NCBI GenBank assembly: GCA_017882505.1 | Contig: JADGPJ010000006.1 | Coordinates: forward strand, 1 to 54,478 | Length of the DNA stretch: 54,478 bases | Direction: 5' to 3' | From: Solirubrobacterales bacterium | Lineage (GTDB): Bacteria > Actinomycetota > Thermoleophilia > Solirubrobacterales > 70-9 | In this document: in pieces, positions 1-54,478 of the stretch | Layout of the letters: every line of letters starts with the position of its first letter | Numbering within the stretch: the stretch's first letter is position 1 | Made by a program: the position numbers and the translations under genes | Notes under the pieces: model-generated | The model's database searches: none | Told to the model about the DNA's origin: nothing | What the model saw: only the letters and a program-made list of their open reading frames with translations

Positions 1-114
1 GGGTACGACCATGCGAGTGCGGGGCGGATCAGACACGGGGCCAGGTTCCACCGGTTCAGGGACGACAAAGCGCCGGGCGAGTGCAAGTTCGAGCAGCTGG
101 ACGAAGGGGCTTAG
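1..114 (+). CDS. ATP-dependent DNA ligase, C-terminal tail (partial)
   Basis: An open frame enters from the left edge and ends at TAG 112-114, giving 37 residues. The segment RHGARFHRFRDDKAP followed by GECKFEQL resembles the extreme C-terminus of the OB-fold domain of actinobacterial ATP-dependent ligases, where a basic arginine-rich strand is followed by an acidic-Cys-x-(F/Y)-(E/D)-Q-L ending. Such ligases seal nicks in duplex DNA, usually in repair. The stop overlaps the stop of the convergent radical SAM gene. Only the last residues are visible, so the identification rests on a short motif. The neighbouring SOS-boxed repair-type gene makes a repair ligase plausible. Confidence 0.6.
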   Translation, partial: GYDHASAGRIRHGARFHRFRDDKAPGECKFEQLDEGA

Positions 115-1814
115 AAGAGAGGCTGCTGGGCGCTCTCTTCGGAGGAGCTTCCGGCCGAGCCGGGGCGGTCGACCAGGGCCGACCTGAGACGGTTTCGGCC
201 CCAGCCTCGGAGGGCCCGGGTCGCATGTTTGCGCTGGGCTGGCCGCATGTAAGCGCGGTTGGAGTACAGCTGCTCGTATTTCGAGAGGAGGTCGGGGCGT
301 TTTTCTTCCAGCCAGGCGAAGAAGACGTCCTTGACCTCGTCGCGGAGGTGGAGGGCGACGCCGCCGAGGAAGGTGGCGCCGGCTTTCTTCGCTCGCTCGA
401 CGATCGGGCGGACCTGGTCGGGGCTGTCGTTGATGCCGGGCATCAACGGAGCGATGAGGACGCCGGAGTCGATGCCGCGCCGGCGCAGCTCGGCGACGGC
501 GTCGAGGCGGGCAGCGGGGCTCGGGGTGTGCGGCTCGGTCGCCCGCCAGGCGTCCTCGTCGAGGGTCGGCACCGAGAGGTTGACCGAGACCGGCAAGCCC
601 GCCTTCGCCATCCGCTCGTAGATCTTCACGTCGCGCATCGCCAGCGGCGACTTGGTCAGCACCGAGACCGGCGTGTCCGCCGCCTCCAGGGCCTCGAGGA
701 TCTCCGGCATCATCCGGTAGCGGCTCTCGACCCACTGGTAAGGGTCCGTGTTCGTCCCCAGCGCCACCAGCTCGCGCTTCCAGCTGGGCCGCGCCAGCTC
801 CGCCCGCAGCAGCTCCGGCAGGTTGACCTTGACGACGATCTCGCGCTCGAAATCCCGCCCCGCGTCGAAGCCGAGATAGGTGTGGGTGCGACGAGCAAAG
901 CAGTTGTGGCTGACGACGCCGTTTGCAATGAAGTCGCCGGTGCCGGTGGTGATGTCGTACATCCGGATCCGGCGACCGAGCGGTTCGATCGCGACGACGC
1001 CGAGCTTCGCCTGGGAGCCGCTGCAACTCCCCTCCGCATCGAAGATGCCCGCCAGGAACCCTCGGGACCACTCGTCGCTTGGCGACTGTGGCCAACGGAT
1101 TAGCTCCCGGACCCGATCGACCCCTTCATGCGGGTCCGCCAAGGCAAGCCGAAAGCGATGTACGTCAGAGGCCGACCGCCCGGGTCGGACATACGAGTAG
1201 GAGCCCACGTGCCCGTCTCCGCGAATCATCCCGCGGAGATATCCGCGCCGATATTCGGGCGACTCATTGATCGCAGGCCCGAGGTCTCCAATACCCATCA
1301 GCTTGCTATTGATCGTCAGGTGGGGGCGCTGCAAGCGGCCGTGTTCCGCTCCGACCACGAACCTCCATCCCCTCCTCGTCAAGAAACGATGATCGCCGCT
1401 CGCGATCAACTCGGTCCCGTCTTCGAGCACGACTCGGTAGGCCGTCTTGCGCGTCGTCCAATGCGCACGAACCTGGGTCGCCTCGTAGCGTCGATAAGAG
1501 CCGCGACGAACCGTCCCGTAGATCGCGTCTCCGACCCGAACCTCTTTCAAGGGCCGCGTGGTCCCGTCCGCCATGAGGATTGCCGTCTCGCCCGATAGAC
1601 AGTAAACGCACGCATGACTGCATCCCCTGTAGGGGTTGATCGTGTAGTCGAAGCCGTAGCGGCCGCCGGCGACATGGTTGAGCGCGGACCGGGCCCGAAC
1701 CTCGTGGAAGTTGACCCCCATCGCCTCCGGCGCGTCGAAGGTCCGCACCACCGAGCCGTCGCCGACGCCGGGCAACCGCAGGTCGTTCTCGACACGTTGT
1801 TCGTCCCATCTCAT
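111..1814 (-). CDS. Rv2578c-family radical SAM protein interrupted by an intein
   Basis: This belongs to the SplB/COG1533 branch of radical SAM enzymes (DNA photoproduct lyase relatives). I start it at ATG 1814 (MRWDEQ), the usual N-terminus of the family; an upstream ATG at 1832 is possible. The Fe-S motif is CSHACVY, then a 233-residue intein, then CFARRTH, so the intact CxxxCxxC forms only after splicing. Spliced, the protein is about 334 residues. Its downstream half carries typical family blocks such as GTNTDPYQ and LIAPLMPGINDS. The last five residues are QQPLF, close to the QL(S/D)LF sliding-clamp binding motif. A LexA-type box lies directly upstream. The substrate is unknown; DNA repair is inferred from family, box, C-terminus and the neighbouring ligase. 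Confidence 0.92.
   Translation of the reverse strand: MRWDEQRVENDLRLPGVGDGSVVRTFDAPEAMGVNFHEVRARSALNHVAGGRYGFDYTINPYRGCSHACVYCLSGETAILMADGTTRPLKEVRVGDAIYGTVRRGSYRRYEATQVRAHWTTRKTAYRVVLEDGTELIASGDHRFLTRRGWRFVVGAEHGRLQRPHLTINSKLMGIGDLGPAINESPEYRRGYLRGMIRGDGHVGSYSYVRPGRSASDVHRFRLALADPHEGVDRVRELIRWPQSPSDEWSRGFLAGIFDAEGSCSGSQAKLGVVAIEPLGRRIRMYDITTGTGDFIANGVVSHNCFARRTHTYLGFDAGRDFEREIVVKVNLPELLRAELARPSWKRELVALGTNTDPYQWVESRYRMMPEILEALEAADTPVSVLTKSPLAMRDVKIYERMAKAGLPVSVNLSVPTLDEDAWRATEPHTPSPAARLDAVAELRRRGIDSGVLIAPLMPGINDSPDQVRPIVERAKKAGATFLGGVALHLRDEVKDVFFAWLEEKRPDLLSKYEQLYSNRAYMRPAQRKHATRALRGWGRNRLRSALVDRPGSAGSSSEESAQQPLF
903..1601 (-). other. Intein with truncated LAGLIDADG endonuclease
   Basis: The intein begins with Cys in CLSGETAILMADGTTRPL (splicing block A) and ends with GDFIANGVVSHN followed by extein Cys, the canonical His-Asn/Cys C-terminal junction. 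Block B is visible as ELIASGDHRF. Two LAGLIDADG-like helices are present, YLRGMIRGDG and FLAGIFDAEGS, only about 61 residues apart. Only about 20 residues separate the second helix from the C-terminal splicing block (MYDITTGTGDF). At 233 residues it is shorter than typical endonuclease-bearing inteins of about 300 or more, so the second half of the endonuclease appears deleted. Splicing residues look intact; homing activity is probably lost. Confidence 0.9.
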
Positions 1815-1815
1815 A

Positions 1816-1829
1816 CGAACATACGTTCG
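1816..1829. promoter_or_regulatory. LexA/SOS box upstream of the radical SAM gene
   Basis: The plus strand reads CGAAC-ATAC-GTTCG, a perfect dyad with the GAAC-N4-GTTC core of Gram-positive and actinobacterial LexA sites. It ends one base before the ATG at 1814, so bound LexA would cover any leaderless start. It matches the Bacillus-type consensus CGAACRNRYGTTYC at 13 of 14 positions on either strand. Confidence 0.75.
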
Positions 1830-1854
1830 CATCGATGTCGGACGCGCCGCGGGC

Positions 1855-2340
1855 CTAGACGCTGGAGCCGGTCTCTTCCCGCTTGTAGGTCTGGAGCTGG
1901 CCGAGGGCTTTGGCCCGCGCCTTCGCCCGCAGCGGCGGCAGCAGCGCGACCAGATTGCCGGTCGGTCCCAGCGCCTGTCTCGCCCAGCGGCGAAAGTCGA
2001 AGTCGTCGACATGGTCGGCGATCAGGCCATCGGCGAAGCGGAACTTCGCCTGGACGTCGTTGACGACCGGGCGTCCGGTGGAGAACGTGTAGCGGGCGAT
2101 CCAGTGGGCCGAGCCGGTCTCATCCTCCGCCTCGTGCTCGCGCAGCTCGATCTTCAGATCGGTGACGCGGCCGGTCAGCATCCGCCACATCGTGCCGATG
2201 TCGTCGCCCTCGAGGTCGCCGAAGGCGGGGTCGCGAAAGTGGGCACCGGGCGCGTAACAGGCGGTCATCGCGGAGCCGTTGCCTTCGCCGAACGCCGTGT
2301 AGAGGCGCTCGATCGTCTCGCGGTTCGCGTCGGCGGGCAC
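1855..2340 (-). CDS. SnoaL/NTF2-like family protein
   Basis: This is a 161-residue protein with the cone-shaped NTF2-like pattern: an N-terminal helix (ETIERLYTAFGEGN), then YAPGAHFRDPAFGDLEG, an IGTMWRMLTG helix and later strands ending in KFRFADGLIADHVDDFD. These sequences match SnoaL-like polyketide cyclase/ketosteroid isomerase-fold proteins, many of which have no known substrate. After the fold ends near residue 125 a basic tail (RAKARAKALGQLQTYKRE) follows. It lies just upstream of the radical SAM gene on the same strand, about 40 bases away, but the SOS box between them suggests separate control. No enzyme activity can be assigned. Confidence 0.75.
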   Translation of the reverse strand: MPADANRETIERLYTAFGEGNGSAMTACYAPGAHFRDPAFGDLEGDDIGTMWRMLTGRVTDLKIELREHEAEDETGSAHWIARYTFSTGRPVVNDVQAKFRFADGLIADHVDDFDFRRWARQALGPTGNLVALLPPLRAKARAKALGQLQTYKREETGSSV

Positions 2341-2356
2341 CTGCCCACCTTAGTGG

Positions 2357-2824
2357 CTATCTAGCCGGCAACCGGCCGGAGATGACGTAACGGAGCACGT
2401 CGACGACCTGCTCGGCGGTGCGGGCCGTCGCCTGCGCGGCGCGGTCGACCTCCTTCAGCGCGTGGTCGAGATCGGCCTCGTGGAGGGTGATCGTCGGCTT
2501 GCCGAGAGCCGCCGCGTAGCCGGCGTCGAAGGCGGCGTTCCACTGGCGGTACTTGTCGCCGAAGCGGACGACGACGAGGTCGGCGGCCCGGATCAGCGTC
2601 TGGGTGCGGATCGCGTTGACGCCGGCGCCCTTGTGGTCGCGCCAGAACGCCTCGCCCTCCTCCCCCAGAGTGCCGGTGCCGGCGTCATCGGAGGCGGCGT
2701 GGTCGGTGACCGGCGCCGAGAAGGAGACCGGGAGCCCCGCCTCGCGCACTCCCGATTCGACCCGTTGACGCCAGTCGGAGTGGATCTCTCCCGAGAGGTA
2801 GACGCTCCAAGTGCGCTCCGTCAC
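2357..2824 (-). CDS. ytoQ: YtoQ family protein
   Basis: The protein is 155 residues and opens with TWSVYLSGEIHSDWRQRV, the signature of the YtoQ family, which has a nucleoside 2-deoxyribosyltransferase-like Rossmann fold. Further family blocks are VNAIRTQTLIRAADLVVVRFGDKYRQWNAAFD and GYAAALGKPTI. I place the start at GTG 2824, which lies 15 bases after the dcd stop; the longer open frame would run through dcd. The biochemical role of YtoQ is not established. Its fold and its coupling to dCTP deaminase suggest nucleotide or deoxyribonucleotide metabolism, which is inference. Confidence 0.85.
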   Translation of the reverse strand: MTERTWSVYLSGEIHSDWRQRVESGVREAGLPVSFSAPVTDHAASDDAGTGTLGEEGEAFWRDHKGAGVNAIRTQTLIRAADLVVVRFGDKYRQWNAAFDAGYAAALGKPTITLHEADLDHALKEVDRAAQATARTAEQVVDVLRYVISGRLPAR

Positions 2825-2838
2825 GGGCGAATCCCAGG

Positions 2839-4020
2839 TCAGGCCGCGCCCGCGGTCTGCTCTTTGAAGTGCTTGCTCAGCATCGTCACCTGGCCCTGGT
2901 AATTGGAGCCGAGGCTGGCTCCGTAAAGGCGCTCGGCGGGGGCCTCCATCCATTCCAGCCCCAGCTTGCAGACCGGCTGGCGGTGCTCGACCATGAACGG
3001 CACGTCGCGGGCGCGAACCTCGAGCGCCGCGCGACTGCCGTGGTGAGCGCCCTCGGGGTCATAACCGAAGCCGGGGTCGAAGAAGCCGGCGTAGTGGGTG
3101 CGCAGCTCGCCCGCGGTCGGGTCGTAGGCCATCATCTCGGCGGCGATCTGGGGTGGGATGCAGACGCCCTCGGCCGACAGCAGCAGGTAGAAGATTTCGG
3201 GCTCCAGCACGACCCGCCCGCCCGGCTCGGGATAGACCGGGTCCCAGAAGTCGGTCCAGCGGTAGGCGCGGACGCGGGAGAGGTCGACCGGGAGGCTGTT
3301 CTTCTTCGCCCGGTAGCCGACGGTGCGATCCCCGGGCCCGGAGAGATCGAGGCTGAGGAAGAGGCCGTCGGAGAGCGCCAGCTCGGAATGGCCGAGGGGC
3401 TCGGAACCCAGGTAGAGCAGCGGCGACTGGTCCTGCAGACCGCGGATCTGCCCGTCGCTCAGCCGCACCTCGCCGCGGGCCAAGCGCAGCTGGTTCAGGG
3501 AGAGACCGGTCTTGACCTGGATCGCGAAGGAACGGGGGACGACCTCGAGGTAGAGCTTGCCGTGGTAGCCGGCGCGGATGTCGTCGAAGCGGTGGTGGCG
3601 GTCGGTGATGACCCTGGTGAAGACGTCGAGCCGGCCGGTGGAGCTCTTCGGGTTCGCCTTCGCGCGCACCTCCTCGGGCAACGCCAGCTCCTCGATCAAC
3701 GGCACCAGGTACGGCCGGTCGCGCTCCAGCACCGCGCCGTCGCGGAGGTCCACCTTCTGGAAGGCGAGGCCATCGACCTTCTCCTCGACCGTCGAGTCGA
3801 CATCGGGCAGGAAGGAGCAGCGCAGCGCCCAGGCGAAGTCGCCGAGGCGAAGGTCGATGCTTGCGGGCTGGATCGCCTCCGGCCGGATCCGGTAATCGCC
3901 CGAGCTGACCCACTCGCGCTCGATCGCCTGGTTGAGAGCCTGCGACGGAAAGACGCCGGCGCTCGCGCCGAGCTGCGGCGCACCCAGCACCGACGCCCCC
4001 GCGCTTTGCGGCTCGTTCAT
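2839..4020 (-). CDS. dcd: 2'-deoxycytidine 5'-triphosphate deaminase (long form)
   Basis: This enzyme converts dCTP to dUTP, feeding dTMP synthesis. The protein is 393 residues, about twice classical Dcd, and matches the long two-domain form found in some bacteria. The first domain carries QPASIDLRLG (51-60) and PKSSTGRLDVFTRVITD (124-140), the substrate-binding and catalytic region of the dUTPase/Dcd superfamily, then GKLYLEV. A second, more divergent copy of the fold occupies the C-terminal half. I start at ATG 4020 (MNEPQSAG). The frame stays open further upstream, but that stretch crosses a tRNA gene and cannot be coding. ytoQ follows 15 bases downstream, suggesting an operon. Confidence 0.86.
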   Translation of the reverse strand: MNEPQSAGASVLGAPQLGASAGVFPSQALNQAIEREWVSSGDYRIRPEAIQPASIDLRLGDFAWALRCSFLPDVDSTVEEKVDGLAFQKVDLRDGAVLERDRPYLVPLIEELALPEEVRAKANPKSSTGRLDVFTRVITDRHHRFDDIRAGYHGKLYLEVVPRSFAIQVKTGLSLNQLRLARGEVRLSDGQIRGLQDQSPLLYLGSEPLGHSELALSDGLFLSLDLSGPGDRTVGYRAKKNSLPVDLSRVRAYRWTDFWDPVYPEPGGRVVLEPEIFYLLLSAEGVCIPPQIAAEMMAYDPTAGELRTHYAGFFDPGFGYDPEGAHHGSRAALEVRARDVPFMVEHRQPVCKLGLEWMEAPAERLYGASLGSNYQGQVTMLSKHFKEQTAGAA

Positions 4021-4091
4021 CCAGCAGAGATTATTCGCCGCGCCTCGGCGGTGCCGAGGTGGGGCGTCAAGGCGAATTCGAGCAGCTCCAG

Positions 4092-4178
4092 CGGAGGGGG
4101 TGGGATTCGAACCCACGAGCGCCTTGCGACGCCAACAGTTTTCGAGACTGCCCCGTTCAACCGCTCCGGCACCCCTCC
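4092..4178 (-). tRNA. tRNA-Ser(CGA)
   Basis: The minus strand folds as a type II tRNA. The acceptor stem is GGAGGGG/CCCCTCC. The anticodon arm is GCAGT-CTCGAAA-ACTGT with anticodon CGA, followed by a long variable arm and a T arm with GGTTCGAATCC. The discriminator base is G, as usual for serine tRNAs, and CCA is not encoded. It is 87 nt long and lies upstream of dcd on the same strand. Confidence 0.95.
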
Positions 4179-4214
4179 AGGGCTTAAACAAGCGGAATCC
4201 TAGCGAGGCCCGAT

Positions 4215-4832
4215 TCAGCGGCGCTTCAGCAGGGCGTACATGAACTGCTGCGCCTTGCCTGACGGGGTTCGATGCTCCTTGAGCCGTGAGGACAGAAGCT
4301 CGTAGTCATCGCCGAGAACCTGCGAGATTCCCTCGGCGTCGTAGCGCCTCACCGGCAAGCTGCTGCATTCGGTCGGTCCGTCGGGTCCAAAGGTCGCGAG
4401 GATCAGGTGCCCGCCCGGCCGCAAGGTTCGGTCGAGCACCGCGAGATAGCCGTCGCGGTCGGCGGGCTTGACCATGAAGTGAAAGACGGCGCGGTCGTGC
4501 CAGAGGTCGAAGCGTCGGCCGAAGTCGTGATCGCGGACATCTGCCTCGACCCGCGTCACCAGGCCAGCTTCCTCGCCCAGGTCGGCCTTCGCGCGCTCCA
4601 GTGCTTGGGCGGATATGTCGGCGACCGTCACGTCGCTGTAGCCACACCGCAACAGCTCGGCGGTCAGGCGCGACGCGCCGCCGCCGACATCGATGATCGC
4701 CGCGTCTGAGGGCAGGCTGGCTTCTCCGATCAGCGCCAGCGAGGAATCGGGCATTGGCTCAGTCCAACTCAGCTCCTCGATGCTGCGCTCGCCGTAGGTC
4801 CGTTGCCAATGGGCTGTCATCTCGTCGCGCAT
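4215..4832 (-). CDS. Class I SAM-dependent methyltransferase
   Basis: This is a 205-residue Rossmann-fold methyltransferase. Motif I is AIIDVGGGASRLTAELL (about 45-61), followed by VTVADIS (motif II acidic residue) and VEADVRDHDF. The FDLWHDRAVFHFM block and LRPGGHLILATF are typical of small soluble thiopurine/tellurite-type or generic methyltransferases. An alternative start at 4820 gives MTAHWQRTYGER, which fits homologues slightly better; neither start has a strong Shine-Dalgarno sequence. It is a single gene just upstream of tRNA-Ser(CGA) on the same strand. The acceptor is unknown. Confidence 0.82.
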   Translation of the reverse strand: MRDEMTAHWQRTYGERSIEELSWTEPMPDSSLALIGEASLPSDAAIIDVGGGASRLTAELLRCGYSDVTVADISAQALERAKADLGEEAGLVTRVEADVRDHDFGRRFDLWHDRAVFHFMVKPADRDGYLAVLDRTLRPGGHLILATFGPDGPTECSSLPVRRYDAEGISQVLGDDYELLSSRLKEHRTPSGKAQQFMYALLKRR

Positions 4833-4911
4833 CGAGTTGATTGTGAGCGAATAGGGTCGAGGTTTCGCGCGTCCCCGAAAGACGAGGACCGAAGCACGGC
4901 GAGGCTGATCC

Positions 4912-4956
4912 TTGACATTCCCGTCCTATCGCGCTATTACTACTGTACAGTTGTAA
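4912..4956 (+). promoter_or_regulatory. Promoter with overlapping operator for the sqr gene
   Basis: A perfect -35 hexamer TTGACA (4912-4917) is followed by a 17-base spacer and TATTAC (4935-4940). A 20-base near-perfect dyad, TTACTACTGTACAGTTGTAA (4937-4956, 9 of 10 pairs), overlaps the -10 and the expected start point. It contains the fully symmetric ACTGTACAGT. The arrangement fits repression by a dimeric regulator. No regulator gene lies next to it. Confidence 0.6.
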
Positions 4957-5036
4957 AGAAGTGAATAGCCGCGAACGAACGTCGCCGCTCGTCTAACCGG
5001 CGCGACTCCGGGGCACGATCGAAGGGAGCAGCAACC

Positions 5037-6275
5037 ATGTCTTCCGTCAGCCCACAGCGCGTAGCCGTGCTCGGTTCGAGTTTCGCCGGGATGACCGCGG
5101 CACTGGAGGTGCGCAAGCACCTCGACGAACGCCACGAGGTCGTCGTCCTCGACCCGCGCGATCACTTCACCTTCATCCCGTCGCTGATCTGGATGCCGTT
5201 CGGCGCCCGCAAGGCCGACGACATCACCTTCCCGCTGGCGCCGCTCTACGACAAGAAGGGCATCGAGTTCGTCAACGAGGCGGCGGCGCGGGTCGACGTC
5301 GACGGACACACGGTCTCGACCTCCACCGGTCGCTCCATCGACTACGACAAGCTGCTCGTCGCGACGGGCCCCCGTCTCGCCTTCGAGAAAATTCCGGGGC
5401 TCGGTCCCGAGGGCGGATTCACGCAGTCGGTCTGCAACCTCGAGCACGCCGAACGGGCACAGGAGGCCTGGGATCGCTTTCTCGAGAATCCCGGACCGGT
5501 CGTGGTCGGCACCGCGCAGGGCGGCTCCTGCTTCGGCGCCTCTTACGAGTTCCTCTTCAACGTCCACCACCGGATCCGCAAGGCGGGGTTGGAGAAGGTC
5601 GCGCCCGTCACCTTCATCAGCTCCGAGCCGTTCCTCGGCCACTTCGGCCTCGGCGGCGTCGGCGATTCCGCCAAGCGCGTCGAGGGGTTCCTCGAGCGCC
5701 TGGGGATCGAGGGGATCCCCAACTCCTCGATCAAAGAGGTCCGCGACGGCGAGATCGAGCTCGACGGCGGCCGCGTCCTACCCTTCGCCTTCTCGATGAT
5801 CGTGCCGCCCTTCGCGGGCGTCGACGCGATCCGCGAGAGCGAGGGACTCGCCAATCCGGTCGGGTTCGTGCCGATCGACGATCGCTTCCGCCACCCCGAC
5901 CAGCCCGACATATACGCAGCCGGCGTGGCGACCGCGATCGCCCCGCCGGAGTCCACGGAGGTGCCGGCCGGCGTCCCGAAGACCGGGCAGATGAGCGAGA
6001 CGATGGCCAAGGTCGCCGCCCAGAACATCGCCGCCGACCTGACGGGAGGCAAGCACCGGGACCTTCCGATCGCCGAGTTGTCCGCGATCTGCGTGCTCGA
6101 CGCCGGAAACAACGGCATCATCTTCAAGGCCGACAACGTCCTCTCCCACGGGATCTACGCCAACGGCGAGGAGCCGAGCGCCCGGGTGATGGCGGGCCCC
6201 CAGGCCCACTGGGCCAAGCTCGCCTTCGAGCGCTACTTCCTGAGCAGCCGCAAGCGCGGCATGACGGCTTTCTGA
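5037..6275 (+). CDS. sqr: Sulfide:quinone oxidoreductase-type FAD protein
   Basis: This 412-residue flavoprotein of the disulfide reductase fold begins with VAVLGSSFAGMTAALEVRK, the FAD-binding GxGxxG variant, and has an internal KLLVATGPR. All three cysteines expected in sulfide:quinone oxidoreductases are present in the right context: C133 (SVCNLEHA), C165 (GGSCFGASYEF) and C352 (SAICVLDAG). That favours true sulfide oxidation to sulfane sulfur, with electrons passed to quinone at the membrane, over a generic NADH dehydrogenase. It has a good GGGAG ribosome site at ATG 5037 and is preceded by the promoter/operator at 4912-4956. The TauE-type exporter follows 38 bases later, a common partner in sulfur gene sets. 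Confidence 0.86.
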   Translation: MSSVSPQRVAVLGSSFAGMTAALEVRKHLDERHEVVVLDPRDHFTFIPSLIWMPFGARKADDITFPLAPLYDKKGIEFVNEAAARVDVDGHTVSTSTGRSIDYDKLLVATGPRLAFEKIPGLGPEGGFTQSVCNLEHAERAQEAWDRFLENPGPVVVGTAQGGSCFGASYEFLFNVHHRIRKAGLEKVAPVTFISSEPFLGHFGLGGVGDSAKRVEGFLERLGIEGIPNSSIKEVRDGEIELDGGRVLPFAFSMIVPPFAGVDAIRESEGLANPVGFVPIDDRFRHPDQPDIYAAGVATAIAPPESTEVPAGVPKTGQMSETMAKVAAQNIAADLTGGKHRDLPIAELSAICVLDAGNNGIIFKADNVLSHGIYANGEEPSARVMAGPQAHWAKLAFERYFLSSRKRGMTAF

Positions 6276-6313
6276 GCGCCCGTGGGTAGGAGTGCGAGAG
6301 TCGGCGTGAAGCC

Positions 6314-7075
6314 GTGATCGGCGCGGTCGCATTCGGACTGCTGATCGGCCTGGTCATGGGCATGGTCGGCGGCGGCGGCGCCGTTCTCGCGGTGCCGGCG
6401 CTGGTCTACGTCGTCGGCCTCGGCGTGCACGAGGCGACGACGGTCAGCCTCGCCGTCGTCGCCGCGGCGGCGGCGACGGGCGCGATCGGCCAGGCACGCC
6501 GTGGCGCCGTCTGCTGGAGCTCGGCCGCCTGGCTCTCCGCGGCGGCGGCGCTCGGCGGCGTGGCCGGGGCGATCGCCAACCGCGCGCTCGGCGGCGCCGC
6601 CCTGCTGCTGATCTTCAGCGGGGTGATGCTGATGGCCGCCCGCGCCACCTGGAAGCGAGCCGGCAATCAGGCCGGCGCGATCCAGGGCTGCCCGGAGGCG
6701 TCGCCCGGCGCGCTCGCGGCAACCGGGACGGGAGTCGGCGCGCTCACCGGCCTGGTCGGCGTCGGCGGTGGCTTCGTCGTGGTGCCGACGCTGGTGGTCG
6801 GGCTGAGCTTCGGCATGCGGGAGGCGATGGCGACCTCGATGGCGATCGTCGCGATCGTCTCGGTCTCCGGGCTGGCGGCCCATCTGGCGACCGGAAGCAG
6901 CCTCGACCTGCCGGTTGCCGCCGCGATGGGCGGAGCGGCGATCGCCGGCGCTCTGGTCGGGCCGAGGCTCGCGGACAGAGTCTCCACGCGCCTGCTCGGG
7001 CGCTCCTTCGCCGTGCTCGTGGTGCTCGTCGCGGTCGGCGTCGCCGCCGCGACCCTTGCCGGCGCCGGCGTCTGA
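6314..7075 (+). CDS. TauE/SafE family sulfite exporter-like membrane protein
   Basis: This 253-residue polytopic membrane protein starts at GTG 6314. It shows the two-fold internal repeat of TauE/SafE proteins: GLVMGMVGGGGAVLAVPALVYVVG near the N-terminus and GALTGLVGVGGGFVVVPTLVVG near the middle, each followed by MREAM or HEATT-like helix starts. About eight hydrophobic helices are visible. Family members export sulfite, sulfoacetate or other organosulfonates. Its position directly after the SQR gene under the same promoter suggests a role in sulfur-compound export. Substrate direction cannot be read from sequence. Confidence 0.88.
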   Translation: MIGAVAFGLLIGLVMGMVGGGGAVLAVPALVYVVGLGVHEATTVSLAVVAAAAATGAIGQARRGAVCWSSAAWLSAAAALGGVAGAIANRALGGAALLLIFSGVMLMAARATWKRAGNQAGAIQGCPEASPGALAATGTGVGALTGLVGVGGGFVVVPTLVVGLSFGMREAMATSMAIVAIVSVSGLAAHLATGSSLDLPVAAAMGGAAIAGALVGPRLADRVSTRLLGRSFAVLVVLVAVGVAAATLAGAGV

Positions 7076-7170
7076 CGCGAGACGAGCCCGAAGATCGTCT
7101 GTGGCGCGAGGCGCCGGCATCGACGCTCACAACGTCAGAGGCGGGATGCCCACGCACCCGGACCTCTGAC

Positions 7171-7824
7171 TCAGGCGGAAGACGAGCCGGACCCGCCGGT
7201 GGTGCCCAGAGCGCGCCGGCGACGCATCAGCATCACCAGCCCGACAACCAGGGCAGCCAATAACGCCCCGCCCAGCGCCACCCAGACCGTTGGTGAGCTG
7301 CTCCCGCCGCCGTGATGATGGGCGTTGCTGCTCCCCCTGGGCCCAGAGCCGCCCATCGTGCCCGAGTTCACCCCGCCGCGCCCCCCAGACATGCTCGGGT
7401 CCATCCCCCCGCGTCCCCCAGACATGCCCGAGTTCATCCCCCCGCCTCCCCCGGACCGGGTGGAGCCAACCACACCCATCATCTGTTCGAAGCTGGCAGG
7501 TGGAGCAGCGCCGTTGGCGCAGCCCATATTTCGCTGCGCAAGGAAGACGTGGGCCTGTGCCTCGGCTGGCGCGCCCATCATCTGCTTGATGCGCGCGTTC
7601 ATCGCATCATGGGCCGCCGGGTTGCCGATCATGCGCGACATCAGATACTCGCCGACCAGCTCGAACTGCGTGGAGGAAAGGCTGGCACACGACTCCTTGC
7701 CGGCGCGGAAGTCCTGCAGAAGGCCGGCACCCTGCTGCTCCTCGGCGCGCGTTGCCCACGCCAGGGGGACAGTCACGGAGGACAGTGCCAGGACCAGGAG
7801 GAGCGGAACGAGGATTCGACGCAT
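7171..7824 (-). CDS. Exported Gly/Ser-rich protein with C-terminal membrane anchor
   Basis: This 217-residue protein starts at ATG 7824 with a GGTGAG ribosome site. It has a signal peptide (MRRILVPLLLVLALSSVTVPLAWA), then a helical, probably globular domain of about 85 residues (from DFRAGKESC to RNMGCANG) with a possible disulfide between its two cysteines. A low-complexity Gly-Met-Ser region made of 11-residue repeats follows, then HHH, and finally a hydrophobic helix (VWVALGGALLAALVVGLVMLM) followed by RRRR. It is probably anchored in the membrane with the bulk outside. I do not recognise the family. It is divergent from the PilZ glycosyltransferase gene. Confidence 0.75.
   Translation of the reverse strand: MRRILVPLLLVLALSSVTVPLAWATRAEEQQGAGLLQDFRAGKESCASLSSTQFELVGEYLMSRMIGNPAAHDAMNARIKQMMGAPAEAQAHVFLAQRNMGCANGAAPPASFEQMMGVVGSTRSGGGGGMNSGMSGGRGGMDPSMSGGRGGVNSGTMGGSGPRGSSNAHHHGGGSSSPTVWVALGGALLAALVVGLVMLMRRRRALGTTGGSGSSSA
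7361..7459. repeat. Three 33-bp tandem repeats inside a coding region
   Basis: Units begin at 7361, 7394 and 7427, the first two ending in CCCCCAGACATG. On the minus strand they encode variants of MSGGRGG plus a four-residue spacer (MDPS, VNSG). Copy number is likely variable between strains. Confidence 0.7.
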
Positions 7825-7933
7825 GCTCACCAAGATAGGCTCCCGAATCCCAAGCCCAGGCAAAGGCGGCGAATGGGCGCCGTCCTCGGCGAGCCTGCCT
7901 CGGGCCGACTGATCGTGGGGATGCCGAGCTCAA

Positions 7934-9925
7934 GTGCGGCGAACGGGCTGCCGATCAATCCGCGTGAACGACGGCGAGCAGACCCGCGTCGGGCGGTTCT
8001 TCGACCGCCATCCTCGGTTGCTGCGCGGCCTGGCGCTGACCGCCCTCATCTGGGGGGTCGGCTACCTGACCTGGAGGATCGGCTGGAGCGGCCAGGGCGC
8101 GAGCCCGCTCGCCTTCGGGATGCTGCTGGTGACCGAGGTCTACGGACTCTGGGCCCTCGGCACGCTCGCCTGGTACTCCTGGTCGCGACCGGCGGCCAGG
8201 CGACCAGCCGCGGCCCCCGGGCGCAAGGTCGACGTCTACGTCTGCACCTACGACGAGCCGGTCGAGGTGGTGCTGGCGACCCTCGCCGGATGTCGCTCGC
8301 TCACCTACCCCCACACCACCTGGCTGTTGGACGACGGCAGGCGGCCGGAGATGGCCGAGCTGGCCGAGCTGGCCGGCGCCGAGTACCTCGTCCGCCCCGA
8401 CAACTCGCACGCCAAGGCCGGCAACATCAACGCGGCGCTGCCGCGCACCGATGGCGAGCTGGTCCTGATGCTCGACGCCGACCACGTGCCGATGCCCGAC
8501 GCCCTCGACGCGATGGTCGGCTACTTCGACGACGAGCGGATGGCGCTGGTCCAGAGCCCGCACGACTTCTTCAACCACGACTCGGTCCAGCACTACGTGG
8601 TCGGCCGCCACGAGCAATCCCTCTTCTACCGCGTCGTCTGCCCCGGCAAGGACCGCCACGGCGCCGCCTACTGGTGTGGCTCCGCGGCGCTGATCCGTCG
8701 CCAGGCGCTGCTGGAGATAGGCGGGGTCGCGACCGAGACGATCGCCGAGGACTTCCACACGACCATCCGGCTCCAGCGCCACGGCTGGGAGAGCCGCTAC
8801 CACGACGAGGTGCTGGTGCAGGGACTGGCGCCGCACGACCTCGACAGCTACCTGCTGCAGCGCGACCGCTGGGCCCGCGGGAACCTTGCCGTCTTCACCC
8901 TGCCGGAGTCGCCGCTGCGGGCGCGCGAGCTGCGGCCGCTTCAGCGCCTCTCCTATTTCGTCAGCCTCGCCGCCTATCTGGCCCCGCCGATGCGGCTCCT
9001 GTTGATGCTCACCCTGGCCCTGGTCCTGTGGACCGGGGATCTGCCGATGAAGATCAGCGTGGTGGCGCTGGCAGCGCTCTGGCTGCCCGCGGTCCTGCTC
9101 AACCTCAGCGCCGGCGCGGCGCTGGCGCGCGGCTACATGCGGATCGGCGAGACCGCGCACTACGAGCTGCTGACGATGGAGATCTACACCCGTGCCTTGC
9201 GCTGCATCGTCCGGCCCGGCCGCACGGCCTTCAAGGTGACGCCGAAGCAGGGCGACGGTGGCGGCGGGTTCGCGTCGGTGCGCAAGCTGCGGCTGGTGCT
9301 CCTCTGCACGGTCCTGGTGGCAAGCGGGACCGTCATGCGGCTGCTCGACCTGGCCGGCATCGGCCCCCTCCACGACCTGCCCGGGATCGCCGCGATCATC
9401 GTGCCGCTGCTCGGCCTGTTCGAGCTACGCCGGATGCTGCGCACCCTGCTCGCGGTGGGGCGGCGGCGCCAGCGACGCCTCGTCTACCGCTTCGAGGGCG
9501 ACGCCGAGGCCCACTGCTTCTCTCCCGACGGCCACACTCGGGCGCGGCTGGTCGACGCCAGCGCCGCCGGCCTCGGCCTGGTCGCCGAGGCGCCGCTGGC
9601 GGTCGGCGACCGCCCGGCGGTGCTGCTGGAGCTGGACGATGCGACCGGGGAGAGCCACGAGGTGACCGCCCAGGTCGAGGTGCGCAGCTGCCGCGAGGTC
9701 GAGGGCAGCTTCCTGATCGGAGCGACGATTCTCGATATCGATCCCGATGCCCGGCTGCGCCTGATGGGGTGGTGCTACGTGGTCTGCAGCCACGAGCGCC
9801 TGCGCGGCCACCGCCCCGCGGCGCCGGTACCGGAGACCGAGGCGATCGTCGTCTCCCTCGACGAGTACCGCGGGAGCATCCCGGTGGCGGTCCGGCCGAC
9901 CATCCCGGCATTTCGCCAAACCTGA
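7934..9925 (+). CDS. Cellulose synthase-like glycosyltransferase with PilZ domain
   Basis: This 663-residue membrane glycosyltransferase belongs to family GT2. Two N-terminal helices (about 31-82) precede the catalytic domain, which shows DDG (133-135), DAD (181-183), TETIAED (267-273) and QRDRW (309-313), the D,D,D,QxxRW set of processive synthases. Further transmembrane helices follow at about 330-500. A C-terminal PilZ domain has RRQRR and DASAAGLG (RxxxR and DxSxxG), the c-di-GMP binding elements. It therefore probably makes a beta-glucan-type exopolysaccharide under c-di-GMP control. The start is GTG 7934 or, equally possible, GTG 7964. No bcsB or other bcs gene is nearby. Confidence 0.9.
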   Translation: MRRTGCRSIRVNDGEQTRVGRFFDRHPRLLRGLALTALIWGVGYLTWRIGWSGQGASPLAFGMLLVTEVYGLWALGTLAWYSWSRPAARRPAAAPGRKVDVYVCTYDEPVEVVLATLAGCRSLTYPHTTWLLDDGRRPEMAELAELAGAEYLVRPDNSHAKAGNINAALPRTDGELVLMLDADHVPMPDALDAMVGYFDDERMALVQSPHDFFNHDSVQHYVVGRHEQSLFYRVVCPGKDRHGAAYWCGSAALIRRQALLEIGGVATETIAEDFHTTIRLQRHGWESRYHDEVLVQGLAPHDLDSYLLQRDRWARGNLAVFTLPESPLRARELRPLQRLSYFVSLAAYLAPPMRLLLMLTLALVLWTGDLPMKISVVALAALWLPAVLLNLSAGAALARGYMRIGETAHYELLTMEIYTRALRCIVRPGRTAFKVTPKQGDGGGGFASVRKLRLVLLCTVLVASGTVMRLLDLAGIGPLHDLPGIAAIIVPLLGLFELRRMLRTLLAVGRRRQRRLVYRFEGDAEAHCFSPDGHTRARLVDASAAGLGLVAEAPLAVGDRPAVLLELDDATGESHEVTAQVEVRSCREVEGSFLIGATILDIDPDARLRLMGWCYVVCSHERLRGHRPAAPVPETEAIVVSLDEYRGSIPVAVRPTIPAFRQT

Positions 9926-9959
9926 CGAATCCCGAACCGCGCCGGCCGTAGCCGCCACG

Positions 9960-10163
9960 CTAGCCGGCGATGACCCGCTTGGTGGCTCTGATGAGGACGT
10001 TCAGCGCGCTCTGCCTGTAGGTGATCGCTCCGAAGTAGGCCCAGAGCCCGTCATTGAAGCGGTAGCCGAGGATCGCCCGCCTCCTGCCGCCGGTCTTGCG
10101 GTCCCCCGGTGTTCGGCATCCGGCTTTGCGGCAGACCTGGTCGCGGTTTCGCGCAGCGCGTAG
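9960..10163 (-). pseudogene. Orphan C-terminal gene fragment beside tRNA-Ser
   Basis: Between in-frame stops at 10164 and 9960 lies an open segment of 67 codons with no ATG, GTG or TTG. Its end reads ILGYRFNDGLWAYFGAITYR and then QSALNVLIRATKRVIAG, which looks like real protein with a hydrophobic core and a basic C-terminal helix rather than noise. I do not recognise the family. It may be the tail of a gene truncated by an insertion or deletion next to the tRNA gene. Confidence 0.3.
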
Positions 10164-10184
10164 CTAGGCTTTCGGGAGCACCCC

Positions 10185-10274
10185 GGAGAGGTGTCCGAGT
10201 GGCTTAAGGAGCGCGACTGGAAATCGCGTGGGCGGGGTTAACCCGCCTCGAGGGTTCGAATCCCTCCCTCTCCG
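10185..10274 (+). tRNA. tRNA-Ser(GGA)
   Basis: This is a type II tRNA of 90 nt with acceptor stem GGAGAGG/CCTCTCC, anticodon arm GCGCGACTGGAAATCGCGT (anticodon GGA), a long variable arm around GGGCGGGGTTAACCCGCC, T arm GGGTTCGAATCCC and discriminator G. CCA is not encoded. The convergent tadA gene ends 13 bases away. Confidence 0.95.
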
Positions 10275-10286
10275 TTGTGGTCGGAG

Positions 10287-10766
10287 CTACGCCCCGGATG
10301 CACGGCGCGCCGCGAAGAAGCCCCGGAGCAACGCGGCGCACTCGTCTTCCCTGACTCCCCGGATCACCTCGGGCCGGTGGTTGAGCGCGGGCTCGCCGAG
10401 CACGTCGAGGACGCTGCCGGCGGCGCCCGCCTTGGGGTCGGGGGCGCCGAAGACGACGGTCGGGATGCGGGCGAGGACGACCGCGCCGGCGCACATCGCG
10501 CAGGGCTCGAGGGTGACGTAGAGCGTCGTCTCGGGCAGGCGCCAGCCGCCCAGCGCCTCGGCGGCGGCACGGATCGCGAGGATCTCGGCGTGCGCGGTGG
10601 GGTCGCGGCGCAGCTCGCGCTCGTTGCCCGCCAGCGCCAGCGGCTCCCCGGCGCGAAAGATCGCGGCGCCGATCGGGACGTCGCCATGGGCCTCGGCCAG
10701 GCGCGCCTGTTCGATCGCCATGCCCATCGCCTCGCGGTCGGCAGGGGTGCGGGTGTCCTCGTCCAT
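10287..10766 (-). CDS. tadA: tRNA adenosine(34) deaminase
   Basis: The 159-residue zinc deaminase carries the HAE motif (TAHAEILAIR) and PCAMCAGA, which supply the zinc ligands and the catalytic glutamate. Other family blocks are DVPIGAAI near the N-terminus and LYVTLEPC. TadA converts A34 of tRNA-Arg(ACG) to inosine and is essential in most bacteria. Length and motifs are standard. It lies convergent to tRNA-Ser(GGA), which is not its substrate. Nucleoside deaminases of the same fold cannot be fully excluded, but the PCAMCAGA block favours TadA. Confidence 0.92.
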   Translation of the reverse strand: MDEDTRTPADREAMGMAIEQARLAEAHGDVPIGAAIFRAGEPLALAGNERELRRDPTAHAEILAIRAAAEALGGWRLPETTLYVTLEPCAMCAGAVVLARIPTVVFGAPDPKAGAAGSVLDVLGEPALNHRPEVIRGVREDECAALLRGFFAARRASGA

Positions 10767-10873
10767 CGATCCGGGAGTATGTCCCGCTACAACTTCGCGG
10801 GTGCCGCGGTGTTAGCCAGAATGGACTTGCTCACCTTGCACTTGCAGGGGGTTCGAGCGGGTTCGTCAATCAA

Positions 10874-12229
10874 ATGAGACGACTCCTTCCGATCTTGGCC
10901 CCTGTGGCTGTTCTCGCCGCACTGGTCACCGGGGCGCCGGCGATGGCCCGCACCGCGGTTGCGCCGGCGCACGGATTCGCGCCGCGCCAGCTCGTCGTCA
11001 AGTTCGAAGGCGAGCCCTCCGGGCGGGCGCTGTCGCTGCCGGCCGGGGTCAGCGTCCCGAAGACGGCCGCGGCGCTGCGGCGCAATCCCCGCGTCGCCTA
11101 CGCCGAGCCGAACTACATCGCGACCGCCTCGGCCTCCGGCGAAAGCTCGACCTTCGTCATCCCGAACGACCCGGGGTCCCTGGAAGGGCCCGGCGAAGCG
11201 GCGGCCTCGGCGGGCGACTGGTCGTTCAAGCAGTGGAACTTCCTCGCCTGGGAAGGCATCGCGACGCCGCGACTGCCGATCTCCCCCGGTGGCATCGACG
11301 CGGTCGAAGCCTGGCGCAACCTGGAAGAAGTCGGGCGGCCGGGCGCCGAAGGGGTCACCGTCGCCGTCCTCGATACGGGCATCGCCTACCGCTCGCTGGG
11401 CACCGAGTTCCTGCGCAGCCCCGACTTCGCCTCAGGGCAGTTCGTCAAGGGCTACGACTTCGTCGACAAGGACCGCCTGCCGCTGGACGAAAACGGGCAC
11501 GGCACCCACGTCGCCGGCACGATCGGCGAGAAGACCGGCAACGGGATCGGGCTGACCGGTCTCGCCTACCGCGCCAAGCTGATGCCGGTGCGGGTGCTGG
11601 ACGCGCACGGCCGCGGCGACGCGACCACGATCGCCAAGGGCATTCGCTTCGCCGTCGCCCACCACGCGCAGGTGATCAACATGAGCTTCAACTTCGGCTG
11701 CCGCAAGAAGGTGCCGGTGGTCGACGAAGCGCTGCGCGAAGCCTACGCGCGGGGTGTCGTCGTGGTTGCCTCCGCCGGCAACATCGGCTCGGAGGGCTGC
11801 ATCTCCGAGCCGGCGACGGGGCCACGGGTGATCGCCGTCGGCGGCACCACCGAGGGCGGCTGCCTCGGCGACTACTCGCTCTCGGGGCTCGCGATCGACG
11901 TCGTCGCCCCCGGCGGCGGCACGCCGTTTCCCGGCTGCCCCTCGGTCTGGGTGCGGCCGATCTACCAGGTGACGCTGAAACCGGGCAGCACCACCGAATT
12001 CGGCATTCCCAGCGACTACGTCGGCACCTCGATGGCCTCGGCACACGTCTCCGGCGTCGCCGCGATGGTCCTCGCCAGTGGCGTCCTCAGCCGCCAGGGG
12101 ACCCCGAAAGCGCGTGTCGACGCGGTCACCAAGCGGCTGCGGAGCACGGCTCGCAGCCTCGGCCTGCCGGCGACCCAGCAGGGCGCCGGCCTGATCGACG
12201 CGGCGGCCGCGACCGAACCAGCCGCCTAA
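10874..12229 (+). CDS. Secreted subtilisin-like (S8) serine protease
   Basis: The 451-residue precursor has a signal peptide (residues 1-25, ending in APAMA). A short inhibitor-like propeptide region follows, containing APRQLVVKFEG and RNPRVAYAEPNYIA, and then the S8 catalytic domain. The catalytic triad is D167 (VLDTGI), H209 (NGHGTHVAGTIG) and S386 (GTSMASAH), with oxyanion N303 (ASAGN). Five cysteines lie in the mature region, suggesting disulfides. It ends soon after the catalytic domain with no anchor, so it is probably free in the medium. The codon mix is richer in GAA than neighbouring genes. Its stop overlaps that of the convergent universal stress gene. Confidence 0.93.
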   Translation: MRRLLPILAPVAVLAALVTGAPAMARTAVAPAHGFAPRQLVVKFEGEPSGRALSLPAGVSVPKTAAALRRNPRVAYAEPNYIATASASGESSTFVIPNDPGSLEGPGEAAASAGDWSFKQWNFLAWEGIATPRLPISPGGIDAVEAWRNLEEVGRPGAEGVTVAVLDTGIAYRSLGTEFLRSPDFASGQFVKGYDFVDKDRLPLDENGHGTHVAGTIGEKTGNGIGLTGLAYRAKLMPVRVLDAHGRGDATTIAKGIRFAVAHHAQVINMSFNFGCRKKVPVVDEALREAYARGVVVVASAGNIGSEGCISEPATGPRVIAVGGTTEGGCLGDYSLSGLAIDVVAPGGGTPFPGCPSVWVRPIYQVTLKPGSTTEFGIPSDYVGTSMASAHVSGVAAMVLASGVLSRQGTPKARVDAVTKRLRSTARSLGLPATQQGAGLIDAAAATEPAA

Positions 12230-12669
12230 GTGGTTCGAACGATGATGACGCTGCAGGGCGCGTGGTGGGAGACGTTGTTGGGAACGCTGCCGAGCAGGAA
12301 GCGCCGGGCGCCGGTCATCCCCTTGTTGCCGACGACGATCAGGTCGGCCTTGGTCTTTTCGGCGACGTCGAGAATCGCCTCGGCCGGGTCGGCCTCGGCC
12401 GGGTGGGTCTGGACCTCGACCCCCTCTTTCCGCGCCTCCGCGGCGGCGGCTTCGAGGATCAGGTTGACGTCCTCGCGGGGGCCGATCTGGTGCTGGACGT
12501 CGGCCGGCGCGGCGGCCTGCTCGTCCTGAACCCGGCGTTTGGGGACCGGCGCGTAGGCGCTGACGATGCTCAGCTGCGCGCCCGTCAGCTTGGCGAGGTC
12601 GACTGCCTGATGAACCGCCTCACCGGCGGTCTCGGAGCCGTCGGTTCCAACCACGATGCGAGTGAACAC
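12226..12669 (-). CDS. Universal stress protein (UspA family)
   Basis: The protein is 147 residues from GTG 12669, which has a GGGAGG ribosome site; the frame is open further upstream but lacks homology there. It begins FTRIVVGTDGSETAGEAV, with the conserved Asp of the ATP site. Near the end it has GNKGMTGARRFLLGSVPNNV, matching the G-2x-G-9x-G-(S/T) ATP-binding loop, and it closes with CSVIIVRTT. It is thus of the ATP-binding class, usually induced by starvation or low oxygen. It is a cytoplasmic single-domain protein. Confidence 0.92.
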   Translation of the reverse strand: MFTRIVVGTDGSETAGEAVHQAVDLAKLTGAQLSIVSAYAPVPKRRVQDEQAAAPADVQHQIGPREDVNLILEAAAAEARKEGVEVQTHPAEADPAEAILDVAEKTKADLIVVGNKGMTGARRFLLGSVPNNVSHHAPCSVIIVRTT

Positions 12670-12710
12670 GCCGCCTCCCTCTACTCGGTCGCTGAACGCG
12701 ATTGATACTA

Positions 12711-12750
12711 AGTGACTTCCCGGAAGACCGTGGAGGTTTCCGCAGTCACT
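12711..12750. terminator. Forty-base hairpin between small membrane ORF and usp
   Basis: Outer arms AGTGACT (12711-12717) and AGTCACT (12744-12750) pair perfectly, and inner arms CGGAA and TTCCG extend the stem across a small internal loop. It coincides with the stop of the small ORF on the minus strand. There is no U tract, so it may be a terminator, an mRNA processing element or a usp leader structure. Confidence 0.35.
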
Positions 12751-12895
12751 ATCGCCGGGTGTGGGCGGGGAGTCCGTGAAATCCGTCACCGAGGATTTCG
12801 GTCGGCGTCGTGCTCAGGCGCACGATCGCGATCGCGATCGAGGCGAGCAGGCAGACCAGCAGCACCGCCATCCCCGCTTTCCAGATCCAAGGCAC
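12749..12895 (-). CDS. Small single-pass membrane protein (48 aa)
   Basis: An open frame from GTG 12895 to TAG 12749 encodes VPWIWKAGMAVLLVCLLAS and then IAIAIVRLSTTPTEI with a short polar tail ending in PAHTRR. It has one clear transmembrane helix (about residues 8-26). Coding is supported by the amphipathic ends and hydrophobic core, not by a recognised family. It is divergent from the MBL hydrolase (start 12931), and its start is preceded by AGGG about ten bases upstream. Confidence 0.42.
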   Translation of the reverse strand: MPWIWKAGMAVLLVCLLASIAIAIVRLSTTPTEILGDGFHGLPAHTRR

Positions 12896-12930
12896 GCGGC
12901 GAACCCTAGATGGTGGTTAGGGTAGGGGCC

Positions 12931-13647
12931 ATGGGGCTGGAGAGGGTGGTCGACGGGGTCTGGCTGTTGCGGGGAGATTTCCGCGGCGCGATGAACATCT
13001 ACTTCCTCGAGGACGGCGACGGCGTGGTCGCGTTCGACGCCGGGACCAAGGGGATGCGCAAGGCGGCGAAAGCCGAGGCGGAGCAGCTCGGCGGGCTGAA
13101 GCGGGTCGTGCTCGGGCACGCTCACGCCGACCACCGCGGCAGCGCTCCCTACCTCGGGGTGCCCGTCTACTGCCACCCGGACGAAGTCGCCGACGCCGAA
13201 AGCGACGCCGCGATCGCTCCCTACATGGACCTCTCGAAGCTGCCGGTGGCGCCGGTGCGCTGGATCTACCCGACGCTGCTGCGGCACTGGGACGGCGGCG
13301 CCGTGAAGATCGCCGGCACCGTGATCGAGGGCGATGAGGTCGCGGGCTTCAAGGTCCTCCACTTCCCCGGCCACGCGCCGGGCCTGATCGGCCTCTGGCG
13401 CGAGAGCGACCGGGTCGCCCTGGTCAGCGACGTCATCTACCTGGTCGACTCGGCGCGGCTCAAACCGCTGCCCGAGGGCGAGGCCAGCGTCCCCCACCCG
13501 GCCTGGGCCTGGGACCACGCCAAGGCGAAGGAATCGGTGCGGCGGCTGGCGGCGCTGGAACCGAAGGTCGTCGGCACCGGCCACGACCGGCCGCTGCGCG
13601 GCGACAACCTGCGCGAGACCCTGGAGCGGGCGGCCGAGAAGCTCTGA
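12931..13647 (+). CDS. MBL-fold metallo-hydrolase
   Basis: The protein is 238 residues. The metal-binding HAHADHRG motif (HxHxDH), a later FPGHAPG histidine, SDVIYL aspartate and GTGHDRPL histidine make up the dinuclear site of the metallo-beta-lactamase superfamily, glyoxalase II-like branch. I start at ATG 12931 behind AGGGTAGGGG; an upstream GTG in frame lacks such a site. It is a cytoplasmic, stand-alone gene. The substrate cannot be inferred. The histidine-rich loops are complete, so it should be active. Confidence 0.88.
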   Translation: MGLERVVDGVWLLRGDFRGAMNIYFLEDGDGVVAFDAGTKGMRKAAKAEAEQLGGLKRVVLGHAHADHRGSAPYLGVPVYCHPDEVADAESDAAIAPYMDLSKLPVAPVRWIYPTLLRHWDGGAVKIAGTVIEGDEVAGFKVLHFPGHAPGLIGLWRESDRVALVSDVIYLVDSARLKPLPEGEASVPHPAWAWDHAKAKESVRRLAALEPKVVGTGHDRPLRGDNLRETLERAAEKL

Positions 13648-13711
13648 GGGCGGCCGCGACCTCCCGCGCTGACGGCATCCCGCGGCCGGCTGTCATAAGT
13701 TGCCATCTCTG

Positions 13712-16030
13712 ATGATCGGGACCTACGCCTCGGCGGCGCTGATCTGCGCCGCCTCGCTGCTGGTGGGCCGCGCCCTGCTCTCGCTGGCCGGGCGGCGGTC
13801 CTGGTCGTGGCTGGAGCCCGCCGTCGGCTTCGGCGCCGTGCTCACCGTGACGGGGGCGCTGGCGCGGGTTCCGGGACACGGGACCAGCGCCACGCTCGGC
13901 GTCGTGGCGCTGATCGTCGTCGCGTCGACGGTGGCTTGGCGCTACCGCTACGACGCCGCCGGCGCGGCGCGGATCGGGCTGCCGGTGGCGCTCGTGATCC
14001 TCGTCGTGCTGGCGATACCGTTCGCGATCAGCGGCCGCTGGGGACTGCTCGGGGTCGGCTTCAACAACGACCTCGGCCTGCACCTGGCCTGGGCCGAGTG
14101 GCTGCGCAGCGGCTTCGGGCCGGCGCCGGACCCCGGCTACCCGCTCGGGCCGCACGGGCTGGCGGTGGCGACCGCGGCGGTGCCGGGAATCGGGCTCGGC
14201 CAGGCCTTCATCGGCGAGATCCTCGCGATCGGCGTCCTCACCGGCCTCACCGCGCTCGGCGCCCTCGCCGAGATGCGGCCCTGGCGACGGGTCGTCGCGG
14301 CAACGATGGTCGCCGTTCCCTATCTCGCCGCCTCCTACTTCGCCCAGGCCGCCTTCAAGGAGACCGCCGAGGCGCTCTTCGTCCTCGCCTTCGCCGTCTT
14401 CCTGCTCGCCCCCGGGGCTCCGCCGGCGGGCTCCTGGGCGCGGCTGCGCTTCCTCCTGCCACCGCTGGCGCTGGTGGGGGGCATCTTCTTCGCCTACAGC
14501 TTCGCCGGAATCGCCTGGCCGGTGGCGATCCTCGCCCTCTGGAGCCTGACCGTGCCGGCGGTACGGCGGGCGCTGCGGCCGCGGGCGCTGCTGCGCTTCC
14601 TCTTCCGGCCGGCGACGCTGCTGGCGATCGCGGTGCTGGCCGGCCTCGCGGTGCTGGCCCTCGTCGGCCCCTTCGGCTTCGCCAGCAGCTTCCGCAAGGT
14701 CGCCGGCAGCAACACCTACGGGCCGGTCTCGCCGCTCGAGGCGCTGGGGATCTGGCCGGCGGCCAACTACCGGCTCGACGCCGCCGGGGGCGCCCAACTG
14801 CCGGCGCTGGCGGGGACGATCGCGGTGCTGGCGCTGCTGGTCGGGGTCGCCTGGTGGGTCGAGCGCCGCGAAGCGACGATCCCGATCGCCCTCGGCGCCT
14901 GCGGCGCCCTGTACCTCGTCTCGCTCCCCTCCAGCGGCGACTACTCCCAGGCCAAGGCGCTGATGATCGCCGCCCCCCTGGCGATGCTCGTAGCGATCCG
15001 CCCGCTGCTGGGCAAGTTCCCCGGCCGCCGGGGGCTGGTGCGGGTTGGGTGGACCGGGTTGGCGGTGGCGTTCGTGGGCGGGTCGATCTACTCGAGCTTC
15101 CTGGTCCTGCGGGATGCTCCGGTGGGGCCGGCGGGGCACGGGGCGGAGCTCGAGGCGTTGATGCCGATCGTCCATGGCAAGCCGGTCCTCTACGCCGGCC
15201 AGGACCGCTACGCCGCCTACAACCTGCTCGGGGCCGACACGCACGTTCCGCTGGTCGAGTTCCCCGACCCCGCCGTCTCCCCCGGCTCGGAAAAGCCGTT
15301 CGACACCGGCGACGCCTACAGCCCGATCGACTTCGACTCCTTCGGCCGGGGAACGCTCGACCGCTTCCCCTACGTGATCACCAGCCGTGCCGCCTGGAAC
15401 AGCCAGGCGCCTCCGAACTTCAAGCGCATCGCCTCGACGCCGTCCTTCGTCCTCTGGAAACGGACCGGTCCGACCCCCGAGAACCGCCACGTCCTGCTCG
15501 AGGGAACCGAGGCGGGGGCGTATGCCGGCTGCGCGTCGCCGGAGATCCGCGTCCTCCTCGCCAACCCCGGCCGCGCCTCGCTCTTCCCCGGCGCCGTGAT
15601 CGGCCCGAAAGGGAGTTGGGACGAGGGCAGCGTGCTCGGAACCGGTGCCAGGACCTCTCAGGCGCTCGACCTGGCGGCCGGAGAGTGGAACCTCTCGATC
15701 CAGTACTTCTCCCCCTTCGAGATGACGCTCACCGCCCCGGGCTTCCGCGAGCCTCTGCAGGCGGCCCTTGACGGCCAGCGGCCGAACACGATCAGCCTCG
15801 GCAACAACGGCCAGTACTGGCCCGCGGGTCGCTTCGAGAGCACGGGCGGCAAGACCCGGTTCACGCTCTCCACCGCCGGCGCCACCACCCTGCAGAGCCT
15901 CAGCGGCTACGACGGCAAGGCCTACGTCGGCGAGCTCGTCGCCGTCCCCGCCAAGCCGCACCGCATCGTGCCGCTCAGCAAGGCCTGTAACTCATGGATC
16001 GACTGGTACGAATCGCCTGAATCGCCCTGA
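13712..16030 (+). CDS. Large polytopic membrane protein, GT-C-like
   Basis: The protein is 772 residues from ATG 13712 (a TTG at 13700 is possible). About twelve hydrophobic helices fill the first 460 residues, and a soluble, presumably external C-terminal domain of about 290 residues follows. An acidic loop after the third helix (GFNNDLGLHLAWAEWLRSG) resembles the Asp-bearing first loop of GT-C lipid-linked glycosyltransferases. The tail contains FKRIASTPSFVLWKRT, a feature of actinobacterial membrane glycosyltransferase-like proteins. A role in cell-surface polysaccharide or glycoprotein assembly is plausible but not shown. No partner gene is coupled to it. Confidence 0.75.
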   Translation: MIGTYASAALICAASLLVGRALLSLAGRRSWSWLEPAVGFGAVLTVTGALARVPGHGTSATLGVVALIVVASTVAWRYRYDAAGAARIGLPVALVILVVLAIPFAISGRWGLLGVGFNNDLGLHLAWAEWLRSGFGPAPDPGYPLGPHGLAVATAAVPGIGLGQAFIGEILAIGVLTGLTALGALAEMRPWRRVVAATMVAVPYLAASYFAQAAFKETAEALFVLAFAVFLLAPGAPPAGSWARLRFLLPPLALVGGIFFAYSFAGIAWPVAILALWSLTVPAVRRALRPRALLRFLFRPATLLAIAVLAGLAVLALVGPFGFASSFRKVAGSNTYGPVSPLEALGIWPAANYRLDAAGGAQLPALAGTIAVLALLVGVAWWVERREATIPIALGACGALYLVSLPSSGDYSQAKALMIAAPLAMLVAIRPLLGKFPGRRGLVRVGWTGLAVAFVGGSIYSSFLVLRDAPVGPAGHGAELEALMPIVHGKPVLYAGQDRYAAYNLLGADTHVPLVEFPDPAVSPGSEKPFDTGDAYSPIDFDSFGRGTLDRFPYVITSRAAWNSQAPPNFKRIASTPSFVLWKRTGPTPENRHVLLEGTEAGAYAGCASPEIRVLLANPGRASLFPGAVIGPKGSWDEGSVLGTGARTSQALDLAAGEWNLSIQYFSPFEMTLTAPGFREPLQAALDGQRPNTISLGNNGQYWPAGRFESTGGKTRFTLSTAGATTLQSLSGYDGKAYVGELVAVPAKPHRIVPLSKACNSWIDWYESPESP

Positions 16031-16054
16031 GTGGTGATCCAGCAGCGAGGTCTT

Positions 16055-16083
16055 GCGGGGAGGGGCACCCGACCCTCTACCGC
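16055..16083. terminator. Possible bidirectional terminator between convergent genes
   Basis: GCGG-GG-AGGG pairs with CCCT-CTA-CCGC across an 8-base loop between two convergent stop codons (16030 and 16087). The stem has an internal loop and lacks a T tract. Confidence 0.3.
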
Positions 16084-16086
16084 GAC

Positions 16087-17016
16087 TTAGGCCGCTTTGG
16101 CGGCCATGCGCTCAGGACTAACCCGCACGACGTCCCAGACCAGGTCCAGCTTCTCGAGGCCGTCGATGACGAGGGCGGAGATGTCGAGCTGGTAGCGACC
16201 GAGGCCGTGGGTGGCCGAGGTCGGAAAGGCGTGGTGGTTGTTGTGCCAGGCCTCGCCGAAGGTCGGGATCGCGATCAGGGCGAGGTTGCGCGACTGGTCG
16301 GTCGTCTCGAAGTCGCGGTTGCCGAAGACGTGGCAGAGCGAGTTGATGCTGTAGGTGAAGTGGTGGAGGACGAAGACGCGGACCAGGCCGCCCCAGAGCA
16401 GCCCGGTGACGGCGGCGAAGAGGGTGCCGCCGATCACCCAGCCGAGCGCGAAGGGGAGCAGCAGGCCGCCGATCGCCCAGTAGATGAAGGTGCGATCGAC
16501 CCAGTTGATCGTCGGGTCTTTGAGCAGATCCGGCGCGTAGCGCTCCTTGTTGCCGCGCTGGGTGTGGATGAAGAGCCAGCCCATGTGGGCGTGGAAGAGG
16601 CCCTGCATGGCGCCGCGCCAGCCGACCCCATGGTCGACATGGGGGCTGTGCGGGTCCCCCTCCTGGTCGGAGAAGGCGTGGTGCTTGCGGTGATCGGCGA
16701 CCCAGGAGATCACCGGCCCCTCGATCGCGGCCGAGCCAAGGATCGCCAGCAGCCCGTGCAACCACTTCGAGGTCTTGAAGGCGCGGTGGGTGAGGTGGCG
16801 GTGGAAGCCGACCGTGATCCCGAGCCCGGTGAAGAGATAGAAACTGAGGAAGAGGAAGACGTCACTCCAGTGCAGAGCCTTGCCCCAGACCTGCCAAGCG
16901 GCGAAGCCGAGCGCCACGAACGGGATCAGCGTGACCAGGCCGGTGATGATCCTGTCGCGGGTCTCGTTCTCGACGGGCTGGATGTCTGAGGGGAGCGGTC
17001 CGGCGGTTGCTGACAT
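16087..17016 (-). CDS. Membrane acyl-CoA (delta-9 type) fatty acid desaturase
   Basis: The protein is 309 residues from ATG 17016. The three histidine boxes of stearoyl-CoA-desaturase-like enzymes are present: HRHLTH, HRKHH (in WVADHRKHHAFSD) and HNNHH (in EAWHNNHHAFPTS). Together they form a di-iron site at the membrane face. Four main hydrophobic helices surround them. The enzyme inserts a cis double bond in saturated acyl chains using oxygen and an electron donor. It is divergent from the CFA synthase gene 120 bases away, whose substrates are unsaturated phospholipids, so the pair may act in sequence. Confidence 0.92.
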   Translation of the reverse strand: MSATAGPLPSDIQPVENETRDRIITGLVTLIPFVALGFAAWQVWGKALHWSDVFLFLSFYLFTGLGITVGFHRHLTHRAFKTSKWLHGLLAILGSAAIEGPVISWVADHRKHHAFSDQEGDPHSPHVDHGVGWRGAMQGLFHAHMGWLFIHTQRGNKERYAPDLLKDPTINWVDRTFIYWAIGGLLLPFALGWVIGGTLFAAVTGLLWGGLVRVFVLHHFTYSINSLCHVFGNRDFETTDQSRNLALIAIPTFGEAWHNNHHAFPTSATHGLGRYQLDISALVIDGLEKLDLVWDVVRVSPERMAAKAA

Positions 17017-17136
17017 GGGCGCGATGATACGGATCGAAGCTGAAGAAACCCTCGCAGAACCAGTTGGAGATCTCCGAGCACGCGCGCCCGGAGGCCTCAA
17101 TCCAGCGAACGGGCCGCGCCGATAGGGTTCGCGACG

Positions 17137-18351
17137 ATGCCGTTCGCGAACACCGCTCCGCTGCGCCGGGAGATCGAGGCTCGGCTCCCCGAGCGCCCCT
17201 TCACGGTCGAGTTCTGGGACGGCACCAAGCTCGCCTCGACGACCGGCGAGGGCCCGACCTTCAGCGTCCGCTCACCGCGTGCCGCGGCCCACGTGCTGCG
17301 GGCGCCGGGACAGCTTGGCCTCGGCCGCGCCTACGTCAGTGGGGAGCTCGAGGTCGACGACATCGACGCCGTGATCGAGCTGCTCGACGAGTGGAAGCCG
17401 CCCTCGCTGGACGGCGCCGACAAGCGGGCGCTGCTGCTCGGCGCCATCCGCGCCGCCGGCATCACCAAGCCGCCGCCCCGGCCCGCCTCCGAGCTGCGCC
17501 CGAGCGGCCGCCGCCACAGCAAGGAGCGCGACGCCCGCGCCGTCCGCCACCACTACGACGTCTCCAACGAGTTCTTCGAGATGTTCCTCGGCGAGACGAT
17601 GGTCTACAGCTGCGCGGTCTTCTCCCGCGGCGCGAAGACGCTGAAAGAAGCGCAGGAAGAGAAGCTGGAGATGGTCGCCCGCAAGCTGGAGCTGAAGGAG
17701 GGGGACCGCGTGCTGGACGTCGGCTGCGGCTGGGGCGGCTTCCCGCTCTGGGCGGCGACCAGGCACGGCGCCAGCGTGGTTGGGATCACTCTGTCTCCCC
17801 CGCAGGCCGAGAAGGCGCGCCAGCGGGCCGAGGAGGCCGGGGTCGCCGACCGTGTCGAGATCCGCGTCATGGACTACCGAGACCTCGCCGGCAGCGGCGA
17901 GCGCTTCGACGCGATCGCCAGCATCGGCATGGTCGAGCACGTCGGCTCCGCCAACATCGACGTCTACGCCCGCACCCTGGCCGGGCTGCTGGAGCCCGGC
18001 GGGCGCCTGCTCAACCACGGCATCACCCGCTTACGCCACACCGACGGCGAGGCGGGGCCCTTCTCGGAGCGCTACGTCTTCCCCGATGCCGCCCCGCTGC
18101 ATCTCTCGCGCAACCTGCTGGCGCTCGAACGCGCCGGCTTCGTCACCCGCCACGTCGAGGAGTTCGGCGCCGACTACGCCGAGACGCTCAAGCACTGGGC
18201 GAAGAACCTCGACGAGAACATCGAGGAGGCGACCCGCCTCGCCGGCCCGGAACGGATCCGCGTCTGGCGGCTCTACCTGCGGGCGGCGCGCAACGGCTTC
18301 GAATCAGGCTTTACCTCGATTTACCAGGCCCGCTGCACCCTGGGGATCTAG
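17137..18351 (+). CDS. cfa: Cyclopropane-fatty-acyl-phospholipid synthase family methyltransferase
   Basis: The 404-residue protein has the N-terminal domain of CFA synthases (GLGRAYVSGELEVDDIDAV), then the linker HHYDVSNEFFEMFLGETMVYSCA, which is diagnostic for the family. The SAM-binding loop VLDVGCGWGG follows, with GITLSPPQ, the bicarbonate-site-like IGMVEHVG, and C-terminal LHLSRNLLALE. The enzyme transfers a methylene or methyl group from SAM to a double bond in membrane phospholipids. Mycolic-acid-type or 10-methyl fatty acid synthases are related alternatives. It is divergent from the desaturase, and the shared 120-base region is the likely promoter region for both. Confidence 0.92.
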   Translation: MPFANTAPLRREIEARLPERPFTVEFWDGTKLASTTGEGPTFSVRSPRAAAHVLRAPGQLGLGRAYVSGELEVDDIDAVIELLDEWKPPSLDGADKRALLLGAIRAAGITKPPPRPASELRPSGRRHSKERDARAVRHHYDVSNEFFEMFLGETMVYSCAVFSRGAKTLKEAQEEKLEMVARKLELKEGDRVLDVGCGWGGFPLWAATRHGASVVGITLSPPQAEKARQRAEEAGVADRVEIRVMDYRDLAGSGERFDAIASIGMVEHVGSANIDVYARTLAGLLEPGGRLLNHGITRLRHTDGEAGPFSERYVFPDAAPLHLSRNLLALERAGFVTRHVEEFGADYAETLKHWAKNLDENIEEATRLAGPERIRVWRLYLRAARNGFESGFTSIYQARCTLGI

Positions 18352-18354
18352 CTC

Positions 18355-19020
18355 CTAGAGCGGAAAGCCGTCGGTGACGTCGGCGATCGCCCAGTCGGCG
18401 CCGGCGTCCCGCTGCTCCTCGACGCTGTAGCTGCCGGTGGCGACGCCGACGACGCGAATGCCGGCGCCGTGGCCGGCTTTGACGTCGCGCGGAGTGTCGC
18501 CGACGGCGATCGTCCGGGCGAGGTCGAGCGGGCTGCCGGAGACCTCGCCGCCGCGCTCGACGGCCTTCTTCGTCAGCTCGGTTCGGTGGCGGGAGTCGGA
18601 GCCGTAGCCGCCGAAGTTGAAGAAGCGGTCGAGGTCGCCGCGGACGAGCTTGATGTGGGCGGCGGCCTCGATGTTGCCGGTGACGATCCCGAGCAGGACG
18701 CCGCGCTCGAGGAGGCGCGGAAGCAGCTCCGCGATCCCGTCGATCACGTAGTACCCCTCCGATTCGGCGACGGCGTCGGCGAGATGGCCCAGGTAGCAGC
18801 CGACCGCCTCCGCCAGCTCGGTGTCGCTGCCGTCGCGGCCGAGCACCTCGCGGAAGACGATCTCGGCGATCTCGGGATCGGTCATCCCCGCGTGGGTGTG
18901 TTCCTCGATGTTGGCCTCGACCTCGTAGAGCTCGAGGAAGGCACGTTGCCAGGCGACGGCGCCGGCGCCACCGGTGTGCAGCAGGGTCCCGTCGATGTCG
19001 AAGAGCACGGCGCGAATCAC
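18355..19020 (-). CDS. HAD-superfamily phosphatase, phosphoglycolate phosphatase-like
   Basis: The 221-residue protein contains the four HAD motifs: DIDGTLLHTGG (nucleophile D8 and acid D10), IVTGN (motif II), a lysine in the TELTKKAVER region (motif III) and VGDTPRDVKAG (motif IV). A helical cap after motif I (AWQRAFLELYEV to GRDGSDTELAEAV) places it in subclass I, as for phosphoglycolate phosphatase and beta-phosphoglucomutase-like enzymes. The substrate is not predictable. It is convergent with the CFA synthase gene, with only three bases between stops. Confidence 0.88.
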   Translation of the reverse strand: MIRAVLFDIDGTLLHTGGAGAVAWQRAFLELYEVEANIEEHTHAGMTDPEIAEIVFREVLGRDGSDTELAEAVGCYLGHLADAVAESEGYYVIDGIAELLPRLLERGVLLGIVTGNIEAAAHIKLVRGDLDRFFNFGGYGSDSRHRTELTKKAVERGGEVSGSPLDLARTIAVGDTPRDVKAGHGAGIRVVGVATGSYSVEEQRDAGADWAIADVTDGFPL

Positions 19021-19029
19021 GGCGGCAAC

Positions 19030-20610
19030 CTAGCGCGGAACGATGCTGCCGCGCAGGTCCGAGCGGTGCGAGCGACTCCTGACGGAGGCGACCGCGTCGC
19101 CGCGGGCGAAGTGGCGACGGCGTCGGCGCTCACTCGAGGGGCGGCTCAGGTCCGGGGTCTGAGCCGCTGCCGGCGTCCCCGGCCCAGCCGCGGCGGGCGG
19201 GCCGGCGTCGTCGAGGCCGGTTCCGGCGAGCGCGGCGGTGTAGGTGCCGGCGTCGCCGCGCACCCGCAGCGTCGCCGTCTTGGCTCCGGCGCTGTCGGGA
19301 GCGAAGCGGACGCGGAGGAGGCATTCGGCGCCGGGCGCGAGCTCGGCGCCGCTGCATTCCTCACCGGCGAGGGCGAACTGGTCGAGGTCGGCGCCGACGA
19401 TCGCGACGCTGTCGAGAGCGACCGGGGCACCGCCTTCGTTGCGGACGGCGAAGGTGTGAGCGGGGCTCTTGCCGCCCGCCACCCGGCTGCCGAAGTCATA
19501 GGCCGACGGCGCCAGCGTCACGGCGGGGGCGATACCTTCGCCGCTCAGCGTCACCATCGCGCCGCCTTCGCCTTCGCCGAAGAAGGCGAGGCGGGCGGTC
19601 TTGGGGCCGGCGCCCTGCGGGGTGAAGCGGACGTGCGCGGTGCAGGTGCCGGACGGCATCAGCGGCCCGCTGGTGCAGCTCTCGTCGAGCAGGCGGAAGC
19701 TGCCGGCGTCGCCGCCGGCGATGACGCCGATGAAGAAGCCGGCGGGGACGTTGCCGCTGTTGGCGATGACGATCGTCCGGGTGAAGCCGTCGGTGCCGAC
19801 CGTCGCGGCGCCGAAGTCGGCGGGGCTCGGCGAGGCTTCGATGTTGGGCCTGCCGCCTTCGCCGGTGATTTCGGCGCCGAAGCTCTCGTTGTTGGAGTTG
19901 AGCTGGAGCCGGGTTTCGACGGGGCCGGTTTCGTTCGGGCCGAAGTAGATCTGGACCGAGCAGGTTTCGCCCGGTTCCATCCAGCGCCCGAAGCAGTCAC
20001 TGTTGCCGAACCAGAGGCCGTTGGCGTTGCCACCGTTGAAGCCCAGCGAGTTGACCTGAGCCCCGGCCTGGCCGTCGTTTTTGATCTGCAGGGTCGTCGA
20101 TGCGGATTCCGAGTGGACCGGCCGCAGGCCGAAGTCGTAGCTGCCGGGCTGGAAGCTGAAGTGGGCCGGGACGGCGGTGCCGGAGACTTCGAAGCTCTGT
20201 TCGGGGCGACCGCCGGCGAACCGCACGTAGAGCGTCGAGTGCTTGGCGCCGAGACTGCTCGGCTTGAAGGAGATCCAGGCCGAGCAGTGTCCGCTCGGCT
20301 GGAGAGCGCCGCAGTTGGAGCCAGCGAAGCCGAACTCGCCCGAGTCTTCACCTTCGATCAGGACCTTTTCGATCGAGGCTTCTTCTTCGCCGGCGCTGTT
20401 GAGGAGTTCGAATTCCACCGACTGCGACTGGTTGCCGACGGTCGTCGTCGGCAGGACGACGGGCGAGGGCGAGATCGTCAGCGGCGCTCCGCCACCTTCA
20501 GCGGGCGGCGCGGCGAGACTCGCGGCCGGAGGCACGACGGTGAGGAGGATCATCGCGGCGAGGACGGAGACGGTGGCGCCGATCGGCCTCGGCAGGGCGA
20601 TTCTGGACAT
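19030..20610 (-). CDS. Secreted protein with four choice-of-anchor D Ig-like repeats
   Basis: The 526-residue protein has a signal peptide (about 1-34) and four tandem beta-sandwich domains of about 105 residues, beginning near 44, 152, 256 and 364. Most open with a PS-x-x-DFG block, and each holds a conserved Cys pair around a (P/A)xGxxC turn, as in ASPM/SPD-2/Hydin-like choice-of-anchor D domains. The tail is Pro/Ala-rich and then Arg/Ser-rich (SSERRRRRHFARG), with no membrane helix or sorting signal. A structural or adhesive surface role is likely. The basic tail could bind anionic wall polymers, which is inference. Confidence 0.85.
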   Translation of the reverse strand: MSRIALPRPIGATVSVLAAMILLTVVPPAASLAAPPAEGGGAPLTISPSPVVLPTTTVGNQSQSVEFELLNSAGEEEASIEKVLIEGEDSGEFGFAGSNCGALQPSGHCSAWISFKPSSLGAKHSTLYVRFAGGRPEQSFEVSGTAVPAHFSFQPGSYDFGLRPVHSESASTTLQIKNDGQAGAQVNSLGFNGGNANGLWFGNSDCFGRWMEPGETCSVQIYFGPNETGPVETRLQLNSNNESFGAEITGEGGRPNIEASPSPADFGAATVGTDGFTRTIVIANSGNVPAGFFIGVIAGGDAGSFRLLDESCTSGPLMPSGTCTAHVRFTPQGAGPKTARLAFFGEGEGGAMVTLSGEGIAPAVTLAPSAYDFGSRVAGGKSPAHTFAVRNEGGAPVALDSVAIVGADLDQFALAGEECSGAELAPGAECLLRVRFAPDSAGAKTATLRVRGDAGTYTAALAGTGLDDAGPPAAAGPGTPAAAQTPDLSRPSSERRRRRHFARGDAVASVRSRSHRSDLRGSIVPR

Positions 20611-20646
20611 GCCGCCTCATCGGGCACAGCGGCGCCTCGCTTGCGG

Positions 20647-20670
20647 TTTGGATGGGATCCTTCATCCAAA
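20647..20670. repeat. Inverted repeat between cydB and the downstream gene
   Basis: TTTGGATG (20647-20654) and CATCCAAA (20663-20670) form a perfect 8-base stem around an 8-base loop. It lies 27 bases past the cydB stop and 37 bases before the next start on the same strand. It may be a weak terminator for cydAB or an operator. Confidence 0.38.
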
Positions 20671-20696
20671 ATCGGGTGGCGCGGGCGCGGACCCGC

Positions 20697-21701
20697 TCAC
20701 TGCTCGTGCTCGAGCAGATCGCGCTGGCTGAGCGTGTAGAGCAGACCCAGCGAGGGCAGGACGAGCACGGCGGCTACGGCGAAGACGATGAAGACGATGT
20801 CGAGTGTCGGATCGGGGGCCGCGGCCTGGTCGATCCGCAGACTCGTCGGCAGCAGGTAGGGAAACTGGGCGACCCCCCAGCCCCAGATCACGGCGACGAC
20901 GGCACCGGCGGCGAGCGGGCGCAGCGGCCGCCGGCCACCGCGCAGCAGCACCGCCAGCAGGCCGACCCCGCAGACGATCGAGAGGACCACCAGCGGCAGG
21001 CCCTGGTCGGTGAGGCGGTCGAAGACGTAGCGCGCTTCGGCGTGCAGCTCGATCAGGCCGATCGCGGCCGCTACTCCCGCGACCGCCCCCGCGACGAGCG
21101 CCCGGCGGACGAAGTAGCGCTCGAGGTCGGCTTCCCCCGCCCGGCGGGCGTCGCCGACGAGGAAGACGGCGGAGAGATAGGCGCCGGTGGCGACGAACAT
21201 CGCCCCGGTCAGCAGCGGCAGCGGCTCGAGCCAGCTCGAGAAGGCGTCGCCTTCCCCGCCGGCGGGGACGTTGCCGGAGGCGATCGCGCCGACGACGGCG
21301 CCCATGAAGAACGGGGTGAGGACGGAGGAGAGGGCGAAGGTCGCACCCGCCGCCCGCCGCGCCGAGAGCCCCTCGATCGACCTGCGGAAGGCGAAGCCGG
21401 AGCCGCGCAGCACGATCCCCACCGCCGCCAGCGCGATCGGCACGTAGAGCGTCGTCATCACCGCGCTGAAGGCCGGCGGGAAGGCGGTCCAGAGGACGAC
21501 GAGGATGAAGATCAGCCAGACGTGGTTAGCCTCCCAGACGGGGGTCAGAGAGCGCTGGATCAGCGCCCGCGGTCGCTCGCCCTTCTCGGCGTCGCCCGCG
21601 ATCAGGTCCCAGAACCCGCCGCCGAAGTCGGCGCCGCCGAAAAGCGCGTAGAACGTCGCCCCGACCCAGAGGATCGCCGCCGCGGCGTCAGCCCGGCTCA
21701 T
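20697..21701 (-). CDS. cydB: Cytochrome bd oxidase subunit II
   Basis: The protein is 334 residues, with ATG 21701 overlapping the cydA stop as ATGA. It begins with a membrane helix followed by LFGGADFGGGFWDL, the hallmark of CydB, and later has TPVWEANHVWLIFILVVLWTAFPPAFS, another strongly conserved block. Eight to nine helices are visible. CydB pairs with CydA in the bd-type quinol oxidase, which reduces oxygen with high affinity without pumping protons. A frame open upstream of 21701 runs antiparallel through cydA and is not coding. Confidence 0.94.
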   Translation of the reverse strand: MSRADAAAAILWVGATFYALFGGADFGGGFWDLIAGDAEKGERPRALIQRSLTPVWEANHVWLIFILVVLWTAFPPAFSAVMTTLYVPIALAAVGIVLRGSGFAFRRSIEGLSARRAAGATFALSSVLTPFFMGAVVGAIASGNVPAGGEGDAFSSWLEPLPLLTGAMFVATGAYLSAVFLVGDARRAGEADLERYFVRRALVAGAVAGVAAAIGLIELHAEARYVFDRLTDQGLPLVVLSIVCGVGLLAVLLRGGRRPLRPLAAGAVVAVIWGWGVAQFPYLLPTSLRIDQAAAPDPTLDIVFIVFAVAAVLVLPSLGLLYTLSQRDLLEHEQ

Positions 21702-23083
21702 CGCGCGGACTCCGCCGGCGGCGCGTAGGGGGTGCCCTCCGGTTCCGCCTTGCCTTCGCGCCAGCGGCGCGACATGCCACGGAGGACGAGGATCGCGATC
21801 GTCCCGATCGCCGCGTAGAGCAGCAGCACGGCGCCGAAGCTGAACCAGATCCCCCTCGCCTCCGTGACCGCTTCGGAGGTGCGCATGTAGCCCTGGACGA
21901 TCCAGGGCTGGCGGCCGACCTCGGTGACGATCCAGCCGCTCCAGAGGGCGAGCACCGCCCCGGCGCCGGAGATCGCGACCGCGCGCAGGAACCAGGGGGT
22001 CTTGGGGATGTCCCGCTTTCTCCACCAGGCGAGCGCGAGCCAGAGTCCCAGCAGGAGCAGCGCGGTGCCGATCCCCACCATCGCGTCGAAGGCGAGGTGG
22101 AGGAGCGTGTTCGCCGGTGGGCGTTCGTCCTGCGGGATGTCGTTCAGCCCGACGACGCTGGTGTTGGCGCTGAAGCCGACCAGGAAGGAGTCGAGGTCGG
22201 GGATCGGGATCGCGAACTTGACCCCGTTCGCGGTGCAGACGCCGCCGATGTACTCGGTCTGGTGGCCGCCGGTTTCCTGGATGCACTCCATGCCGGCGAA
22301 CTTGGCCGGCTGGTGGTCGGCGACTTCGCGCGCCGCGGTGTCGCCGACGAAGAGCTGGATCGGAGTCGCGATGGAGGCGATCACGAGCGGGATCAGCAGC
22401 CCCAGCCGGTGCAGTCGGTCGCGCCGTCCTTTCAGCATCCCGGTCGCGTAGATCGAGGCGACGAGGAAGCCGGTGACCATGTAGGCGGCGAGGATCATGT
22501 GCGGCACCTCGTAGCCGGTGGCCGGGTTGAGCAGAACCTTCAGCGGTTCGGTGTCGACGACCTTTCCGGCCGCGTTCAGGGTGAAGCCCTGCGGCTGGTT
22601 CATCCAGGAGTTGGCGGCGACGACGGCGAAGGCGCCGCCGATGCCGGTGAGGAACATCGGGATGCCGGCCCAGAAGTGAGCCCAGCCGCTCAGTCGCCTC
22701 CAGCCGTAGATGTAGATCGCGAGGAAGATCGCCTCGAGGAAGAAGAAGATCCCCTCGATCCCGAAGGCGATCCCGAAGGCGGCGCCGAAGCGATCCATGA
22801 AGTGCGGCCAGAGCAGGCCGAACTCGAAGGTGAGGACGGTGCCGGTGACGGCGCCGACGGCGAAGGTGACCGCCATCGCCTTCGACCAGCGTTTGGCCAG
22901 CTCGATCGCGTCGGAGTCGCCGCGCTTGAGGCCGATGTAGTTGGCGACGAGGATCGTCGCCGGCAGGGCGACCCCGAGGCAGGAGAGGACGATGTGGAAC
23001 CCCAGGGTGAAGGCCATCTGCTCGCGGGCGGCGAGCAGGTTGGATGCCGACGCGGCCAACGGGAGCGCGCCGAGCGAGAGCAT
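21698..23083 (-). CDS. cydA: Cytochrome bd oxidase subunit I
   Basis: The protein is 461 residues. N-terminal AAREQMAFTLGFHIVLSCLGVALP carries the conserved histidine of the heme b595/d region, and GRQPWIVQGYMRTSEAVT is the classical CydA signature near the quinol-binding side. The Q loop between helices is of the short type. Met in the EVPHMILAAYMVTGF block fits the heme b558 ligand. It oxidises quinol and reduces oxygen. It is translationally coupled to cydB. bd oxidases resist sulfide, which matters because an SQR gene lies in the same window. cydCD are not present here. Confidence 0.95.
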   Translation of the reverse strand: MLSLGALPLAASASNLLAAREQMAFTLGFHIVLSCLGVALPATILVANYIGLKRGDSDAIELAKRWSKAMAVTFAVGAVTGTVLTFEFGLLWPHFMDRFGAAFGIAFGIEGIFFFLEAIFLAIYIYGWRRLSGWAHFWAGIPMFLTGIGGAFAVVAANSWMNQPQGFTLNAAGKVVDTEPLKVLLNPATGYEVPHMILAAYMVTGFLVASIYATGMLKGRRDRLHRLGLLIPLVIASIATPIQLFVGDTAAREVADHQPAKFAGMECIQETGGHQTEYIGGVCTANGVKFAIPIPDLDSFLVGFSANTSVVGLNDIPQDERPPANTLLHLAFDAMVGIGTALLLLGLWLALAWWRKRDIPKTPWFLRAVAISGAGAVLALWSGWIVTEVGRQPWIVQGYMRTSEAVTEARGIWFSFGAVLLLYAAIGTIAILVLRGMSRRWREGKAEPEGTPYAPPAESAR

Positions 23084-23092
23084 GGCGGGACC

Positions 23093-24733
23093 CTATTCCC
23101 CGCGTCGGGCGTGCCGGTAACGGCGAATCAGCGCGTTGGTGGAGCTGTCGTGGCGCAGCTTCGGGTCCCGCCCCGCCTCGAGCTCGGGAATGATCGCGAC
23201 GGCCAGGACCTTGCCCAGCTCGACCCCCCACTGGTCGAAGGAATCGATTCCCCAGATCGCGCCCTGGGTGAAGACGCTGTGCTCGTAGAGGGCGACGAGC
23301 GCGCCGAGGGTCTCCGGGGCGAGGCGGTCGGCGAGGATCGTGGTGGAGGGGCGGTTCCCCTCCATCACCCGGTGCGGCACGACCTCCTCCGCCGTCCCCT
23401 CCGCCCGCACCTGGTCGGCGGTTTTGCCGAAGGCGAGCGCCTCGCCCTGGGCGAAGACGTTGGACATCAGCAGGTCGTGATGGCGCCCGAGCGGGTTGTT
23501 GGAGTGGAAGAAGCCGATGAAGTCGCAGGGAATCAGCCGCGTTCCCTGGTGGATCAGCTGGTAGAAGGAGTGCTGGCCGTTGGTCCCCGGCTCGCCCCAG
23601 TAGATCGCGCCGGTGTCGTAGTCGACGTGGGTGCCGTCGAGGGTGACGTGCTTGCCGTTGGACTCCATCGTCAGCTGCTGCAGGTAGGCCGGGAAGCGGT
23701 GCAGGTACTGGTCGTAGGGGAAGACGCCGCTGGTCTGGGCGCCGAAGAAGTCGGAGTACCAGACCGAGAGCAGCCCCATCAGCATCGGCAGGTTGGACCC
23801 CGCCGGCGCTTCGCGGAAGTGCTCGTCCATCGCGTGGAAGCCGGCCAGCATCTCGGCGAACCGCGCCGGGCCGATCGCCAGCATCGTCGAGAGCCCGATC
23901 GCCGAGTCCATCGAGTAGCGACCGCCCACCCACTCCCAGAAGCCGAACATGTTGTCGGTGTCGATGCCGAACCCGGCGACCTCCTCGGCGTTGGTCGAGA
24001 CGGCGACGAAGTGCTTGGCGACGGCGGCCTCGTCGCCGCCGAGCCCGGCCAGGCACCAATCACGGGCCGATTTGGCGTTGGTCATCGTCTCCAGCGTCGT
24101 GAAGGTCTTCGAGGAGATCACGAACAGCGTCTCCTCGGGATCGAGGTCGCGGGTGGACTCGGCGAAGTCGGTGCCGTCGACGTTGGAGACGAAGCGGAAG
24201 GTCATCTCGCGGCGGCTGAAGTGGCGCAGCGCCTCGTAGGCCATCACCGGGCCGAGGTCGGAGCCGCCGATGCCGACGTTGACGACGTTGCGGATCTGCT
24301 TGCCGCTGTGGCCGCGCCACTCGCCCGAGCGGACCCGCTCGCAGAATGAGCCCATGCGGTCGAGCATCTCGTGGACCTCCTTGACGACGTCGACGCCGTC
24401 GACGACGAGCGAGCGGTTGCGCGGCATCCGCAGCGCCACGTGGAGGACGGCTCGATCCTCGGAGACGTTGATGTGCTCGCCTTCGAACATCGCTTCGCGG
24501 CGGCCCTCGACGCCGCGCTGGCGGGCCAGCTCGCCGAGCAGGATCAGCGTCTCGTCGGTGACCCGGTTCTTCGAGAAGTCGAGATGCAGGCCGGCGCCGT
24601 CGGCGACCAGCCGCTCGCCGCGTTCGGGGTCGGCGGCGAACAGGTCGCGCAGGTGTGCCCCGCGGATCTCCTCGTAGTGGGCCTGGAGGTTCGACCAGGC
24701 CGGAAGCTCGCGCAACGGCGAGGGCTCGCTCAC
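23093..24733 (-). CDS. pgi: Glucose-6-phosphate isomerase
   Basis: The protein is 546 residues from GTG 24733, which overlaps the tal stop as GTGA. Signature regions are [45 protein letters not shown], the catalytic glutamate in [12 protein letters not shown], and [12 protein letters not shown] near the C-terminus. It interconverts glucose-6-phosphate and fructose-6-phosphate. Length and motifs match the E. coli-type enzyme. It is the last gene of the tkt-tal-pgi operon, and 9 bases separate its stop from the cydA start, so cydAB could be co-transcribed. Confidence 0.95.
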
Positions 24734-25820
24734 CCCGCCGTGACCCCGCGCTGGGAGGAGATCGACCTCAGCAGCTCTTCCCAGGACTTGACGAAGCTCT
24801 GCTTGCCCTCCTCCTGGAGGCGGTCGGCCAGCGCCGCGACGTCGATCCCGGCATCCTCGAACTCCGTCAGGACCAGCTCGGCGTTGCCGCCGTCGGCCGG
24901 GAAGAGGTCGCCGACCTCGCCGTGGTCGGCGAAGGCGAGCAGGGTGTTCTCCGGCATCGTGTTGACCGTGAAGGGCGAGGCGAAGGCCTCGATGTAGAGC
25001 GTGTCGGAGGCGTTCGGGTCCTTGGTCCCGGTGCTGGCCCAGAGCAGCCGCTGGGCGCGGGCGCCCTCGTTCTGCAGGCGGCGGAAGCGCTCGGAGGCGA
25101 GCAGCTCGTTGTAGGCGCGGTAGGCGCGGCCGCCGATCGCGACGCCGAGCCGGTTGTGCAGCTCGGCGGGGACCTCTTCGGCGACGGCGACGTCCCAGCG
25201 GCTCATGAAGATCGAGGCGACCGAGGCGACGTTGGGGTCCAGGCCGGCCTCGATCCGGCGCTCGATCCCCTTCATGTAGGCGCCGGCGGCGGCGAGGTAC
25301 TGGCGGTCGTCGAAGAGCAGCGTCACGTTGACCGGAATCCCGGCGAAGATCGTCTCCTCGATCGCGGTCAGGCCGGCGGTCGTGCCCGGGATCTTGATGA
25401 AGAGGTTCTCGCGCTCGGCCTTGGCGTGCAGCTGGGCGGCCTGCTCGATCGTCGCCGGCGCGTCGTCGGCGAGCAGCGGCGAGACCTCGAGCGAGCAGAA
25501 ACCGTCGACGCCGTCGGTGCGGGCGTGGATCGGGGCGAAGAGGTCGGCGGCCCCCTGCAGGTCGGTGACCGCGAGCTCGAAGAAGACGTGCTCGTCGGCG
25601 TTGACGCCGACGCCCTCGGCAGCGCCGCTGACTTCGGCGATCTGCTCGTCGTAGGTGTCGCCGCCGGAGATCGCCTTGTCGAAGATCGTCGGGTTCGAGG
25701 TCAGCCCGGTGACCGAGAGCTCCTCGATGTAGCCGGCGAGGGTGCCGTCGCCGAGCATCGTCCTGGTGATGTTGTCGAGCCAGAGGCTCTGGCCCAGTTC
25801 GTGCAGTCGTGCGGTCGTCT

Positions 25821-25824
<4 letters not shown>
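24730..25824 (-). CDS. tal: Transaldolase
   Basis: The protein is 364 residues. The Schiff-base lysine is K144 in [13 protein letters not shown], and [13 protein letters not shown] (40-52) and [12 protein letters not shown] are class signatures. It is the longer actinobacterial/cyanobacterial-type transaldolase. It moves a dihydroxyacetone unit between sedoheptulose-7-phosphate and glyceraldehyde-3-phosphate. ATG 25824 overlaps the tkt stop as ATGA, and its own stop overlaps the pgi start, so the three genes are translationally coupled. Its threonine codons are mostly ACC, as in the rest of this part of the window. Confidence 0.95.
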
Positions 25825-27854
<2,030 letters not shown>

Positions 27855-27872
27855 GCGGGTCTCGGATCCTAT

Positions 27873-28020
27873 TCAGGGTTCGATCCGGGTGACGGTGCCA
27901 TCGACGTTGTTACCCACCCAAACGTCGGCCTGGCGGCGGCGGCCACCACGGTCCGCTCGCCGCTCAGCGCGACCGACCGCGGCGCCGCACCGGGCCCGTC
28001 AGCCAGAGCCGCGCCTCCAC
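27873..28020 (-). pseudogene. Degraded beta-propeller gene fragment
   Basis: Between ahcY and tkt, two minus-strand frames carry pieces of one repeat type. One frame ends ADVWVGNNVDGTVTRIEP before TGA (27873-27875), a classic YVTN/NHL blade ending. An adjacent frame holds ALADGPGAAPRSVALSGERT, a blade start. Neither has a start codon. This looks like the frameshifted tail of a lost propeller gene. Confidence 0.38.
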
Positions 28021-28024
28021 CCTC

Positions 28025-29449
<1,425 letters not shown>

Positions 29450-29567
29450 CGAAGTCGATATCTCCTGGTCGTCAATTTGTGAAGTGCTCAAGCTCTCACC
29501 CAAGTATGGACATTTGGTGCCAGACGGGACTGCACGAGCATGTTCCGGGCCGAATAAAGTGCGTCTG

Positions 29568-30221
29568 GTGACCGGGGCTGATACGGAGAAGCGGCTTGCG
29601 GCTCAAGCCGCCGCGGAGCTGGTCGAGAGCGGGATGACGGTCGGCCTGGGGACGGGGTCGACGGTCGCCCACCTGCTGCCCGCGATCGCCCGCCGCGGGG
29701 TCGGCGAGATCCGCTGCGTCGCCACCTCCCTCGCCACCGAAGAGCAGGCGCGGGCGCTGGGAATCCCGGTCGAGGAATTCAGCACCCTGCGACGGCTCGA
29801 CCTCGCGATCGACGGGACCGACGAGGTGACGCCCGACGGCTGGCTGATCAAGGGGGGCGGCGGCGCCCACCTGCGCGAGAAGATCGTCGCCGCGGCGGCC
29901 GATCGCTTCGTCGTCATCGCCGACTCCAGCAAGCCGGTCGATGCCCTGCGCGGGCCGGTGCCGCTGGAGCTGTTCGGCTTCGGCATCGCCTCGACCCTGG
30001 CCCGACTCGGCAAGGAGGTCGAGCTTCGCGACGTCCCCGCCAGCCCCGACGGCGGCGTGATCGCCGACTTCCGCGGACCGATCGGCGATCCGGCGGCGCT
30101 CGCCGCCCGGCTCGAGGCCGACCCGGGCGTCGCCGCCCACGGCCTCTTCCCGCCGGCGATGGTCAGCGAACTGTTCGTCGGCCGGGGCGAGCAGGTTGAG
30201 GTCGCCAGATTGGGCGGCTGA
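29568..30221 (+). CDS. rpiA: Ribose-5-phosphate isomerase A
   Basis: The protein is 217 residues from GTG 29568. RpiA motifs are [15 protein letters not shown] (phosphate loop), [30 protein letters not shown] (catalytic Asp, Glu and Lys region, shown by the order DGTDE...KGGGG...EK) and [11 protein letters not shown]. It interconverts ribose-5-phosphate and ribulose-5-phosphate. It is divergent from ahcY and close to tkt-tal-pgi, which completes part of the non-oxidative pentose pathway. The TGA stop overlaps the ATG of a truncated regulator-like reading frame (TGATG). Confidence 0.93.
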
Positions 30222-30295
30222 TGGAACTGGTCGAGCGCGAGCGCGAGCTGGATTCGATGACCGCGCTGCTCGACGGTCTGGCGGAAGGTCGCTTT
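30221..30295 (+). pseudogene. N-terminal remnant of a LuxR/AAA-type regulator
   Basis: The ATG at 30221 overlaps the rpiA stop and opens [20 protein letters not shown], the typical N-terminus of large actinobacterial AAA/LuxR regulators just before their Walker A loop. Similarity ends after about 24 codons with no P-loop. The following 190 bases up to the fabI stop show no recognisable gene. A deletion appears to have removed the rest. Confidence 0.4.
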
Positions 30296-30485
30296 CCCTC
30301 CTGGCAGCCGATCGAGGCGGCCGAGTCGAGCGGATCGACCCGGGCGATCCCGCTGGCCGCGTCGAAGGCGCGGCCAGCGGTGAGCACGGCCTCGATGCCG
30401 TTGGTCGCGAAGGTGCCGACATGCGGGCGGTCGTTCGGCCCCAGGGGGTGGGGGGTGAGAGCCGAATTCTGGGTCGCGAGGGGCG

Positions 30486-31265
30486 CTACGGGGCGGGCGG
30501 TGCGGCGCCGATCGCGTGCAGGCCGCCGTCGACGTGGAGGATCTCGCCGGTGGTGCCGCGGGCAAGGTCCGAAAGGAGGAACAGCGCCGCGTCGGCGATT
30601 GGGGTCGGGTCGTCGGCGTCCCACCCGAGCGGCGCCTGCTCGGGCCAGAGGGTGCAGAGGTCGTCGAAGCCGGCGATGCCGGAGGCGGCGGCGGTGCGGA
30701 CCGGCCCGGCGGCGATCAGGTTGACGCGGACGCCGCTGGCGCCCATGTCGCGGGCGAGGTAGCGGCTGACCGACTCCAGCGCCGCCTTGGAGACGCCCAT
30801 CCAGTCGTATGACGGCCAGGCGACGGTGGCGTCGAAGTCGAGGCCGACGAGGCTGCCGCCCTCGCTCATCAGCGGCGCCAGCGACTCGGCCAGGCCCTTG
30901 AACGAGTAGGCGCTGGTCTCGAAGGCGGTGGCGGCGCTGGCCCGCGGCGTGCCGATGAAGTTGCCGCCGAGGGCGTCGGCGGGAGCGAAGGCGATCGCGT
31001 GGACGGCACCGTCGACCCCACCCCAGCGGCTGCTCAGCTCCTCGCGCAGGGCGAGCAGGTTGTCGTCGTCGTTGACGTCGAGCTCGAGCACCTCGGGCGG
31101 CGAGGGCAGCCGGGTCGCCGCCCGTTCGGTCATCCGCTTGATCCGGCCGAAGCTGGTGAGCAGGATCTCGGCTCCCTCCGCCTGCGCCCGCTCGGCGATC
31201 GCGAAGGCGATGCTGCGCCTGTTCACCACCCCGGTGACCAGGATCCGCTTGCCCTCGAGGATCAC
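30486..31265 (-). CDS. fabI: Enoyl-ACP reductase, InhA-like
   Basis: The protein is 259 residues from GTG 31265, which overlaps the maoC stop as GTGA. It starts ILEGKRILVTGVVNRRSIAFAIA, the NADH-binding glycine-rich region of FabI/InhA. The active-site segment is PSYDWMGVSKAALESVSRYLARDMG, with the Y-x6-K catalytic arrangement, followed by GVRVNLIAAGPVRT. These are closer to mycobacterial InhA than to E. coli FabI by eye. It reduces trans-2-enoyl-ACP in the last step of each elongation cycle. It is the final gene of the fab operon. Confidence 0.93.
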   Translation of the reverse strand: MILEGKRILVTGVVNRRSIAFAIAERAQAEGAEILLTSFGRIKRMTERAATRLPSPPEVLELDVNDDDNLLALREELSSRWGGVDGAVHAIAFAPADALGGNFIGTPRASAATAFETSAYSFKGLAESLAPLMSEGGSLVGLDFDATVAWPSYDWMGVSKAALESVSRYLARDMGASGVRVNLIAAGPVRTAAASGIAGFDDLCTLWPEQAPLGWDADDPTPIADAALFLLSDLARGTTGEILHVDGGLHAIGAAPPAP

Positions 31266-31747
31266 AGATAGACCTGCTCGGGCACGGCGGCGGCGAGCGC
31301 CGGCTGGGGCTGGCGGCGCCAGACGACCCGGACCTTCGCCAGGGTGACGACCTCGGAGCGCTGGTTGACGATCTTCCAGGCGAAGACGACAAGGCCGGTG
31401 GCGTCGTCGAGCTCCTTCTTCGACTCGAGCTGGCCCTCGACGTGGATCGTGTCGCCGATCCTGACCGGCCGCTTGAAGGCGACGCGCTCGAAGCCGCGCA
31501 GGGCGAGCACGTGGTCGGGGTCGAGCGGAACCAGGCCGACGCAGTAGGAGAGCAGCAGCATCCCGTGGGCGATGCGGCCGTTGAACTCGCTTTCGGCCGC
31601 CCACTCGACGTCGGTGTGGAGCGGGTGGTGGTCCCCGGTCAGGGCGGCGAAGGAGACGAGGTCGGTCTCCGTGATCGTGCGCCCCGGCGAGCGGAAGCGC
31701 GCGCCCACCTCGAGCCCGTCGAAGTCGCGCGAGAGCGTGTCACCCAT
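31262..31747 (-). CDS. MaoC-like (R)-hydroxyacyl-ACP/CoA dehydratase
   Basis: The 161-residue hot-dog protein has the MaoC/HadB catalytic dyad: Asp and His in FAALTGDHHPLHTDVEWA, with HGMLLLSYCVGL after it. It probably dehydrates 3-hydroxyacyl-ACP in the fab operon, replacing FabZ, of which no copy is present here. Mycobacterial HadAB/HadBC are heterodimers of such proteins, while only one subunit is encoded here. It starts one base inside the stop of the SGNH gene (TGATG) and its stop overlaps the fabI start, so translation is coupled. Confidence 0.9.
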   Translation of the reverse strand: MGDTLSRDFDGLEVGARFRSPGRTITETDLVSFAALTGDHHPLHTDVEWAAESEFNGRIAHGMLLLSYCVGLVPLDPDHVLALRGFERVAFKRPVRIGDTIHVEGQLESKKELDDATGLVVFAWKIVNQRSEVVTLAKVRVVWRRQPQPALAAAVPEQVYL

Positions 31748-32442
31748 CAGGTACCTCCTTGGAAATCGTCTTTGAATTCGCCCTGGATGCCGAAGTGGGC
31801 GCGCAGCGAGAGGGCGATCTCCTGCGTCGCCCGTTCGTGGCCCTGGGTCGACGGATGAAGTCCGTCGGCGGAGAAGTTGGCGCGGTCGGTGAGGCCGGGA
31901 TGGCCGGCGACGTTGAGGCAGGGGACGCGGTGGCGGGCGGCGACCGTCCTGGTGACGCCGTTGAGGTCGGAGAGGGCTTTGACCAGGCGCGCCTTGGTCC
32001 GCGGCCGCAGTTCCATGAAATGCCAGCTCTCCGGCGCGGTCGCGGTCAGGATCGCCGCCTCGGGGGCGCCCTCGCGGAGTCGCTCGAGGATCTCCGAGAA
32101 GCGCCGTTCGTAGCCCTCGATGTCCGGCCGCGACGTGAGCAGGACGTCGTTGGCGCCGCAGATCACCGTGATCAGGTCGGGCTTCAGCTGGAGCGCGGCC
32201 GGAACCTGCTCGAGCACCTCGGCGCTGCTGGCGCCGTCGACCGCGAAGTTGCGGTAGGTGAGATCGGGGTTGACGGCCCGCAGCGAGCTGGCGAGGCGGT
32301 CTGCCCAGCGCTCGGCCTCGATCGATTCGCGGCCGGCGGTGAAGCTGTCGCCGAGGGCGACGTAGGTGGAGACGAGACGCCCCCGCGCGGTCGAGGGGTC
32401 GGTCATCACCGGGGCTCCCGCGGGCGAGTCGGCGAGGCTCAT
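31747..32442 (-). CDS. SGNH/GDSL-type hydrolase in the fab operon
   Basis: The protein is 231 residues from ATG 32442, overlapping the accD stop as ATGA; a later ATG at 32406 is possible. The four SGNH blocks are visible: YVALGDSFTAG (nucleophile Ser), a Gly in the VDGASSAEV region, ICGANDVLL (Asn) and ADGLHPSTQGH (catalytic Asp and His). It lacks a signal peptide, so it acts in the cytoplasm, unlike most secreted SGNH esterases. Its position between accD and maoC suggests a thioesterase- or lysophospholipase-type job in acyl metabolism. That function is inferred only from context. Confidence 0.88.
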   Translation of the reverse strand: MSLADSPAGAPVMTDPSTARGRLVSTYVALGDSFTAGRESIEAERWADRLASSLRAVNPDLTYRNFAVDGASSAEVLEQVPAALQLKPDLITVICGANDVLLTSRPDIEGYERRFSEILERLREGAPEAAILTATAPESWHFMELRPRTKARLVKALSDLNGVTRTVAARHRVPCLNVAGHPGLTDRANFSADGLHPSTQGHERATQEIALSLRAHFGIQGEFKDDFQGGT

Positions 32443-33845
32443 CGCCCGCCCAGCGACCGCAGCGCCCAGGCCAGGTGATCGCGGCTGGCGGCGGGGTCGA
32501 TGACCTCGTCGACCCAGCCGCTGGCGGCGGCGGCGGGCGCGGTCAGATGCTCGGCGGCGTAGGAATCGGCGAGCTCGTCGTGCGACGGTCCCCCCTCCTC
32601 CTTCAGCGCCCGGTGGTGGACGATCCCGACCGCCTGGCGGGCGGCCATGATCCCGATCTGGGCGCCGGGCCAGGAGAAGACGACGTCGGCGCCGAGGTCT
32701 TTGGAGTTCATCGTGATCGCGGCGCCACCGAAGGCCTTGCGCAGGACCAGCGTCACCTTCGGAACCGTGGCACCGGCGAAGGCGCGCAGCAGCGAGGCGC
32801 CGTGGCGAATCACCCCGGCCTCCTCCTGGCGCTTGCCGGGCATGAAACCGGGGGTGTCGACGAAGACGACCAGCGGCAACCCGAAGCGGTCGCAGGAGGC
32901 GACGAAGAGGGCGGCCTTCTCCGAGGCGGCGGCGTCGATGACGCCGCCGAGGGCGCGCGGCTGGTTGGCGATCAGGCCGACCGAGCGGCCGTCGAGCCGG
33001 GCGATCGCGGTGACCATGTTGGGCGCCCAGCGCGGCGAGAGCTCGAGCATGCTGCCCTGGTCGAGGATCGCCGCCGCCACGTCCCTGACGTCGTAGACCT
33101 TGCGCTGGTTGGCCGGCACGTGGGCGCCGGGGTCGGTCCCGTCCGGCCCGGCCTCGAGGACGATCTGCGGCGGGTTGCCGATCGACTGCGGCAGCAGGCT
33201 GAGCAGGTGGCGGGTGGCCTCGATCGCGCCCGCGTCGTCCTCGGCCACGTGGTGGCAGACGCCATTGCGCCCGTGCACCCGGGGGCCACCGAGGTCCTCC
33301 ATGCTGATCTCTTCGCCCAGCGCCTCCTGGACGACTTTGGGGCCGGTGAGGAACATCCGCGACTCGGCGGTCATCACGACGAAGTCGGTCAGCGCCGGCG
33401 AGTAGGCGCCGCCGCCGGCGGAGATGCCGCTGACGACGGAGATCTGCGGAACCTTGCGCGAGAGCTCGACGCTGGCGCGGAAGATCCGGCCGTAGCCGGC
33501 CAGCGCCGCGTGGCCCTCCTGCAGGCGGGCCCCGCCGGAGCGGACGAAGCCGACCACGGGGGCGCCGGCGTCGCCGGCCATCCGCAGCAGGCGGACGATC
33601 GTCTCGGCGTGGACTTCGCCGAGCGAGCCGCCGAGGAAGGTCGGGTCCTGGGAGTAGCAGAAGACCGGCCGGCCGTTGACCTCGCCGGCGCCGGCGGCGA
33701 CGCCGTCTCCGGGCGTCGCCCGCTCTCCCAGCCGGGCCGAGGAGACGCCGCTGCGCAGCGGCCGGAAGCTGCCGGGATCGCAGAGCGCCCGCAGTTGCTC
33801 GAGCGGTGCCTCGGCGGCGGGGGCTTTGACGGTGGCGGTGGTCAT
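32439..33845 (-). CDS. accD: Acetyl/acyl-CoA carboxylase carboxyltransferase
   Basis: The 468-residue protein spans both carboxyltransferase halves. The N-terminal crotonase-like half has RSGGARLQEGHAAL and SVVSGISAGGGAYSPAL. The C-terminal half has FVDTPGFMPGKRQEEAGVIRHGASLL and RKAFGGAAITMNSKDLGADVVFSWP. Such single-chain beta subunits carboxylate acetyl- or propionyl-CoA with a biotinylated alpha subunit, which is not encoded nearby. Inside the fab operon it is expected to supply malonyl-CoA. It starts at TGATG with fabF. Confidence 0.9.
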   Translation of the reverse strand: MTTATVKAPAAEAPLEQLRALCDPGSFRPLRSGVSSARLGERATPGDGVAAGAGEVNGRPVFCYSQDPTFLGGSLGEVHAETIVRLLRMAGDAGAPVVGFVRSGGARLQEGHAALAGYGRIFRASVELSRKVPQISVVSGISAGGGAYSPALTDFVVMTAESRMFLTGPKVVQEALGEEISMEDLGGPRVHGRNGVCHHVAEDDAGAIEATRHLLSLLPQSIGNPPQIVLEAGPDGTDPGAHVPANQRKVYDVRDVAAAILDQGSMLELSPRWAPNMVTAIARLDGRSVGLIANQPRALGGVIDAAASEKAALFVASCDRFGLPLVVFVDTPGFMPGKRQEEAGVIRHGASLLRAFAGATVPKVTLVLRKAFGGAAITMNSKDLGADVVFSWPGAQIGIMAARQAVGIVHHRALKEEGGPSHDELADSYAAEHLTAPAAAASGWVDEVIDPAASRDHLAWALRSLGGR

Positions 33846-35041
33846 CAGGCGGCGATGCAGAGGACGGCGTTGTGACCGCCGAAGCCGAAGGAGTTGGAGA
33901 CGGCAACCAGCGGTCCCTCCCCGTTCTCGATCGGTTTCGAGTGTCCGGGCACGTAGTCGAGGTCGAGCCCCTCTTCGGCCTCTTCCCAGCCGACCGTCGG
34001 CGGCGCGACGCGGCGGCGCAGGGCTTCGACCGTGGCGATCGCCTCGACCGCGCCGGCGGCGCCCAGCAGGTGGCCGATCGCGGACTTGGTCGAGCTGACC
34101 GGGATGTCGGCGGCGCGCTCACCCAGCGCCAGCTTCAGCGCCATCGTCTCGCTGCGGTCGTTGAGCGGGGTCGAGGTGCCGTGGGCGTTGACGTAGTCGA
34201 CGTCGACGGCGGCGAGGCCGGCATCGGCGACCGCGAGGCTGATCGCCCGCGCCGCCTCGATCCCTTCCGGCTGCGGCGCGGTCAGGTGGAAGCCGTCGCA
34301 GGTGGCACCGTAGCCGAGCAGCTCGCCGAGGATCTCGGCGCCGCGCGCTTCCGCCGCCTCCTTCTCCTCGAGCACGAGGATGCCGGCGCCCTCGCCCATC
34401 ACGAAGCCGTCGCGACGGGCGTCGAAGGGGCGCGAGATCCCCGTCGGCGAGGTCGCTTCCATCGCCGCGAAGGCGGCGGTGGCGACACCGGTGATCGCCG
34501 CCTCGGCGCCGCCGGCGACGACCGCGTCGGCGTCGCCGGCGCGGATGATCCGCGAAGCGTCGCCGAGCGCGTGGGCGCCGGCCGCGCAGGCGGAGACGAC
34601 GCCGTAGGTGTGGCCGTGGAGATCGTGGCGCATCGCCACCGCGGCGGCGGCGGCGTTGCCCATCATCAGCGGCACCGCCAGCGGTGAGACCGCCTTCTCG
34701 CCACGCTCGATCAGCTTGCGCGTCTGCTCCTCGAATGAGGGCAGGCCGCCGATGCCGGTGCCGATAACGCAGCCGACGCGATGGGCCTCGTACGGCAGCC
34801 CGTCCTCGTCGCCCGCCTGCGCGATCGCTTCGGCGGCGGCGGCGATCGCCAGCTGCGCGAAGCGGTCCGAGCGCCGCGCCTCTTTCTTCGAGAGGAAGTC
34901 GAGCGGGTCGAAATCGAGGCAGCGGCCGAAGCCGTCCTCGATCCCGCACTCGCCGGCGCTCCAGCGCTCGATCAGGGGCTCGCTGCCGACCCCGAGCGGG
35001 GTGACGGCGCCGACCCCGGTGATGACGACTCGGCGGGTCAT
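33845..35041 (-). CDS. fabF: Beta-ketoacyl-ACP synthase II
   Basis: The 398-residue condensing enzyme has catalytic C152 (VVSACAAGAHA), H287 (VNAHGTSTPLND) and H324 (TKSAIGHLLGAAG), the Cys-His-His triad of KAS I/II. It begins VVITGVGAVTPLG and contains VMGEGAGILVLEE. It condenses malonyl-ACP with acyl-ACP during elongation. Its ATG overlaps the acpP stop (35038-35041), fitting coupled expression with its carrier. An FabB/KasA-type role is equivalent here because no second KAS I/II is present in the window. Confidence 0.95.
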   Translation of the reverse strand: MTRRVVITGVGAVTPLGVGSEPLIERWSAGECGIEDGFGRCLDFDPLDFLSKKEARRSDRFAQLAIAAAAEAIAQAGDEDGLPYEAHRVGCVIGTGIGGLPSFEEQTRKLIERGEKAVSPLAVPLMMGNAAAAAVAMRHDLHGHTYGVVSACAAGAHALGDASRIIRAGDADAVVAGGAEAAITGVATAAFAAMEATSPTGISRPFDARRDGFVMGEGAGILVLEEKEAAEARGAEILGELLGYGATCDGFHLTAPQPEGIEAARAISLAVADAGLAAVDVDYVNAHGTSTPLNDRSETMALKLALGERAADIPVSSTKSAIGHLLGAAGAVEAIATVEALRRRVAPPTVGWEEAEEGLDLDYVPGHSKPIENGEGPLVAVSNSFGFGGHNAVLCIAA

Positions 35042-35286
35042 CCTGCCTTCGTCACCACCAGGTCGATGACCTCACCGACGGTTTTGACGTCCTTGACGTC
35101 GTCGCCCCGAAGCTCGACGCCGAACTCGTCCTCAACGATCTGCGCCAGCTCGACCAGGTCGAGCGAGTCGACGTCGAGGCTCTCCAGGGTCGCCTCGCGC
35201 GAGAGCAGGTCGCGCTCGGTCCCGAGCTCGACCAGGCCGTCGTAGATCGTCGTCTCGACGCTGTCGGGCGTTACTTGCGTTGCCAT
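35038..35286 (-). CDS. acpP: Acyl carrier protein
   Basis: This is an 82-residue acidic helical protein with the phosphopantetheine site S41 in DVDSLDLVELAQIVEDEF. It carries growing acyl chains for FabD, FabH, FabF, FabG, MaoC and FabI of the same operon. The AAGGAGAT ribosome site precedes ATG 35286 by a few bases. The gap to fabG (20 bases) is the only real intergenic spacing inside the operon, which may let acpP be translated independently and more strongly. Confidence 0.95.
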   Translation of the reverse strand: MATQVTPDSVETTIYDGLVELGTERDLLSREATLESLDVDSLDLVELAQIVEDEFGVELRGDDVKDVKTVGEVIDLVVTKAG

Positions 35287-35306
35287 CTAAATCTCCTTGT
35301 CTGAGG

Positions 35307-36029
35307 TCATGCGCTGAGGCCGCCGTCCACGGTCAGCGTCGTTCCGGTTACGTAAGAGGCCTCCTCCGAGGCCAGGAAGCGGATGCAGGCGGCGACCTCG
35401 TCGGGGCTGCCGACCCGGCGGGCGGGGATCGCCTTGGTCATCTCGCCGTCGAGGATCTCCTCGGTGAGACTGGTCTCGATCAGGCCCGGGGCGACGGCGT
35501 TGACGGTGATGCCGCGCCGCGCCACCTCGACCGCGACGGTCTTCGTGAAGCCGATCACGCCGGCCTTCGAGGCGGCGTAGTTCGCCTGGCCGGCGTTGGC
35601 CCGGGGGCCGACGATCGAGGCGACGTTGACGATGCGGCCGAAGCGGGCGCGCAGCATCGGGGTCAGGGCGTGCCGGGTGGCGCGGAAGGTCGCGGTGAGA
35701 TTGACGTCGATCACCCGCTGCCATTGCTCGTCCTCGAGCTGCGGCGAGAGGCCGTCCATGCGCAGCCCCGCGTTGTTGACGAGGACCAGCACCGGGCCGT
35801 CCTCACCGGGCTCCAGCAGCCTCGCCACGTCGCCGGCGTCGGCGACGTCACCCTGCAACACGGAGGCGGAGCCACCCTCGGCCACGATCTTCTCGACCAC
35901 CTCGCGGGCTCCGGCCTCGTCCTCGCGGTAGTTGACCCGGACCGGCCAGCCGTCGCGGGCGAGCGCCCGCGCGGTGGCGGCGCCGATCCCGCGCGAGGAG
36001 CCGGTGACGAGTGCGCATCCCTCACGCAT
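35307..36029 (-). CDS. fabG: 3-oxoacyl-ACP reductase
   Basis: The 240-residue short-chain dehydrogenase has cofactor loop ALVTGSSRGIGAATARAL, NNAG (LVNNAGLRMDG), catalytic Ser in NVASIVG and YAASK (QANYAASKAGVIGFTK), then GITVNAVAPGLIET and C-terminal TLTVDGGLSA. These match FabG rather than a general SDR. It reduces 3-ketoacyl-ACP with NADPH. Start ATG 36029 has a GGGGGAG upstream and lies 8 bases inside the end of fabH. The operon position supports the assignment. Confidence 0.94.
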   Translation of the reverse strand: MREGCALVTGSSRGIGAATARALARDGWPVRVNYREDEAGAREVVEKIVAEGGSASVLQGDVADAGDVARLLEPGEDGPVLVLVNNAGLRMDGLSPQLEDEQWQRVIDVNLTATFRATRHALTPMLRARFGRIVNVASIVGPRANAGQANYAASKAGVIGFTKTVAVEVARRGITVNAVAPGLIETSLTEEILDGEMTKAIPARRVGSPDEVAACIRFLASEEASYVTGTTLTVDGGLSA

Positions 36030-37026
36030 CGGAAGCACTCCCCCACTCGACCACGGTCGCGCCCCAGGTGAGGCCGGCGCCGAAGGCGGCGACCAGGACC
36101 CTGGCGCCGGGCGCGAGGTCGCCGGCGAGGCGGGCGTCCTCGAGCGCGAGCGGGATCGACGCGGCCGAGGTGTTGCCGAAGTGGTTGATCGAGTCGACGA
36201 CCCGCTCCATCGGCAGCTCGAGCCGTTCCCCGACCGAGCGCAGGATCCGAGCATTGGCCTGGTGGTAGACGAAGAGGTCGATCTGGGCCAGCGGCGTCTC
36301 GGCGAGGGCGGCGGCTTCGACCGTCGCCTCCGCCATCCGGTCGACCGCGTGGCGAAAGGTTTCGTGGCCCTGCATCCGGGTCACGCCCTCGTCCCGGGTG
36401 GCGTAGATCAGGTCGCGGTTGGCGCCGTCGGCGCCGAGCACGACCGGGCCGATCCGGCCCCGCTCGGCGCCACGCAACACGATCGCGCCGGCGCCGTCGG
36501 CGAAGACCGCGGCGGTACCGCGGTCATCGGGATCGGTGATCCGACTCATCAGGTCGGCGCCGACCAGGAGGACGTTGCCGGCGCGGCCGGACTCGATCAT
36601 CCCGCAGGCGAGGGAGATGCCGGAGACGAAACCGGTGCAGGCGGCGTTGAGATCGATCGCGCCGGCGGCGCCTGCGCCGAGCTCGGCGGCGACCCGGGGA
36701 GATGCGCCCGGCATCAGATCGTCGTTGCTGGTCGTCGCGACCAGGACCAGATCGAGATCGCCGGCGGCGACTCCGGCCTCGGCAAGGGCCCGCTCGCCAG
36801 CTGCGGCGGCGAACTGGAAGAGGCTCTCGCCCGGCAGCGCGACCCGGCGCTCGTCGATGCCGGTGCGCTGGACGATCCAGCTCTCGTCGATCCCGAGGCG
36901 AGCCGCGATCGGAGCGTTGGCGACGACGGTCTCCGGCACGGCGACTCCGAGTCCGGCGATCTCGGCGCCGGTGCGGGTGGCGCGGTCGGCCGGCGCGGCG
37001 GCGGGTGCGGCGGCCGACTCAGGCAT
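36022..37026 (-). CDS. fabH: Beta-ketoacyl-ACP synthase III
   Basis: The 334-residue protein carries the KAS III triad C130 (DLNAACTGFVSG), H255 (FVYHQANARI) and N285 (NHFGNTSAAS). An Ala/Pro-rich N-terminal extension of about 20 residues precedes AEIAGLGVAVPE. It condenses acyl-CoA with malonyl-ACP to start synthesis, and its pocket sets whether straight or branched primers are used, which cannot be judged by eye. It overlaps fabD upstream and fabG downstream by 8 bases each. Confidence 0.94.
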   Translation of the reverse strand: MPESAAAPAAAPADRATRTGAEIAGLGVAVPETVVANAPIAARLGIDESWIVQRTGIDERRVALPGESLFQFAAAAGERALAEAGVAAGDLDLVLVATTSNDDLMPGASPRVAAELGAGAAGAIDLNAACTGFVSGISLACGMIESGRAGNVLLVGADLMSRITDPDDRGTAAVFADGAGAIVLRGAERGRIGPVVLGADGANRDLIYATRDEGVTRMQGHETFRHAVDRMAEATVEAAALAETPLAQIDLFVYHQANARILRSVGERLELPMERVVDSINHFGNTSAASIPLALEDARLAGDLAPGARVLVAAFGAGLTWGATVVEWGSASDA

Positions 37027-37888
37027 GGACGGCCTCCGACTCCTCGGCCAGCGAGCGCGCCTCGACGCCCTCGAGGGTGCGGCGGACGAGGCCGGTCAGC
37101 ACGTCTCCCGGCCCGGTCTCGAGGAAGGTGCGGGCGCCGTCGCCCTGCATCGCCTTCAGCGTCGTCTGCCAGACCACCGGCTCGGTCAGGGCGGCGGCGA
37201 GCCCGGCGCGGGGATCCTCGAAGGGAGCGGCGCCGATCGAGGAGAAGACGGGCAGGCTCGGGGAGCGGAACTCGACCTCCGCGAGGGCGGCGCGGAACTT
37301 CTCCGCAGCCCCGGCCATCAGCGGCGAGTGGAAGGCGCCGGCGACGGGGAGCCGGATCGCCTTGGCGCCGTCGGCGCGGAGCTGGCGGCGGGCCTCGCTC
37401 AGCGAGTCGGCGCCGCCGGAGAGGACCAGCTGGCCGGGAGCATTGTCGTTGGCGACGGTGAGATCGAAGCTGGCGGCGAGATCACGGACCGATTGCTCCT
37501 CGCCGCCGAGCACCGCCATCATCCCGCCGGGGCTGGTTTCGGCCGCTTCCTCCATCAGGCGACCGCGGGTGACCGCCAGCGCCAGCCCCTGCTCGGCGTC
37601 GAGCGCGTCGCCGGCGACCAGAGCCGCCAGCTCGCCGAGCGAGTGGCCGGCGACCATGTCGGCGGCGGGGCTGCCGGCCTGCTTGAAGTGGGCGAGGCTG
37701 GCGCAGTAGATCGCCGGCTGGGCGAGGTGGGTCCCCTCGCCGATGTGCTCGAAGGGGTCGAGGCCGAGTTCGGTCCGCGCCTGCTCCAGCAGGTCGGGAC
37801 GGTGGGTGGCGGTGACGGCGGCCATCCCGGACGTCTGGCTGCCCTGACCCGGGAATAGCACCGCGATGCGGGCGGAAATGGATTGCAC
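37019..37888 (-). CDS. fabD: Malonyl-CoA:ACP transacylase
   Basis: The protein is 289 residues from GTG 37888. LFPGQGSQTSGM opens the acyltransferase fold, the nucleophile is S83 in VAGHSLGELAALV, and later VAGAFHSPLM carries the catalytic His. It loads malonyl groups onto ACP. It is first in the fab operon, so the promoter and operators should lie between 37889 and 38029, where a perfect inverted repeat is found (37938-37959). A GTG start 28 bases upstream of the hydrophobic strand IAVLFPGQ fits family length. Confidence 0.94.
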   Translation of the reverse strand: MQSISARIAVLFPGQGSQTSGMAAVTATHRPDLLEQARTELGLDPFEHIGEGTHLAQPAIYCASLAHFKQAGSPAADMVAGHSLGELAALVAGDALDAEQGLALAVTRGRLMEEAAETSPGGMMAVLGGEEQSVRDLAASFDLTVANDNAPGQLVLSGGADSLSEARRQLRADGAKAIRLPVAGAFHSPLMAGAAEKFRAALAEVEFRSPSLPVFSSIGAAPFEDPRAGLAAALTEPVVWQTTLKAMQGDGARTFLETGPGDVLTGLVRRTLEGVEARSLAEESEAVHA

Positions 37889-37937
37889 TGATCAGATAGT
37901 GGTCCGGTCCAGGGCTTAGGTGACGCCCCGGAGGACC

Positions 37938-37959
37938 GATCCCCGACATATGGGGGATC
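37938..37959. promoter_or_regulatory. Perfect inverted repeat upstream of the fab operon
   Basis: GATCCCC (37938-37944) and GGGGATC (37953-37959) flank the 8-base centre GACATATG, 50 bases before the fabD start. It lies inside the only gap upstream of a nine-gene operon, which makes an operator likely. It could also be a terminator for the response regulator gene on the same strand, but it lacks a T run. Confidence 0.5.
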
Positions 37960-38017
37960 TAAGGCGACGGTCGGGGGGTCGCGACCACGCCCAGACGTAC
38001 AAAGCGACCCCACTGGG

Positions 38018-38029
38018 GCGCCGCGGCGC
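38018..38029. terminator. GC-rich palindrome at the end of the response regulator gene
   Basis: GCGCCGCGGCGC is a perfect 12-base palindrome touching the stop codon at 38030. It may stall transcription leaving the kinase-regulator pair, but it has no loop of normal size and no T tract. Confidence 0.25.
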
Positions 38030-38635
38030 TCAGACCAGGATCTTCAGGCGCTGGGCCTGCCGGGTCGCCTCGGCCCGGTTGCGAACCCCCAGCTTGCGGT
38101 AGATCGCGCTGGTGTGCTCCTTGACCGTGTGCGGGGAGAGGTGGAGGTGGCCAGCGATCTCCTTGTTGGTGGAGCCGGTGGCGATCAGCGAGAGCACCTC
38201 CTGCTCGCGCTCGCTCAGCGGCGAGTCGAGCGGCGTGTGGTCGGCGAAGACCTCGGTCCCCAGCGAGACCATCCGCACCGCCTTGACGACGTCGACCGCG
38301 GACCAGTCCTTGGAGATGAACCCGGACGCGCCGGCGGAGCGGGCGACGAAGGGCGAGATCACGCCGGCGCCGGAGATCAGCAGCACCCGCGTGCCCGGGC
38401 TCACCGCGCGGATCTCCTCGCAGACCTCCGCCCCGGACTCGCTGCCGAGCAGCATGTCGACCAGCGCGACCTCGGGCCGCAGCCGGCGGCAGGTGTCGAC
38501 CGCCTCGGCGCCGTTGGAGGCGGCGAGGCAGCGCTCGACCCAGCTCTGGCGCTCGAGCAGCAGCCGGAAGCCCCACTGGACGACGTCGTGGTCGTCGACC
38601 ACCAGGACCCGCAGCTTGCCGTCCTCGGCCGCCAT
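38030..38635 (-). CDS. NarL/LuxR-family response regulator
   Basis: The protein is 201 residues. The receiver domain has acidic pair DD (14-15), phosphoacceptor D60 (VALVDMLLG) and K109 (GFISKDW). The C-terminal LuxR helix-turn-helix is SEREQEVLSLIATGSTNKEIAGHLHLSPHTVKEHTSAIYRKLG, written here as domain limits about 140-185. It is coupled to the kinase gene by TGATG at 38635. Targets are unknown; the fab operon begins 142 bases downstream on the same strand and is a candidate. Confidence 0.92.
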   Translation of the reverse strand: MAAEDGKLRVLVVDDHDVVQWGFRLLLERQSWVERCLAASNGAEAVDTCRRLRPEVALVDMLLGSESGAEVCEEIRAVSPGTRVLLISGAGVISPFVARSAGASGFISKDWSAVDVVKAVRMVSLGTEVFADHTPLDSPLSEREQEVLSLIATGSTNKEIAGHLHLSPHTVKEHTSAIYRKLGVRNRAEATRQAQRLKILV

Positions 38636-39756
38636 CAGGAGCCGACCGGGACGACGAGGCGGACCCGCCAGCGACCGCCGGCGGCGGCGCCGAACTCGAC
38701 CAGGCCCTCGTAGCGGAGCGCTTCCAACGCCGCCAGCCGCAGCCCGAGGCCGCCGCCCTTGGTGTCCTTGCCGTTGCCGGCACCGTCGTTCTCGACCGCG
38801 AGGCTGAAGGTGTCGCCGTCGGAGGCGACGCGGATCTCGATCCGGCTCGGCTTCGAGTGGCGGTCGGCGTTGCGCAGCGCCTCGGCCAGCACCGACTGGG
38901 CGACCGGCTCGAGGTCCGGGGGGACGGCGACGCCCTCCTCCCACTCGAGCTTGAGGTCCGGGCGGCGCTCGAGCAGCCGCTCCAGGACCTGGGCGAGGCT
39001 GGCCTGGTTGGCGCGCGTGGGAGTCGCAACCGGGCGGGTCAGGGCGTGGCGCAGGTCGCCGACCACCGAGCGCAGCTCCTCCTGGCAGCGGCGGCGCTCG
39101 GCGGCCGAGAGGCCGCGCTCGGAGCCCAGCGCCAGGGCGACGCCGAAGAGCCGCTGGATCGCGTTCTCATGCAGCTCCCGGGTCAGTTCGACGCGTTCGC
39201 TCAGGCGCCGCTCGCTTTCGCGCTGCTCGGTCGAGTGCTCGACGCTCGCGGTCAGCGCCGCCAGGCGCCCCAGCGTCAGCATCGTCTCGCGCTCGCCGTC
39301 GTCGAGCTCGAAGTCCTCGCCTTCGTGGTCGGCGAAGATCACCCCGAGCCAGCGGCGGGCGGCGGAGATCGGCGTGCAGGTGATGCAGGAGGTGTCGGCG
39401 AGCTCGGCGTAGCGGTCGGGAACGTGCCCGGCGAGGCCGCCCCGGACCTCGATCACCCGATCCTGTTCCAGCGCCAGCCGGGCGATCGGCGTCTCGTCGA
39501 GGGTGCCCTCGATCCGCTGAACCAGATCCGGGTCTATCCCGTGGGAGCCCATCGGGATCACCGAGCGGTAGGTGTCGTCGTGGAGCAGCAGAGCCGCCCG
39601 CCGCATCGTCGTCAGCGAGCAGACCGCCTTGCAGACGCGGTCGTAGAAGACCCCGGATTCGGTCGCCTCGTCGAGTTCGGCGAGCAGCCCGACCAGCACC
39701 TCGACGGTGCCGGCCCGTGGCGCTGCAGCGGTGGTGGCGATACCCGAGTTTCCCAT
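38635..39756 (-). CDS. GAF-domain histidine kinase (NarL-type)
   Basis: The protein is 373 residues and has no membrane helix. A GAF domain spans about 30-175, with two cysteines in SCITCTPI that could bind a ligand or respond to redox. The dimerisation/phosphoacceptor helix has H196 in ELTRELHENAIQRLFGVALAL, the HisKA_3-type box. The ATPase domain has AEALRNADRHSKPSRI (N box), VENDGAG (G1) and GGGLGLRLAALEAL (G2). It is a cytoplasmic sensor that should phosphorylate the coupled response regulator. The signal is unknown. Confidence 0.92.
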   Translation of the reverse strand: MGNSGIATTAAAPRAGTVEVLVGLLAELDEATESGVFYDRVCKAVCSLTTMRRAALLLHDDTYRSVIPMGSHGIDPDLVQRIEGTLDETPIARLALEQDRVIEVRGGLAGHVPDRYAELADTSCITCTPISAARRWLGVIFADHEGEDFELDDGERETMLTLGRLAALTASVEHSTEQRESERRLSERVELTRELHENAIQRLFGVALALGSERGLSAAERRRCQEELRSVVGDLRHALTRPVATPTRANQASLAQVLERLLERRPDLKLEWEEGVAVPPDLEPVAQSVLAEALRNADRHSKPSRIEIRVASDGDTFSLAVENDGAGNGKDTKGGGLGLRLAALEALRYEGLVEFGAAAGGRWRVRLVVPVGS

Positions 39757-39949
39757 CGACCCTTGAGATTACGCCGCCGGCTTCCGGGGCGCGATCGGAG
39801 GCCCCGAGACAGGGGGTCGGAATCTATGTGGTACGCCTTACCCACTATGGCTTTCGTGGTGCCGACCAAGAGAGGTGCGTACGAGGTCCGGGAATCCCAC
39901 AGCACCCCCAGGGGCCCCGCGCAGTCGCACCCTCGCCAGCTTCAGGGAG

Positions 39950-40215
39950 ATGACCGACGAGGTCATCCAGAAGGCGCGGGTTCGCGCGGCGCAGCCGATC
40001 AGCGCGGAGGAGCTGCGCCGCGCGGCGGCGCGAGCCGGCGCCCCCGTCCCCGGGACGCCGGTCGACCGGGCGGCGCGGGAGGCCCTGCGGCTCCTCGCGG
40101 GGGGCGAGCCGCTGGATCCGCTGTTGCGCCGGCTGCTGCTCGACGCCCTCGATTCCGGTGAGCGCAGCGGCGAGCAGCTCCCGCCGATATCCGACGCCGC
40201 CCGCGCGGCGACCGG
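39950..40215 (+). pseudogene. Small helical protein upstream of decayed nucleotidyltransferase
   Basis: From ATG 39950 the frame reads MTDEVIQKARVRAAQPISAE and continues ELRRAAARAGAPVPGTPVDR with a hydrophobic helix LDPLLRRLLLDAL. The sequence looks like a real small soluble protein that should end near 40216, where the next reading frame begins with GTG, but no stop is present and the frame runs into out-of-frame sequence. It may be the antitoxin-like partner of the following gene and share its decay. I do not recognise a family. Confidence 0.3.
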
Positions 40216-40725
40216 GTGGATCGGAGCGAGTCCGGCGCGGCGCGGCGAGGCGCCCCCTCGCTGCCGCAGAAGGTGGTCGCGATCGACGCGGCGCTGGGCG
40301 CCGCCCGCATCCCGCACGCGATCGGCGCCGCCCTCGCCCTCGGCTACGCCGAGCCGCGGGCCACGATCGACGTCGACATCAACGTCTTCGTCCCGACCGA
40401 GCGCTGGCCGCAGGTTCGCTACGCCCTCGCCCCGCTCGGGGTCGATGTCGGAGTCGACGTCGCCGCCCTCAAGCGCTGCCCGGCTGGTCCCGTTCGCCGA
40501 GACGACGATCCCGATCCTCTCGCCCGAGCACCTCGCCGTCTGCAAGGCGATGTTCGACCGGCCCAAAGACTGGCTGGACATCGAGCAGATCCTGGTCGCC
40601 ACTAGCCGCCTCGACCTACCGGAAATAGAGGCTTGGCTGGGGGCGATGGTGGTGAAGCCGACCCGCGGCCGGCAAGGCTGCGAGAGCTGCTCGAGCGACT
40701 CTCGCTCGGCGACGACGGAAGCTAG
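40216..40725 (+). pseudogene. Decayed nucleotidyltransferase (AbiEii/MNT-like)
   Basis: Frame 1 from GTG 40216 gives VVAIDAALGAARIPHAIGAA and ALGYAEPRATIDVDINVFVP, the G(x)ALA and DxD core of a nucleotidyltransferase-fold protein. Similarity jumps frame near 40480 to ARLVPFAETTIPILSPEHLA and CKAMFDRPKDWLDIEQILVA, the usual C-terminal half. It jumps again near 40655 to ADPRPARLRELLERLSLGDD before TAG 40723. About 30 residues between the first two blocks seem missing. At least two frameshifts plus a deletion make it non-functional. Confidence 0.52.
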
Positions 40726-41396
40726 CCCTGGCCCGCCGCCGCGGCGTCGGCGACGACGATCATCGCCTCGTTCTCTACCCGGCCGGCCGGGATCGAGGGG
40801 TCGCCGGCCAGCAGCTTGGCGAGCGGGTCGCGCTTCTCGGCGCCGGTGACCAGCCAGAGCACCTTGCGGGCGGTGTCGATCGCCGGGTAGGTGAGGGTCA
40901 TCCGGCGGTGGCCCTGGTAGGCGCCGTCCGTGAGGGCGACGCGGCGATCGCTCACCTCCAGCACCGGGTCGCCCGGGACGAGCGAGGCGGTGTGGCCGTC
41001 GGGGCCGAGGCCGAGGTGGACGAGGTCGAAGCGCTCGGGCAGCGTGGCTTCGTACTCGCGGGCGGCGCCGTCGGGGTCGCGCTGGGTGACCGGCATCGGA
41101 CGCAGCGCCGACTGGTGCTCCATCGAGAGGCCGAGGATCATGTGGGTGAGGTTGCGGTCCTCGCTCCCCGGCGAGGCGATCCGCTCGTCGACCTGGAACA
41201 GCGAGGTCTCCGCCCAGGGCATCTGCTCGAGTTCGCCGAGGATCGCCAGCATCGCCCAGGGCGAGCGGCCGCCGCTCATCGCGAAGCCGAAGGAGCCGTG
41301 CTCGGCGACCGCGGCGGCGCCGTCGGCGGCGATCAGCTCGGCGGCGCGGCGGGCCGCCGCCCTATCGTCGGCGAGGACCTCGAGCTCGGCAGCCAT
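40722..41396 (-). CDS. pgl: 6-phosphogluconolactonase
   Basis: The 224-residue protein of the DevB/NagB fold has SGGRSPWAMLAIL (phosphate loop), FQVDERIASPGSEDRN, FDLVHLGLGPDGHTASLVPG with the catalytic His, and WLVTGAEKRDPLAKLLAGD near the end. It hydrolyses 6-phosphogluconolactone in the oxidative pentose pathway. The gene follows gnd by 13 bases, with GGGAG between them. Its threonine codons are 8 ACC to 2 ACG, unlike gnd and ppgK just upstream, so it marks the end of the first compositional zone. Confidence 0.92.
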   Translation of the reverse strand: MAAELEVLADDRAAARRAAELIAADGAAAVAEHGSFGFAMSGGRSPWAMLAILGELEQMPWAETSLFQVDERIASPGSEDRNLTHMILGLSMEHQSALRPMPVTQRDPDGAAREYEATLPERFDLVHLGLGPDGHTASLVPGDPVLEVSDRRVALTDGAYQGHRRMTLTYPAIDTARKVLWLVTGAEKRDPLAKLLAGDPSIPAGRVENEAMIVVADAAAAGQG

Positions 41397-41409
41397 CGAC
41401 CCGGCTCCC

Positions 41410-42426
41410 TCAGCTCGGCTTCTCGTCGTGGCCGCCGAACTGCTTGCGCATCGCCGAGAGCAGCTTGTTGCCGAAGTCTGCCTGGCCTTGCGAAGTGAAG
41501 CGGTCGAAGAGCGCCGTCGCGATCACCGGTGCCGGCACACCTTCGTCGATCGCAGCTGCGACGGTCCAGCGGCCTTCGCCCGAATCGCTGACGCGTCCGG
41601 AGAACCCGTCGAGGGTCGGCGACGCGTTGAGCGCGGCGGCGGTGAGATCGAGCAGCCACGAAGCGACGACGCTGCCCCGACGCCACACCTCCGACACCTT
41701 GGCGACGTCGAGCTCGTACGTGTAGGCGTCGGGATTCCGGATCGGCGCGGTCTCTGCATCCGTCGTGTGCGAGCGCGTCCCGACGTCGGCGTTGTGGAGG
41801 ATGTTGAGGCCCTCCGCGTACGCGGCCATCAGTGCGTACTCGACGCCGTTGTGCACCATCTTCACGAAATGACCCGCGCCCGATGGTCCGCAGTGCAGGT
41901 AGCCCATCTCCTCGGGAGCGGGATCGCCGGAGCGGCCGGGGGTGCGTTCGCTCGCCGCGTCGATGCCCGGGGCCAGGGCGCGGAAGATCGGATCGAGGCG
42001 TGTCACCGTGGTTTCCGGCCCGCCGATCATGAGGCAGTAACCGCGTTCGAGACCGAACACGCCGCCGCTCGTCCCGCAGTCGACGTAGTCGATCTTCGAC
42101 GCGGCCAACGCGTGCGAGCGGGTGATGTCGTCGCCGTAGAAGCTGTTGCCGCCGTCGATGATCGCGTCGCCGGCCGCGAGCAACGGTGAGAGCTCGTCGA
42201 TGACCCTCCCGACGACGCCCGCCGGAACCATCATCCACACCGCGCGCGGCGCGTCGAGCTTCGACACGAGGTCGGCGATCGACGAAGCGGCGGTCGCGCC
42301 CTCGGCCGCGAGCGCCGCGCCCGCTGCCGGGTCGTGGTCGTACACGACGCACTGGTGGCCGGCCGCTTGGAGCCGGCGCACGATGTTGGCGCCCATGCGT
42401 CCGAGGCCGATCATGCCGAGCTGCAT
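41410..42426 (-). CDS. gnd: 6-phosphogluconate dehydrogenase (decarboxylating, GndA type)
   Basis: The protein is 338 residues, the short NAD-type family rather than the 470-residue NADP form. It begins MQLGMIGLGRMGANIVRRL (NAD loop). It has IIDGGNSFYGDDI, GTSGGVFGLERGYCLMIGG and the catalytic lysine region GAGHFVKMVHNGVEYALM. It oxidises 6-phosphogluconate to ribulose-5-phosphate and CO2. Its start overlaps the ppgK stop (TGATG), and pgl follows. Threonine codons are evenly ACC and ACG, shifted from the genes further left. Confidence 0.93.
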   Translation of the reverse strand: MQLGMIGLGRMGANIVRRLQAAGHQCVVYDHDPAAGAALAAEGATAASSIADLVSKLDAPRAVWMMVPAGVVGRVIDELSPLLAAGDAIIDGGNSFYGDDITRSHALAASKIDYVDCGTSGGVFGLERGYCLMIGGPETTVTRLDPIFRALAPGIDAASERTPGRSGDPAPEEMGYLHCGPSGAGHFVKMVHNGVEYALMAAYAEGLNILHNADVGTRSHTTDAETAPIRNPDAYTYELDVAKVSEVWRRGSVVASWLLDLTAAALNASPTLDGFSGRVSDSGEGRWTVAAAIDEGVPAPVIATALFDRFTSQGQADFGNKLLSAMRKQFGGHDEKPS

Positions 42427-43178
42427 CACGACTCCTTGCCGCTTGCCGCCGTGAGTGCCGCGCCGACGATGCCGGCCAAGTTGCCGAGCTCGGCCACGCG
42501 CACCTCGCAACCGGGGTCGAGGCTGTCGATGAACTGGTCGGCGCGCTTGGCGACACCGCCGCCGATCACGATCAGCTCGGGCCAGAGCACCGAGTGGAGA
42601 TGCTTGAGGTAGACGTCGAGGCGTTCGGCCCATTGCTTCCACGAGAGGTGTTTCTCGTCGCGTTTCGCGTCGGACACCCACGTGTCGGCGATCTTGCCGT
42701 TGACCTCGATGTGCCCGAGCTCCGAGTTCGCGACGAGCACGCCGTCGTTGAGGAGAGCCGTGCCCACGCCGGTTCCGACGGTGACCATGATCACGACGCC
42801 GCGCCGATCGCGCGCGGCGCCGAAGCGGGCTTCGGCGACACCGGCCGCGTCGGCGTCGTTCAACACGGTGCACTGACGACCCGTCGCGCGGCCGATCACG
42901 GCGGCAGCGTGCGTGCCGATCCACGCGTCGTCGATGTGCGCAGCAGTGCGCACCGTGCCGCCGACCACGACGGCGGGCAGCGTGCAACCGATCGGGCCTT
43001 CGGTGTCGAGTTGGCCGACGAGCGTCGCGACCGTGTCGGAGACGGCTTCGGGCGTGGCGGGCTGCGGGGTCACGACCCGGATCCGGCCCGTCGCGGTGCC
43101 GGTGCTGAGGTCGACGAGCGCGGCCTTGATGCCCGATCCGCCGACGTCGACACCGATGAGAGTCTGCGGCGTTGGCAT
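42426..43178 (-). CDS. ppgK: Polyphosphate glucokinase (ROK family)
   Basis: The 250-residue ROK-family kinase begins LIGVDVGGSGIKAALVDLSTG, the phosphate loop typical of actinobacterial polyphosphate/ATP glucokinases. It has LNDADAAGVAEARFG (catalytic Asp) and VTVGTGVGTALLNDGVLVANSELGHIEV (ATP/polyP and substrate segments). It lacks the CxCGxxGC zinc motif of ROK repressors and kinases, as expected for PPGK. It phosphorylates glucose with polyphosphate. The ppgK-gnd-pgl order would route glucose straight into the oxidative pentose pathway once zwf acts. Threonine codons are about 13 ACG to 7 ACC. Confidence 0.9.
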   Translation of the reverse strand: MPTPQTLIGVDVGGSGIKAALVDLSTGTATGRIRVVTPQPATPEAVSDTVATLVGQLDTEGPIGCTLPAVVVGGTVRTAAHIDDAWIGTHAAAVIGRATGRQCTVLNDADAAGVAEARFGAARDRRGVVIMVTVGTGVGTALLNDGVLVANSELGHIEVNGKIADTWVSDAKRDEKHLSWKQWAERLDVYLKHLHSVLWPELIVIGGGVAKRADQFIDSLDPGCEVRVAELGNLAGIVGAALTAASGKES

Positions 43179-43262
43179 CGCTTTGACGCTACTCCCGCGT
43201 CCGCCGCCGACGCGACAACGGGTACGGATCATTACGGCGTTGGCGACGCGTAACCTGCCGGC

Positions 43263-44252
43263 ATGGCGCTGATCTCGAACATCGTGCAGGGGTCGAGCTC
43301 GAATCGGCTGGCACTGCTGATACACGGACTCGGCGCGGACGAGCGTGACCTCGCCGGCCTGCTGCCGTACCTCGATCCCGACGGCGCGCTCGCCGCGGTG
43401 TTCCCGCGCGGTGAGTACAGCGTGCCCGGGAGCACGGGCTACTCCTGGTACGGGATGTTCCAGGGTGACGAAGCCGAGGGCACCTACGCGGAGGCGTTGG
43501 CCTCGCTCGACGACTTGCTCTCCGAGGAGGCCGACGCGCTCGGTTTCGAGCGCGCGGAGTCGATCGTGGGGGGCTTCTCGCAAGGCGCGGGCCTCGCGCT
43601 CGGGATCGCCCTGCAGCGCAGCGACCGGCCGCGGCCCAAGGCCGCGCTCGCGATGAGCCCCGCGCTCGAGACGGCTGCCTTCGACCTCGACGAGGAGAAC
43701 GCGCCGCCGGTGCTCGTGCAACACGGCACGCACGATCCCCTGATTCCCGTGCAACGCGCGCGTGAGCTCGCCCGGCAGCTGCGCACGCTCGGCGTGCCCA
43801 CGGTGTACCGCGAGTACCCGATGGAGCATCAGGTCGCGCTCGAGAGCCTGCGCGACGCGACCGACTGGTTGGCGCAGGTGTACGCGGGTGAGAAGCCGGA
43901 CGAGCCGGTCCCCGATGATCCGGTCGAGTTGGTCCCGTCGGTCACGACCGCGCAGTGGGAGGCCGAGGTTCTGCGCAGCGAGCTTCCGGTGATCGTCGAC
44001 TTCTGGGCGCCCTGGTGCGGACCGTGCAAGCAGGTGTCGCCGATCGTCGAGCAGATCGCGGCGATGCGCAAAGGCTTCTACAAGGTCGTGAAGGTCAACA
44101 TCGACGACGAGCCGCAGCTCGCCCAGGAGTACGGCGTGCAGAGCATCCCGATGATCGGTCTCGTGCGCAACGGCCGGCTCGAGCGGGCGTCGGTCGGAGC
44201 AAAGGCGAGGCCGGCCCTGGAAGCCGACCTCGGCATGCTCGTCATCCCGTAA
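43263..44252 (+). CDS. Carboxylesterase/phospholipase fused to thioredoxin
   Basis: The protein is 329 residues with two domains. Residues 1-207 form an alpha/beta hydrolase of the carboxylesterase/phospholipase (Abhydrolase_2) type, with LLIHGLGAD, nucleophile S106 (GGFSQGAG), D158 (HGTHDPLIP) and H189 (YPMEHQV). A short acidic-proline linker (PDEPVPDDPVELV) leads to a thioredoxin domain (about 224-329) with VDFWAPWCGPCKQVSP (C252, C255) and cis-Pro P296 (SIPM). Both active sites look complete. There is no signal peptide. The fusion is one continuous frame, with no frameshift needed. A role in releasing or protecting thiol esters or acylated cysteines can be imagined but is inference. Confidence 0.88.
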   Translation: MALISNIVQGSSSNRLALLIHGLGADERDLAGLLPYLDPDGALAAVFPRGEYSVPGSTGYSWYGMFQGDEAEGTYAEALASLDDLLSEEADALGFERAESIVGGFSQGAGLALGIALQRSDRPRPKAALAMSPALETAAFDLDEENAPPVLVQHGTHDPLIPVQRARELARQLRTLGVPTVYREYPMEHQVALESLRDATDWLAQVYAGEKPDEPVPDDPVELVPSVTTAQWEAEVLRSELPVIVDFWAPWCGPCKQVSPIVEQIAAMRKGFYKVVKVNIDDEPQLAQEYGVQSIPMIGLVRNGRLERASVGAKARPALEADLGMLVIP

Positions 44253-44266
44253 ACCCCAAAGGCCGA

Positions 44267-44313
44267 ACTGGCGTGAGTGTGCCGCTATATGCGCGGCGTG
44301 CTCACGCCGGTTG
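44267..44313. repeat. 47-bp palindromic repeat, copy 1 (likely bidirectional terminator)
   Basis: Arms AACTGGCGTGAG (44267-44278) and CTCACGCCGGTT (44302-44313) pair at 11 of 12 positions around a GC-rich centre containing GCCGCTATATGCGCGGC. It sits between two convergent genes. A second copy in opposite orientation lies at 49189-49235 and matches at 43 of 47 positions. Confidence 0.75.
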
Positions 44314-44327
44314 GCGATGGTGGGGAG

Positions 44328-45539
44328 CTACGGGCGAGCCGCGCCGGCGAAGTCGGGGCGATAGATCGTGTGGTAGCGCACGTCGACGCCTGTGTACGGC
44401 GCCTCGATCATCGTGCCGCCGCCCACGAACATGCCCACGTGGTGGATCGGCGATCCGTAGAAGACGAGATCGCCCGGTGCGAGGCCGTTCATCGACACGT
44501 GGGGCAGCGATTGGTATTCGGCTTCTGCGTTGTGGGAGATGGACACGCCCGCCGCGGCCCAGGCGAACATCACGAGCCCGGAGCAGTCGAACGAATCGGG
44601 CCCGGCGGCGGCGTACACGTACGGCTTGCCGAGCTGCGCCTTCGCGGTGTCGACCGCGACCTGCGCCTGCGGATTGGGTGCCGGGAGGTTGGGGTCGGAG
44701 CCGAGGTTGGTCGGGCTGCTCGTTCCACTCGATCCGCTCGAGCTCGTGCTCCCCGACGACGAGCTCTGCAGCTGCACCGTCTGCTGTTGTTGTTGCGCCT
44801 GTTGCTGTGCCTGTTGTGCCTGCTGCTGCGCGAGCCGTTCCATCGCCGCTCGGGCCGCTGCCTCTTGCGCGCGTTCCTTCTCGACCTGGATCTGGTCGAC
44901 GAGCGACTTGATCTTCCCGTTCACCTGTGACAACAGCGACTGCTGCTCGTTCGTCGCCTGCGTGATCTGGTCGCGCGTCGAGGCCAGACGATCGCGTTCC
45001 TTCTGCGCGGCGGCACGGGCCTCTTTCAAGGAGGCCTCCTGCACGCCGAGTTGCTCGACCGCGACCCGCACGTTGTCGAGGAGTTGGCGATCCTGGTCGG
45101 CGGCCGCGCCTGCGTAGGCCGTGCGCGATCCGAGCTCGCGCGTGTTGCTCAGGTCGATCGTCGCGAGCGGCGAAGGATTGCCCGCACCCATGTAGAGCTC
45201 GGCCGCCCGTTGCTGGAGCTGGCCGCGCACGGCATCGGTCTGCCGCTGCTTTGCCGCGAGTGCTGCCTCGTCGGCATTGAGCTGGTTGGTCGCGGTCTCG
45301 ATCGCGAGCTGCGCCTTCGTGTACTGCTCGTCGAGCACCGAGACGCGGTTGCCGTTGGCCTCGATCTGCGCTTGGAGCGCGGCCGCCCTCTGCTGCTCCG
45401 ACGCGAGATCGGACTGCGGCGTCGCGTGCGCCAGGGTCGTGGTCGTCAACGTCCCGGCGGTCATGATTGCGAGGGTGGCGGCGATGACAGCGGCCACGCG
45501 CGGACGGGCCGATCTGCTCATCCGCAACATGCGCGTCAA
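44328..45539 (-). CDS. Secreted NlpC/P60 peptidoglycan endopeptidase with coiled coil
   Basis: The 403-residue precursor has a signal peptide (about 1-39, ending LAHA). A long coiled coil follows (about 42-250, including QLQQRAAELYMGAG), ending in a Gln-rich run, then a Ser/Gly linker. The C-terminal NlpC/P60 domain has C319 (FDCSGLVMFAW), H366/H367 (PIHHVGMFVGGG) and the following polar residue. Architecture matches actinobacterial RipA/RipC-like hydrolases that cut the peptide stem, with the coiled coil acting as a regulatory arm, possibly under FtsEX. No ftsE or ftsX is present here. Confidence 0.92.
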   Translation of the reverse strand: MTRMLRMSRSARPRVAAVIAATLAIMTAGTLTTTTLAHATPQSDLASEQQRAAALQAQIEANGNRVSVLDEQYTKAQLAIETATNQLNADEAALAAKQRQTDAVRGQLQQRAAELYMGAGNPSPLATIDLSNTRELGSRTAYAGAAADQDRQLLDNVRVAVEQLGVQEASLKEARAAAQKERDRLASTRDQITQATNEQQSLLSQVNGKIKSLVDQIQVEKERAQEAAARAAMERLAQQQAQQAQQQAQQQQQTVQLQSSSSGSTSSSGSSGTSSPTNLGSDPNLPAPNPQAQVAVDTAKAQLGKPYVYAAAGPDSFDCSGLVMFAWAAAGVSISHNAEAEYQSLPHVSMNGLAPGDLVFYGSPIHHVGMFVGGGTMIEAPYTGVDVRYHTIYRPDFAGAARP

Positions 45540-45607
45540 CAGTAGACGCCGAGGTCGGCCGCGCTCGGGTTGGGCGCGCGTGCGTTCAGCGCGCGGTCAG
45601 CTCGCGC

Positions 45608-46093
45608 TCAACTTGCGACGGGCCAGCCCGGTGTGGGCGCCGGATCGCCGCGTCCGGTCACGATGGGTGTTGACCAGTGCTCTTTGCGCGCGATCTCGTT
45701 GACGACCTTCTGCCATTCCGTCGGGCTCCAGCCCTGCGTGGCGGTGACGAGTGAAGTGTCCTGGCGGAGCATCAGCAACGCGGGAAGCCGCTCGAGGCCG
45801 AGGCTGTCGATCAGGGCGCGGTCGGTGTCGCACCAGGTGAGCCACCGGTCGACGGCGTCACCGAGGATGCGCTTGGTGATCGTCTTGGTCGACGGGACGC
45901 ACACGACGGTGCGCACGTCGCTGTCGCCGAACGTCGTGAAGATCCGGTCGACCACTGGTACGAACGCGGCGCCCTCGGGCCGGTCGGGAAGGACGATCAA
46001 CATGATGTTGAAGACCGTCGCCCAGTCGTCGAGCGTTCGGGTCACTCCCGCGTAGCTCGTGATCGCCAGCAATGGGTCGGGGTTCTTCGCCAC
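45608..46093 (-). CDS. Thioredoxin-fold protein of unknown function
   Basis: This 161-residue cytoplasmic protein ends in a segment that resembles the second half of a thioredoxin fold: DSLGLERLPALLMLRQDTSL with a cis-Pro-like LPALL, then ATQGWSPTEWQKVVNEIAR. The two cysteines (VVCVP and TWCDTD) are not in CxxC arrangement, so classical disulfide exchange is unlikely. I do not recognise a named family. It is a single gene, with its promoter probably shared with the divergent PPOX gene 57 bases away. Confidence 0.62.
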   Translation of the reverse strand: MAKNPDPLLAITSYAGVTRTLDDWATVFNIMLIVLPDRPEGAAFVPVVDRIFTTFGDSDVRTVVCVPSTKTITKRILGDAVDRWLTWCDTDRALIDSLGLERLPALLMLRQDTSLVTATQGWSPTEWQKVVNEIARKEHWSTPIVTGRGDPAPTPGWPVAS

Positions 46094-46150
46094 GGCGGCG
46101 AACGCTAGCGCGAGGCTCGGGCCGGGCCGGGAGTTCTAGTCTCTCGCCCC

Positions 46151-46615
46151 GTGGCCGGACGACGCGATCAGATCATGATGACGCCCGACGAGGTCGAGGC
46201 ATTTCTCGACGCCGAACGCACCCTGCAGGTCGCGTCGATCAACAGCGACGGGACTCCGCATCTCGTAGCCATGTGGTACGCCCGGCACGGCGGTGAGATC
46301 GCGTTCTGGACCTATGCCAGGTCGCAGAAGGTCGTCAACGTCCGGCGCGATCCGCGCCTCACCGTGATGGTCGAGAGCGGCGACAAGTACGAAGAGCTCA
46401 GGGGCGTGACGATCTACGGGCGCGCACGGATCGTCGAAGATCTCGACGAGGTGTTCGCGTTCGGCGACAACGTGTACGCGCGCTACTGGGGCCCGATCGA
46501 CAACGACGTAGTGCGAGAAGGCGTGCGCGCCATGGGCCGCAAGCGCGTGGTGATCGTGGTCGAGCCGGACAAGACCGTCTCCTGGGACCACTCCAAGCTC
46601 GCCGGGAATTACTAG
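46151..46615 (+). CDS. PPOX-class flavin/F420-dependent oxidase-like protein
   Basis: The protein is 154 residues from GTG 46151 (ATG 46175 is possible). It has the split-barrel fold: LDAERTLQVASINSDGTPHLVAMWYARHGGEIAFWTY, written here as segments about 18-54, then SQKVVNVRRDPRLTVMVESG and GVTIYGRARIVED. These match the pyridoxamine 5'-phosphate oxidase-like/F420-binding family common in Actinobacteria. Basic residues after WTYARSQK would contact a cofactor phosphate. Cofactor (FMN or F420) and substrate are not predictable. Confidence 0.85.
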   Translation: MAGRRDQIMMTPDEVEAFLDAERTLQVASINSDGTPHLVAMWYARHGGEIAFWTYARSQKVVNVRRDPRLTVMVESGDKYEELRGVTIYGRARIVEDLDEVFAFGDNVYARYWGPIDNDVVREGVRAMGRKRVVIVVEPDKTVSWDHSKLAGNY

Positions 46616-46623
46616 CCCGCCCC

Positions 46624-46968
46624 TCAGGCCTTGGTGCCGTCGGCCTTCACGAGCGGGTGACCGGCCGCCCTCCACGCCCCAACGCCGCCCTCGATCATCG
46701 CGACGTCGAAGCCGTGGTTGTGCAGCGTCGCGGCGACGCCGGTCGCGATGTCTACGTTGCGTGACGCGACGACAACCGGCTTGTCCTTCGAGAGCTTGTG
46801 GATCTCCTGGTCGACGAGCTCGGGCTCCACGAGGATCGCGTGCGGCAGATGACCCTCGAACCACTCGTTGGGTTCGCCGGCGTCGATGAGCTGCGCGCCC
46901 TGCTCGACTTCTCGTGCCGCCCGGTCGGCGTCGATCATGGCGACCGACTCGTGGCCCCAAAAGCTCAT
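46624..46968 (-). CDS. Rhodanese-like protein lacking the catalytic cysteine
   Basis: The 114-residue single rhodanese domain has LIDAGEPNEWFEGHLPHAILV (the D-x-R-E-x-x-E-x-x-x-GH-I/L-P block, with the usual Arg changed to Gly) and IEGGVGAWRAAGHPL at the end. The active-site loop, normally C-R-x-G-x-R-S, reads VVVASRNVDIATG with no Cys anywhere in it. Sulfur transfer is therefore unlikely, and a binding or sensory role is possible. It is translationally coupled to marR (ATGA at 46965-46968), so it may act with that regulator. Confidence 0.86.
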   Translation of the reverse strand: MSFWGHESVAMIDADRAAREVEQGAQLIDAGEPNEWFEGHLPHAILVEPELVDQEIHKLSKDKPVVVASRNVDIATGVAATLHNHGFDVAMIEGGVGAWRAAGHPLVKADGTKA

Positions 46969-47426
46969 GTTGCTCCCTCTTCAGCCGTGTGCTCGGAACG
47001 ATCGGCGTGCTCGGCGAACAACGCCGCACCGATGGCCGGCATCATTCGGCGCAGCTCGGCGAGATGCAAGCCGGCGAGCTGGCGCAGGCGGCGAGCTCCG
47101 AGCGGGGTCAAGCGTAGGCGAACGATTCTCTGATCCTCGGAGTCGGCGTGGCGCTCGACCAGGCTCGCGGCGACGGCGCGGTCGACCAGGCCTACTGCGC
47201 TGTGGTGACGGAGCAGCAGCGAGTCGGCGACGTCGCCGATGGTCGGCCCCGGCGAGCCGTCGTGCCGCCCGCCGTCGTGCCCACGGATCGCGAGCAGCAA
47301 CTGATGCTGGGCCGGTGTGATCCCGAGCGCCGTCGCCTGCTCCTCGCTCCACTGCAGGAACCGTCGCAACGAGGTTCGGAACGCGAGCAGCTCGGCGTAT
47401 TCGGCATCGGTGAGATCGCGATTCAT
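46965..47426 (-). CDS. MarR-family transcriptional regulator
   Basis: The protein is 153 residues. The winged helix is visible as GITPAQHQLLLAIRGHDG, PTIGDVADSLLLRHHSAVGLVDRAVAASLVERHADSEDQRIVRLRLTPLG, described here by limits about 37-110. RHHSAVGLVDRA forms the recognition helix and SEDQRIVRL the wing. Flanking helices provide the dimer interface. A perfect dyad overlapping its own start codon indicates autorepression, probably shared with the divergent ClC gene. No cysteine is present, so it is not a thiol-oxidation sensor. Confidence 0.9.
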   Translation of the reverse strand: MNRDLTDAEYAELLAFRTSLRRFLQWSEEQATALGITPAQHQLLLAIRGHDGGRHDGSPGPTIGDVADSLLLRHHSAVGLVDRAVAASLVERHADSEDQRIVRLRLTPLGARRLRQLAGLHLAELRRMMPAIGAALFAEHADRSEHTAEEGAT

Positions 47427-47442
47427 ATCGCACTACGATATG
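47424..47442. promoter_or_regulatory. MarR operator dyad between marR and clc
   Basis: CATATCG (47424-47430) and CGATATG (47436-47442) are perfect inverted arms around CACTA. The left arm contains the marR start codon (minus strand) and the right arm lies 13 bases before the clc GTG. One dimer here would block both divergent genes. Each mRNA appears to have a very short or no leader. Confidence 0.68.
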
Positions 47443-47455
47443 CTTCATCGCTCCT

Positions 47456-49216
47456 GTGACCCCACCCCGTCGAATGCTCCTGCTCTGCGGCCTTGCCGCG
47501 CTCATCGGCGTGGTGGGCGGAGCGGCCGCGTACGTGCTCGTTCACCTGATCGCGCTCCTTACGACCCTCATGTTCTTCCATCGCGTGGGGTGGACCCTGC
47601 CGTCGTTCACGCATCTTCATCGCAGCCCCTGGATCGTCGTCGTGGCGGTCACCGGCGGCCTGCTCGTCGGCCTGATCGCGAAGTGGGCGCCGATCATCCG
47701 TGGCCACGGGATACCCGAGGCGATGGAGGCCGTGCTCACCAAGCAGAGCCGGATCGCGCCTCGCACCGCGATCGCCAAGCCGGCGTCGGCCGCGATCGCG
47801 ATCGGCACGGGCGGACCGTTCGGCGCCGAAGGGCCGATCATCGTTACCGGAGGCGCTATCGGTTCGTTGCTCGGTCAGGTGATCCCCGTCTCTCCGAGCG
47901 AGCGCAAGATCCTCCTCGCGTGCGGCGCCGCGGCCGGCATGGCGGCGACGTTCGGCGCGCCCTTGGCGGCAGTCGTGCTCGCCGTCGAGCTGCTCATCTT
48001 CGAGTTCTCGGCTCGGGCCTTGTTGCCGCTCGTGGTGAGTGCGAGCGTTGCGTCGGGAATGCACTCGCTCTTCTTCGGGCCCGGGCCGTTGTTCTCGGTG
48101 CCGGCTCACAACTTCGCCGGTCTGTCGCAGCTTCCCTTCTACGCGGCGCTCGGCCTGGCGTGCGGTGCCCTCGCGGTCGTCATCAACAAAGGACTGTTCG
48201 CGATCGAGAGCGGCTTCCGGCGCCTCCCGGTGAACCAGTTCTGGTTGCCGGCGATCGGCGCGTTGGGCTTCGCGTGCATCGGCGTGGCCGTGCCCCGGTC
48301 GCTCGGCGTCGGCTACGACCAGATCGGCGACGTGCTCAACGGTCGCCTCGCGGTCGGCGCGCTCGCGGTCCTCGCCATCGCGAAGCTCGCATCGTGGTGG
48401 ATCGCCCTCGCCTCCGGGACGTCGGGCGGGACCCTGGCGCCGCTGCTGTTGATCAGCGGCTCGTTCGGCGCGCTGCTCGGTCACCTCGCGCAGTCGATCC
48501 CGGGCGCTCACTTCTCGCCCGGCGCGTTCGCGCTCGTCGCCATGGCCGCAACGTTCGGCGCGTCCACCCGCGCGATGTTCACGTCGATCATCTTTCTCTT
48601 CGAGCTCACCCGTGATTACAACTCGATCCTGCCGTTGATGCTGGCGACCGCGCTGGCCGTGCTCGTCGCGAGCCTGCTCACCCACGAGAGCATCATGACG
48701 GAGAAGCTCACGCGCCGGGGCCTGCGCGTTCCCTCCGACTATCACGTGGACGTGCTGCGCACGACCGAGGTCGGCGCGGTCATGACCACCGACGTCGAGA
48801 CCGTTCAGAGCGACTCCGTGGTGGCCGAAGTCGCCAAGCGCTTCCAGGTCAAGGGCCACAGCGCGTTCCCGGTGGTCGACGGCGACGGGCGGTGTGTCGG
48901 GATGATCAGCCGCGCCGACATGCTCGACGAAGGCACCTGGAACGACGACCGCGCGATCACGTCGGTCATGGCTTCCGACGTCGTGTCGGTCAGGCCCACC
49001 GACACGGTGAGCGACGCGCTCGAGCGAATGCTCCAAGAGGATGTCGAGCACCTTCCGGTCATCGTCGACCATCGGCTGGTCGGCATCTGCACGCGCACCG
49101 ACGTGATGCGCGCACGAAGCGCGCAGTTCGCGCACGAGCAAGCCGAAGCCGGCTGGCTCCCGCGCCGTCGCCCCCCGCCCCCGCCCCGAACCGGCGTGAG
49201 CACGCCGCGCATATAG
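47456..49216 (+). CDS. ClC-type chloride channel/antiporter with CBS domains
   Basis: The protein is 586 residues from GTG 47456. Ten or more membrane helices include GHGIPEAM (ClC GxGIPE), GTGGPFGAEGPIIVTGGAIG (GxEGP selectivity region) and GTSGGTLAPLLLISG. Two CBS domains follow (about 440-555): VGAVMTTDVETVQSDSVVAEV and VMASDVVSVRPTDTVSDALERM, which usually bind adenine nucleotides. Two glutamates of the gate region lie in GAEGP. The last residues (PRTGVSTPRI) and the stop codon are encoded by a 47-base palindromic repeat, so the tail was probably altered by the repeat's arrival. Confidence 0.93.
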   Translation: MTPPRRMLLLCGLAALIGVVGGAAAYVLVHLIALLTTLMFFHRVGWTLPSFTHLHRSPWIVVVAVTGGLLVGLIAKWAPIIRGHGIPEAMEAVLTKQSRIAPRTAIAKPASAAIAIGTGGPFGAEGPIIVTGGAIGSLLGQVIPVSPSERKILLACGAAAGMAATFGAPLAAVVLAVELLIFEFSARALLPLVVSASVASGMHSLFFGPGPLFSVPAHNFAGLSQLPFYAALGLACGALAVVINKGLFAIESGFRRLPVNQFWLPAIGALGFACIGVAVPRSLGVGYDQIGDVLNGRLAVGALAVLAIAKLASWWIALASGTSGGTLAPLLLISGSFGALLGHLAQSIPGAHFSPGAFALVAMAATFGASTRAMFTSIIFLFELTRDYNSILPLMLATALAVLVASLLTHESIMTEKLTRRGLRVPSDYHVDVLRTTEVGAVMTTDVETVQSDSVVAEVAKRFQVKGHSAFPVVDGDGRCVGMISRADMLDEGTWNDDRAITSVMASDVVSVRPTDTVSDALERMLQEDVEHLPVIVDHRLVGICTRTDVMRARSAQFAHEQAEAGWLPRRRPPPPPRTGVSTPRI

Positions 49217-49235
49217 CGGCCAGCTCACGCCGGTT
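49189..49235. repeat. 47-bp palindromic repeat, copy 2 (likely bidirectional terminator)
   Basis: Arms AACCGGCGTGAG (49189-49200) and CTCACGCCGGTT (49224-49235) are perfect complements. The element lies at the junction of two convergent genes and is inverted relative to copy 1. A 14-base remnant (ACGCCGGTTCGCTC, 53120-53133), identical to 49227-49240, sits at a third convergent junction. Confidence 0.78.
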
Positions 49236-49248
49236 CGCTCCGTTGGCG

Positions 49249-50094
49249 TTAGTTGAAGCCCATCGCTCGGAGCATCGAGTTGGGCATCACGTCTTGGCCC
49301 TGCGCGAGCAGGGCGGCCCGTTCGATGTTGATGGCGTCGCGGGGATCGCGCTCGGGCCAGGCGTCCCAGGGGCCGGGCGGGATCGCGGCCTGATCGCCGC
49401 GCGCGATGGCCACGCAGTGCCGGAGGTACTGCTGGAGGAGCTTGACGTCGGCCTCGCCGCCGACCGTTCCGTGGCCGGGCACGATCGTCTCGGCGAGCTC
49501 TCCGATGACGTCGAGCACGTTGGCCCACGCTTCGGGATTGCCCTGGAAGGCGAGTGGCGTGACGCCGAAGAAGCACAGATCGCCGGCGAACAGCACGTCG
49601 ACGTCTTCTACGAGCAGCATCACGTCGCCGTCGGTGTGCCCGGTGGCGGGAAGGAGCTCGACGCGTGGCGTGAGTTGCGCAGCGTCGGTCACGAGGTGTG
49701 TGACGGGCCGCGTTCCGATCTCGGCGAGCTCGTCGAACTCCTTGTCGAACGCGGGCATGAACGCCTTGTACGCGACCAATGGCATCTCACCGTCGAGGAG
49801 GTCGCTGGTCTGTTGCGATCCGAGCACCGACGCGTTCGCAAACGCGCGCGAACCGCCCACGTGGTCGATGTGCGCGTGCGTGAGCACGAGCCGTCGCACC
49901 GGAAGCCCGAGCTTCTCGATCGCGGCGGCAAACGGCTCCCACTGCGACCGCACCATGAGTGAGTCGACCACGGTGATGCCGTCCTCGTCGACGATCGCGC
50001 CCGCGTTGCTCACGCCCGACTCGCCGCCGGGCTGGATCCACACGAACACTCCGTCGGCGAGCTCGTGCAAGGTGTTGGTGGGTACGGCAACCAC
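49249..50094 (-). CDS. MBL-fold metallo-hydrolase
   Basis: The protein is 281 residues. The N-terminus has FVWIQPGGESGVSNAGAIVDEDG, then TVVDSLMV, the metal motif LTHAHIDHVGGSRAF (HxHxDHxG), LLPATGHTDGDVMLL (third His), LFAGDLCFFG (bridging Asp) and IVPGHGTVGG (final His). All ligands are present. It resembles cyclase/SoxH-like or glyoxalase II-like hydrolases; the substrate is unknown. It is followed on the same strand by nothing until the ClC end, and it lies 9 bases from the upstream phosphotransferase stop, suggesting a two-gene transcript. Confidence 0.88.
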   Translation of the reverse strand: MVAVPTNTLHELADGVFVWIQPGGESGVSNAGAIVDEDGITVVDSLMVRSQWEPFAAAIEKLGLPVRRLVLTHAHIDHVGGSRAFANASVLGSQQTSDLLDGEMPLVAYKAFMPAFDKEFDELAEIGTRPVTHLVTDAAQLTPRVELLPATGHTDGDVMLLVEDVDVLFAGDLCFFGVTPLAFQGNPEAWANVLDVIGELAETIVPGHGTVGGEADVKLLQQYLRHCVAIARGDQAAIPPGPWDAWPERDPRDAINIERAALLAQGQDVMPNSMLRAMGFN

Positions 50095-50103
50095 GGCCGG
50101 AGG

Positions 50104-50937
50104 CTACCCAGCGCCCACGGCGGCCAACAGGTCGGTGCCGATACCCATGAACCATGCGACCTCGGCGTCGCCGTGATTGCGGAGCGACCAGTCGACCAGG
50201 CGGAGCACCATGTGCGCGGCGTACAGCGCGAGTGCCCGCGGGTCGGTCAGCGTCGCGGCGACCGCGAGCAGCTCGTCGCGCACCGCGTCGTCGTAGGTGA
50301 ACGCGGCCAACGTCACGAGATCGAAGGCCGCGTCGCCGCTCGTCGCGCCGTCCCAGTCGACGACACCGGTGATGCGGTCGCCGGCAACGAGCACGTTGTA
50401 CGGCGAGAAGTCATAGTGCACGACGTCGGCCTCGGAGACGGCGACGCCGCGTGCCGCGCCGGCGATACGCCGGAGTCGCTCGAGCATGGCTCGCGTCTCG
50501 TCCGAATGGTCGATCATTGCGGCGTGCTCGCAGTATCCGGTGCAACCGTTGATCACGCTCGCGATCATCTCGTCGACCCACGGCCCGCGCCCGGGCAACC
50601 CGACGTCGCGCTGCAGGTTGATGAGCTCACGGAGAGGCCCGACGCGTTCCGACGTCGCTTGTTCCAACGGCGTTCCGGGCATCCGCTCCTGGATCTCGTA
50701 TCTGACCCCGTCGAGCACGCCGGCGGCATCGATCGCCGGTACCGGGTAGCCACGCTCTCGCAGCGCGTCGGTCAACACGGTCGAGGCGCCGAGGTCGAAC
50801 ACGTCTCCGGTGAACAACTTCAGGACCGCGCTCGTGCCGTCGGCTCGCCGCACCTCGTACGCGCCCGTCCCCTCGCCGTGGGGCAAGCGGCCGACGAGCT
50901 CGACACCCATCGCCACCGCGATCTCGCCCGGTTCCAC
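50104..50937 (-). CDS. Aminoglycoside phosphotransferase-family kinase
   Basis: The protein is 277 residues from GTG 50937. It has the kinase-like fold of APH/choline kinases: TSAVLKLFTGD (ATP lysine), VVHYDFSPYNVLVAGDRITG (catalytic Asp and Asn, equivalent to H-x-D-x-x-x-x-N) and VVDWDGATSGDAAFDLVTL (DFG-like Asp). Such proteins phosphorylate antibiotics, sugars, homoserine or acyl-CoA-linked hydroxyls; acyl-CoA dehydrogenase fusions of this family exist. Here the gene is next to an MBL hydrolase and divergent from a CoA ester lyase. The substrate is unresolved. Confidence 0.87.
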   Translation of the reverse strand: MEPGEIAVAMGVELVGRLPHGEGTGAYEVRRADGTSAVLKLFTGDVFDLGASTVLTDALRERGYPVPAIDAAGVLDGVRYEIQERMPGTPLEQATSERVGPLRELINLQRDVGLPGRGPWVDEMIASVINGCTGYCEHAAMIDHSDETRAMLERLRRIAGAARGVAVSEADVVHYDFSPYNVLVAGDRITGVVDWDGATSGDAAFDLVTLAAFTYDDAVRDELLAVAATLTDPRALALYAAHMVLRLVDWSLRNHGDAEVAWFMGIGTDLLAAVGAG

Positions 50938-50993
50938 GAGCGCAAGCCTTGCACGGTTGGAGCCGTCGTCGGTCGGCCCCTACCCTTGCGCCC

Positions 50994-51932
50994 ATGTCCG
51001 AACGCTCACGCAACCTGCCCCGCCGGTCGTGCCTCTCGGTGCCCGGGTCCAGCGAGAAGATGATGGGGAAGGCGCCCGGTCTCGGCGCCGACATGGTGTT
51101 CCTCGACCTCGAAGACGCCGTCGCGCCGCTCGAGAAGCCGGCCGCGCGCGCGAAGATCGTCAACGCGATCAACACGCTCGACTTCGGCGAGAGCGTTTTG
51201 TGCGTCCGCGTGAACGCGTGGGACACCGAGTGGACGTACCGCGACGTGATCGAAGTCGTGGAGGGCGCGTCGGAACGGCTCGACGAGCTGATGCTCCCGA
51301 AGGTGGAGACGGCCGCCGACGTGATTGCCCTCGATCACCTCCTCACGCAGATCGAGAAGGTCACCGGTCGTCAGTCGCGCGTCGGTATCGAGGCGCAGAT
51401 CGAAACCGCACGCGGGCTCATCAACGTGGAGGAGATCTGCGCGGCGAGCGATCGCCTCGAGACGATCGTGCTCGGCCCGGTCGACATGTCCGCGTCGATG
51501 GAGATGCCGTCGCTCGCCGGTGGGCTGAACATTCCCGAGTATCCCGGCGATTACTTCCACTACGCGTTCGTGAAGATCCTGATGGCCGGCCGGGCCAACG
51601 GCCTCCAAGTGATCGACGGGCCCTACGTGAAGGTCCGCGACCCCGAGGGCTTCCGCGAGTTCTGCAAGCGCGCGCAGATCCTCGGCTACGACGGCAAGTG
51701 GGCATTGCACCCCGATCAGGTCACGATCCTCAACGAAGTGTTCGGCACGAGCCAGGAGCAGTTCGACCGTGCGGTCGACATCCTCGAGGCCTACGAGAAG
51801 GCCACGACCGAAGGCGACCGCAAGGGCGCGGTGATGTTCGGCGACGAGATGATCGACGAAGCGTCGCGCAAGGTCGCGGTCAAGGTGGTCTCCCGGGGCG
51901 AGCGCGCCGGGATGCGGCGCAGCGCGAGCTAG
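50994..51932 (+). CDS. HpcH/HpaI-CitE family CoA ester lyase
   Basis: The protein is 312 residues from ATG 50994. The TIM-barrel citrate lyase beta/malyl-CoA lyase motifs are CLSVPGSSEKMMGKAPGLGADMVFLDLEDAV (about 13-43, given by limits), VRVNAWDT, LMLPKVETAADV, IEAQIETARGLINVEEIC (metal Glu) and KWALHPDQV near the end. It resembles L-malyl-CoA/beta-methylmalyl-CoA or citramalyl-CoA lyases. It would cleave a hydroxyacyl-CoA to acetyl- or propionyl-CoA plus an oxoacid. The stop overlaps the convergent cupin stop by four bases (CTAG). Confidence 0.88.
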   Translation: MSERSRNLPRRSCLSVPGSSEKMMGKAPGLGADMVFLDLEDAVAPLEKPAARAKIVNAINTLDFGESVLCVRVNAWDTEWTYRDVIEVVEGASERLDELMLPKVETAADVIALDHLLTQIEKVTGRQSRVGIEAQIETARGLINVEEICAASDRLETIVLGPVDMSASMEMPSLAGGLNIPEYPGDYFHYAFVKILMAGRANGLQVIDGPYVKVRDPEGFREFCKRAQILGYDGKWALHPDQVTILNEVFGTSQEQFDRAVDILEAYEKATTEGDRKGAVMFGDEMIDEASRKVAVKVVSRGERAGMRRSAS

Positions 51933-52423
51933 GAAAACGGCGGCGGCCCGAGGATCTCGATCCCGCCGTTCTTCTGCGCCGACGCCTGCACGCGACTCAT
52001 GTCGACCGTGCCGCCGGCTTCATTGCCGTCGTCGGCCGGCTCGCTCGCGTCCCAGTAGAAGGCTTGGCAGCATCCGGGTGTGTGGAGGCAAAGCAACCTC
52101 GTGCCGTCGGGTCCGACGACTTTGAACGCGTGTGGCACGCCCCGGGGCGCAACGGCGACGCCGCCCGCGACAACGGTGTGTTCCACCCCGTCGAGGTGCA
52201 TCAGGATCTCGCCCTCGAGCACGATCATCGTCTCGTCGGAGTCGGGGTGCGTGTGCAGCGGGGTGACCTTGCCGTGGTCGAGACGATCCTCGAAGAGCAG
52301 GAACGCGCCGTCCGTCTCTTCGGCCGTGGCTTTCCAGATGTGGAGGCCGCCGCCGAAGAACGAGCGCCGCTCACCATCCTCTTTGGCTCGGACGATGGAT
52401 GCAGGCGAAGTGACTGAGCTCAT
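51929..52423 (-). CDS. Cupin-domain protein
   Basis: This 164-residue single cupin has motif 1 as VTPLHTHPDSDETMIVLEGEI (HxHx-E, with residues H, H and E in order) and motif 2 as GVAVAPRGVPHAFKVVG (final His). Metal ligands are complete. After the barrel, CLHTPGCCQAFYWDAS and a polar tail follow. Such proteins can be dioxygenases or bind small molecules. It is divergent from the tetR gene across 64 bases filled with repeated boxes, so it is the likely target of that regulator. Confidence 0.86.
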   Translation of the reverse strand: MSSVTSPASIVRAKEDGERRSFFGGGLHIWKATAEETDGAFLLFEDRLDHGKVTPLHTHPDSDETMIVLEGEILMHLDGVEHTVVAGGVAVAPRGVPHAFKVVGPDGTRLLCLHTPGCCQAFYWDASEPADDGNEAGGTVDMSRVQASAQKNGGIEILGPPPFS

Positions 52424-52430
52424 GGCGGAC

Positions 52431-52496
52431 CTCGTTCATGGGGATTGCGTTCATGGGATGCTTGTCTCATAACGAGACTCGCGTATCATGAACGAG
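52431..52496. promoter_or_regulatory. Operator cluster between the cupin gene and tetR
   Basis: Related boxes occur four times: CTCGTTCATG (52431-52440), GTTCATG (52449-52455), CATAACGAG (52468-52476) and CATGAACGAG (52487-52496). The first and last are perfect reverse complements. A separate dyad GTCTC-ATAAC-GAGAC spans 52464-52478. The last box contains the tetR start codon, suggesting autorepression. Confidence 0.52.
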
Positions 52497-53120
52497 ATGT
52501 CAATGGCTTATGAGGCCGGCGGACGCTCGGCGCAGAAGGGGCGCACACGGGGAGCCCTGGTGTCGGCGGCCCGCGATCTGGTCGCGACCGGGCTCACACC
52601 TACGGTCGAGGCCGCGGCCGCGGCGGCGTCGGTGTCGCGCTCCACCGCGTATCGGTACTTTCCGAACAACCGGGCGCTGCTGCTCGCGGCGCACCCCGAG
52701 GTGGCCGCCGAGTCGATGCTTCCGCCCGACGCGCCGGATGATCCGGCCGAGCGGCTCGACGCGGTGGTGCGCAACTTCACCGCGATGATCGTCGAAACCG
52801 AGATGCAGCAGCGCACCATGCTGCGGCTGTCGCTCGAAGCTGACGCGAGCGAGCGCGGCGAGCTCCCGCTTCGTCAGGGGCGGGCCATCGGTTGGATCAC
52901 GGAAGCGCTCGAGGGCCTCCGTGGCGAACTGTCCGAGCAGGAGCTTCATCGCCTGGTGCTGAGCATCCGTGCCACGATCGGCATCGAGACGCTCGTGTGG
53001 CTCACCGACGTGGCGGGTCTCTCGAGAGACGAAGCCGTCGAGCTCATGCGCGAGTCCGCCCAAGCGCTCCTCCAAACCGCCAAGCGGCGTCACAAAACCA
53101 CGCGTGAGGGGGTTTCGTGA
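52488..53120 (+). CDS. TetR-family transcriptional regulator
   Basis: The protein is 210 residues. The N-terminal helix-turn-helix is AARDLVATGLTPTVEAAAAAASVSRSTAYRYFPNNRALLLAA, given by limits about 27-68; SRSTAYRYFPN is the recognition-helix signature. The rest is an all-helical ligand and dimer domain without a recognised subtype. The start could be any of three close ATGs (52488, 52497, 52503). It lies upstream of a convergent acyl-CoA dehydrogenase and is divergent from the cupin gene. Its end overlaps a remnant of the 47-base palindrome. Confidence 0.88.
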   Translation: MNEMSMAYEAGGRSAQKGRTRGALVSAARDLVATGLTPTVEAAAAAASVSRSTAYRYFPNNRALLLAAHPEVAAESMLPPDAPDDPAERLDAVVRNFTAMIVETEMQQRTMLRLSLEADASERGELPLRQGRAIGWITEALEGLRGELSEQELHRLVLSIRATIGIETLVWLTDVAGLSRDEAVELMRESAQALLQTAKRRHKTTREGVS

Positions 53121-53131
53121 CGCCGGTTCGC

Positions 53132-54478
53132 TCAAGCGAGGGCTTGCTCGGCCAACCTGCGGGCGATCACGCGGAGGCAGAGCGTCTCGTCGGCGCCTTC
53201 GAAGATCGAGAGGACTCGCGCGTCCACGAAGAACCGTGAGACCGGGAACTCCTCGGCGTAGCCCATGCCGCCGTGGAGCTGCATCGCTTCGCGCGTGACC
53301 CACTCGGCCGCCCGGCACACGTACGCCTTCACCATCGACGCCTCGAGCGTTCCTTCGCCCCGTGCCATCTTCCCGGCGACGTCGTACGAGAACTGCCGCC
53401 CGGCCTGAATGAGCGCGGCCATACGCGCGAGCTTCACCTTGGAGAGCTGGTAGTCGAACACCGGCGCGCCGAACACCTTGCGCTCCTGCGCGTACGACAG
53501 CCCGGCTTCGAACGCGGCCTGCATCAATCCGACCGCGCGCGCTGCGGTTTGCAACCGGCCGTTCTCGAAGCCGGCCATCTGGAGATAGAAGCCGCGGCCG
53601 ACACCGGCCTCGCCGCCGATGAGATGCGTGCCGGGCACGAACAAGTTGTCGAACGCCACTTCGTAGGAGTGCATCCCGCGGTAGCCGATGGTGTCGATCG
53701 CGCGGCCCTCAACCTTGCCGCCGCGCCCGTCGTCGAACGAGAAGGCGTGACCTGTGGCTCGGGGCTTCTCGATGATCAGGATCGACAGGCCGCGGTGGCC
53801 GGCCGAGCGATCAGGATCGGTGCGCGCGAGGAGCATGAGCACGTCGGCGCGACCCGCGAACGTTGCCCACGTCTTGACGCCGTTCACGATCCAGCCGCCG
53901 TCGGACGGGGTGGCGGTGACCTTCACGCCGGCCACGTCGGAGCCGTAGTCGGGCTCGGTCACCATGATGCCGACCATCAGCTCTCCGCTCGCGATGCGCG
54001 GGAGCCAGGTTTGCTTCTGTTCCTCGGTGCCGCCGGCGACGAGCGCGCGGGTGAGGATCTCCGGTCGCGTGACGAGCGAGCCGCCGATCCCGAGCGAACC
54101 GCGCGAGAGCTCTTCGGTCGCGACGACCATCCCCATGTAGTCGGACTCGCCACCCGTCGCGAACCCGCCGTACTCCTCGGGAACCGAGAGCCCGAAGCCG
54201 CCGAGCTCGGCGAGCCCGCTGATGATGTCTTCGGGCACGTCGGCATTCGTGCGGTGCACGTGCTCGGCGGCGGGACGGATCTTGTCGTCGGCGAAGCGGC
54301 GGAACGTCTCGGCGACGAGCTCGAAGTCGTCGGAGAGGTGCGTCGGGCCCGAGCCGTGCTTCACGCAGTGGTCGGCCAGCGACTCGAGAAACGCGGGCGC
54401 CCGGTGCTCGGAGACGAACGGCATCGCTTCGGCCAGCGCGTCGCGCTCGACGTTCCAGGCCTGGCTCCGCCCGAGCAC
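53132..54478 (-). CDS. Acyl-CoA dehydrogenase (5' end outside the window)
   Basis: At least 448 residues are encoded and the frame is open at the right edge, so the N-terminus is missing. FAD/acyl-CoA dehydrogenase blocks are GFGLSVPEEYGGFATG, MVGIMVTEPDYGSDVAGVKVTAT, IVNGVKTWATFAG, QERKVFGAPVFDYQLSKVKLA and the C-terminal AMQLHGGMGYAEEFPVSRFF with IFEGADETLCLRVIARRL. The visible N-terminal region (RAPAFLESLADHC, then a second HLSDDFELVAETFRRFADDKI) is longer than in ordinary short-chain enzymes. It performs alpha,beta-dehydrogenation of an acyl-CoA; chain length is unknown. Confidence 0.92.
   Translation of the reverse strand: MLGRSQAWNVERDALAEAMPFVSEHRAPAFLESLADHCVKHGSGPTHLSDDFELVAETFRRFADDKIRPAAEHVHRTNADVPEDIISGLAELGGFGLSVPEEYGGFATGGESDYMGMVVATEELSRGSLGIGGSLVTRPEILTRALVAGGTEEQKQTWLPRIASGELMVGIMVTEPDYGSDVAGVKVTATPSDGGWIVNGVKTWATFAGRADVLMLLARTDPDRSAGHRGLSILIIEKPRATGHAFSFDDGRGGKVEGRAIDTIGYRGMHSYEVAFDNLFVPGTHLIGGEAGVGRGFYLQMAGFENGRLQTAARAVGLMQAAFEAGLSYAQERKVFGAPVFDYQLSKVKLARMAALIQAGRQFSYDVAGKMARGEGTLEASMVKAYVCRAAEWVTREAMQLHGGMGYAEEFPVSRFFVDARVLSIFEGADETLCLRVIARRLAEQALA

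What the first reader, a model, noticed from the sequence alone, without database searches (positions are those of the whole stretch)
111..1829. SOS-boxed radical SAM protein with a clamp-binding-like C-terminus
The sequence shows a perfect GAAC-N4-GTTC dyad (CGAACATACGTTCG) abutting the start codon, a protein of the SplB/Rv2578c radical SAM branch, the C-terminus QQPLF close to the sliding-clamp motif QL(S/D)LF, and a convergent gene that looks like an ATP-dependent DNA ligase tail. From memory, M. tuberculosis Rv2578c is also among genes reported with an SOS box; I could not verify this. Together these suggest a LexA-controlled, replication-clamp-tethered DNA repair radical SAM enzyme of unknown lesion specificity.
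Basis: partly seen in the sequence, partly recalled or inferred. Interest (0 to 1): 0.72.

Follow-up and report, generated by a model that had tools for sequence, protein, structure and literature searches.

The report
SOS-induced, clamp-tagged radical SAM enzyme
This bacterial iron-sulfur enzyme gene sits under the DNA-damage switch, ends in a tag that looks made for docking on the replication clamp, and is interrupted by a self-splicing insert, which points to a damage-response enzyme whose target is still unknown.

Summary
Window 111-1814 (-) encodes an Rv2578c-family radical SAM protein. Its GAAC-N4-GTTC box is not significant alone (39 of 100 shuffles match), but lies at the start of 146 of 171 scanned loci, against 0 of 171 for each of two control patterns. 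In this genome such boxes also precede lexA, uvrA and an imuB-like/dnaE2-like pair. The C-terminal Q-x-x-L-F is kept in 151 of 176 complete ends (shuffle mean 0.8), often as QLSLL or QLTLL; nine alphaproteobacterial PA0069-type homologues end alike. SOS control of this wider group is already in print; two searches found no report of the clamp motif. Only the three cluster cysteines are conserved, so a classical spore photoproduct lyase is unlikely. LexA binding here, clamp binding, splicing, repair and lesion are inferred, not shown.

The parts
111..1814 (-). Radical SAM protein of the Rv2578c family, 567 aa precursor including the intein (alternative in-frame start ATG at 1832)
   Evidence: NF038136 605.6 bits, NF038135 363.7 bits (both below curated cut-offs), PF04055 57.1 bits over its cut-off 29.5
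1816..1829 (.). LexA (SOS) box CGAACGTATGTTCG, positions -2 to -15 from the ATG; overlaps the usual ribosome-binding position
   Evidence: exact dyad; GAAC-N4-GTTC near the start in 146 of 171 scanned loci, the window's own included
903..1601 (-). Intein, 233 codons, residues 72-304 (Cys1 ... His-Asn), between Tyr71 and the +1 residue Cys305
   Evidence: TIGR01445 28.9 bits (cut-off 24.5) and TIGR01443 18.5 bits (cut-off 15.6); aligned to full-size inteins
1029..1238 (-). Remains of the LAGLIDADG homing endonuclease: from motif LRGMIRGDG to motif LAGIFDAEG, with in-frame losses between and after them compared with 340-355 aa relatives
   Evidence: PF14528 LAGLIDADG_3 26.6 bits over cut-off 22.5
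1599..1622 (-). Cluster cysteines Cys65 and Cys69 (CSHACVY) followed by the intein Cys1 (Cys72); in the precursor Cys1 occupies the third position of CxxxCxxC
900..902 (-). Cys305, first C-extein residue; would become the third cluster cysteine after splicing
114..128 (-). C-terminal QQPLF, beta-clamp-binding-like motif
   Evidence: C-terminal motif in 151 of 176 complete ends, shuffle mean 0.80, max 4
1..114 (+). Convergent gene, last 37 codons of an ATP-dependent DNA ligase; cut by the contig end
   Evidence: NF006078 40.4 bits; found in 7 of 80 order-level loci

Best explanation
This is a LexA-repressed radical SAM enzyme of the Rv2578c/PA0069 ('SplB-like') group. After DNA damage LexA is cleaved and leaves the box next to the start codon; the precursor is made; the intein splices itself out and joins CSHACVY to CFAR, which creates the CxxxCxxC motif that holds the [4Fe-4S] cluster. 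A flexible tail ending in QQPLF then docks on the sliding clamp and brings the enzyme to stalled or repairing replication forks, where it acts by SAM-derived radical chemistry on a DNA lesion. Shown from sequence: the box and its conservation, the regulon context, the tail's conservation, the intein anatomy. Inferred: LexA binding here, splicing, clamp binding, repair. The lesion is unknown; the classical spore photoproduct is unlikely because no fourth cysteine is conserved.
For: Box: 146 of 171 scanned loci (80 of 84 order-level, window's own included; 66 of 87 phylum-wide; 19 of 24 phylum-survey families have it in at least one member), 0 of 171 for the reversed and for the swapped-arm pattern, 1 of 171 inside the gene. 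Offsets fall in all three frames, 69/36/30 (boxes of the first count), so DNA rather than protein is conserved. Own genome: the strict box lies 67 bases before lexA (TIGR00498, 232.1 bits) and 14 bases before an imuB-like ORF followed by a dnaE2-like ORF, the same spacing as here; GAACATCTGTTC lies 33 bases before a uvrA ORF. Published: vnz_31145 'Radical SAM protein' 19.97-fold up with mitomycin C and a LexA ChIP signal in S. venezuelae (PMC9380542, section 7); predicted LexA sites at splB in alpha/beta-Proteobacteria (PMC3323433, passages) and Bacteroidetes (PMC8565304, passages). Tail: 151 of 176 complete ends, shuffle mean 0.80; at 127 exact ends -2 is L in 123, -1 is F 86, L 26, I 10; pentapeptide (QLSLL) and hexapeptide-like (QLDLGL, QLALDL) forms; 0 of 33 other gene-like ORFs of the window. 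Nine alphaproteobacterial homologues end QLSLL (two), QLRLL, QLSLF, QLTMF (two), QYSLF, QLRLF, QGELF, with GTTC-N7-GTTC upstream in 6 of 8 scanned. Residues 305-333 of an inteinless relative have pLDDT under 50.
Against: No binding, induction or activity was measured. The box is absent in 25 of 171, among them 11 of 11 of branch f20, and from this genome's recA. Genome-wide the loose dyad is only 27 against 18 for the control pattern. The tail pattern was widened after seeing the ends; the first, narrower pattern gives 143 of 176. Families f43 and f46 lack the terminal motif (0 of 2, 0 of 3). Such tails could serve another partner or a protease. The imuB-like and dnaE2-like ORFs of this genome show no C-terminal motif of this type. 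The window protein scores below the NCBIfam cut-offs. The Streptomyces box in print is degenerate and at -61. The main text of a M. tuberculosis mitomycin C study has no mention of Rv2578c or of radical SAM (PMC8151990, term search), and that of a P. aeruginosa SOS review none of PA0069 (PMC13114513, term search). The structure model is weak around the cluster loop (residues 64-89 under 50).
Confidence: 0.66

Rival explanations
1. It is a classical spore photoproduct lyase (SplB) that reverses thymine dimers, SOS-controlled.
For: SplB-like naming in print (PMC3323433, PMC9380542, PMC12924846, passages).
Against: Only the three cluster cysteines are conserved in 115 aligned inteinless proteins; that SPL needs a fourth Cys is recalled. 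No PDB chain matches the 25-sequence family profile at E up to 1. PMC12924846 gives 17.6% identity of a Streptomyces member to B. subtilis SplB (passage).
Confidence: 0.12
2. It is SOS-controlled but acts on something other than DNA, for example a protein or tRNA; the tail only brings it to the fork or binds a different partner.
For: Radical SAM chemistry is diverse; none of the passages I opened shows a substrate for this family; damage regulons also contain non-repair genes (PMC9380542, section 7).
Against: Clamp-like tail kept in branches with different LexA motifs fits a DNA-bound substrate better.
Confidence: 0.25
3. The C-terminal Q-x-x-L-F is a degron or adaptor-binding tag, not a clamp motif.
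For: It is the exact C-terminus in 127 sequences, where C-terminal degrons lie.
Against: In some members it is followed by further residues (QLSLLP, QLTLALD, QLALDLTG, QPTLFDRP) and takes the hexapeptide-like form; the conserved Q fits the clamp motif as recalled.
Confidence: 0.1
4. The box is coincidental sequence near a constitutive start.
For: In this window alone a match is expected 0.45 times.
Against: 146 of 171 against 0 of 171 for each control pattern.
Confidence: 0.02

Closest known systems
NF038136 intein-containing Rv2578c family radical SAM protein / NF038135 Rv2578c family (NCBIfam)
   Same: Same host family; NF038136 is named for an intein and is the best match of the window protein
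   Different: Window protein scores below both cut-offs (605.6 of 700; 363.7 of 430), which may be due to its shortened intein
PA0069 family radical SAM (NF033668)
   Same: Homologous core (S. meliloti member: hhalign probability 100 over 241 columns) and clamp-like C-terminus
   Different: No match in the N-terminal part; upstream site of the form GTTC-N7-GTTC (alphaproteobacterial LexA motif, recalled)
Spore photoproduct lyase SplB
   Same: Radical SAM, SplB-like naming in print, DNA-repair association
   Different: No conserved fourth cysteine; no PDB sequence match of the family profile
Pyrococcus abyssi MoaA intein
   Same: Cys at -3 and catalytic Cys1; splicing blocked by oxidation (PMC3922620 and PMC10663303, passages); that MoaA is a radical SAM enzyme is recalled
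   Different: Different host; here the redox response is untested
SOS proteins with C-terminal clamp motifs, such as E. coli Pol II (recalled, no call)
   Same: LexA-controlled, extreme C-terminal QxxLF-like motif
   Different: Polymerase, not a radical SAM enzyme

Membership tests
Rv2578c family radical SAM (NF038135/NF038136) | Score over the curated cut-off | tested here: not met
   363.7 of 430 and 605.6 of 700; they are the two best matches nonetheless
Rv2578c family radical SAM (NF038135/NF038136) | CxxxCxxC cluster motif and conserved core residues | tested here: met
   Cys65, Cys69 and, after splicing, Cys305; NPYRGC, GTNTDPYQW and TKSPL shared with relatives
LexA regulon | LexA-type box at the promoter, conserved in relatives and shared with lexA | tested here: met
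LexA regulon | LexA binding and damage induction | not testable with these tools
   reported for a Streptomyces radical SAM gene in PMC9380542, orthology not checked
Beta-clamp-binding proteins | Conserved QxxL[F/L] or QLxLxL motif (recalled) in a flexible region | tested here: met
   151 of 176 complete ends; low-confidence tail in the model of a relative
Beta-clamp-binding proteins | Physical binding to the clamp pocket | not testable with these tools
   dnaN present in the genome; no complex modelled
Spore photoproduct lyase | Conserved fourth cysteine for hydrogen transfer (recalled) | tested here: not met
   no such column in 115 sequences; next Cys columns 37 and 29 of 115
Inteins (class 1) | Cys1, block B, C-terminal His-Asn and +1 Cys | tested here: met
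   TIGR01445 and TIGR01443 over cut-off; block B reads SGDH where TxxH is usual; VVSHN followed by C. Splicing itself not tested
Inteins (class 1) | Intact homing endonuclease (not required for splicing) | tested here: not met
   233 aa against 340-355 in full-size relatives; motif spacing 61 instead of about 100, and loss after the second motif
MoaA-type redox-controlled intein | Cys at -3 and Cys1 | tested here: met
   Cys69 and Cys72; it follows from the cluster motif, so it is not independent evidence
MoaA-type redox-controlled intein | Disulfide that blocks splicing | not testable with these tools
   needs expression of the precursor

The most novel reading that the evidence does not exclude
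A two-lock DNA-repair enzyme. SOS induction makes a precursor in which the intein's catalytic Cys1 stands in for the third cluster cysteine of CxxxCxxC. Oxidation (a Cys69-Cys72 disulfide) or a cluster built on Cys1 holds splicing; return of reducing conditions frees it, and only then is the oxygen-sensitive enzyme completed and carried by its clamp tag to damaged forks for radical-based direct reversal of a lesion not handled by known repair.
Probability: 0.17. Interest if true: 0.88.

Novelty: new variant of a known kind. Interest (0 to 1): 0.72.

Why it matters
Direct reversal of DNA damage by radical SAM chemistry is, as far as I recall, established only for spore photoproduct. An enzyme group that bacteria with different LexA motifs appear to keep under SOS control, with a clamp-docking signature in Actinomycetota and Alphaproteobacteria, could be a second such enzyme in growing cells, placed at the fork. 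The clamp tag gives a handle to find its substrate, and the intein site offers a natural test of redox-controlled activation of an iron-sulfur enzyme.

Tried and rejected
Conserved partner: the convergent ligase was found in 7 of 80 order-level loci (an eighth tblastn hit, L071, is a distant match on the other strand; some loci end early); not used as evidence. recA as regulon member: no box. First box count (131 of 171) used a window that ended too early; one search showed boxes just outside it in families f10, f15, f16 and f19, and recounted boxes and controls with the wider window. Upstream motif hunt in branch f20: nothing convincing. PDB sequence search with the family profile: 0 hits; with the window protein alone 19 weak hits, best E 0.0072, in the intein part of the protein. 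Fold comparison and a model of the intein-bearing precursor: machine busy or library absent. Phage relatives (10 records): distant, not followed. Promoter scan 1700-2100: no sigma-70-type match. Literature: Rv2578c with SOS and LexA 0 papers; PA0069 with LexA 0; clamp-binding motif with radical SAM 0; spore photoproduct lyase with sliding clamp and SOS 3 papers, two listed, neither opened; Rv2578c alone 2 papers. PMC2897130, opened for the SOS box, has no occurrence of 'Rv257'.

Full report
What is there. The gene runs on the minus strand from ATG 1814-1812 to a stop at 113-111 and encodes 567 residues. Its two best NCBIfam matches are NF038136 'intein-containing Rv2578c family radical SAM protein' (605.6 bits, cut-off 700) and NF038135 (363.7 bits, cut-off 430); it falls short of both cut-offs. 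Pfam Radical_SAM passes its cut-off (57.1 bits). The 37 codons at 1-114 (+) match the end of an ATP-dependent DNA ligase profile.

The box. CGAACGTATGTTCG lies at 1829-1816 on the gene's strand, one base before ATG 1814. In this window alone it is not remarkable: expectation 0.45, 39 of 100 shuffles with at least one. I gathered relatives: 61 genomes including the window's own (42 with a match at E up to 0.001, some of them weak or intein-only), 80 loci from a species-level genome collection, the best of 128 found, and 296 genomes drawn over the phylum (111 with a match), of which 90 places were read as loci. After removal of rows with identical first 200 or last 60 residues, 179 of 200 loci remained, the window's own among them; 171 had enough upstream sequence. 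The exact dyad GAAC-N4-GTTC lies near the start in 146 of 171: 80 of 84 order-level and 66 of 87 phylum-wide, with at least one case in 19 of 24 phylum-survey families. Two control patterns gave 0 of 171 each, and a stretch inside the gene gave 1 of 171. My first count, with a narrower window, was 131 of 171; I widened the window after reading the upstream sequences of misses. The 25 misses include 11 of 11 scanned members of family f20. On the first count the boxes sit at offsets in all three frames (69, 36, 30), so they are conserved as DNA.

Is it a LexA box here? In the window's genome the strict form CGAAC-N4-GTTCG occurs at six places against two for the reversed control pattern. One is this gene. 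One lies 67 bases before a lexA ORF (TIGR00498, 232.1 bits). One lies 14 bases before an imuB-like ORF, followed by an ORF that I read as DnaE2 from its N-terminus; the imuB-like ORF has only a weak profile match (DNA polymerase IV, E 3.1e-4; none in Pfam) and the DnaE2-like ORF was not profile-tested. To the other three strict sites I could assign no target. A dyad outside the strict form lies 33 bases before a uvrA ORF (partial in the locus, 696.2 bits). recA has none. Genome-wide the loose dyad is found 27 times against 18 for the control.

Published support. In S. venezuelae, vnz_31145 'Radical SAM protein' is up 19.97-fold with mitomycin C and has a LexA ChIP value of 1.31 in Table 1; the authors compare it with enzymes that repair UV cross-links (PMC9380542, section 7 read). 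I did not check its sequence, and the box they print (TCGACCGTTCGCTC at -61) is degenerate. Predicted LexA control of splB was reported for alpha- and beta-Proteobacteria (PMC3323433, passages) and Bacteroidetes (PMC8565304, passages); PMC3765255 links SplB-like proteins to ImuB-C operons, and the word clamp does not occur in its main text (term search). So SOS control of the wider group is not new. Against: the main text of PMC8151990 (M. tuberculosis, mitomycin C) has no mention of Rv2578c, linB or radical SAM, and that of PMC13114513 (P. aeruginosa SOS) none of PA0069.

The tail. The protein ends ESAQQPLF. With the first pattern, Q-x-x-[LIM]-[FLIMW] within three residues of the end, 143 of 176 complete ends match (78 of 87, 25 of 30, 40 of 59). 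With a pattern widened to the hexapeptide form after seeing the ends, 151 of 176 match; 1,000 shuffles of the last 40 residues give a mean of 0.80 and a maximum of 4, and 19 of 24 phylum-survey families have it in at least one member. Where the motif is the exact end (127 sequences), Q is in all 127 by construction, -2 is L in 123, -1 is F 86, L 26, I 10, and -3 is S, T, R or A in 109. Endings include QLSLL, QLTLL, QPTLF, QLDLGL and QLALDLTG. None of 33 other gene-like ORFs in the window (chosen by third-position GC) has it; 4 of 243 flanking ORFs do, and by their endings all four are pieces of this same gene. The residues from -45 to -7 are 81% P, G, A, S, R, T, E, K, D and Q, and the last 29 residues of an inteinless relative are predicted with pLDDT under 50; that model is modest (mean pLDDT 70.0) and also weak at residues 64-89, the cluster loop. 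That QL[SD]LF and QLxLxL are forms of the clamp motif is recalled, not from a call.

Beyond the phylum. Homologues of the PA0069 type from nine alphaproteobacterial plasmid records end VQLSLL (two), AQLRLL, DQLSLF, DQLTMF (two), GQYSLF, DQLRLF and QGELF. The form GTTC-N7-GTTC, which I recall as the alphaproteobacterial LexA motif, lies upstream in 6 of the 8 that my script could scan; L233 was not parsed there, nor were L243 (Aeromonas) and L246 (Gemmatirosa). Three clostridial homologues end EQLSFF, EQLGF and QQSLFD, only the last of which fits the pattern. Arthrobacter L237 ends QEPLF and has no exact box. The core of the order-level alignment and of the S. meliloti protein align over 241 columns with probability 100.

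The intein. Residues 72-304 (window 903-1601) are an intein: TIGR01445 28.9 bits and TIGR01443 18.5 bits, both over their cut-offs. It sits exactly at the third cysteine of CxxxCxxC. Fifty-seven inteins at this site, the window's included, were extracted, 151 to 355 residues long. Full-size ones mostly carry LAGLIDADG-like motifs at about 121 and 221; the window's has them at 121 and 182 and lacks most of what follows, so the endonuclease is degenerate while the splicing ends are kept. Close relatives without the intein exist (L036, 87% identity in the best segment). In the precursor the intein's Cys1 takes the third cluster position, with Cys69 at -3. The P. abyssi MoaA intein has a Cys-3/Cys1 disulfide that can control its activity (PMC3922620, passage), and oxidation blocks its splicing (PMC10663303, passage). 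That the window intein behaves alike is inference.

What it is not. Among 115 aligned inteinless proteins (110 from the actinomycetotal loci, 5 of the PA0069 type) only the three cluster cysteines are conserved; the next Cys columns reach 37 and 29 of 115. The fourth cysteine that spore photoproduct lyase needs (recalled) is therefore missing, and PMC12924846 reports 17.6% identity between a Streptomyces member and B. subtilis SplB and calls a link to DNA repair speculative (passages). No PDB chain matches the family profile at E up to 1. I read the family as a distinct SOS enzyme with an unknown lesion.

Judgement. LexA control: very likely. Clamp docking: likely. DNA repair at the fork: more likely than not. 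Classical SplB activity: unlikely. Redox-controlled splicing: possible. No report of the clamp motif was found in the searches, within the held library only.

Noticed in passing
G000 contig C12, locus L002, bases 1-1344: The same bin holds a second copy of the locus end (radical SAM C-terminus ending QLTQPKLF, 78% identical, and the convergent ligase), probably from a related strain in the assembly.
   Followed up: partly
window 2839-4074 (-): Two-domain dCTP deaminase-like protein (DCD_N and DCD_C) upstream on the same strand, a nucleotide-pool gene near the SOS gene.
   Followed up: no
window 2357-2953 (-) and 1855-2340 (-): A YtoQ-like ORF (my reading, no profile) and a SnoaL_2 protein (PF12680 64.2 bits) lie between the deaminase and the radical SAM gene.
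   Followed up: no
window 4091-4178 (-): tRNA-Ser (cga).
   Followed up: no
L016, L174, L183, L189, L070, L167, L151, L056: Natural mini-inteins of 151-156 residues at the same site, with the endonuclease gone; possible compact splicing tools.
   Followed up: no
G000 contig C74, locus L224 around 1500-1530: Two GAAC-N4-GTTC dyads 17 bases apart upstream of a 205-residue ORF of unclear function; a candidate LexA target.
   Followed up: no
L195-L205 and L207 (family f20): A branch with the clamp-like tail (QPSLFD, QPTLFD and the like) in 12 of 12 but no GAAC-N4-GTTC box in 11 of 11 scanned; another LexA motif or none.
   Followed up: partly
Streptomyces members of the family (paper only): A Streptomyces phage, Samy, integrates inside the Rv2578c-family gene (PMC12924846, passages).
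   Followed up: no
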